Origin: a virus
Virus record (IMG/VR): IMGVR_UViG_3300031403_000021
Span: 1 to 38,226 of that record
DNA: 38,226 bases
Strand: one strand, 5' to 3'
Shown one piece after another: positions 1 to 38,226 of this stretch (position 1 is the first letter of the stretch; every line of letters starts with the position of its first letter). The translations under genes were made by a program, and so were the position numbers. The notes below the pieces were generated by a model that did no database searches, was not told where the DNA came from, and worked only from the letters and a program-made list of their open reading frames with translations.

Positions 1-195
1 CAAATCTTCACACCTGGTATCAATTTATTCACCTCCACTCCTCACACTCTCTTGTATGATGGCGTATAGTATAGTATCATATCTTATATCCCATGATTAA
101 TCCATCAACCTTTCTAAAAATTTCCCTCAATCAATTACTCTTCCTATTCCACTCCTCACATATCCAGGCTTAGCATCTTTTGCCTTCACTGTTTT
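1..195. repeat. Left copy of the contig self-overlap
   Basis: These 195 bases match 38037-38226 base for base except for 5 extra bases around 66-75, where a TATAC-type unit is present twice instead of once. The overlap shows that the contig closes on itself, giving a unit genome of 38,031 or 38,036 bp. The segment holds the 3' end of the ParB-like gene and the 5' end of the glycosyltransferase gene (ATG at 92-94). Whether it is an assembly overlap or a true terminal redundancy cannot be told from sequence alone. Confidence 0.9.
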
Positions 196-711
196 TATAC
201 CTAACTTCTCTTTGGCTGTCATCCAATCTACATCATTATCAAAATACAATATTACATAATTGTGGCTCTCATACAATTCCTCACTAAATTCTATCTCTGC
301 CTTCAATCAATCTTCCTCCACATCCTTAAAAATATCCATACTAGCAAACTCATCAATTATATCATCATCCATCAAATCCTTCAACTCCTCTTCTAAGTTC
401 TCCAGGTCATAAGTAGAATAATCTGCCAACCTATTATCCAACAATCTATATTTCTTTTTTTGCTTCTCATCCAGTCACTTTATTTGCAACACCTGGACTT
501 CCTCCCACTTCAACAACCTTATGGCTCTTATTCTTCAATGACCTGCCAATATAACACCTTTCTCATCTATTATTACTGGATTAATGTATTCATTCTCCAA
601 TATACTTTTCTTAATCTTCTCAACCTGTGCCTTTCAATGCTTTTTGTTATTTCTCTCATACTCTTTAATCTTTCCAATCTTCATCATAACTAATTCTTTC
701 TTTATACTCAT
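97..711 (-). CDS. ParB/Srx-like nuclease-domain protein
   Basis: The 204-aa product (UGA = Gly) has the ParB/Spo0J N-terminal layout: a basic start, KIKKSILENEYINPVIIDEK, then the hallmark ILAGHGRIRAIRLL at about residues 54-67, followed by the DEKQKKKYRLLDNRLADY region typical of phage ParB-like proteins that precede DNA-modifying enzymes. The C-terminal half is acidic, then basic. The ATG at 709-711 was chosen because the upstream gene ends at 749; MMKIGK 9 codons later is an alternative. It ends TAA, 2 bases before the ATG of the glycosyltransferase across the genome join, so the two are probably translated together. Family members bind or cut DNA, and several accompany phage base-modification genes; the exact role here is inference. 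The 3' end is repeated at 38128-38226. Confidence 0.75.
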
Positions 712-748
712 CACTCAAATTTTCTCATTATAAAAAAGAAATACAAAA

Positions 749-961
749 CTAATTGTGCTTCACTCATTCCTCATGTTTCTTTCTTCCTTCCTCATTCTTC
801 TTCCTCACTATTTTCTTCCAATCTCATCAAAACTCATCTTCCATACTCGCTTCAAATATCTTAGTCTCATAATCAATATACTTTCCTCCTGGTCAATGAC
901 TTTTACCCTCTCCCAAATAACTCACATACTCTTCTATCATATTCTTTGCATTTCAGCTCAT
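749..961 (-). CDS. Hypothetical protein, 70 aa
   Basis: Small charged protein starting MSGNAKNMIEEYVSYL and ending in a Lys/Glu-rich helix (KKNEEEGRKKHEEG). Gly-rich stretch GEGKSHGPGGKY near residue 17. It lies between the membrane-anchored protein and the ParB-like gene and ends TAG, 37 bases before the ParB start. Four or more UGA-Gly codons. No family recognised. Confidence 0.6.
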
Positions 962-986
962 TACTGGAAGGGGTTAAGTTTAAAAA

Positions 987-1343
987 TTATTCCATACACT
1001 TTCAATCTCTCTTTAAACAATCATCAACACCATCAAACTCTACTTCATATATCTCACCCAACCTCGTATCAATAACCAATCACTTCAATACTCAATGTGT
1101 TACCAATTCCTCATGTTCCACATATTCAGTAAGGCTTCATGATACAATATACACATCTACTCATGTTTTAAAATCAATATCAATTCATCCACTTAACACA
1201 TCTCCTGTATCTATCACTCACTCCTTCTCCACTACCACATCTACTATCACCAAATCCTTCTCTCCAAAATTAATCACTCACATCCAGGACAACAACAACA
1301 AACCAATAATTCCACAAACTACCATTACTCCAAAATTTTTCAT
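987..1343 (-). CDS. Membrane-anchored small protein, 118 aa
   Basis: Begins MKNFGVMVVCGIIGLLLL, a signal anchor or uncleaved signal peptide covering about residues 4-20, followed by a beta-rich acidic domain rich in Val and Asp (DLVIVDVVVEKEG, DVYIVSG). The rest should lie outside the cytoplasm. The start ATG (1341-1343) is preceded by CTTTTTAATT rather than a Shine-Dalgarno sequence, and just upstream sit a palindrome and a promoter (1355-1403). It is the first gene of the operon leading to ParB, glycosyltransferase and terminase. No family recognised; surface exclusion or a lysis accessory are only possibilities. Confidence 0.7.
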
Positions 1344-1354
1344 AATTAAAAAGA

Positions 1355-1403
1355 AGTTACTATATAAATACATACTGTATAGTAACTCCTCTCTATAATG
1401 CAA
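1355..1403 (-). promoter_or_regulatory. Promoter with overlapping 10-bp palindrome
   Basis: On the minus strand TTGCAT (1398-1403) is followed after 16 bases by TATACA (1376-1381). A perfect inverted repeat, AGTTACTATA (1355-1364) and TATAGTAACT (1378-1387), overlaps the -10 box, as expected for a repressor operator. The hairpin is followed by CTTCTTTTT on the minus strand, so it could also act as a weak terminator. Confidence 0.5.
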
Positions 1404-1422
1404 TATCTTTTCAATGATTATT

Positions 1423-1785
1423 CTACTTCATCTCCTCACTCTTACTTTCTATATACTTTCATATCTTCCCATACATATACTTTTTCTTCCAGGACAAACT
1501 AAATTTTATCACCTCCCTACATTGTTCCGTATTCATCTTTCACATGTGGCAATCATCTCTACTCATTTTCATCTTCCTAGCTAATGCCACGTACATCTTA
1601 CTCCTATGTCCTTTCCCAAATCACAACTCTTCCAATGCAATTCTATGCTTCCTCTTCCATTCCCATATCTCATCAAACTCCAGGTGTGCCTGTATTCTCC
1701 AATACTTATCCCTGGTCAATTCACTCCTAAAATTCTTCTTACTATACTCACAATATACTCCACTATTTTTGTTTCATGCCTTCAT
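1423..1785 (-). CDS. DUF3268-type zinc-finger-like protein, 120 aa
   Basis: The C-terminal two thirds follow the pattern of phage DUF3268 proteins: an FDEIWEWKRKHR helix, YVALARKMKM, then the conserved segment DDCHMGKMNTEQCREVI (about residues 79-95), which in the family reads ECHIGxFDxEQCRxVI. The usual N-terminal CxxC zinc knuckle is reduced to YCEYSKKN (about residue 11). The family function is unknown; members sit in phage early regions. Starts at ATG 1783-1785, ends TAG. Confidence 0.6.
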
Positions 1786-1806
1786 ACTTCCCAACAAAAA
1801 TAAAAC

Positions 1807-2070
1807 TTACTCCACATAACATATCCTTTCTTCAATAACTTTAAACTCTTTCTCTCACTCCACAACCCAATACTCTTCTCATACACTATCATAAACACAT
1901 ATTCCACCATCCTTATATCTCCTAATCTTCTTACAACTCACTTCAATAATATTCCCACTACAATCATTAGCAATAAATACATCACCAACACTAACTCCAC
2001 AATCTCTCATCATGTGCTTCTTTCTTTCTTGGCCTAACTTTTTTTGCAAATCATTAATTTTTTTGTTCAT
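1807..2070 (-). CDS. Hypothetical protein with SH3-like region, 87 aa
   Basis: N-terminal basic helix (MNKKINDLQKKLGQERKK), then a beta-rich stretch, VSVGDVFIANDCSGNIIEV, resembling small SH3-like barrels of the type GDxV. Extends past a UGA to end EERICYVE. Follows the endolysin gene by 30 bases, so probably cotranscribed with it. No function recognised. Confidence 0.6.
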
Positions 2071-2100
2071 CTTTCATAATTGGTTATAAATAAAAAACCA

Positions 2101-3054
2101 CTATTCTACTAAATACACACTCGCTTGTTGTGGGTGAATCACTTGTTGCACATCACCATCCTTTCAATCAATTCTTCATAAAGCATTCTGTCATATCCCA
2201 TACCATATATCCACTTCATTCCCTACTATTCAACCTCACACATCCGAACAATAAACCTCTCACCATCCTTCTACAAATAAAGTCCTTCACTTGTATCTCT
2301 TATCACATGCTCCATGAGTATACCTATGGTCCTCTTTATAATCCCAACCTTGTGCATTTACAAAATCTCCATTCATCGCTATCTCTTGTTCAAAAGTTCT
2401 TCCCTGGAAGTATCTTGTTTGACAGTTTCACAATGCACTACTTCATCAATCTCCACAAGGCTTCAATGATGTATAATATGCTGTGATTCTACCTTGTCAC
2501 AATAACCTTCTTCCCTCATACTTCCCATCATCAACAACTCTCACCTCTTCCTCCTGGACTACATTAATCTCTTCATACGACTTGCCTCCCTCGACAACAC
2601 GCAATCATCCAACCCTAGAAAAGTCAAAGTTCTTACCAGGACAGGTTTTGTTTTGGAAGTCCTTATGTCATTTCACCTCATCTACATTCACTGCCTTCTC
2701 TTTAATCCATCCAATCAACTTATTCAACATCTTATATTGTGCATCACTTGGCACTTCCTTATCAAAGTTTCACACTAACTCTATATGTACTCCCTTCATA
2801 TTGGATTCACCATTTAATGTAGCACCAACTACAACTCACATATCATTCACCTTCTTAAATCATCCATCCCTATCAATGATATAATGCACTGGTATTATTT
2901 CATATCATCTATTCTCCACATAGGTCCTTCTCATACTCAATTCCATTTCCTCTGCACTCAAATCATTCCTGGTAGCTGTATGATGTATTACTACATACTC
3001 AATACTATCCAACTCCCTACTATCTCACACTTTTCAATCGGTTATTATCTCCAC
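2101..3054 (-). CDS. Endolysin: amidase_2 domain plus C-terminal 3D domain
   Basis: The 317-aa protein has two domains. Residues about 18-150 are an N-acetylmuramoyl-L-alanine amidase (Amidase_2/PGRP): YVVIHHTATRND with the zinc His at about 24, then GHKDF (about 129) and CPGKNF, where the Gly before His is encoded by UGA. Residues about 190-290 match the 3D/RlpA-like double-psi barrel found in lytic transglycosylase-type proteins: AYYTSLKPC, FVEGWGEVYCSD, GGGIVGNEVDIWYG. It should cut peptidoglycan. The start is uncertain: the frame is open upstream into the preceding gene with no ATG, and GTG at 3052-3054 leaves a normal 19-residue lead. No signal peptide, so release would need a holin, which lies 13 kb away. 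Confidence 0.85.
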
Positions 3055-3071
3055 AGTTTCTAGCCATAAGT

Positions 3072-3455
3072 CTAAGATTTGGGCTTTTGAAAACCTAACT
3101 CGGCTAACTTCTCATGATACATCTCGGCAGAAAGCCCAATCACATTCCTCAATCAATCAGCACTTTCCTTATACTCTCATTGCTTTTTCTTAGATACCTC
3201 AATAGCAATATTGGCACTTTCTATGATTCTTTTTTGTGCCTTTATATTCTCCTCTTCTACTGCACTCAATCTCTTCACTTCTACAATCTCTGGCTCACAT
3301 ATCTCTACTGCTTCATCAAAACTAATTCAATTACTCGCAACAAAACTGGAATCACAAACACCAACCAACTTCTTCTCTCATCAAAAAATAAAAGAAAAAA
3401 CTATTCCAATCACAACTAATCATCCAATAACCAAAACTGGATTCATCTTTTTCAT
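3072..3455 (-). CDS. Membrane-anchored coiled-coil protein, 127 aa
   Basis: Residues about 5-24 (PVLVIGGLVVIGIVFSFIF) form one membrane segment. The rest, with EIVEVKRLSAVEEENIKA and EVSKKKQGEYKESA, looks like a helical, partly coiled-coil external domain. It lies directly before the endolysin gene (stop 17 bases from its GTG), so a lysis accessory role (spanin-like or amidase regulator) is plausible but not shown. Start context TTATTATTAATTATG without Shine-Dalgarno, behind a consensus promoter. Confidence 0.7.
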
Positions 3456-3490
3456 AATTAATAATAAGTTAATAAAATAACTGTAATACT

Positions 3491-3519
3491 ATTATATAAG
3501 CGAATCTCTTTTTTGTCAA
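3491..3519 (-). promoter_or_regulatory. Consensus promoter of the endolysin operon
   Basis: Minus strand TTGACA (3514-3519), 17 bases, TATAAT (3491-3496): both hexamers match the sigma-70 consensus. The short palindrome TAATAGTATTA overlaps the 3' side of the -10. It is about 35 bases before the ATG at 3455. Confidence 0.75.
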
Positions 3520-3526
3520 ATTTTTA

Positions 3527-3838
3527 CTATACTTTTTTTCTTCTTCCATTATCCATACACTCTTTATTGCAATATTGTACTCAATGCCTGCTATCATTCC
3601 TCCTACTAATATCATCTTCAAACCTACTACCACAATAATCACATTCATACTCACACCTTCACTTCTTCAACTTTGGCAACTCCCATCCTTCTGTCTTAAA
3701 TCGCTTTCTTACTGCATTATCACTCACTCCATACTCCTTACCAACCTTTGTATAAGTAGTTTTCTTTAATTCTATTTCACAAAAAATCTTTCTCAAAGTT
3801 TCTAATACTGGTTTTCTACTTACTTCCTTATTTCCCAT
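3527..3838 (-). CDS. HTH plus zinc-knuckle DNA-binding protein, 103 aa
   Basis: Contains a resolvase/HNH-associated type helix-turn-helix, YTKVGKEYGVSDNAVRKRFK (about residues 29-48), followed by CEYECDYCGSRF and YCNKECMD, four to five cysteines arranged as a zinc ribbon (about residues 62-95). This combination is typical of small phage DNA-binding proteins and of the N-terminal part of HNH endonucleases, but no HNH motif is present. Overlaps the preceding gene by 11 bases and ends just before a strong promoter. Could be a transcription factor. Confidence 0.7.
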
Positions 3839-4043
3839 CTATCCAATTAATGAATCATTTAAAACTCCTCTCATTAACACCAATATATCAAGCAGCCCAC
3901 TTATAGGCACTATATTTTCTCCACTCACGTTCTAGTCTAGGCATCATCCTTATCATCTTATTAATCTTCTCATAGTCACCATCAACCAAAAACAACATAA
4001 CATCCAGGGTCATCCCAAACTCTATCTTAGTCTTTTCACTCAT
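3828..4043 (-). CDS. Hypothetical protein, 71 aa
   Basis: Short helical protein beginning MSEKTKIEFGMTLDVMLF with the basic helix INKMIRMMPRLEREWRKY. Its 3' end overlaps the next gene by 11 bases, implying translational coupling. No family recognised. Confidence 0.6.
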
Positions 4044-4063
4044 CACAACTACTTACAAAATAA

Positions 4064-4294
4064 CTAAAACTTTTTCAAAAACTGCTCACTATAACACTCA
4101 TTTTCGTAACACACATCCACTTCACTCAATACCCAATATTGCCATCACCATATTTTTATCTCTTTTTCATTGGTCGCTTCACCTAAATTCTTGAACTCCA
4201 AAACCTTTCCAACTACCACTCACAACTTCACACCATAGGTAGGCACACTTACTCTATCTCCTATATCAAATCAACTACTCGGTGGCACTATCAT
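4064..4294 (-). CDS. Hypothetical SH3-like protein, 76 aa
   Basis: Beta-rich: GFDIGDRVSVPTYGVKLGVV resembles an SH3/KOW-like barrel, followed by WGWQYWVLSEVDVCYENEC. Its start lies inside the end of the preceding gene (20-base overlap, different frame). No function recognised. Confidence 0.55.
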
Positions 4295-4553
4295 TCTCCT
4301 CTTGCTTTAAGTAATAAACTGTTGCTAACTCTGCCAATAAATCACTCACATTCTTACAAGCATTCCACCATCAAGCATCATGCTTACTTACCTTGTTATC
4401 TTCTACTTTTCCCACTACCTCACTATTCTCATTCATCATACCCTTTATTCTTTTTGCTAGTTCACACAGATTATCACCATAATCTTCACAATCCTTATTC
4501 CACTCACACATCACCTTCACTTCTCACACTTCTACTCTCCTAATCTTCTTCAT
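4275..4553 (-). CDS. Hypothetical protein, 92 aa
   Basis: Mostly helical (CELAKRIKGMMNENSEVVGK, then WWNACKNVSDLLAELATVYY). The first gene after the structured RNA at 4597-4705, whose terminator T-run ends 44 bases before this ATG, so its expression may depend on read-through. No family recognised. Confidence 0.6.
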
Positions 4554-4596
4554 AATAAATCACTTGAATCAATACATGATTATAAATTTTTATAAT

Positions 4597-4705
4597 AAAA
4601 AAATCCGTAGATTGTGATAGTGGTGTCGCACTCACTGGCAAGAGCGACTATGATAGTTGGGTATCACAAGGCAAAGCCCCCCACCATCACAACCCACGAA
4701 CTTCA
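4597..4705 (-). ncRNA. Structured intergenic RNA with four-way junction
   Basis: Minus-strand RNA closed by a 12-bp stem with one G-U pair (4612-4623 with 4681-4692). Inside are three hairpins: GTCGC/GCGAC (4625-4629, 4644-4648), GATA/TATC (4652-4655, 4662-4665) and GGC/GCC (4670-4672, 4676-4678). It is followed by AATC-UACG-GATT, a UNCG-type tetraloop hairpin, and U7 (4597-4603), a plausible intrinsic terminator. A weak promoter-like pair, TTGATA (4731-4736) and TATGGA (4710-4715, spacing 15), lies upstream. No open frame crosses it. It could be a free small RNA or a leader controlling the gene starting at 4553. No known RNA family recognised; it does not fit a tRNA. Confidence 0.65.
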
Positions 4706-5050
4706 TTAGTCCATAGCACAATAACGGTGGTATCAAATCCTTAAATCTGACATAATTCTACATACTCCATTAAACTCTATTCCATTTGTCATCACTCTAC
4801 AATCTCACACATAGGCACTTATCTTTTTTCATTCTAATTCTCCTACTCTTTCATCAGTATTCTTAATACTGTTTTCATCAAGCCACTTTTTCATTTTCTT
4901 CAAATGACATTTTTTAGTAGTAAAGAAAGTTTCTAGGTTTGGGTCATTCGCCTCTCTTCAACTAATCTCCATCACCTTCCCTTTCTCATTCATACTCACA
5001 ACTACTCTGCAATCCATTTTGTCATTGCATAGATACATTAATTTTTCCAT
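4706..5050 (-). CDS. Hypothetical Cys-containing protein, 114 aa
   Basis: Starts MEKLMYLCNDKMDCRVVVSM and has further Cys/His residues (KKCHLKKMKKW, GVCRIM, YHRYC), so metal binding is possible. It ends TAA directly before the structured RNA. Start context includes TTATTATTAATAA. No family recognised. Confidence 0.6.
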
Positions 5051-5099
5051 CCCTACATGTTTATTAATAATAAAGTAATTGTATTATATGGCTGGATTC

Positions 5100-5468
5100 T
5101 TATTTTTCAAGTTCTTTTCCAGTTTTCTTCATGCTTGGGTCTTCTTCCACCTCTCCCAACACATTCAATTCAATATCCTTCCTCTCTCACACCAATACAT
5201 AATATTGCAACTTCCTTTTTTTATTCACACAAGCAAACACATATCCATCTCACAATTTATTTATAGCAATACTTTTATATTTCCTCAATAACTTAATCAC
5301 CTTCTTACTCGTATAACTCATTTCCCTTGCCTGGTCCGTTAGCATAAAATCATACACCATAAACCTATCCAGGATTAAAAAATTATCCTCAATAAACCTC
5401 ACAGCTTCCTTCCTTCCCACAAAATACAATCCATCATGCGGGGTACTCATACAATTAATATTCATCAT
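5100..5468 (-). CDS. Hypothetical protein, 122 aa
   Basis: Starts MMNINCMSTPHDGLYFVG and continues through two UGA-Gly codons to end KKTGKELEK. The middle is basic and helical (YTSKKVIKLLRKYKS); the C-terminal part is acidic. Located in a run of small genes between replication and lysis modules. No family recognised. Confidence 0.6.
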
Positions 5469-5524
5469 AACTCAATTCACAAAAAAATTAAAGACTCTGT
5501 ATTAATGACTTCTTACTCAAAAAC

Positions 5525-6001
5525 TTAGTCTGAACTATTAATTATTTCTTCTATCGCTATAATTATTCTTGCTCTCATAGTTGGGTCTTGTCTTAATTTA
5601 TCTACGGCTTTTTCTACGCTTCACTCTAGCTTTCATACCAACGACTTTGCGACCTTTCTTGAGAACTCTTCTTGTATGACCTCCTTGAATCTCTTGTTCT
5701 TGATTGTCTTTGACATAGCTGTTCTCAGTATGGATTCTATCTCTGGTATGTTTTCCTCGACAATACCACCTATAATTCAGTCTAGTGGGCTATTGTATCA
5801 TTTCAGTTTGTCTCACACTTTTGATAACAAACATTGGGTAATAACCATAAGTACATCGTTTGGACTCATTATATTTTTCGTATCGCTCATAATTCAACCA
5901 TCATATATAGTAAAATGATATTCTAATAATTTTAATCTATCTCTAAGTCTCTCAATAGCCTTCTCATAACACAATCAACAAAAATTAAAATCAATCACCA
6001 T
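5525..6001 (-). CDS. Hypothetical helical protein, 158 aa
   Basis: The core is highly charged and helical: ENIPEIESILRTAMSKTIK, EEFSRKVAKSLVGKLEGSV and KLRQDPTMRARIIIAIEEII. Codon use in this part is more balanced than in neighbouring genes (more C- and G-ending codons), hinting at a different history. Start uncertain: ATG at 5999-6001 overlaps the previous gene by 17 bases and adds a Cys-containing N-terminus (FNFCGLCYEKAIERLRDRLK); an internal ATG at 5888-5890 (MSDTKNIM) would give 121 aa. No family recognised. Confidence 0.65.
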
Positions 6002-6272
6002 CCCATCAATCTCATGCTTCACACCTTAGCGAGTTTTCTTCATGATACTTATCAACACAATTCCTCATCATGTCTACGACTGCACCAGGACAGTTTTGTT
6101 CTGCAAACATTCTTCTTACCTCATCTTTCATCTTACACTTCTCAATCAAATAACCAAAATATCAACAGTTATCTTCATACAATAAATCTACTTGGCAGTT
6201 CTTATACTTCCCAAATAATATCACTCCATCTTCAAACCTTTTCCTCCTCTTCTTTTTACTTCATGCCTTCAT
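5985..6272 (-). CDS. DUF3820-like small protein, 95 aa
   Basis: The segment FEDGVILFGKYKNCQVDLLY resembles the MPFGKYKGK pattern of DUF3820 proteins, small proteins often found near nucleases and phage replication genes. The C-terminal half has several Cys residues. The basic N-terminus MKAGSKKKRRKRF could contact nucleic acid. The match is by eye and short. Confidence 0.5.
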
Positions 6273-6273
6273 A

Positions 6274-6579
6274 TTAAATCACTCACATAACTAAATCCCC
6301 CCAAATATCTCAATCAAAACTTATAGCTTCTCTCACTATTCATTTTTGCAAAACCTTTCATGTCCTTATCGCACCCTCCAATACATAATAAATCAAATAA
6401 CACTCGGTAACTCATTGGCTGTACTGGAACTCATCCAAATCAGCTAGCACATTATATCAATCCATCTCCCTTATCCACATCCAATCTTCTTTCATCTCTT
6501 CAAATCACCACTTCTTCATAATAGGAGCAATAAAACTATTCTTCCTAACGTCTGGTCAATAACCTCATCTATATCACAT
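6274..6579 (-). CDS. Hypothetical protein, 101 aa
   Basis: Rich in aromatic residues (KKWGFEEMKEDWMWIREMDG, ECYLIYYVLEGAI). UGA is the second codon, and the protein has about ten UGA-Gly codons, among the densest here. Follows the zinc-ribbon gene by 22 bases. No family recognised. Confidence 0.6.
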
Positions 6580-6601
6580 AATATAACCCAAAAAATAAAA
6601 A

Positions 6602-6826
6602 CTACTTACCCAACACATCAATCACATCATTCAAAAGATTAATCGCACCATTCAACTTCTTCCTCACCACCTCATCTCACTTCACTATCATTCAATCAAT
6701 CTCTCTCTTACACTTATCATCACTCAAATCATCCTGCCCACATTGCACACACAAATTGTCCGAAGGAGTCTTTGCATGAATATACCTGCAACATGATACA
6801 CAATAATATCCCAACCTATCACTCAT
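6602..6826 (-). CDS. Zinc-ribbon protein, 74 aa
   Basis: Two Cys pairs in the first 30 residues, YYCVSCCRYIHAK and NLCVQCGQDD (CxxC-x16-CxxC), form a typical zinc ribbon; the rest is a helical region ending INLLNDVIDVLGK. Likely nucleic-acid or protein binding; precise role unknown. Confidence 0.65.
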
Positions 6827-6889
6827 CTCAATCACTTCACATAAATAAAACACACATCCACTCTCTCATCTATCTAACCAAAAACAATC

Positions 6890-7117
6890 TTAAGCCATTA
6901 CATATCACAAACCATCCACATACACCTTCCCATCAATAACTTCTCTCTCTGATATATTCAAATCAGCTTCCTTCTTTTTCTTCTTCCAATCCAAATCAAT
7001 CTCTCCATCACCAAATCACTTTCTAATCTTTTTGGTTTTGTATCATGCAAATACATCAACCATTGTCTTCTCTCCCTTTGCATTATTTTCTCTCACTCTT
7101 TCTACAAAACTTTTCAT
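6890..7117 (-). CDS. Hypothetical basic protein, 75 aa
   Basis: Lys/Glu-rich protein starting MKSFVERVRENNAKGEKTM with the run DLDWKKKKKEADL. No motif recognised. Member of the small-gene operon. Confidence 0.55.
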
Positions 7118-7143
7118 CACTCCCAACAACAATAAATAAAACA

Positions 7144-7359
7144 CTATCACACCATAAACTCCATATATCAAACATATAACATTGTAGCATATTCTCTATC
7201 ATTCAACTTATACTTCTCTTTCAATTCTTCTTCAAACTTCCTCACTTCTTCCTTACTACCACACTCCTTATACAACACTTCTGCTTCCTGGAATACAACA
7301 ACACACTTCTTAATCAAATCTTCTCATAACTCTTCTCTAACCTTTTTTAAATCTAACAT
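7144..7359 (-). CDS. Hypothetical helical protein, 71 aa
   Basis: Predicted almost entirely helical, acidic: VREELGEDLIKKCVVVFQEA and VRKFEEELKEKYKLNDREY. No family recognised. Confidence 0.55.
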
Positions 7360-7379
7360 ACCCAACCATAATTAATAAA

Positions 7380-7505
7380 TTAAATATTATGCTTTTCTGC
7401 TAATTCAACCAACTCACTCATTCCCATACACACTAATACACTTTCTTTCTCATACCTCATCAACTCTCAAATCAACTCACTCTCACCCCAACACCAATAT
7501 CACAT
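7380..7505 (-). CDS. Hypothetical small protein, 41 aa
   Basis: Starts MGYWCWGESELIGELMRYEK and ends ELVELAEKHNI; in frame only when UGA is Gly. Spaced 20 bases from the next gene, with an AATTAATAAATTAAAT leader there. Too short for a family call. Confidence 0.4.
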
Positions 7506-7528
7506 CTCAACCAAAACACAAAATAAAA

Positions 7529-7648
7529 CTACTTCAATCTAATACTTCTCATCATTCTTCTTAGATTCATGTAACTTGCTTTTTCTGCCCACTCTACCAA
7601 ATCTCTATCTCATGTAATAACCCCATACTCAATAACTGATTCTCTCAT
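7529..7648 (-). CDS. Hypothetical small protein, 39 aa
   Basis: Starts MRESVIEYGVITGDRDLVEW and ends RSIRLK with TAG. First open frame after the terminator at 7661-7700. Short; coding status supported mainly by codon pattern. Confidence 0.4.
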
Positions 7649-7660
7649 AACACATATCCT

Positions 7661-7700
7661 AAAAATTAAAGACAAGATAGGTTTCTTTCTTCCTTTCTTG
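7661..7700 (-). terminator. Intrinsic terminator
   Basis: Minus strand CAAGAAAGG (7692-7700) pairs with CCTATCTTG (7673-7681), one mismatch, followed by TCTTTAATTTTT. It lies 27 bases after the stop of the gene at 7727-8083. Confidence 0.5.
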
Positions 7701-7726
7701 ATTAATTACACTATAAGGCTTTTTAT

Positions 7727-8083
7727 TTATATTTCAAGTATATTTCCATAGGTATCTAAATTAATCGTAGACTTATAATGAATTTGTATTGTTTCTCTCG
7801 CAAATACATAATTCCCTTCTTCTACTGCAATTCCCAATACTGCCCATCTAATATACTCTTCATCTTCACACCTCATCAATGTTCTCACCATTCCCATCTC
7901 ACTATCCCAATCCATTCAACCATTCATCTCACACTCATCAAGGCTCAAAACATCCCTAGCTTCATACATTGCTTCCTGGATTGTGGCTTGGTTCTCATAC
8001 AACCAATTACTCTCCTGTACTACTGGTGGTGACATACTTAGCATCCAACCAGTCAATCCAATAATCATTCCTTCTAATACCAT
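7727..8083 (-). CDS. Hypothetical, possibly exported protein, 118 aa
   Basis: Residues 1-22 (MVLEGMIIGLTGWMLSMSPP) are hydrophobic, like a signal peptide or anchor but short on N-terminal positive charge. The rest is acidic (LSLDECEMNGGMDWDSEMG) with a helical stretch RWAVLGIAVEEGNYVFARET. It is alone behind a consensus promoter with an operator-like palindrome and ahead of a terminator, so it looks like an independently controlled gene. No family recognised. Confidence 0.65.
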
Positions 8084-8106
8084 TCTAATTTTCTTTACAA
8101 GATAAA

Positions 8107-8144
8107 AGTAACCCTATTATAAGGTTACTCGTTTATTCTGTCAA
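8107..8144 (-). promoter_or_regulatory. Consensus promoter with operator palindrome
   Basis: Minus strand TTGACA (8139-8144), 17 bases, TATAAT (8116-8121). The inverted repeat AGTAACC / GGTTACT (8107-8113 and 8123-8129) straddles the -10 box, the usual place for a repressor site. It drives the gene at 7727-8083. The half-site GTTACT also occurs in the palindrome at 1355-1387, so both may answer to the same regulator. Confidence 0.7.
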
Positions 8145-8160
8145 ATTTTTGAAAACTAAT

Positions 8161-8375
8161 TTATTTACTACCGTTTCCATATATCCACTTAATTCACTTA
8201 TCCAAACATTCTTCTACACTCCTTCAACTCAAACAAGTAATTAATCATCAATCTTTTTTCTTCACTAGATACATCAAAACCTCTCACTCCCAAACCTGGA
8301 TTCTCATAATACATCTACTTCATAATCTTTCAAACTTTTTCTCTATACTCATCACCAGTAAACAAAACAATAAAA
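8161..8375 (-). CDS. Small gene of unclear frame
   Basis: Two readings compete. Frame A (MSIEKKFERLG..., 8161-8352, 63 aa) is open with UGA = Gly. Frame B has more typical codon use: LLFTGDEYREKV-GKIMK, then an in-frame TAG at 8315-8317, then MYYENPGLGVRGFDVSSEEK to a TAA at 8198-8200. Frame B may be a gene broken by TAG, or only its last 38 codons (8198-8314) may be used. I cannot decide; no family recognised. Confidence 0.35.
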
Positions 8376-8570
8376 TTAAAGTTTAATCCCTATATCAGCA
8401 AACTTCCTCAAACTATAAAAACTTATTCTTTTTCTTTTCTTAAAATTAAAATAGGTGCTTACATCCAATCCTACTTTCTTCATCAACTCCTCAATTCACA
8501 TATAGTTCTCATCCATATACTTTTCTATCTTACTTTGCATCTTTCATGTAAACTCCTTTCATTTATGCAT
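8376..8570 (-). CDS. Small HTH (Cro-like) protein, 64 aa
   Basis: Contains YMGIEELMKKVGLDVSTYFN (about residues 23-43), shaped like a helix-turn-helix of Cro/XRE type, followed by a basic stretch, FKKRKRISFYSLRKFADIGI, that matches the recognition-helix tail of such regulators. Placed just downstream of an AGACATTGA promoter (8607-8639) that lies inside the NinG-like gene. A candidate for the repressor acting on the 8107 or 1355 palindromes. Confidence 0.55.
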
Positions 8571-8571
8571 C

Positions 8572-9129
8572 CTAACTCTCAAATAATATAAAATCATATT
8601 CCATCCTGTATATATCTTTTCCACCTTTATTCAATGTCTTTTCCCATATACTTTCTATTTCCTTCACTGCTCTCTTACACTCGGCTCTCAAATCCTGCAA
8701 CTCCCATATCTTCCATTGCTTCAATTCTTGCCACCTTCTCCTATCCAACTCCTCACTCGTACCTTCTCAATAAATCCTATTCAATGCCTTACAATATAAC
8801 ATCTGCTCTCCACTCCCATAAGTATTGTCATAGTTACTTTGAAAATGCACATTTTTTTCCTCAAAAATTATACTCTTATATTTCCTACTAAAGCAATGTC
8901 ATGCATGAGCTTTCTTATAATGAATCAACTTTGCCTTCACTCCTCCTTCTATTTCTGCCTGCTTCTGTGTTATACAATAACCATGCCCAGGAACTCACCC
9001 AACAACCCACTTGGCATCTCTCATCCTAATAAATTTGCTAAAGTCATTCCATACTGCCCTCATCATCCATGTTTTATTTATAGTCACTCCATCCTTACAA
9101 AATTTCTTAGTCTTTCAAGATAATCACAT
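8572..9129 (-). CDS. NinG/Rap-like recombination nuclease, 185 aa
   Basis: The order matches lambda NinG (Rap): VWNDFSKFIRMRDAKWVV, a middle GYCITQ in place of the usual CISCG, the HNH-like AGHCFSRKYKSIIFEEKNVH (family pattern GHYxxRG...FxExNVHxQC) with QSNYDN, and a C-terminal helical region RRRWQELKQWKIWELQDLR. NinG proteins are Holliday-junction nucleases that help phage recombination and replication. Some zinc-binding Cys of the family are missing here. Starts at ATG 9127-9129 with UGA as second codon. Sits with other replication genes. Confidence 0.65.
8607..8639 (-). promoter_or_regulatory. AGACATTGA-type promoter inside gene end
   Basis: AGACATTGA (8631-8639) with -35 TTGAAT (8629-8634), 16-base spacer and -10 TATACA (8607-8612). 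Lies in the last 25 codons of the NinG-like gene and points to the HTH gene at 8376-8570. Confidence 0.65.
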
Positions 9130-9156
9130 TAATTAGTATCTCCTACGATATAAAAA

Positions 9157-9837
9157 TTACTTCAAATATACTCCTCTTATCAATCTGTAATTTTTATCAT
9201 TCCCTAGAACCTCCATAGCAACTGCATCTTTCCCAATAGAAATCATTGTCTCTTCTCCACCTAATCTAGTACACCCATTAATAAACTTCTTCAAACTAAC
9301 ACAACTCATCACATAAGATTTTGGTGAACCTATGATGGTATCTAATGATGCATTCAATACTGGCTGTAAATACTTACTCCAATCTTTTGCTTCTGAAATC
9401 TTTTTTCCTTTCTTCAAATTCTTCTCCTCTTCTTCTATATGGTCTGCAACTTCTTGCTCTCTCAAATTTGATTCATTATACACCTCATCAGTAATACTAT
9501 GGTTTCAATCCTTATCATACAAATAAGCAACCTTCTTTTTAGTATTCCATTTTATCGCTGCAATATTCTTCAAAGTGAAAAATATATCATAAGCAATATA
9601 TATCGGTCCACTATCCCAATTAAATCCAACCAATAAATCATCCCAGGTAATATCATTTGGTAAACTTAATACCATTTGGAATATTGTATATTGATTAGTA
9701 ACCACTACCTCTTTCTTATCTCTATCAAATTTGATGCAATTAAATCTCTTCAACTTATTATGCCCACCACTCAAATAATTTCCAAACAAATCTTTAATGG
9801 TTCATAACTCTACTCATTCAAATAACAATCCTTTCAT
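9157..9837 (-). CDS. Possible sliding-clamp-like protein, 226 aa
   Basis: Begins MKGLLFEGVELGTIKDLFGN and then has FNCIKFDRDKKEVVVTN, a beta-hairpin-rich pattern like the start of a DnaN domain. The end, SLKKFINGCTRLGGEETMIS...YRLIRGVYLK, resembles the last domain of beta clamps, which finish YxxVIMPM. It is much shorter than bacterial DnaN (about 366 aa), so it would be two domains at most. The middle has an acidic/basic helix, DHIEEEEKNLKKGKK. Clamp identity is an inference from pattern and from the replication-gene context; a structure prediction could overturn it. Confidence 0.4.
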
Positions 9838-9870
9838 CTGATACACACATAACAACATAAAAACAAGACT

Positions 9871-10137
9871 TTACGCCTTAGAACAACCAACACAAATCTT
9901 CTTAGCATCACACAACTTACATTCCTTCCCTAACTCCTCTCATCATAAATATAAACTCACCTGGTAACTCATATCAACTTCTCCACTCATTCACTCTACT
10001 TCTATACCGGCAATGAATCTTGTGATTCACTCACCACACCATCTAACATTCATCACATTATACTCTCTCCATTCTCACTCACCATCTTTCATCCTGGCAA
10101 CCATCTTACTCTCCTTATTAATTTCTACCAACTTCAT
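9871..10137 (-). CDS. Protein with C-terminal zinc site, 88 aa
   Basis: Ends CKLCDAKKICVGCSKA, a CxxC-x5-CxxC metal site at about residues 73-85. The N-terminal part is beta-rich (KMVARMKDGEGEWREYNV). It overlaps the start of the preceding gene's end by 20 bases. Function unknown. Confidence 0.6.
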
Positions 10138-10348
10138 TACTCCTAACATAAGAAACTAAATCAGGCAAATAACTTCTCTTCCATGCAACTCATTCTTTCT
10201 CATCTGATTCCTTCTGCTTCATCATCTCTCTATCAAATTCATAATACTTTCAAGAAATCATGATTCAACCAGTAAATCTTGCAATAGCTAACTGTGAATT
10301 GCACCAATATCTATAATAGATTCTTCACTGTGTATCTTCTCATGCCAT
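10118..10348 (-). CDS. Hypothetical protein, 76 aa
   Basis: Starts MAGEDTQGRIYYRYWCNSQL and has ARFTGGIMISGKYYEFDREM, then a basic Trp/Tyr-rich end. An overlapping frame at 10352 is shorter and less likely. No family recognised. Confidence 0.5.
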
Positions 10349-10365
10349 CACATGTATCAAAAAAA

Positions 10366-10575
10366 CTAAACTGTATACTCCAACACTACCATCTCCATTA
10401 CTCTATCTATACCTCTATTAAATCATCTCTCATTCTCATCCCTAGGGTTGCAATATTTTTCTCCATTCATTCTATTTAATAACACCTCCACTAACTCTCA
10501 TCACTCTTCAATCATTTCACTTCTTTTATCTTCTTCCTCCTGCCACTTCAACCATTCATAATATCTCTTATTCAT
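10366..10575 (-). CDS. Hypothetical protein, 69 aa
   Basis: Helical and charged: MNKRYYEWLKWQEEEDKRSE and ELVEVLLNRMNGEKYCNPRD. The start is 25 bases after the zinc-finger gene's stop. No family recognised. Confidence 0.55.
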
Positions 10576-10600
10576 ATCTCCAATAAACAATTAAATATCT

Positions 10601-10801
10601 CTAACCTCATACCATACAATAATCACAAGCACTTCAAAATCATTCCATATCTCTTCAACACACTACACACTCTCACTCTTCTTTTTCTTCCTTATGAAAT
10701 TCCTCGCAACAACTATCTTCTCAACACATGAAAACCCTTACAAAATTATCTGTCATCTCTTTTTCTTCTGTATCTTCTCCACATATCACACAACTTCACA
10801 T
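10601..10801 (-). CDS. Cys-rich zinc-finger protein, 66 aa
   Basis: Three CxxC pairs, SCVICGED (residue about 4), CVVCGRD and CDYCMVGG, plus a CGEDSCCEEFH cluster, suggest one or two structural zinc sites. UGA is the second codon (M-G-S). First gene after the terminator at 10821-10856. Function unknown. Confidence 0.6.
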
Positions 10802-10820
10802 CACCACAATACTACAATCT

Positions 10821-10856
10821 AAAGAAAAGCAACCACCAGGACTTCCCAATGGTTGC
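10821..10856 (-). terminator. Intrinsic terminator
   Basis: Minus strand GCAACCA (10850-10856) pairs with TGGTTGC (10829-10835) across a 14-base loop and is followed by TTTTCTTT. It sits just after the stop at 10864. Confidence 0.65.
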
Positions 10857-10863
10857 CAACCAA

Positions 10864-11190
10864 CTAAGCTAAATTGGTTTCAAATTCTGCAATAGCATCC
10901 TTCAATCCTGGAATCAACTCTTCTGCTACATCCAAAGCATCTCCTAATTTTCATAGGCGAGTTAGCACTTCTGCATCTTCCAATGGTCCACTACTCTTTC
11001 AAGAAAAATTACCATAACTAACAACATTCCCACGAACTTCATGAGGTTGTAGAAAACCAAGTTCCTTCATAGCTTCAACCAAAGCAATCGCAGGCTTCAA
11101 CAACCCATCCATTCCAGAAACTTGAAACAATCTTGCATGCAATACATGCGAAGCCTTCACATCTTTTGCAGTTCTTCTGTAAGTACTCAT
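10864..11190 (-). CDS. Hypothetical protein, 108 aa
   Basis: Starts MSTYRRTAKDVKASHVLHAR, contains GMDGLLKPAIALVEAMKELG and ends EELIPGLKDAIAEFETNLA. Few UGA codons and more GC-rich codons (GCG, CGC, TTC) than its neighbours, resembling the well-expressed structural genes. Followed by a good terminator, so it closes its operon. No family recognised. Confidence 0.65.
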
Positions 11191-11241
11191 AACAATAATT
11201 CATAAGGAATAAAAAACCTTCAACCCTTCTTTGGCATAATC

Positions 11242-11502
11242 CTATACACTACCAAAGGGTCATTCTTTCTTCTTCTGTCTCCAATACTCCAGGCTCAATA
11301 GACATCCAATAAGAAATGTAACCAATAAGGATTCCCAAAAATTAATATAATTGAACTCTCCAAACCTATTCATTATCCAAACAAATCAATTAATAATCAC
11401 TCTTAAAAAAACAGCGAATCACATATAAGCAACCAACATCATTGCAAAATAACTAAGACTTCATGCAACTCACATCAAATCAATTCTCTTTCTTTTACGC
11501 AT
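11242..11502 (-). CDS. Two-segment membrane protein, 86 aa
   Basis: Basic start MRKRKRIDLM, then hydrophobic segments at about 14-40 (SLSYFAMMLVAYMGFAVFL) and 55-72 (FWESLLVTFLIGCLLSLEYW), then a Lys-rich tail: a small inner-membrane protein. Overlaps the 33-aa membrane peptide by 8 bases. Could serve as antiholin, holin or a host-membrane factor; unknown. Confidence 0.6.
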
Positions 11503-11596
11503 AGAACATAGACACAACAAAATAAAAAGCAATAAACACCAGGACTGATGCAATCACTATACTACTAATCACTAAACACTTCTCCAACTTACCCAT
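11495..11596 (-). CDS. Tiny membrane protein, 33 aa
   Basis: A single hydrophobic helix, VISSIVIASVLVFIAFYFVV, covers most of the protein after MGKLEKCL. Uses TAA and overlaps the next membrane protein by 8 bases, which suggests coupled translation. Function unknown. Confidence 0.5.
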   Translation of the reverse strand: MGKLEKCLVISSIVIASVLVFIAFYFVVSMFYA

Positions 11597-11617
11597 CAAT
11601 ACTCATAAGAATAAAAA

Positions 11618-12007
11618 CTAAATATCTCCATTCTCCATTAATCTTTCTATATATCTTCTTATCTCACCTATACTCTCAAATCACTTCCCTACCCTTCACC
11701 TCTTCACCTTCTCCCTTCTTTCCAACAACTCTATCACTTTCCCATTCTGACTATACATGAAATCTTTTATGCTTCACTCCTTTCAATCACACTCCTCACT
11801 AAACCTATACTCCTTCTTATCATACAACTCTCATCCAATCATTATCTTCCCTAGTCAATTATTGGCTGCTAAATCATGGCTTATATCTTCCCAATCATCT
11901 TCATTAACAAATACATGAATATCTTTTAAATACCCATCATCTCCACTCCTTCACTTAAATATTAATCTCCTCTTCTTCTTGTATTCTATTATTCATGTAT
12001 CAGTCAT
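11618..12007 (-). CDS. Hypothetical protein, 129 aa
   Basis: N-terminal beta-rich (TGIIEYKKKRRLIFKGRSGD), then acidic NEDDWEDISHDLAANNG, then a basic helix ELLERREKVKRGRVGKG. Lies directly after the replication initiator; a helper in replication is possible. No family recognised. Confidence 0.55.
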
Positions 12008-12087
12008 AACCCAACAACACTACTAAAGTAAAATAATCATATCAATATTTAAACATAATTCAAGTCTTTTTCAAGTTCAATTCAATT

Positions 12088-12990
12088 CTAGGCACTTGCA
12101 TAACTTCTACCACTTCCACTCTTTTTCTTTTTCTTCATCTCTAATTCAATATAGGTACTGGCTCACTGCAACAATCAAACAAACTTTGGTATCCCATTTT
12201 TCATCTTCTTTCTTAATCCACAAAGGCTTATCAAGTTTCATCTCCAAAACCTACTATCCTGCAAACCAAACTTTAAAGACAATTCAATAGTAGTCCAATT
12301 ATATCCATCTAACCTATTCAATTCCAACAACCCATCTATCCAATCATTCTTAAACTTCTTCTCTCACTTCTTCTTAATCCAATGAACATTTATTGGCTCA
12401 TCACATCTCTCTTCCCAAAACCAACTAGCTATCCTCAATGCTTCACTAAAATTAAACTTTTCTTCCTCTGATAAATCTGTGGTAACCAATGGAGCATTTT
12501 TCTTTTTAACTATAGTAGCATTTTTAGTTTTAACTACTGGAGCATTTAGTACCCCATTTTTACCAGGACTGGGTTTTTCCATGGCATGGTTTTTCGATGG
12601 TATGGGTTTATCATCCATAACCCTCTTTTTTGATGTTATGGTATTACTCCCTATTCTATACTTGTGGTAGATACCAACATAATGTCCTTTAATCCTTCAT
12701 TGCTCATCTAACTTCTTAATACTCTTAATCATTCATAACTCCAACAACACTCACTTAGCTTTCCTAAACTTACCTTCACTCCAGGGCTTTCACTCTCATC
12801 AACAAGCCTTCATCATGAACTTATCTAATGAGAAAGTTTCTTTCGTATCTTGAATCCTGGATTGTCTTAGATACTGAAAGAATAAATAAAAGGCACTATC
12901 ACCATTCTTATAACCTCTGAATAAATCCAAAGTAGGCAAGGTAGTTCCTACCACTACATCAACTCCATTCTCCTCATAACCATAAGACAT
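12088..12990 (-). CDS. Replisome organiser-like replication initiator, 300 aa
   Basis: Residues about 20-95 form a winged-helix region (FYLFFQYLRQSR, then KPWSEGKFRKAKGVLLELGM), as in phage O/DnaD-type initiators. A low-complexity linker follows with a repeated Asn-Ala-Pro/Thr pattern (about 135-175). The C-terminal domain, SEALRIASWFWEERC ... ELNRLDGYNWTTIELSLKFG and DSRFWRGNLIS, has the DG...I...D..FW...I.S pattern of phage replisome organisers that recruit the host helicase. Starts at ATG 12988-12990, 28 bases after the terminator of the structured RNA. No helicase or polymerase was recognised in the genome, so host machinery is likely used. Confidence 0.65.
12480..12560 (-). repeat. Short degenerate repeats in initiator linker
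   Basis: The element GGAGCATTT / GTAGCATTT with flanking TTTTAACTA recurs three times and encodes the linker units NAPVVK, NATIVK and NAPLVT. It is a coding repeat, possibly a flexible tether; an iteron-like origin function cannot be excluded because many phage origins lie inside the initiator gene. Confidence 0.4.
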
Positions 12991-13018
12991 ATTTATATTT
13001 CTTTTTAAATAAACTAAC

Positions 13019-13042
13019 AAAAAAAACCCTATCATCGTAGGG
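13019..13042 (-). terminator. Intrinsic terminator of the structured RNA
   Basis: Minus strand CCCTA-CGATGA-TAGGG followed by eight T. One of the cleanest terminators of the genome. Confidence 0.8.
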
Positions 13043-13130
13043 CTTCTTTTTGATTGGTGTATTTCCTTCTATTCGTTTCCATACCGTAGGGGGTACTTCC
13101 TGCCCTACAAGGAATATACACACCAACTAA
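13019..13130 (-). ncRNA. Structured RNA with own promoter and U8 terminator
   Basis: A promoter at 13136-13163 should start this RNA near 13129. Its ends pair: TTGGTGT and TTCCTT segments of 13109-13126 with 13054-13068 (7 + 6 bp around an internal loop). A 6-bp stem, GTAGGG/CCCTAC (13103-13108 with 13086-13091), lies inside, and TACC/GGTA (13082-13085, 13092-13095) can form an alternative helix or pseudoknot. It ends with CCCTACGATGATAGGG (13027-13042) and U8 (13019-13026). No reading frame is needed to explain it. The terminator stands 28 bases before the replication initiator ATG, so it may be a free small RNA or an attenuating leader. No known family recognised. Confidence 0.7.
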
Positions 13131-13135
13131 TAAAT

Positions 13136-13163
13136 CTTATAATTATCCTTTTTACTTTTTCAA
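13136..13163 (-). promoter_or_regulatory. Promoter of structured RNA / replication initiator
   Basis: Minus strand TTGAAA (13158-13163), 16 bases, TATAAG (13136-13141). The -35 lies in the last codons of the gene at 13152-13610. It lacks the AGACA extension of the late promoters. Confidence 0.65.
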
Positions 13164-13610
13164 CACCATTTCACTTCTCTTCATCATTACTTGCTTTTCA
13201 AATCACTCTTTCAAGAAATGCAAATATTGTCATGTACTCAATATATCTTCCACATTAGTCTCATAAGTATCTTTACTATGTTTTTCTTTCACCAGGACTT
13301 TTATATTCCCAAACTTTCATAGTAGATACCTTAGAAACATATCACAGAATCAATATGCCAGGCTCTTATAATGGAAGTGGTAGTTCTCATCTCTCTTCAC
13401 TACCAATACTGGTTCATCACCATTCCACTTATATTTCTTCACACATCATATATTCCTCCTGGAAGAACCAACCTTTCACTTCAATACTAGATAATAAGTT
13501 AATTGGCTTTTCCTTCTACACTCTTCCAGGAAGTTTCTATTATCATCCTGCTTTACACACTTTCATCTCTCTATCTTATTCTTAACCCAGGCAGGCACAT
13601 TCCTTCCCAT
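13152..13610 (-). CDS. Hypothetical protein, 152 aa
   Basis: Basic protein starting MGRNVPAWVKNKIERG, with CRRKSQLTYYLVLKGKVGSS and a Lys-rich end QVMMKRSEMVLKK. It ends the SSB operon and its 3' end carries the promoter for the structured RNA. Replication or recombination role by position only. Confidence 0.6.
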
Positions 13611-13634
13611 CCTATCCACTTCTAAATTATAAAA

Positions 13635-14108
13635 TTAAGTAGTAGCTTTTATTTCTTGTTGCATTCTAAAGAAATAATCTTTCCACACTCACATTCCTTT
13701 TACACTATACCCACTATACTTTCTATCTAATCTCTTCAAATCAGCATCCCAACTACTCAAAACTCTTATCTCATCACTCAAATCAGCATCTACTAATCTA
13801 TTTGTCGCAGCATCACTCTTTTGGTCTGGTCTCAGTTTATTGAACAAAGCAACCTTCTTCTCTTCTAAGGCACTCTTATACTCAATCCAACATCTCCACC
13901 CATCAGCAAGAGCATCATTGAATGCAATAATCAACATCACCCAATCCATATACACATCATAATCCAAACTCTCTTCCAACTTACCCATCTTCTCCACTAC
14001 CTGGACACATATAGTATCTATACTCTCTACACTATACACTCCATGCTCTCTATCATATTCATTATCTGCTATTAATTTTACGCTATCAATATGTTTTCAT
14101 GCTTTCAT
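13635..14108 (-). CDS. Hypothetical helical protein, 157 aa
   Basis: Mostly helical (VQVVEKMGKLEESLDYDVYM, CWIEYKSALEEKKVALFNK) and ending WKDYFFRMQQEIKATT. Only one UGA after the first few codons, so its core is open in the standard code too. Follows the SSB-like gene by 70 bases. The general shape resembles phage recombination accessory proteins, but no motif proves it. Confidence 0.6.
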
Positions 14109-14178
14109 AATTTATACAAAAAATAATTTAAAAGAAAGTGGAGGAATCACACCCCCACAAATATCATTCTATTCTCTA

Positions 14179-14802
14179 CTAGAAAGGTACATCATTATCA
14201 ACATCCTCATCAACAATCTTTTTCTCTAAGGCTTCTGCATATTCAGGTGACTTCATTATTTTCTCCTGGAGAAAGTTTGGTAGGGTATCAAATACCTTCA
14301 CATCAAATTCATCCAAATCAAACAACTTACTATCATTAACTTGTTTAAATTTCTTCTTAGCATCCTTTTGTTCTTTTGCATCCAAATCATAGATAGTTCC
14401 AATATTCACATAAGGAGCATTATGAATCACTTTAATCTGACACCTCATTCAAACCAAATCATCTAGGTTCACCTCACTAGCTTCCTCATCTGTCATCTCA
14501 TTCTGCTTACCCAACATAGCTTCAATCATTCTTCTCATGTGAGAACTACCATAGGTAGAAAAAGTATACTCTTGACTTACTACACATGGCTTCTCTCCAT
14601 CTCATTCCTTGAACTCATGTAAGAACTCTGGTAACTCCCATGTAATAAATACTCTTCTCTTCTCACTCTTCCCATAGGTCTTACTATTAATCTCCTGCGT
14701 TCAACAGTCAATAATAGAATACAGAGTTGCATGACATTTTCCCGCAGGAATAATTTGGGTCATGTCCGTTCTTTCACTGGTTCACCCTTTGTGTGCTTTC
14801 AT
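14179..14802 (-). CDS. SSB-like protein with acidic DVPF tail, 207 aa
   Basis: The last residues, DEDVDNDVPF, form the acidic Pro-Phe tail typical of bacterial and phage single-strand DNA-binding proteins (compare DDDIPF), which recruits partner proteins. The N-terminal half has an OB-fold-like pattern: GKCHATLYSIIDCGTQ, GKSEKRRVFITWELPEF, then CVVSQEYTFSTYGSS. Length is near that of phage SSBs. Start ATG (14800-14802) with TATTATTAATA in front and no Shine-Dalgarno. Second gene of an operon behind a TATAAT promoter and upstream palindrome. Confidence 0.6.
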
Positions 14803-14881
14803 TATTAATAATAGGTATAAAAAATAAAAATACCTCTTTCACATTCCCACCCTACCTACCAAATGAATGTGTTATTCTATT

Positions 14882-15127
14882 CTAAATCTTTGTGACTATT
14901 TCTATTATCTCATTCCATCTTATCTTATCTTTCGTATCAGTCCACCAAACCAACTCAATTTGTTTCTTAATTAACTTCAACCTATTACTCAATCACCTCT
15001 CAATTCTCCCATAAACTCATTCACTTTCAATCAACCTGGCTCATAGGTCATCAAATACCCTCTTACCATCCAATATCAATAATTGTATCTTCTCTAAGCT
15101 CTTCTCATTACACATCTTCATCTTCAT
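14882..15127 (-). CDS. Hypothetical protein, 81 aa
   Basis: Starts MKMKMCNEKSLEKIQLLILD; three ATGs in frame (15125, 15119, 15113) make the exact start uncertain. Helical and basic, ending ELVWWTDTKDKIRWNEIIE. First gene of the replication operon. No family recognised. Confidence 0.55.
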
Positions 15128-15159
15128 TAGTTTTTTACTGATTAAATATATTAATATAT

Positions 15160-15218
15160 ATTATATTGTTTCTTCTTCATAATTCAAGTATATATCGACT
15201 TTATTTAGTACTAAATAA
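15160..15218 (-). promoter_or_regulatory. Replication-operon promoter with upstream palindrome
   Basis: Minus strand TTGAAT (15182-15187), 16 bases, TATAAT (15160-15165). A perfect 18-bp palindrome, TTATTTAGTACTAAATAA (15201-15218), ends 14 bases upstream of the -35, a position typical of an activator site. Only 33 bases separate the -10 from the first ATG. Confidence 0.7.
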
Positions 15219-15231
15219 TTTACTTAATAAG

Positions 15232-15261
15232 AAAAAGTGATAGGCTATTAACCATATCACT
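15232..15261 (-). terminator. Intrinsic terminator ending the late lysis operon
   Basis: Minus strand AGTGATATGG (15252-15261) pairs with CCTATCACT (15236-15244), one bulged base, followed by TTTTC. It is 25 bases after the stop of the cysteine peptidase gene. Confidence 0.65.
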
Positions 15262-15285
15262 CTTCCAAAATCTTAATTAATGCTA

Positions 15286-16155
15286 CTACTTACTTCTTAT
15301 CATTGAAAGGTCATTAAGCATTCTCACAATCGCATCTGCCTCATCAACACTATTCCCTCCTTCATAATAAGTATACAATAATTCTCCTCACTCATTCAAG
15401 AACTTGCTGGCTTCTGATTCCCAAGCAACTACTATCTGCTTTCTCGCAGGGGTACTAACTGCATCTCTATGCACATGCAAAGGTAATTTCTCCATATCAA
15501 TATCAAATTTACTAAATATAAAATAACCCCATCCAAATATGCTTCCACTCTCTTTAATCTTTTTATCAATCTCCTTCCACCTATACACATTACTTTCTCT
15601 CTCTGTATAGTTATCTGGCAATATACATTCATTCTCTACCTCTCCATCAACATTTCTCAATGAATGTCCATATACGGTAGCACCTCGACTATTCAATGTC
15701 ACAACTGAATCTTCATTTCTATCTACATTATATTTTAGGTTTCCTCTATATCCTGTCACCATACTCCATCATGCACTCATCAATAAATAATAATCTTCAC
15801 TTCCTACTCTCACTCTTCCATAGCTATATCCTTCTTTCTTGCACACAAAAGAAACAGCACTTTTCACCCACCATCCTACATTCTCATCAAATCACAACGC
15901 ATCAGCTTCATAAGTAGCTTCCTTAAGATACTCATTACTAAACTCCTTCCCTATATAATCACTCAAAGCTCCATAACTCGCAACTATCGTACAACTATTT
16001 CTCCTTATATCATTCTGATTATACACGATTCATCACTTAGCAAATGAACTCGTTGGCTTCTGTATCTCATCCATATCAAAAACATTTCCCATTATCCAAT
16101 CACCTTCCTCCAATCATTCTCCTATACATCCATACTCTATTTCAGTATTTTTCAT
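15286..16155 (-). CDS. Papain-like cysteine peptidase, possible lysis enzyme, 289 aa
   Basis: The pattern RRNSCTIVASYGALSDYIGK (Cys about residue 55, followed by a small-residue helix) and ATVYGHSLRNVDGE (His about 164, then Asn/Asp) matches the catalytic layout of papain/C39-like cysteine peptidases; the spacing of about 110 residues fits. FSNEYLKEATYEADALGFDE between them matches the substrate-groove helices. It directly follows the holin gene and precedes a terminator, the usual place of an endolysin, so it may cut peptidoglycan peptides or mature virion/tail proteins. The C-terminal part is helical. The catalytic assignment is from motifs only. Confidence 0.55.
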
Positions 16156-16178
16156 GATACACAATTAATAATAAAATC

Positions 16179-16211
16179 ATTCGTTTACTATTCGTTTACT
16201 ATTCGTTTACT
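16179..16211 (-). repeat. Three tandem 11-bp repeats
   Basis: ATTCGTTTACT occurs three times perfectly and without gaps (16179-16189, 16190-16200, 16201-16211). The last unit holds the final codons and stop of the holin gene; the others lie in the 43-base gap before the peptidase gene. Slippage here would change the spacing and the holin C-terminus. Confidence 0.9.
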
Positions 16212-16456
16212 TTCTTCTTCAAAAAGAAGTTATATGCCATTACTGCAAATAGTCACACTTGACTTACAAAACTCATAATCTCTTTTTGTAATACGTCAGG
16301 TATAGCATACTGGAATCCAGTATAAACCAAACCAAACACAAAACACATCACCACTAGACTAATCTCTCCACTCAAATTACTTTTGTTTTTCAAAAGATTC
16401 ACCAGGTAATTCATTAATGGTACTGCAATAATAACCAATACTGTTTCCATAGACAT
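16199..16456 (-). CDS. Holin-like membrane protein, 85 aa
   Basis: Three hydrophobic segments: METVLVIIAVPLMNYLVNLL (residues 3-22), EISLVVMCFVFGLVYTGF (about 31-48) and VSQVGLFAVMAYNFF (about 62-76), with a basic end, LKKKVNE. This is the size and topology of small phage holins, and it precedes the peptidase gene. The ATG at 16454-16456 was preferred; ATG at 16481-16483 would add MFIFFLFVK. Confidence 0.7.
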
Positions 16457-16487
16457 TTTCACAAAAAGAAAAAAGATAAACATATAT

Positions 16488-16520
16488 GGTTTATCCTTCT
16501 TCAATCTTTTATCAATGTCT
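16488..16520 (-). promoter_or_regulatory. AGACATTGA-type promoter of the lysis genes
   Basis: AGACATTGA (16512-16520) with -35 TTGATA (16510-16515). At the 16-base spacing the -10 is TAAACC (16488-16493), the weakest of the nine copies. Confidence 0.45.
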
Positions 16521-16554
16521 ATTCCAATCTACTTAAACACTTGCTCTTCAATAA

Positions 16555-17127
16555 CTAACTTTCTTCTTCCTCACCTACCTTCCTAAATCAATACTCTCTA
16601 GCTTCCTCTTCCTTATAAAATAATCTATCTCACTTCTCTTTCTTATACTTAACTTCATCATACCCTTCATCTCCTGGAGAATAATATATTTTCTCTCATT
16701 TCTTTCATACACTACCTACTATCATCTTCTTATCTTTTATTCTTTCCATCAATCATTCTCTTCATCCTTTCTTTAATTCCACAACCTCTAACTTCACACT
16801 TCACAATCATTTAGCTTTCCCATCTACAGCTTCATTATATTCTTTCTTAATATTCTCCAACTCAATATCAATATCCTTAACACTCTCACCCATCAACTCC
16901 AAAAACATTTTTCTATTAATTATCTTCACCACCTTACTCTCTATGCTATTCATTTTGGATTCCTTTGTTTCTGTCCTATACGCTCTCCATCATTTTTTCC
17001 CTTCTTCCAAAACATCTCACACATTTAATGCAATTCCTCATTCGCACTTATATGTAATGCATCACTCTATAAATAATGGAGCATTCCCATAGTTCTTCAC
17101 TACTCACTCTTTCACTACAATATACAT
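16555..17127 (-). CDS. Tail-region protein with degenerate Ada-like end, 190 aa
   Basis: The C-terminal segment, EKIYYSPGDEGYDEV ... RLFYKEEEAREYGFRKV, resembles the Ada-type metal-binding motif (YHxPxCxYxxxI...FxSxEEAxxAGYRPC), but all zinc Cys are absent. The middle is a charged coiled coil, ELMGESVKDIDIELENIKKE. Lies between the tail-fibre-like gene and the holin; may be a tail or host-takeover protein. About twelve UGA-Gly codons. Confidence 0.5.
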
Positions 17128-17154
17128 AACAACTTCTTTAATTATAAAAATAGA

Positions 17155-18228
17155 CTAACCAACAACCAACATAGCATATTGTCGTATTCGTGTACTGTAA
17201 CTTCATGATTCTGTATAGGTCAATGTAATATTAGTATCATCTACAGCACTAACAGTCCACCTTCCTTCATCTGACGCACTACTGGGAGAATATTTAAACA
17301 AACCATCCTCATAAACATTATCATCAATATCATAAGCCTTTTGTGTCATCACTCAATCATTATCACCCCAAAATCCTCACCTCGACCTACTATCATCTCA
17401 ACCACGCGTCTCTGCCATAATGAACTTGGGTTTCTTACCTAGTCAATGGGCAATCACCCAATCAGATTGAGCAGAACTCTGGAAGGTTATAGAACCACTT
17501 AATACTTTAGCATTCTTCCCAAAGACACTATTAGCTTTCAACACAGTCAATATCCTACTATCATCAACCAATGCTTCCGTTTCTGCCTGGGTCAATATTT
17601 CTGCAATACCCTTTACTCCTTCACTAGCATCAGACACAGCAACATCCAAATTATTTATATACTCCAATGTCACAAAATGCTTTTCACTAGGTGGGGTAGA
17701 ATAATCTGCATCAACCATTTTTGGTCGTTCTGCAAATGTTTTTACTCCACTCACCTCCTGGTCCACATCATTATTCAAAGCAACAGCATTCACAGGACTT
17801 GCCCACTCTCTCTCATCAGTAATAGTTCCACTACTAATGCTAGCTAACTTAATAATATTTCCACTTGGGTAACTCGCACCTGTTTGAATACTACCAATTC
17901 ATGTTCCATCTTCTTCATTCTCACTTCCATCATCAATAGGAGTTTGTGATATTTCCACATAAACCTTTTTAGTTCATGTAGTATCAACAATCAATGTATC
18001 ACTTAATCTATAAATGACAAAAAACTCTTCATCACCTCTACTTACTGGCACAAAACAATATCAAGCACTCACTTCTCCTCATGACACTTCCAACCCAGTT
18101 GCAACACCTTTGGTTGTTAGAGCCTGGATTATCTTAGAGAGGTCATGGTCATACATGATATTCTCACCATTCAAATTACTTACTCTTTCACTCATACCAT
18201 ATTCATTACTATCTAAATATTTACTCAT
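17155..18228 (-). CDS. Tail fibre / upper baseplate-like protein, 357 aa
   Basis: Beta-rich, Ser/Thr/Asp-rich protein with the signature of phage tail-fibre N-termini: NVYVE-type strands, VDADYSTPPSEKHFVTLEYI, then QSSAQSDWVIAHGLGKKPKF, a motif common in phage structural proteins (gamma-helix type FTHNLGxxP). Likely a host-binding structure downstream of the tail hub. The ATG at 18226-18228 directly abuts the -10 of its promoter, so transcription may start inside it; ATG at 18193-18195 (MSERVSN) is an alternative start. Confidence 0.6.
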
Positions 18229-18261
18229 TGTATATCTTATTCCCATACTCTCTCAATGTCT
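18229..18261 (-). promoter_or_regulatory. AGACATTGA-type promoter before tail fibre gene
   Basis: AGACATTGA (18253-18261), -35 TTGAGA (18251-18256), 16 bases, -10 TATACA (18229-18234). Overlaps the TAG stop of the tail hub gene at 18260-18262. Confidence 0.7.
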
Positions 18262-20563
18262 ATTTCAATTCTAATCTTTTTATCCTTTCCTTCATATCAA
18301 TTATTTGTTCTATGAAATCCTTGCTCTTCACTCTCTTCTCACTCAATCCTATTTCCACTTTCTCTAAATCACCCTTCTTTATTTTTTTTGACACTACTCT
18401 CATATTCCCATCAAAAAATACTAAATCACTTCCAGTATAAACATAACAAGCAACCAAATCTCATAAACTACATTCAAAATAATCCCTACTCCTAGGAACT
18501 ATATTAATTTCCTTGAAACTATTTTTCCTTTCTTCCAGATAGTTACTGGCAACAGCATCACCATTTCCACTCACACTCACACTTCTTGCAATCACTCATC
18601 TCCCATCTCTATCAACTTCTCTACATGAAAATGAATATAGATGTGGGCTTTCTAATCATTGACTATGCACAAGGTTCAACTTCTTAATTCTTCACAAGGC
18701 TCTAAATCTCATACTAATTATATTATGTGAATCCCTATTATATACAACACTCTCTCCACTCTCTGAATCTGTAATGGTTATTGTAGCACTTCCATCATCA
18801 CTACCATCCCAATCTCCATTATAAAAAACAAACTCATAATTCTTTCACTTCTCTAATCACAACAAAGTCAAATCATAATCATTCACTCCATCCCAAAAAC
18901 TCCTTTCCAATAAATCACTCTCACTCCCTATACTTCATCCATTAATATTATCTATGGTCTCTCACTTTCTTCTACCATACCAACCACCTTCAACTATTCA
19001 TCTATCTCCATCCTTCCTAAATCATTCATCATACTCCTCATATTCAATACTCAATCCACTTCATACTCCATCATATCATCCATTACTAGAATCTACCACA
19101 TTACTTACATCATCTTCTCACGAGAATCATGCAACATAAACGATTCATTCACCTCCAATAATATTTCATCTACATACTTCAATAACTTCTTCATTACTTA
19201 ACTTTTTATTGTATCTCCTAAATTCTCTTAATTGTCATACTAATCATTCATTACTGGAAGAATTTTTGTTAAGTAGATATAATTGATTACTGGAAGAAGT
19301 ATCGGTTGTTAAAACATTATGTGTGATAGAAACAACACCTCAATCAACAATAATATCCACATCTCCTAATTGTCTTTGGGTTCAACTATCTAAATTATTA
19401 TTAATCCTAACTCCAATCCATACTTCCTTACCTCTTGGAATCTTACTAATACTACTCACTTCCAATCCATTACTTCATTCAATACTCACAACAACACTCC
19501 CATCACTCCCTATCTTTACTCCACTCTTTTCATCATAGGCTCATAAGTATCATTCACCACCATCCCATCTCACATAAAAGAACATGGTTTGCTTTTTTCT
19601 ACTATCCATACCACTTACTACTGGCACAGTTATTTTTCCACTACCATCACTCTCATAACAATATCCTGGAACATATCCCAACCCTCATCTATTGAATCCT
19701 AATGACTTCACATCTATATCATCTCATTCTCATAAATTTACTAAATGAGTATAGACTTTTCCACTCACCAAATAATCATCCAATCCACTATCATTAATCC
19801 AACCATTCTCCACTAACTTACTCCAATCTTTCTCATTAAACCCAACACTATCTTCATCTTGTGATACATTCACAACACCATCCTTCTTCACCAGGACTTT
19901 TGTTGCAACATTCTTCCCATCACTTTCTATACTCACCTTACTTATATTTGTTTTTCATGCACTATTTACATCACTTCTATACTCCAAAAAACTATCATCA
20001 TCTATACTCCTATCTACTCCAATATCACTCCCAAAAATCAACTTAGTTCCATCAAACTTAAACACATATCATCCACCAACCAAATCTCATAAAATAGAAA
20101 AGATACTAGCACCAGCATCAAAAACAATCTCTCCATCAATAATATCATCAACATCACACTCCAACTCCAACCCACTCCAATCAATATCATTCATATCATC
20201 CCACACCTCTCCAACAATAGTCTTCACTTTCTTATCGGTGAAACTTTTATCTGCATCAATTATTTGCACATCTAAGAACCCCATTAAATCATTAAAATGC
20301 ACTTCAACTTCTTTCAACCCTCCTTCCACTCACACTATCACTCCATAACATATTAATTTCTCAATTCAACCATCCAACTGCTTCGTAACCTTAATCTTCC
20401 TATAATCATATAACCACTCACTATTAGCATAATCACCTAATAAATCCACACCAAACTCTCACACTCACTTTCCACTTAATTTTTCACTAAAAGAGAAACT
20501 AGGCACATTCAATATCTGTCCTTCTATCTCCCATCACTTATTCAACAAATATACATTATACAT
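18260..20563 (-). CDS. Tail hub/adhesin with LamG-like domain, 767 aa
   Basis: N-terminal about 350 residues look like a tail hub (Tal/gp18-type): NVYLLNKGWEIEGQILNVPS, FNDLMGFLDVQIIDADKS, SIFSILGDLVGGGYVFKFDG. A concanavalin A/LamG-like segment follows at about 350-450: MFFYVRWDGGEGYL, RGKEVWIGVRINN, QLREFRRYNKKLSNEEV. More beta-rich sequence and a coiled-coil end (EQIIDMKERIKRLELK) complete it. Such proteins sit at the tail tip and contact host surface glycans. UGA-Gly is extremely frequent, so in the standard code it breaks into many pieces. Starts 3 bases after the distal tail gene. Confidence 0.65.
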
Positions 20564-20565
20564 CT

Positions 20566-21438
20566 TTACATCAATACATCACTAAAAGTAATATTTATAT
20601 CAAAATCACTATCATACAATCACCCATCCTTATCAAAAATAAGGAATCTCGTAATTCCTAATACTATTGGTCGCACACTTCACTCCTGTCTCGCTCCTCA
20701 TTGACTTACTCCATTCTTTGTTATGGTCTCACTCTTACTATTAACCACTATCACATCTCCATCAACTCCATCTATATCCATCACAAAACTACTCCCATCA
20801 GTAATATTCTTTATCATCACTGGTCCATCAACATCGCCAGTACAATTCAAAGTAATCTCCACAGGTGATTCTTCACTTCCTTCTCCATAACATTCTGTAT
20901 ACCCATAATTACTATTCATCTTCACTCCTAACTTCACTCCCAACTTCATCCCTCCATAATTACTTTCTATTCATGTAGCCACCTTTTCAATCGCTCCAAA
21001 TAATCTCGCATCATTAGCAAACAATACAACATTCCATTTTCTATCTGCTCCTTCCATCCAATCATCTTCTTCTATCTCTACATCCAATGGCTCTTTTATC
21101 CTTGCATCAATAACCCACTCCCTATCCTGCTCATCACTAGCACTAAAAACTTTCCTCTCCACTTCTCATCCACTACTTTGCATTTTAAATAATGAATCCA
21201 AATAATCTCTTCACTTACTCAATCCTACTTTATTATCTGCTCTAATTATTCATGCAACAAAAATCCTTCTCCCTCTTATATAAGTTCTACTATCATCCAC
21301 TCCATTACTACCATCAATATTACTTATCTCATCATTGAAGTTTTTTTTCCTCCAATCACAAACTTGAATAGCAATCTGGAAATCATCTGTTGTTTTACTT
21401 ATCAATCATCCATTCCATTTATAACTCTTTCCAATCAT
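20566..21438 (-). CDS. Distal tail (Dit)-like protein, 290 aa
   Basis: Follows the tape measure and precedes the hub, the standard Dit position. The N-terminal region, DDFQIAIQVCDWRKKN ... RTYIRGRRIFVAGIIRAD ... RDYLDSLFKMQSS, fits the Dit beta-barrel with its belt helix, and the C-terminal part (SFVMDIDGVDGDVIVVNS) matches the galectin-like half of Dit proteins. About eight of 33 glycines are UGA. It should form the ring joining tail tube and hub. Confidence 0.7.
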
Positions 21439-21465
21439 CTTTATTATAATTAATTATTTAAAAAT

Positions 21466-24285
21466 TTATGACTTCCATTTTAGCTTCTCAAAATTACTCC
21501 AATAATCTCATGCTCCATGATTATTTATTGTATTATTCTGCACCTTATTAGTAACATGTCATCACTCACTATACCCATTCCTCATCCCTTCTAGTTTCCC
21601 AATCAATGCCCTATTCTGTTTTACCATCCATTGTGGCACAACATACTCTCACTTATGCACTACTCATGCAACATCATTCACTCCTCCATCTCATGTATAT
21701 CCTCATCATGCAAATCACTTACTAGCCCTAGCACTATTCAATTCTCTTTGCTTAACGATAGCTCCATTTATTTGTCCTATCAATGCCCTATATTCATTGG
21801 TCATAGCATTGGTATTACTCATCAATATCTCATGTGTCGTATTACTCAATTCAATAGTCGCACTCGCAACATCTCTCTGCATCTGTATCAACTCCTCTTT
21901 CTGTTCTTCTAACTTCAACTTATCCCTAGCTAACTTCAATATAAGATTCTGCTCTTCTGTACTTAATCTTTTAAACTGTTCCGTAGCAATTAAAGCATTC
22001 AACTCCTCCTCACTCTTTATATTTTTCTCCTGGAAGAACTTATATATATTCTGCTCCATCTCCAATCTCTTCTTACTCTCCTCAAACTTAGCATTCTCCA
22101 GGTCAATCTTATCTTGCGCTTCTTTCTTCACATTCTCTTGCTCTTGTTGGAAGTCCAATGCTTCTCTTCTCTCCTCTGATAATTCAGCCCTTTCCCTTTC
22201 TGCTTTCAATAACTCACTTATATCTTCTCCCTCTCATTTGGTGGCTTCACTTATATTCAACTTGGTGTCTGCTAACCTGGTCTCCAATTCTTCCAACTCC
22301 TTCTTCAACTCAATCTCTTTCTCCAACTTATCTTCTACATCAATATTTCCACTATTGAACTCATCATTCAATTCTTTCACAGCTTCTTTCTGTTCTTTAA
22401 TACTCTTCTCTATTTCTACCTGGCTCTCTATTTGGTCTCTCAAAAAATCATTAGTATTACTATTCAAATCATTATTAGCATCACCTTCAATCTCTTCAAC
22501 CATATCATTATATTCTTCACTCAATTCTCTCAATTCATTTTTTATCTCTCTCAATCACTTCACTATCCCTTCATTATACTCCACTATCTTCTCACTATAC
22601 TTCTCACTCGACTTCTCAAAATCTTCATTAGCATCTTCTAAATCTCCAAATCCATCTTCTACATCCTTCATTGCTTCCTTAATATCTTTTGCCATGTTCT
22701 TTCATGCCTTTCATGCTTTATTTGTAGCATCTTCTACTCATCACATTCCTAACTCTGCTATTCATAACGCCCCCATAAACGTACTATCATAATCCTTCAA
22801 CACCAAATCATTATCACTCACTATCTTATCCTTCACCCTGGTATTACTGGCAATTATTTCATCTCCCATTTGGTAGAAATTCGCTTTCACTTCTGCAAAG
22901 GCTCATTTAGTATTCTCACCAAACTCATCAACAAACTCATTCCCTGCTTCTCCTACTTTATCAAAAGCAGCCTTACTCGCACCAACTAAATCAACATATT
23001 CCTTTTTCTGAATAGTATTTAATTTCCCTATATTTACTCCCAATAATCTTTCTGCTTTGGCAATGAACTCATTAATCTTATCAACTGCACCACTTACCAT
23101 ATTAGTCACTCATGCAATGAGATTCTGTGAAACTCCACTAGCTACCAATTTAGCTACATCAGCAAAAGCACCGAACAAACTTGTCACTACCTTAAACCCA
23201 TTCCTCCAGGCATTCATTTGGTCTTTATTTACTGCTACCACTAACTTCACAAAACTACTCAATGCAAAGGCTATTCATCTTATAGCTATCCCTAGCCCTC
23301 TAAACATCTGCAATATAATCTCACCGAAGCTCTGTGTATCTTCTCATCACTTACCCATCTCTATTCCAAACGCACTCATCACATCAGTTACAATGCTCTT
23401 GATTGCTGTAAACACTACTCCAAAGGTTCTTCCTATCTCTATTATCGCCTGGAATATCGCAGCTCAATATTTCTGTATGAATGTATCAATCTTTCCCAGG
23501 ATTCAACCTACTTGTCATGCAACATCCTTTCAAGCATTTGCAAAGGTATCTTTTATCGTACCTTGCAATCTCTTCAACTGATTAGCAAAGGAAGCACTCG
23601 TTCTTACTGCATCTCCCTGTGCTTTGGCTGTCTTATCTAAATACAACTCGTAAGTCGCCAACGCCTTCTGCTGTGCATTCAACTCCTCTCCTGTCTTGGC
23701 TATTCCCAACTGGTAGGCTTTTTGATTCACTTCTGCCTGGTTCATAGATATTCCCAAACTCTTCAATGCCTCTCTCTCTCCCAACAATCCTTTAGTAAGA
23801 GCATTGATTGCCTGGGCATCTGATATATTATTGAAACTGGCTAGGTCCACCCCTAACTTCACTATCTCTTGCGATAATTTACTTGTAGCTTCCTCACTAA
23901 ACCCCAATGGATTCAATAAATCTCCTATACTCGCACCAAATCACTTCAAATCCAAACTACTTCTACCAACTGCACTAGCTATATCATCAAAGGCTCTATT
24001 TGCTTCTTCTGCTACACTACCAAAAACAGTATCAAACTTACTCTGTGTCTCCTCCAGGTCACTTCACAAGGTCAATAGTTTCTTACTGAATGCTATAATC
24101 GCAGCTACCGAAAAAGCACCGGCAATGATTCAACCCAACTTCCCAAAAGACTTTCACATTCTACTGGTTTGCTTTTGGCTTTCATCACCCATCTTCTTTA
24201 CTCCATCCTTCACTCTCTTTGTAGCCTTCACCAATCCATTATCATCAAAGGTCACTCACACTCTTAAATCTCCAATATTTCCCAT
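21466..24285 (-). CDS. Tail tape measure protein, 939 aa
   Basis: The largest gene. N-terminal MGNIGDLRVGVTFDDNGLVK and the TP901-type region SKFDTVFGSVAEEANRAFDD ... FGASIGDLLNPLGFSEEATS are typical of tape measure proteins. A hydrophobic stretch, GGIIAGAFSVAAIIAF, is near residue 55 and further membrane-like segments follow in the middle. Residues about 530-860 are a long coiled coil rich in Glu/Lys (EELNALIATEQFKRLSTEEQ). The C-terminus, QWMVKQNRALIGKLEGMRNG, is also typical. It sets tail length: 939 aa suggests a tail of roughly 140 nm by the usual 1.5 A per residue rule. The gene lies after the two chaperone genes. Confidence 0.9.
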
Positions 24286-24294
24286 AGGAACAAA

Positions 24295-24789
24295 TTAATT
24301 ATATAAATTTCCAAACTTCTTTTTAAATCAACTCTTATTTGGTTTCTCACTCTTTCTCTTCTTATCATATTCTTCTCTACCAATTATTACTCCTATATCT
24401 TCACTATATAAATTGAACTCCCATAAACTCATCTTCATTATACTCTCGTTACTTTGATTCAAATAATGCATTACTCTACCGACTAGAATATGGAAGTCAT
24501 GCCCTATACTATCATCTGAATCTTCAACAACTTTCTTAGAACTTTTGTTGGCTCATCATAGGGCTTTTTTAAACTCTTCTTCTATATTCTCATCTTCCAT
24601 CCTAATCAAATAATCAACCCACAACTTGAATTGCCTTTTATTCAATATAGGCAACTCATCATTATACTCCATCAACATATCCTCATACACACTTTCATCT
24701 CTCTCCAGTATTCTCCAATAACTTTCAACACTCATATCACCACACCTAAACTCTTTCCCATGATACTTAAAAACATTTACTCTTCTCAT
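24295..24789 (-). CDS. Tail assembly chaperone, second protein, 164 aa
   Basis: Short, acidic, helical protein just before the tape measure: MRRVNVFKYHGKEFRCGDMS, then ESYWRILERDESVYEDMLM. Position and size match the second tail assembly chaperone (gpT-like or gp14-like). Its ATG overlaps the end of the first chaperone gene by 13 bases in the -1 frame, but it has its own start codon. Confidence 0.6.
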
Positions 24790-25067
24790 ACCCCTATCTT
24801 CTTAGATAAAATATTTATAAACTGGAATATTTGCCCATCATCCCAATTCTTTAAATCCACCTTCTCATTAAATACTCACAAATATTCTTCCACTACTGGC
24901 TTCCACTTATCTATTCTCTTTACTCATCTCAATCTATCCCATAAACCATACCTCACTCCCACAAAACTCTTCATTACTCCTACCGGTATATCTCACATCC
25001 TATACCCTTTTCCATTCACCATTAATGTATCAATACTCTCATCTCTATCTAAATCATATACCACCAT
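24777..25067 (-). CDS. Tail assembly chaperone, first protein, 96 aa
   Basis: MVVYDLDRDESIDTLMVNGK at the start and an acidic/helical rest (WDDGQIFQFINILSKK) fit a gpG-like tail chaperone. First gene of the operon behind the promoter at 25106-25138, which also carries tape measure, Dit and hub. Confidence 0.6.
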
Positions 25068-25080
25068 CTTTTTTGCCCAA

Positions 25081-25114
25081 AATAAAAAGCATACTACTAT
25101 CCAAAGTAATATGC
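25081..25114 (-). terminator. Intrinsic terminator overlapping a promoter
   Basis: Minus strand GCATATTACT (25105-25114) pairs with AGTAGTATGC (25089-25098), one G-U, then TTTTTATT. It ends the major tail protein operon, while its 5' arm contains the -10 of the next promoter, so a transcript starting there lacks the 5' arm and escapes termination. Confidence 0.7.
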
Positions 25115-25138
25115 TTCCTATTTTATTTTTCAATGTCT
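25106..25138 (-). promoter_or_regulatory. AGACATTGA-type promoter of the tail operon
   Basis: AGACATTGA (25130-25138), -35 TTGAAA (25128-25133), 16 bases, -10 TATTAC (25106-25111). Confidence 0.65.
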
Positions 25139-25147
25139 ATGCAATTT

Positions 25148-25927
25148 CTATCCTTGTTGCTCATCAACAATTCTAAACAATGAGTTGTCTGATGTAGGTT
25201 GTGCCTTAATCTCTATGGCAAATGTCGCTGCATCATCTCCTTCATCTGGTTGCCATGTGAACTCTATTCCTGCTCTATTATATCCTTCAAAAAATTCTAC
25301 ATAGAACTCCTTCCCATCACTATCAGTATTTACAAACTTATATTGATTAACCTGGAGAGTTTTAAGTACATCTTTAAACACCAATGTCTTACTACTCGCA
25401 GGAGTATATTTATAATCAACTGTTATGACTCCTGTCTGTGCTGTCATTGGAGTAACATAGATATTCCCATTAGCATCTTTAGATATACTATAATCCGTAT
25501 CTTCTGTAAGAGCAACATCATCTTCCTTCACATCATATCATGCTACACTAAAGTCCATTATAGACTTATCAGCATTTCTATAATTCAAAGCAATATTCTG
25601 TCCTGTTACCCAACCAGTTCACTTCTCTTCTCCTGTAACTGTAACTTCACTACCATCTGAACTAGCATAATCAGGCAACCCAGTAAGAGCATATATATTC
25701 TCCAAATTGAACTCATACAGATTAGCACTAAACAATGCTTCATCAATCTTAGTCTTTGGTGCCATCTTTGCATTATCTGCAACTAATTCTTTTGTGGTTG
25801 TGGTTACATTCATTACTGCATCTTTCAATGCACCAAAGTTAGTAAATGTATTTCCATTGTCTGTACTAACCATTAGCTTTCCACTACCAAACTTTACTGT
25901 CTCTGTGTTTTGGAATGTTGTTTGCAT
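25148..25927 (-). CDS. Major tail (tube) protein, 259 aa
   Basis: Sits between the tail terminator-type gene and the chaperones, the usual tube position. Beta-rich: VKFGSGKLMVSTDNG, GVITVDYKYTPASSKTLVF, EFYVEFFEGYNRAGIEFTWQ and the ending AIEIKAQPTSDNSLFRIV are like siphovirus tube proteins. Only 2 of about 18 glycines use UGA, as in the capsid protein, consistent with high expression. Start taken as ATG 25925-25927 (MQTTFQNTE). Confidence 0.75.
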
Positions 25928-25958
25928 TTTATCATATAATAAGAATTTAAAATAATCT

Positions 25959-26339
25959 CTATTTGGCAACCTTAACTCTAACCGTAATATTCAACCCATA
26001 CATCTTAGCACTAGAATCTCGCTTTCCTATATCTTTCAATACCAGTACACTTTTGATTCCATTACTATCATCTCTCTCTCAATGTAATATAGCATCTATC
26101 CTATCTCCTATCTCATCAGCTTCTACATCTGTACTAGCCCACACCGATAATTGAAAGATATGTTTTTGAATAGATTGTTGGCTAAAAGCCCTTTCCCTAT
26201 TCAATCTAAATATACTCACCAAAGGTACATCAATATCCACATCAGCAACACCACCAACTATCTTATCGGCACTTCCTACTAATGTAATCAAATCTGTATC
26301 TCCAATTAGTTTACTATAGATATACTCATTACTATTCAT
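25959..26339 (-). CDS. Tail completion/terminator protein, DUF3168-like, 126 aa
   Basis: EYIYSKLIGDTDLITLVGSA, then DVPLVSIFRLNRERA and HIFQLSVWASTDVEADEIGD, follow the pattern of gp17/DUF3168-type tail terminators (short N-terminal helix, strand, FQxxxWxSTxxEA). It caps the tail tube and joins it to the neck. First gene behind its own promoter. Confidence 0.7.
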
Positions 26340-26348
26340 TGTATCATC

Positions 26349-26381
26349 TTAATAAGCTAAATGACATTTTTTTCAATGTCT
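26349..26381 (-). promoter_or_regulatory. AGACATTGA-type promoter
   Basis: AGACATTGA (26373-26381), -35 TTGAAA (26371-26376), 16 bases, -10 TATTAA (26349-26354). GACATT / AATGTC around the -35 forms a small palindrome. It serves the tail terminator and major tail genes. Confidence 0.65.
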
Positions 26382-26389
26382 ATTATTTC

Positions 26390-26782
26390 CTACTTCAAAT
26401 ATCTTCATAATCTCCTCTTCACTACTTTGGCAAACAACTTTCATGCTTCCTCTTCATTCTCTATCAATGCCAACCTTAGAAAGCTCCTTGGTGCCATATA
26501 CCTACTCCCAAACTCTAACCAATATCCATAGTTCGCTGCATTCTGCAATGTTCCTATAATATGCTTATACTTACTCTCCTTATTGGTTGTGATACTTCTT
26601 TTAAGATTCCCTGTTACTGGAGCATCAGGATTCATTGGCAACCTCTCTGGGTCTCTTGGGGTTATATCCTTCACCTTTCCTTCCAACATCAACACCACAT
26701 CATCCATCCCAAACTCCAAAGCATCTTTTATCTTCTCCTCATCCAACTCAAACTCCCATCACTTTCATTTTATCTTACTCAT
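26390..26782 (-). CDS. HK97 gp10-like neck/tail completion protein, 130 aa
   Basis: Contains VTGNLKRSI (about residue 54) and NYGYWLEFGSRYMAPRSFLR (about 88-107), the signature of HK97 gp10 family proteins (YAxxxExGtxxxxaxPFl). N-terminal helix FELDEEKIKDALEFGMDDVV. Overlaps the preceding head-tail gene by 13 bases. Confidence 0.8.
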
Positions 26783-27135
26783 TCCACTTTATCAATAAAA
26801 CAAAGTAAATGGTCATCTCCTCATCCTATTCATTGCACAGGCTCAACACTTCTCACATCATACCTAATACCTCATATTGTAACCCTATCTCTCTCTATGA
26901 TGTTTTGGTTCAATAAGAACCTGGCTTTGTGGGTCGTTTTTCTATATCACCCTACTCATTTCTCCAATCAATTCTCATAACTTACTTTGTTTGCACTAAC
27001 CACACACAATACATCATTCTCTATCTCACTCCAATTTCCTTCAACTGGACTTCCATATTTATTCTTACCAGGAACATTCCTTTCTATCAAACATTTCTTT
27101 CCATGTCTTCCAATCACCTTACTCAATAACTTCAT
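26770..27135 (-). CDS. Head-tail joining (head closure) protein, 121 aa
   Basis: Compact beta-rich protein between the connector and gp10-like genes: KCLIERNVPGKNKYGSPVEG, then RVTIGGIRYDVRSVEPVQGI, resembling head-tail adaptor/stopper proteins (the xxGxxYxVxxVxP pattern). Its ATG immediately follows the TAG of the connector gene. Confidence 0.65.
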
Positions 27136-27696
27136 CTATCTTGCTCTTCAAAAAGTAAAAGCCCTATATCTCTTTAAAATATCCAGGCTACTTCTACCAT
27201 ACTTCGCCTTAGCCATATCCTCCACTTCAACATCACTATAATAACTCAATCTTATTCCATCAACACTCTCACTCTTCAATCTCTCTTCTCTCTCTCCTCA
27301 TTGATTATTATATTCATCCCTACACATATTCAAAAATACTCACTCAATATCTCACACCTCTTCCAGGTCATCCCATCAAGCAGTATATTCTACCTTAATC
27401 TCTCCACTTATACTCGACTTCAACACAACCCTTCTTCCTCTTATCATCTTCACCTCACCACTCATATCATTCCCATCTTCATCATACAGACTTATGGCTC
27501 TTATATTTCTCAATCTAAGGAATAACTTATTTGGTCAATCTAAATACTCCACATATTCGGCGGTACCTAAATTCCATCAAAAGAAATTATCTAGGCTCTT
27601 GGTCATCCTAGATATAATACTACTTAAACTATCATCCTGGGTATCATCTGTGATACTCAAAAATCCCTTCAATGTACTTAACTCGGTATACTCCAT
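27136..27696 (-). CDS. gp6-like head-tail connector, 186 aa
   Basis: Starts MEYTELSTLKGFLSITDDTQ, the usual beginning of phage gp6-like connectors (xLxxLKxyLxIxDxxxDxxL), with ISRMTKSLDNFFGWN and EVKMIRGRRVVLKSSISGEI. It should form a ring below the portal. Confidence 0.75.
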
Positions 27697-27749
27697 ATTA
27701 TTCAAATTCACTAAATAAATTATTCCAACTCACTCACTACTCACTCCAA

Positions 27750-28253
27750 CTAATCAACCACATCTTCTAATTCTTCAACTTCACTCTTCACACTTCATAC
27801 ATCTACTTCAAACCAATCTGTATTCACAACAAACTCCACAGGCTCTCTTAAACTATTAACATCATAACTAACAACAAAACTAATTCTATAAATTCAGCTC
27901 CTAGACATAAATGGCAATCATAATCAAAAATCTCATATAACATCTGGATTCCCTTCCGTACAATCACTCTCACTCTTACCAAAACTATTACTCCATTCCT
28001 TCACATATATCCTATATTCATCACCCTTCTCCTGGAGGTAGGCAGTAACATTGGCAACACTGGTTATATATCTGCAATATTCTACTCTATAACTCACTGT
28101 ATCTCATTGCACATAAACCTCCTTATCTACTGGGAATGGTTCGTTCCAAAAATCAATTACAGCTATTGGCTTCAATGCAACATTATAATACAGGAATCCA
28201 AACAAACACAACAACCCAATTCATAATGTCTTCCAAATATTTTCCTTAATCAT
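27750..28253 (-). CDS. Signal-anchored external protein, 167 aa
   Basis: Residues about 6-22 (IWKTLWIGLLCLFGFLYY) are a membrane segment; the rest is beta-rich with Cys residues (YRVEYCRYIT, SESDCTEGN) and ends acidic (EVEELEDVVD). Starts at TAATG overlapping the stop of the XhlA-like gene, so the two are coupled. An insertion among head-tail genes of membrane proteins may be a moron, for example superinfection exclusion or an adhesin, but no family is recognised. Confidence 0.65.
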
Positions 28254-28543
28254 TATCAACCAACCTTTAATAAATAAACTATTCCTCATGCGATAGCAGC
28301 CATTAATGCTTTCCATATAATATCCCAACTTGTCTTATATGGCTTAAACTCTTCATTACTTACCATGTTCTTCTTAATCTCCTTCAACTCTTGCTCTATC
28401 CTACTCACATCATTCTCTATCATAACAATCTTCCCTGTATTGGTTAGAATCTTATCTGCCTTTCTACTTAACTTGTCTATGTTTTGTTTTATATATCTCA
28501 TCTCTACCTTAAACTCACTCATTACTTCATTATCCGACATCAC
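28253..28543 (-). CDS. XhlA-like coiled-coil membrane protein, 96 aa
   Basis: A coiled coil (EMRYIKQNIDKLSRKADKIL ... RIEQELKEIKKNM) is followed by a C-terminal membrane segment, IIWKALMAAIAGGIVYLL. This is the plan of hemolysin XhlA-type lysis helpers. Located inside the head-tail operon rather than beside the holin, which is unusual. Confidence 0.6.
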
Positions 28544-28578
28544 CAGTGACTATAATATATTTAAAACTTCCCAACACA

Positions 28579-28974
28579 TTATTCTTCTTCTCCCTCACCC
28601 TTATCATCTCCTTCTCCACCATCATCATCTTCTGCTCCATCTCCTTCTCCTTCTCCATCAAACTTACCTGCATCATCATCTTCTAATAATTCCACTAGGT
28701 CGGCTTTCTTTTCATTCCCTTCTAACTCTACTCCTTTCTCTTCAAAACCTCTCAATGTGACCTCTTCCAATAGTTCAGTCTTATTCATTTTCTTATATGC
28801 TTTCTTGGTCTCTGTCTTCTCTTCTTTTACTGCCTTCACTTCAACCTTACCAACCAACACAAATCCATGAATCAAATAAGTTTCTGCATTTGTTACATTT
28901 ACTGTTCTTCCTGGAGCGATACCATTATAGGTATTCTTACTCTTGTTTACTAACTTCACCAATTTTTCCATCAT
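28579..28974 (-). CDS. Head protein with HeH/SAP-like motif, 131 aa
   Basis: N-terminal part (LVNKSKNTYNGIAPGRTVNV) followed by KTELLEEVTLRGFEEKGVEL ... KKADLVELLED, the helix-extended-helix (Rho N-terminal/SAP-like) motif common in small phage proteins next to the capsid gene. The tail is a very acidic Gly/Asp/Glu run. Probably capsid-associated. Located directly after the capsid terminator and its own promoter. Confidence 0.65.
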   Translation of the reverse strand: MMEKLVKLVNKSKNTYNGIAPGRTVNVTNAETYLIHGFVLVGKVEVKAVKEEKTETKKAYKKMNKTELLEEVTLRGFEEKGVELEGNEKKADLVELLEDDDAGKFDGEGEGDGAEDDDGGEGDDKGEGEEE

Positions 28975-29008
28975 CTGTATATATAAGATAAAATTATAAT
29001 ACTCCATC

Positions 29009-29041
29009 AATGTATGTAAGCACCTATTTTTTTCAATGTCT
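29009..29041 (-). promoter_or_regulatory. AGACATTGA-type promoter of the head-tail operon
   Basis: AGACATTGA (29033-29041), -35 TTGAAA (29031-29036), 16 bases, -10 TACATT (29009-29014). It lies 15 bases beyond the capsid terminator, starting the operon 28974-26390. Confidence 0.65.
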
Positions 29042-29055
29042 TTTCCACCAATAAG

Positions 29056-29076
29056 AAAAACCACCCAAAAAGGTGG
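29056..29076 (-). terminator. Intrinsic terminator after major capsid gene
   Basis: Minus strand CCACC-TTTTTG-GGTGG followed by TTTTTC, 27 bases after the capsid stop codon. Confidence 0.8.
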
Positions 29077-29102
29077 CTCTCTCATCAACAACTATCTTCC
29101 TA

Positions 29103-30284
29103 TTATTTTACCAATAGATTCTTAGCTATTGCCATTGCTTCTGGTGATTCTACTTGAACATCCATTCTAGCAGTAATTACAAACAATGTTCCTCTCAATC
29201 TTGCTTCTCTTTGTGGTTCAATTGTGATTGCTCTTTGGATTCCTCGTAGAATATTCTTGTCATTTCCTAGAATAACACTCGCTCCATCCAAAGTACATTC
29301 ATGTACCACATTCTCATTACTATCTCCACTATCTAAGTCAAACGGTATAGCATCTTCTAATGTCAAATTATCTGTAGCGATAGATGCAATAGTAGAAGCA
29401 AACTGTTTCGCTTTTCCATAGTTCAACACAACAGAATCTCATGCAGTTAATCCACTAGCTTCTCCAGTAGAAAGAGGGACAACAAGGTCTCCTGCTGTTA
29501 CATCTGTATCTATTGAAAGAGCAGAACCAATTGCGACTGGTTCATTTACATCCATGTTTGGTACTTCAACAAAAGGTTTACCATAAGCACCTCTTTTATC
29601 TACTGTATTCAAACTAACTTCATATTTATCATTGAAGTCAATTATAAGGTCATTTGGCATATACAATCCATTCACTCCCTTTCTGAATTTAGTAGCAAGA
29701 GATTTGTATAATTTAGACAACTTCGCTTTATCCATATATCTATCTTCAAAAAGATTCGTATCTGCACAATCAATAATCGTACCTCCATCTTTTTGGATTC
29801 TATACATTGCTCCGTCAAACTGTTGTAGACAATCCAATGGGTCATCACTCTTTCTTCCATACAATACTATATCTTCAATTTGGTTTTGACCTTGTGAAGC
29901 AATCATTCTCATCATGTGTTCTTTGAACTTAGCACCTTCAATGTTATCTTCAATTTCATCATCATAGATAAACACCTCTGCAATAACTTCTTCACTAGAT
30001 AACTGAATACTTGATGTCAACGCTTCAACTCTCTTAGCCTTATCCAACTCTACTCCTCTCGTAGCAGGGTAGAAAATCTTTTTCCCAATACCAATCTTAC
30101 CAATCTTGGCTTTTGGTTGATTCATTCTAATCACTCTAATTCTATTCAACAACACACTTTCATCCATCACATAATCAATAAATGCATTGGCTTGTGCTGT
30201 ATTCAAATGGACTAGGTCGCTAGTTTCTCCATTTGTAAATGCTTTCATAATCTTTTGTGCTTTGTCCATCTTCAATATATACAT
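29103..30284 (-). CDS. Major capsid protein, 393 aa
   Basis: Large, highly expressed-looking gene after the scaffold. DEEIEDNIEG-type region (VFIYDDEIEDNIEGAKFKEH), EVPNMDVNEPVAIGSALSID, and the C-terminal GIQRAITIEPQREARLRGTL are typical of HK97-fold capsid proteins of this lineage. It has one UGA codon (29430-29432), which fits Gly in TAGDSVV; the other roughly 25 glycines use GGN. With the standard code the gene would end at residue 281 and a separate 108-aa gene would follow. The start may be ATG 30282-30284 or 30267-30269 (MDKAQK). Confidence 0.9.
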
Positions 30285-30317
30285 ATAAATTTAAAAAGGT
30301 TTATACCCTATACTCTA

Positions 30318-30755
30318 TTATGCCCAAACATTGTCAGGGTCTCATGCTTGATTCTTCTCTATATTCTGTTGGCTACCCTTACTATAAGATTCACATTTCT
30401 CCAGTCTCCCTTCCAATGCTTCACATTTAGTAATTCTTTCTCCTACTTCTTTCAAATCACTTACAATCTTTCCAACATCATCTCCACTAATATTTAGTGA
30501 AGCATATTTCTTTACATCTTCAATACTAACTTCCTTCAATACTTCTTCTAACTTAGCAACTCTTTCCTCCATTGCTGTTCCTTCTGCTTCTGATTTTTCA
30601 ACCTTACCTTCTAACTCCTCTGCTTCTTTAGAGATAGTTTCTTGCAATGTTGCAACCTCTTCTGCTTTCAAAACCACTTCATCAAATTTCTCTTCTTTGA
30701 TTAATGTAACAATCTCGGCATTCAACTCTGCCATCTTCATAATGTTTTCCTTCAT
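30318..30755 (-). CDS. Scaffolding protein, 145 aa
   Basis: Almost entirely Glu/Lys coiled coil (IVTLIKEEKFDEVVLKAEEV, AMEERVAKLEEVLKEVSIED), located immediately before the capsid gene, as scaffold proteins are. Ends DPDNVWA after a single UGA-Gly. Expected to guide procapsid assembly and be removed by the protease at 31042-31431. Confidence 0.75.
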
Positions 30756-30796
30756 TGTCTTATATAATAGTTAAATAAATACTTGGTACGATTGAC

Positions 30797-30829
30797 ACAA
30801 TAGCATACTTCCTATTTTTTTCAATGTCT
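30797..30829 (-). promoter_or_regulatory. AGACATTGA-type promoter of scaffold and capsid
   Basis: AGACATTGA (30821-30829), -35 TTGAAA (30819-30824), 16 bases, -10 TATTGT (30797-30802). The -35 region also codes the last residues (RHGKK) of the preceding gene. Confidence 0.7.
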
Positions 30830-31027
30830 TTTGTATCTCTCACTTATTTCATCCAACTTCTTCACACTCTCCTTACTTAATTTACTCTTCTTCTCCTTCT
30901 CTCCATCTCGCATCTTCTGAATACTAAACCTATTCTCTGCATAAGCTACGGCAGGTCTTTTCCCTTTCCTTAATAAACTCACTCTCTCTACTACACACTC
31001 CACTAACTTTTTAGCCATCTTCCACAT
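30812..31027 (-). CDS. Hypothetical basic protein, 71 aa
   Basis: MWKMAKKLVECVVERVSLLR then a Lys/Glu-rich tail ending RYKRHGKK. The TAG stop is inside the scaffold promoter. Lies between the protease and scaffold genes; maybe an assembly helper. Start context TTATTATTAAGATG without Shine-Dalgarno. Confidence 0.6.
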
Positions 31028-31041
31028 CTTAATAATAAAAA

Positions 31042-31431
31042 TTAAATACTTATCCTAGCTCCACTTCCTTCAATACTAATCCCCACATAATCTCCATTCA
31101 ATATTTCATCATACAAATCATCACTAAACTTAATCCCTATAATCCGACTTCATGCAGGTATCACCAATTCCTCATCCTCATCCACAGTAAAGTCACATGG
31201 CATTATATAACTCTCCACATAATCATACTCCTCATCTTCTATATCACTATTCTCCTCATGGTCTATATTAATCTTCTTCTTACTTAGGTTCATAACGAAC
31301 TCATGAGCTGTCTTGGTTATCTCATCCACATCCATTATATCTCCATTTCTATCCTCCTCATCAGGCACTAATGCAACAAATAATATTGTATTATGCTTGC
31401 TCTCACTTTTTATTAGTCTCACCAATCACAT
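31042..31431 (-). CDS. XkdF-like prohead protease, 129 aa
   Basis: Pattern of XkdF-type putative serine proteases: VALVPDEEDRNGDIMDVDEI, then KKINIDHEENSDIEDEEYDY with the conserved His (about residue 59), VESYIMPCDF, and GDYVGISIEGSGARISI, where the Ser lies in GISIEG. Sits between minor head and scaffold genes as expected. It would cut scaffold and capsid N-termini. Confidence 0.7.
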
Positions 31432-31463
31432 GACATATCATTAATAGCTAAATTATTGCCTAA

Positions 31464-31496
31464 CTTATACAATAAAAAAAGCCCTAATCAATGTCT
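31464..31496 (-). promoter_or_regulatory. AGACATTGA-type promoter within a terminator
   Basis: AGACATTGA (31488-31496), -35 TTGATT (31486-31491), 16 bases, -10 TATAAG (31464-31469). The -35 block is the loop and 3' arm of the terminator at 31474-31508. Confidence 0.7.
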
Positions 31497-31508
31497 ATTG
31501 ACTAAGGC
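31474..31508 (-). terminator. Intrinsic terminator after minor head gene
   Basis: Minus strand GCCTTAGTCAAT (31497-31508), loop AGAC, ATTGATTAGGGC (31481-31492): 12 bp with two G-U pairs, then T7 (31474-31480). Confidence 0.8.
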
Positions 31509-31541
31509 TATACTTTATATCACTTGGACTTCCTATGGCTC

Positions 31542-32354
31542 TTAGTCCATTCTTGGGTCACTCAATCTCTTCTTATGGTCACATCTACATCCAGGGAATC
31601 TCAATGGTCTACTATGCCCACTTGGGTAGTCATCATCAGCAGGAATCCAACCAACACTAGCATTCTCCTCACATCACTCACTCACCTTATCATCTTTTTG
31701 GGTGGTCCATCTCTTCCATCCTTCTACACCATACTTCTCCTGGAGCAACTTAAACTCCTCATCCTTTCATGCTATATAAGCATTCCCTAATTCTGTGGTA
31801 GCTATCAACTTACTTCTGTAAGGACTGAAAGCAAAATCACTTTTAAGAATCTTAGCAATATCATTATATCACTCTCCACTCTCCAACGCCTTTGCCACTA
31901 ACCCATTAATCCTTTTCCTAGTCGTACTATCTACCCTAGTAACTAATAAGGCTGCATTTTCCTTTGCCCATCTACTGGCACTATCAGCATCCATATTGAA
32001 ACTCAAATCTAATCCAGGCTCAAACTCTTCCATATCTATTCATAATCTCTTCACTCACCTCATGAATCATCTACTTATTGCTTTCCCAATCACCTTCAAC
32101 ATCTCGGCAAACAAATCCACACTCATCTTCTCTACCTTATTCTCATCATTCTCCTTCAAATACTGATTCTCTTTCAACTCCTCATCATACTCCTTATATA
32201 ATTTCACAAACAACTTATTCAATGACTTAATCAATTTCTTCTGCTCCTTCACCAACTCCTTATCCCAATCAAACAACTTCACAGCTTCCTTCATTAATCA
32301 CACTTCTTCTATCTTCTTTACTCCATCTATATTCACACACATCCTAGACATCAT
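31542..32354 (-). CDS. SPP1 gp7/Mu F-like minor head protein, 270 aa
   Basis: N-terminal helical part (WDKELVKEQKKLIKSLNKLF), then the family signature: TRKRINGLVAKALESGEGYN, LIATTELGNAYIAGKDEEFK, WKRWTTQKDDKVSEGCEENA and the C-terminal RFPGCRCDHKKRL (pattern HPxCRC). It is a capsid-internal protein next to the portal that helps DNA ejection and assembly. Two ATGs in tandem (32352, 32349). Confidence 0.85.
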
Positions 32355-32365
32355 ACAATCTAAAA

Positions 32366-33742
32366 TTACTCATACATTTTATTAACCTCTTCTGTTATCA
32401 TTTTCTCTACCTTACTCATCACCTGTCACATGCTCATCCCATCCTTCGCCATCTTCTCTATTTCTCACATCCTATCACTCATATCATCCACATCTCCATT
32501 ACTAGCATTCAACTTCTCACCTTCACCATTTGGTAATGGGTCTTTCCCTATCATAGCCCTTCCTTCATCAGGAGTCAATATTGGTCCACCTACATATCTA
32601 TTAACTACTGTACTCATCTCACTATCATCACTCGTATCAACACTCACAAATTCAATACTCTCATACCCCTCTTCTTCCTGGAAGAGATATTTAAGTTGTT
32701 TCAATAATCTCTTCTGTTCCGGCTTAACCAAAAACTTATTCATCTGTTCTATCGCAGTCTTACTGCTCGCATAATTACTATTATCACTCAATATCAAATC
32801 ATACGGTATATTCAATCTTACTGCACAACTCTTCTCCAATTCCTTTCTATATGGTAGAAGGTCTTTTGCTACTGGCTTATCAGTTACATCAATCTTCTTT
32901 ACTTCGGTTGGTACCATCACCCAACTATAATCATTCGTATCTCCTTTTATCTTACTCTCCAAATATGCAACCAAATCCTCAAAATCCTCATCACTTAAAT
33001 TATCCTTCACATCCTCTAAGAAAGAAACATTAATTCCTCCTCTCTGAAAGAAAGCATCAAAGTTACCATCTATATTTCCTATCAATGTCACAGGAACAAT
33101 AATTGGTTCCCATACACTATCTCCATAATCCTTATCCTTCAAACTGATTCTCTTAAAATTGATTATCCCATTCAACTCACTATTCCACCCACACTTCATC
33201 TTTTTATTGGGCACTAGGGTATCACTCTTGGATTCCTGTATATTATCAAATACCTTCATAGCATCATCCCTCTCCTCTTTTGGAATCCACTTGTTGAAAT
33301 ACTGTGCATCTACTCCTACTCTCTGCACAAACCCATCTCATCCATTTATATATCTCACACTATCATTAATTACTGGCTCTAATCTTATTATATCTCACTT
33401 AGCATTCTCAATCACTTCAAAAAACGCACTACCTTGCAACAACCTATTCTTCACCAATAATTCTATATCAACCAACATATTAATCTTATTCAACAAATCT
33501 TCATTATCACACTTAAACCCACTATCACATCACAAACTAACCTTATCAGTCAATCCACTTACGATATAACTATTATCATACAACATACTTAAAGCAGCAG
33601 CACTAATACTAGGCTCTTTCACACTACTCCCTCATGCCCAATTCTCATTCAACTGCTTTGATTCTCCACTCTCTGCCTTTTTATCAAATACTTTTGACAC
33701 CATACTTCCTCCACTAGCTTTCTTTACCTTACCTCTTGCCAT
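32366..33742 (-). CDS. Portal protein, 458 aa
   Basis: Length and position fit a phage portal: SISAAALSMLYDNSYIVSGL near residue 40, GSAFFEVIENAKGDIIRLEP, SVWEPIIVPVTLIGNIDGNF, then RLNIPYDLILSDNSNYASSK (the conserved IPxxLIL...NYSS region at about 304-323) and VVNRYVGGPILTPDEGRAMI near the C-terminus. The ring of portal subunits is the DNA channel. First gene behind the promoter at 33775-33807. Confidence 0.85.
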
Positions 33743-33774
33743 CACTTCACATAAATATCTAAAAACATTCCAAC

Positions 33775-33807
33775 CTTATATCTTATTAATTATTTCTCTC
33801 AATGTCT
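33775..33807 (-). promoter_or_regulatory. AGACATTGA-type promoter of portal operon
   Basis: AGACATTGA (33799-33807), -35 TTGAGA (33797-33802), 16 bases, -10 TATAAG (33775-33780). It overlaps the 3' end of the regulator gene. Confidence 0.75.
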
Positions 33808-34287
33808 ATTCTCTATCTCTCTAATCATTCACTCAATCACCTTATAATCTCTCACAAAACTTTTAATGGCTCTCTTCTGCTTCTTATTACATCCCAGGGT
33901 CACCAATACAGCATTCAATGTATAACTATTTTCGGTAGGCAAACTGTCACCATGCTCCAATCTCAATAATGCACGCTCATCTACCTTTGTCTCCCTAGCC
34001 AATTCCTTCGTACTCATTCACCTATCTATCCTCAATACTCTTACCAGGTTTCATAATGCACTTATGGTCTTGGGGTATCGCTTCTTTAGATTATCTGTAT
34101 AGAACTTATCTTTCTCCAGGTCAAAAAACCTATACAGACTATCCAATATACTCTTCCTATACTTTCACTTACTACTTCCCTTCATTATGGAAATTAAGAC
34201 ACTTTGACTAATTCAAGTATCTCTACTCAATTTACTCAAACTATCTTCCTTTCCTGCATACTGCATTATCTCATACTTCAAACTCAT
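33790..34287 (-). CDS. Two-HTH transcription regulator, 165 aa
   Basis: Two XRE-type helix-turn-helix stretches: SLSKLSRDTGISQSVLISIM (about residues 16-35) and RGMSTKELARETKVDERALL (about 88-107) followed by RLEHGD. Duplicated HTH domains suggest binding to a long or direct-repeat operator. It lies between packaging genes and the portal and its 3' end holds a late promoter, so it may control the late genes. Confidence 0.7.
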
Positions 34288-34297
34288 AACACAACCA

Positions 34298-34813
34298 TTA
34301 CAAATTAAATCACATTCTCTTACAGAAATCACCAACCATATCACTACTACTCATTACCTTCTTATCTCCTCACACTCCATCAACTATCTTAATATCATTC
34401 TTATCACATACTTCCTTCTCTGGTATATTATCACTACTCCTATCTCCTCCATTCATAAAATACTTAGGTCTCAATAAATCCAATGCTTCAATCATATTAT
34501 CTCCTGGAACACTTGTAACTATCACACCAGTTTCATTAATACATCTCCCTACACTCTCCACTATCTTCATTCTATCTTCCAGGGGTAGAAAGCAATAACC
34601 TTTCTTATCCATCAAAAACTTATCATCATTCACCACTACCACAAGGAAATCTAAATAATAACCCTCTCACCTATACATAGCATCTCTCATTAAATCAATA
34701 TGCCCACTATGGATTCCATCAAACCCTCCACTTACCATACCAATCTCTTCTCCTATCTGCTCCTTACTTATTCCAATATACTCTACTACTTCATCAAACT
34801 TCTTAATAATCAT
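34298..34813 (-). CDS. Cytidylyltransferase-fold nucleotidyltransferase, 171 aa
   Basis: GMVSGGFDGIHSGHIDLMRD (about residues 26-45) is the HxGH nucleotide-binding motif of the cytidylyltransferase-like family, followed by FLVVVVNDDKFL, a Gly-Asp segment MNGGDRSSDNIPE, and a short tail. Relatives activate small molecules with CTP or ATP (RfaE/HldE C-domain, TagD, NadD-like). In phages such enzymes may serve cell-surface or nucleotide chemistry; the substrate here is unknown. Stop is 11 bases before the regulator gene. Confidence 0.8.
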
Positions 34814-34877
34814 CTTAATACATATATATAATAAATAAATGTCAATATTCTCTAATCAAATCACTTTCCATACATCC

Positions 34878-34952
34878 CTACGCAACTTTCTTCATTCAAT
34901 TTACATTAACCCTCTTCAAAACTCACATTCTCTTCCCCTCTTTACTTTTCAT
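34878..34952 (-). CDS. Possible 24-aa peptide
   Basis: An open frame MKSKEGKRMGVLKRVNVNGM-KKVA in the 149-base gap after the terminase. Basic and in frame only with UGA = Gly. No other support; the gap is otherwise AT-rich with a TTGACA at about 34840. Confidence 0.2.
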
Positions 34953-34962
34953 ATTTCTAATA

Positions 34963-36423
34963 TTATTTACTACTTCTCACTCATCTAGTCATCTTCATGT
35001 TCCTATATATCATACAATACACAAAAGCATCCATCACATCATCATTCTTTATATCAGGGAACTTAGTGAGTTGGTAGACTAAATCACTCAATCATCACGA
35101 CCTAAAGAATATATCTCAAAACTCCAAATCTCCTACTATACTCATCAACCTTTGTCTCTTCCCTTCTGTTGCATGCACTCCCTTCATAGGCAATCATGCT
35201 TTCTTTAAATCCAGGAACAACTTATATTCTTTGTTGGTTTCATATACGATATAATCAGGCTTAAACCTTTCATTCAAACTCTTAATATTCTTCTCATTCG
35301 CCAATGGGTCTAACTTATATCATTCACTATATAACTCAAAAACTTTATCTCCTTTTACTCCTACAACACATACTCCAGTAAAATCATTTGCTTCTCCATC
35401 CTTCACAGCTGGGTCAATACTCATTATCACTCTATCAAACTTCTTTGGTATACTCTCCCAATACTTAATCCATGCTTCTTTCACTAACCTCTCTCCACTC
35501 ACCATTGGTATATGCCTATACTCTTGATTGAAGGAAGCAGTACCCATTTTCTTTAATTTCCTTTTCAACATCTCCACACTTCGCTTCTCTGGTCGCAATA
35601 GGTTACCAAAGTTCTCATCACACGCACTCTTCATAATCGTCTTCCATCACCTCTTCTTCAACTCCATAACCAAACACATCTCACTTATTATCGTTCACAC
35701 TACCACCATCTTAAACTTACCAACATCATCTATATCATCTACTATAGCACCATAGAGAGTATTGATTATCCAATTATTGAAGTCATCAATTACTCTTTTA
35801 TTTCTTATATCTTTATCTTCCTGTGGGTCATCCACTATTATCAACTCTGGTCTGCTTCATCTGAAAGCCTGTCCTTTGGTACTGGTTCACAAATATACTC
35901 CATTCAATAACTCTACCTCCTTACCAGTCCACTTCCTCAATCTCTTATCCTTCACATCATCGCTATTATTCGGCACGAGATTCCCAAATATCCATAGTAA
36001 ACTACTATTCTCTTCCAACTCCTTCCTTATCTTACCAATACTCTCCTTACCTAGCTTCTCACTAGATATATATGATATACTATAATACTTCTCATAACAT
36101 CATGCCCACAACATATACTCTATTATCGTTGTACTTTTTGCATGCCCCCTGGGGTATATACAATTAACATCATCATCACTATCCAATGCTTCCCATATCT
36201 CTGCTTGGAAGTCTGCTACTGGTAATTTCTTATTTGTATCTTGCAATATTCCTTTCCTCTTCTCCAGGTGAAAATGCACAAACCACTTTTTATCATAATA
36301 TCATCTCGTATACACCCAACATCTTTTATACTGCTCACTCATACCATCCCAAAACTCTTCACTATCTACATCAACACAATTAATCATATCTTCATAATCA
36401 ACCCTAGATAGCAACCTTGGCAT
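34963..36423 (-). CDS. terL: Terminase large subunit, 486 aa
   Basis: DNA-packaging motor. ATPase: Walker A PRGHAKST at residues 91-98, RG-SRPELIIVDD (Walker B, about 188-199), coupling motif VVGT (about 241-244). Nuclease: MSIDPAVKDGEANDFTGVCV (about 334-353) with the first catalytic Asp, and DIKNDDVMDAFVY near the C-terminus with the last. Several motif glycines (RG of RGSRPE, G of VVGT) are UGA codons, which is the best local evidence for code 25: 12 of about 33 glycines by my count. The ATG at 36421-36423 is 10 bases after the small-subunit stop. Ends TAA. Confidence 0.95.
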
Positions 36424-36433
36424 CACATACCTC

Positions 36434-37051
36434 TTACTTCTCTTTTTTTGGAACATCTTGTAAATACTTACTTCTAAAGTCCATCTCTCATTGCTCCAAT
36501 CTTCATGTATCTTCTACCCTTTCCACATAACTCGCATCCCTTCTCCTCACTATCTCAAAGGCTAGCTTTGGGTCTTTCAATGCTCCACTCATAACCTTCT
36601 TCTTCAATACTGCCATAAACAAATCCTTGGCTCCCTCGATAATGTAAGCAAACCCATCTATTCTACTCATCCAATCATAATACGTTACCCTACTAATTTT
36701 GGCATAAGCACAGGCTTCTGTTATATTCATGCCCACCTTAAATGCTTCCATTAGTTTCCTTACAACTGCATTATTGAATTTAGTAGGTTTTCATGTATAT
36801 ATCACTCACTCACATTCTACCTTAATATCCACATTGTTTTCATATACCTCTCCATACAACTCATCCATTCATTGCATCTCATATACACTCTTTGGTACAT
36901 CTCATCTATATATTGCATCATTCTTCTTACTTACATTCTTCTTCCCTATTCTCTTTACTGGTTTCTTCCTTGTTACTTTCTTCTTCCTGGTCACTACTGC
37001 CTTCTTCTCTGATTCCTTTTTTTTACCCCTTGGTTTATTAATTATCACCAT
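36434..37051 (-). CDS. terS: Terminase small subunit, 205 aa
   Basis: A Lys/Arg-rich N-terminus (GKKKSEKKAVVTRKKKVTRK) is followed by an HTH, KVGMNITEACAYAKISRVTY (about residues 105-124, then YDWMSRIDGFAY), the DNA-recognition pattern of phage small terminases, and a C-terminal helix FEIVRRRDASYVERVED. It selects phage DNA and recruits the large subunit, whose gene follows. Basic extension is longer than usual. Confidence 0.75.
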
Positions 37052-37079
37052 CCTTGACACTTTCTACTAAGTAAATGTA

Positions 37080-37349
37080 TTATCAAAACCACCTTCTTCT
37101 TACACTCTCCATCCATACGAACCAGGACAGAAAGAAATACTTTTTAAATCTTCACTCAAATCATCATCCCTTATATCCTATTATCTTTGTACTTAGGTTT
37201 ATGTATTCCACTAACACATCAACCTCTCCTCATCCTTCAAATCATCTTACACCTACAACAAAGCAAACTTTCTCGGTCTTACTGTCTCGGTAAAACTTAC
37301 CATCTGCTATCGCCTTCTTATAACCACCTCTCCATTTAACATTATTCAT
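37080..37349 (-). CDS. Hypothetical protein, 89 aa
   Basis: Starts MNNVKWRGGYKKAIADGKFY, with EKVCFVVGVRGFEGGEVDVL and a basic aromatic end (WFVWMESVRRRWFG). Between glycosyltransferase and terminase small subunit. No family recognised. Confidence 0.55.
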
Positions 37350-37378
37350 CACACATCATACAAAATATAAAAGTAATC

Positions 37379-38125
37379 CTATATTCCTCTGTAGGGAATC
37401 TTTACAACTGGGTTTGTGCTTCTTGCAAAATCATACTTCACTACATCTCACCACTTCTCCTTCATTATCTCGGCTTGTTTCTTCTCTCTATCCAATGTCC
37501 TATATGCTCCACATCATCACTTATCTTTTATATGCCCACAGGTATAATGCCACTTGTTACATCTCAATACTTTTCAATCTCTATGGCACATCTGAATAAA
37601 TAAATCATAATCTTCATTCAATCCCAACCTCTCATCATACCTTATATCACCTAACTTACCCATAACTATGCAGGTAAAAGGTCATAGAACAGGGCTATGG
37701 AAGCTATATGGGGTATACTCCCTATAAAACTTTGGGTCACTCTGTAAATTTATTCCAAATAATCCTATATCCAAATCCATACACATCTTCCACATATCCT
37801 TAATCTTCCGATATATATCTTCATAGTTCACTTCATTCTTCACCATATCTTCATAATATCCCACACTCTTCACATCATCATCCATTAACACACATACATC
37901 ATCACCATTCTTCTTACTATACTCTACCATCCAATTCCTCACCTTAGCCATATTCCCTTTCAACTTATCACTCATAATCAACACACTCTCCTTCCCATAC
38001 TCTGCTACATACCCATCTGCTTCAAATTCATGCACACAAATCTTCACACCTGGTATCAATTTATTCACCTCCACTCCTCACACTCTCTTGTATGATGGCG
38101 TATAGTATCATATCTTATATCCCAT
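37379..38125 (-). CDS. TET-associated-type glycosyltransferase, 248 aa
   Basis: N-terminal YTPSYKR (residues 8-14; family pattern IPSYKR), DVCVLMDDDVKSVGYYED with the acidic DxD-like metal/nucleotide-sugar site near residue 80, and the C-terminal NEDYDLFIQMCHRDGKVLRC (about 168-187) with GGCGAYR match the GT-A-like phage family often found with base-modifying enzymes. It follows the ParB-like gene with a 2-base gap. It may glycosylate DNA bases; no TET/JBP or thymidylate-type enzyme was seen, so another target is possible. Start ATG 38123-38125 follows the ParB stop; in the left copy (92-94) the 5-base insertion shifts the frame and an internal ATG would give MILYYTPSYKR. Confidence 0.75.
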
Positions 38126-38226
38126 GATTAATCCATCAACCTTTCTAAAAATTTCCCTCAATCAATTACTCTTCCTATTCCACTCCTCACATATCCAGGC
38201 TTAGCATCTTTTGCCTTCACTGTTTT
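38037..38226. repeat. Right copy of the contig self-overlap
   Basis: Matches window positions 1-195 apart from the 5 missing bases. In this copy the ATG next to the ParB stop is in frame with the glycosyltransferase. Confidence 0.9.
38128..38226 (-). CDS. ParB-like protein, 3' end (duplicate of 97-195)
   Basis: Partial copy of the end of the ParB-like gene, ending TAA at 38128-38130; it is cut by the window end. It is the same gene as 97-711 when the genome is closed. Confidence 0.85.

Follow-up and report, generated by a model that had tools for sequence, protein, structure and literature searches.

A structured leader segment ending in an intrinsic terminator precedes a replication initiator-like gene in a TGA-recoded phage

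The stretch of DNA analysed here, which we refer to as the window, is the whole of a 38,226-base virus record. Translated with the standard code, its minus-strand frames are broken into short pieces, whereas decoding TGA as an amino acid yields long, tightly packed minus-strand open reading frames. Since TGA occupies the position at which ParB-like proteins carry the Gly of their GHGR consensus, the codon is read as glycine, judging from the sequence, as it is in Gracilibacteria and Absconditabacteria. Genes for capsid, portal, terminase and tail proteins identify the window as a tailed phage, and the TGA = Gly code, together with a 45% identical capsid gene carried by a Gracilibacteria MAG contig (L186), leads us to infer a Gracilibacteria-type bacterium as its host. 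The main genes lie on the minus strand, where G very strongly exceeds C (GC skew approximately −0.6 over the whole window; C makes up approximately 7.5% of the coding strand). This extreme strand asymmetry is common to fragments L099 and L100 and is absent from more distant relatives. Elsewhere in the window, the minus-strand gene at 37379–38161 encodes a protein matching the beta-glucosyl-HMC-alpha-glucosyltransferase family (E = 4.8e-19), which could possibly act in DNA modification.

On the minus strand, the gap between the open reading frame P0002 (13152–13619, function unassigned) and the initiator gene P0001 (12088–12990) is filled by a structured unit. The first-pass annotation had noticed a structured segment and a terminator ahead of the initiator, without giving a strand; both are real and both lie on the minus strand. 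The region 13015–13134 folds at −39.5 kcal/mol (z = −4.87, none of 200 shuffles as good), the second-best fold on the coding strand in 120-nt windows, with only 4591–4710 scoring better. In the minimum free energy fold the segment 13127–13053 is closed by a 10-bp helix P1 (5′ arm 13118–13127, 3′ arm 13053–13062) and, after a 3-nt bulge, a 6-bp helix P2 (5′ arm 13109–13114, 3′ arm 13063–13068); the two stems described earlier are thus present, but as 10 + 6 bp rather than 7 + 6 bp. Together, P1 and P2 form a 16-bp closing helix around a 40-nt loop. The unit contains 15.5% C compared with the 7.5% coding-strand average, as expected if pairing is selected.

Two nucleotides beyond this folded segment, an intrinsic terminator spans 13050–13019 and consists of a G+C-bearing 13-bp stem with a 6-nt loop, followed immediately by U8 (13026–13019). 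As had been noted from the sequence, the terminator is clean and 28 nucleotides separate its U8 from the initiator ATG at 12990. Terminator and helix each fold better than shuffled sequences independently of the other: the terminator alone has a z of −5.6 (0/500 shuffles) and the element without the terminator a z of −3.3 (2/500 shuffles), while the inner loop taken alone shows no such excess over shuffled sequences (z = −0.67). The element is therefore a real, non-random, structured one with a terminator before the initiator.

A terminator in this position could simply close the transcription unit of P0002, with the helix stabilising the 3′ end of the message and the initiator being served by a promoter of its own. 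This ordinary operon end, which we regard as unlikely, was left out of the first-pass annotation, whose pair of options, attenuator or small RNA, was otherwise well chosen. The unit begins 22 nt past the P0002 stop codon, a weak TTGTTA-17-TATAAA follows the terminator, and a terminator with a promoter-like site after it is also found in the gap ahead of the initiator in the relative G001. However, TTGTTA-17-TATAAA would start transcription approximately 5 nt inside P0001 as called, and, apart from 4578–4705, no other intergenic gap in the window is as C-rich and as structured as this one.

The 40-nt loop holds two competing hairpins. Hairpin A (13086–13108, P approximately 0.62), in which GUAGGG at 13108–13103 pairs with CCCUAC at 13091–13086, corresponds to the inner 6-bp stem of the earlier description and competes with hairpin B (13081–13096, P approximately 0.37), in which GUACC at 13096–13092 pairs with GGUAU at 13085–13081. 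The TACC/GGTA pseudoknot that had been proposed to join the two finds no support: the 3′ strands are contiguous (CCCUAC|GGUAU), and with no linker the loop spanning the 6-bp stem would have zero nucleotides, so that the helices cannot coexist and A and B are alternatives.

Transcription of the unit would start from a candidate promoter, TTGAAA-N16-TATAAG at 13163–13136 (−35 box 13163–13158, −10 box 13141–13136), whose −35 box overlaps the last codons of P0002. By a generic sigma-70 scan, sites in the region are no commoner than in shuffles. The early regions of the phage and its relatives, on the other hand, repeat a TTGAAA-N16-TATAAT motif, often with AC ahead of it, which the candidate matches at 11 of 12 positions, lacking the final T of the −10 box as well as the preceding AC; minus-strand sites matching at 11 or more positions number five, compared with 1.35 expected in shuffles. 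The promoter suggested by the first-pass annotation is therefore plausible when measured against the motif of its own group, but does not stand out by generic criteria. A different motif, AGACATTGAAA, occurs on the minus strand at 30828, 29040, 26380 and 25137 in the structural-gene region and recurs in that of the relatives G001, G006, G010–G012 and G018; it is a candidate element of late promoters and differs from the TTGAAA-N16-TATAAT motif of the early regions.

With the start placed from the position of the −10 box and the end from the terminator, the terminated transcript would be approximately 111 nt long (13019–13129) and has a predicted fold of −38.7 kcal/mol. It would be structured almost throughout, beginning 1–3 nt ahead of the first helix, with the terminator 2 nt beyond the last. 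Such a product could be a stand-alone small RNA, a stable 111-nt molecule acting in trans on a phage or host RNA or protein, in which case its place before the initiator would be incidental, or read-through would supply the initiator mRNA. We consider this somewhat unlikely. It has a precedent in IsrK of Gifsy-1, a phage small RNA that ends at an intrinsic terminator and becomes an mRNA when transcription reads through (PMC4825925), but the promoter is only a candidate, and the RNA has neither a target nor a homologue among those we looked for. The genes downstream of IsrK and of the phage leader are different, and the two sequences were compared only through the Rfam scan described below; action in trans is, for the phage leader, a proposal.

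The gene that follows, P0001, encodes a 300-aa DnaD/O-like replication initiator or helicase loader with 10 TGA codons read as Gly. Its earlier designation as a replication initiator is borne out by a match to phrog_2514, a family of DnaD-like helicase loaders (E = 3.5e-5), and by its homologues, which carry HTH_36 and phrog_2514/391 matches: two genes in Gracilibacteria-class genomes are 30–31% identical to the C-terminal part of P0001 and themselves match phrog_2514 at 1e-15 and 1e-10. The AlphaFold model of P0001 (pLDDT 32) is too poor for use. In the middle of the gene lie three 24-bp iterons with a TAACYANNGKAGCATTT core (12478–12549, plus strand; region listed to 12609), the top-scoring tandem repeat of the window (TRF score 79). 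Iterons are likewise found in the middle of the lambda initiator gene O (PMC7466680), and those of P0001 probably mark a lambda-O-like intragenic replication origin. Lying upstream of P0001, the terminator would then serve as a gate for production of the initiator mRNA and also for transcription across the probable origin. In lambda, we know of no comparable leader, structured and ending in a terminator, immediately ahead of O.

Proximity to a probable origin raises the further question of whether the transcript itself primes or opens that origin through an R-loop, as has been reported for transcripts of some plasmids and phages. We hold this to be very improbable. Promoter, non-coding RNA and terminator do adjoin the initiator, and the DNA strand also folds well (z = −5.1), but the iterons lie approximately 470 nt downstream of the unit, inside the gene, the RNA ends before reaching them, and the unit has no conspicuous AT-rich tract.

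The hairpin tip and the terminator are linked by a computed long-range complementarity. GUAGGGC at 13102–13108 is a perfect complement of the terminator 5′ arm, GCCCUAC at 13037–13043, and each of the two heptamers occurs only once on the coding strand. The duplex has an energy of −14.7 kcal/mol, which is reached by 0.8% of inner-loop shuffles (p = 0.008), by 0.5% of real 45-nt windows and by 0.17% of whole-element shuffles (p = 0.0017); since the match was noticed after looking, these p values are suggestive only. A nested antiterminator, at −18.8 kcal/mol compared with −39.5 for the terminated fold, is not competitive, and an antitermination switch would therefore need a pseudoknot. With P1 and P2 kept and both segments free, the RNA has an energy of −23.4 kcal/mol, and adding the long-range helix (−11.5) gives approximately −34.9 before any pseudoknot penalty, compared with −38.7 for the terminated transcript. 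On these energies termination would be the default and a switch would need help, while a stabilising factor could perhaps bring about the antiterminated form.

The reading that we favour, with a confidence that falls a little short of even, is that of a default-off transcription attenuator, a terminated leader RNA that gates both synthesis of the initiator and transcription of its intragenic origin. Polymerase starting at the 13163–13136 promoter, or arriving by read-through from genes upstream, would make the leader, which would fold into the closed helix with its bistable tip, stop at the U8 terminator and be released as the RNA of approximately 111 nt. Only those polymerases that pass the terminator would yield initiator mRNA and transcribe the iteron cluster, and passage would be favoured when GUAGGGC in the tip is paired to GCCCUAC in the terminator 5′ arm rather than within its own hairpin, a long-range pairing that some protein, RNA or metabolite might stabilise. 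Independent excess folding of helix and terminator, the position of the terminator between the upstream reading frame and the ATG, a pair of heptamers confined to the unit (p 0.002–0.008), a terminated ground state and an initiator-like gene with iterons inside it all speak for this attenuator; the uncompetitive nested antiterminator and the unremarkable fold of the inner loop speak against it. A narrower version, in which the leader represents a new class of RNA switch in a TGA-recoded phage, its tip choosing between its own hairpin and a pseudoknot with the terminator arm as set by a signal, appears doubtful to us.

If the attenuator reading is correct, it would offer a handle on the timing of replication in phages of Gracilibacteria-type bacteria, of which, to our knowledge, few if any are culturable. 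Nor do we know of an RNA gate in a recoded phage with a lambda-like intragenic origin. The leader unit is small and self-contained and is suited to a reporter assay.

In agreement with the initial impression that the RNA belongs to no known family, a search of the whole window against Rfam 15 at the gathering cut-off gave no match, and at a permissive threshold the best was Phe_leader with 24.3 bits, compared with the 55 needed. This also bears on the proposal that the RNA is an antitoxin, as in type III toxin-antitoxin or AbiF-like modules, which we find scarcely credible: such modules have the same order of parts, promoter-RNA-terminator-gene (PMC12373285), but the RNA contains no direct repeats and has no Rfam match, its neighbours have no PADLOC match, and the next gene is initiator-like. 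The CRISPR systems of Gracilibacteria are mostly of type V-A (PMC10746230); inspection of the RNA by eye, with mimicry of a CRISPR repeat in mind, found no Cas12a-type handle.

Homologues of the RNA were found neither in viral contigs, deposited phages and plasmids nor in structurally related phages and 353 Gracilibacteria-class genomes (the class of the MAG mentioned above), which counts against the attenuator; this is weak evidence, since the collections may lack records that closely resemble the window. A single-sequence covariance model, limited in its reach, matched only the window itself when run over the 353 genomes and the relatives, and a core 27-mer of the RNA was not found in viral contigs. 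A degenerate stem pattern gave 26 matches, which resemble hairpins arising by chance, and among the BLAST matches in the 353 genomes the inspected loci are terminator-like or due to chance, none fitting the model. P0001, P0002 and TerL, each used as a single-protein query, found nothing in viral contigs, nor did TerL in genome contigs. Searches with a capsid alignment identified L008, L009, L099–L107 and L186 as relatives, the genes in common being mostly structural; the capsid relatives at 100% and 70% are 6–7 kb fragments that do not include the leader region. The replication region of the window is absent from the relatives with longer genomes; one of them, G001, has a terminator ahead of its own, unrelated initiator but lacks a similar RNA there, which likewise weighs against the attenuator. 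A P0001 alignment search retrieved one distant standard-code initiator (L248). This phage initiator (L248:2494–3216) has a repetitive KPxT linker and possibly encodes intragenic iterons of its own.

While the leader is an orphan in sequence, its layout is of a known kind. Premature termination in the leader of the initiator gene repR limits replication of plasmid pIP501 (PMC4981023), and the phage unit resembles it in having a terminator-bearing leader upstream of a replication initiator. They differ in that control in pIP501 depends on a counter-transcribed antisense RNA, RNAIII, whereas no promoter facing the phage leader was found: there is no plus-strand sigma-70-like site in 10000–13019, and the one at 13115–13143 points away. 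In phage P4, termination ahead of the replication genes is under the control of the CI RNA, a short RNA derived from an untranslated leader (PMC4825925). However, CI RNA is processed, pairs with two sites and causes termination, while the phage leader has one site and its pairing would oppose the terminator.

Finally, nothing on the coding strand of the window folds better than a second intergenic RNA, at 4708–4594 on the minus strand (z = −5.9), for which we found no Rfam match and no homologue. It forms a 24-bp helix topped by three hairpins in a four-way junction and followed immediately by U7; an ATG lies 20 nt further on, the same layout as that of the 13019–13129 unit.
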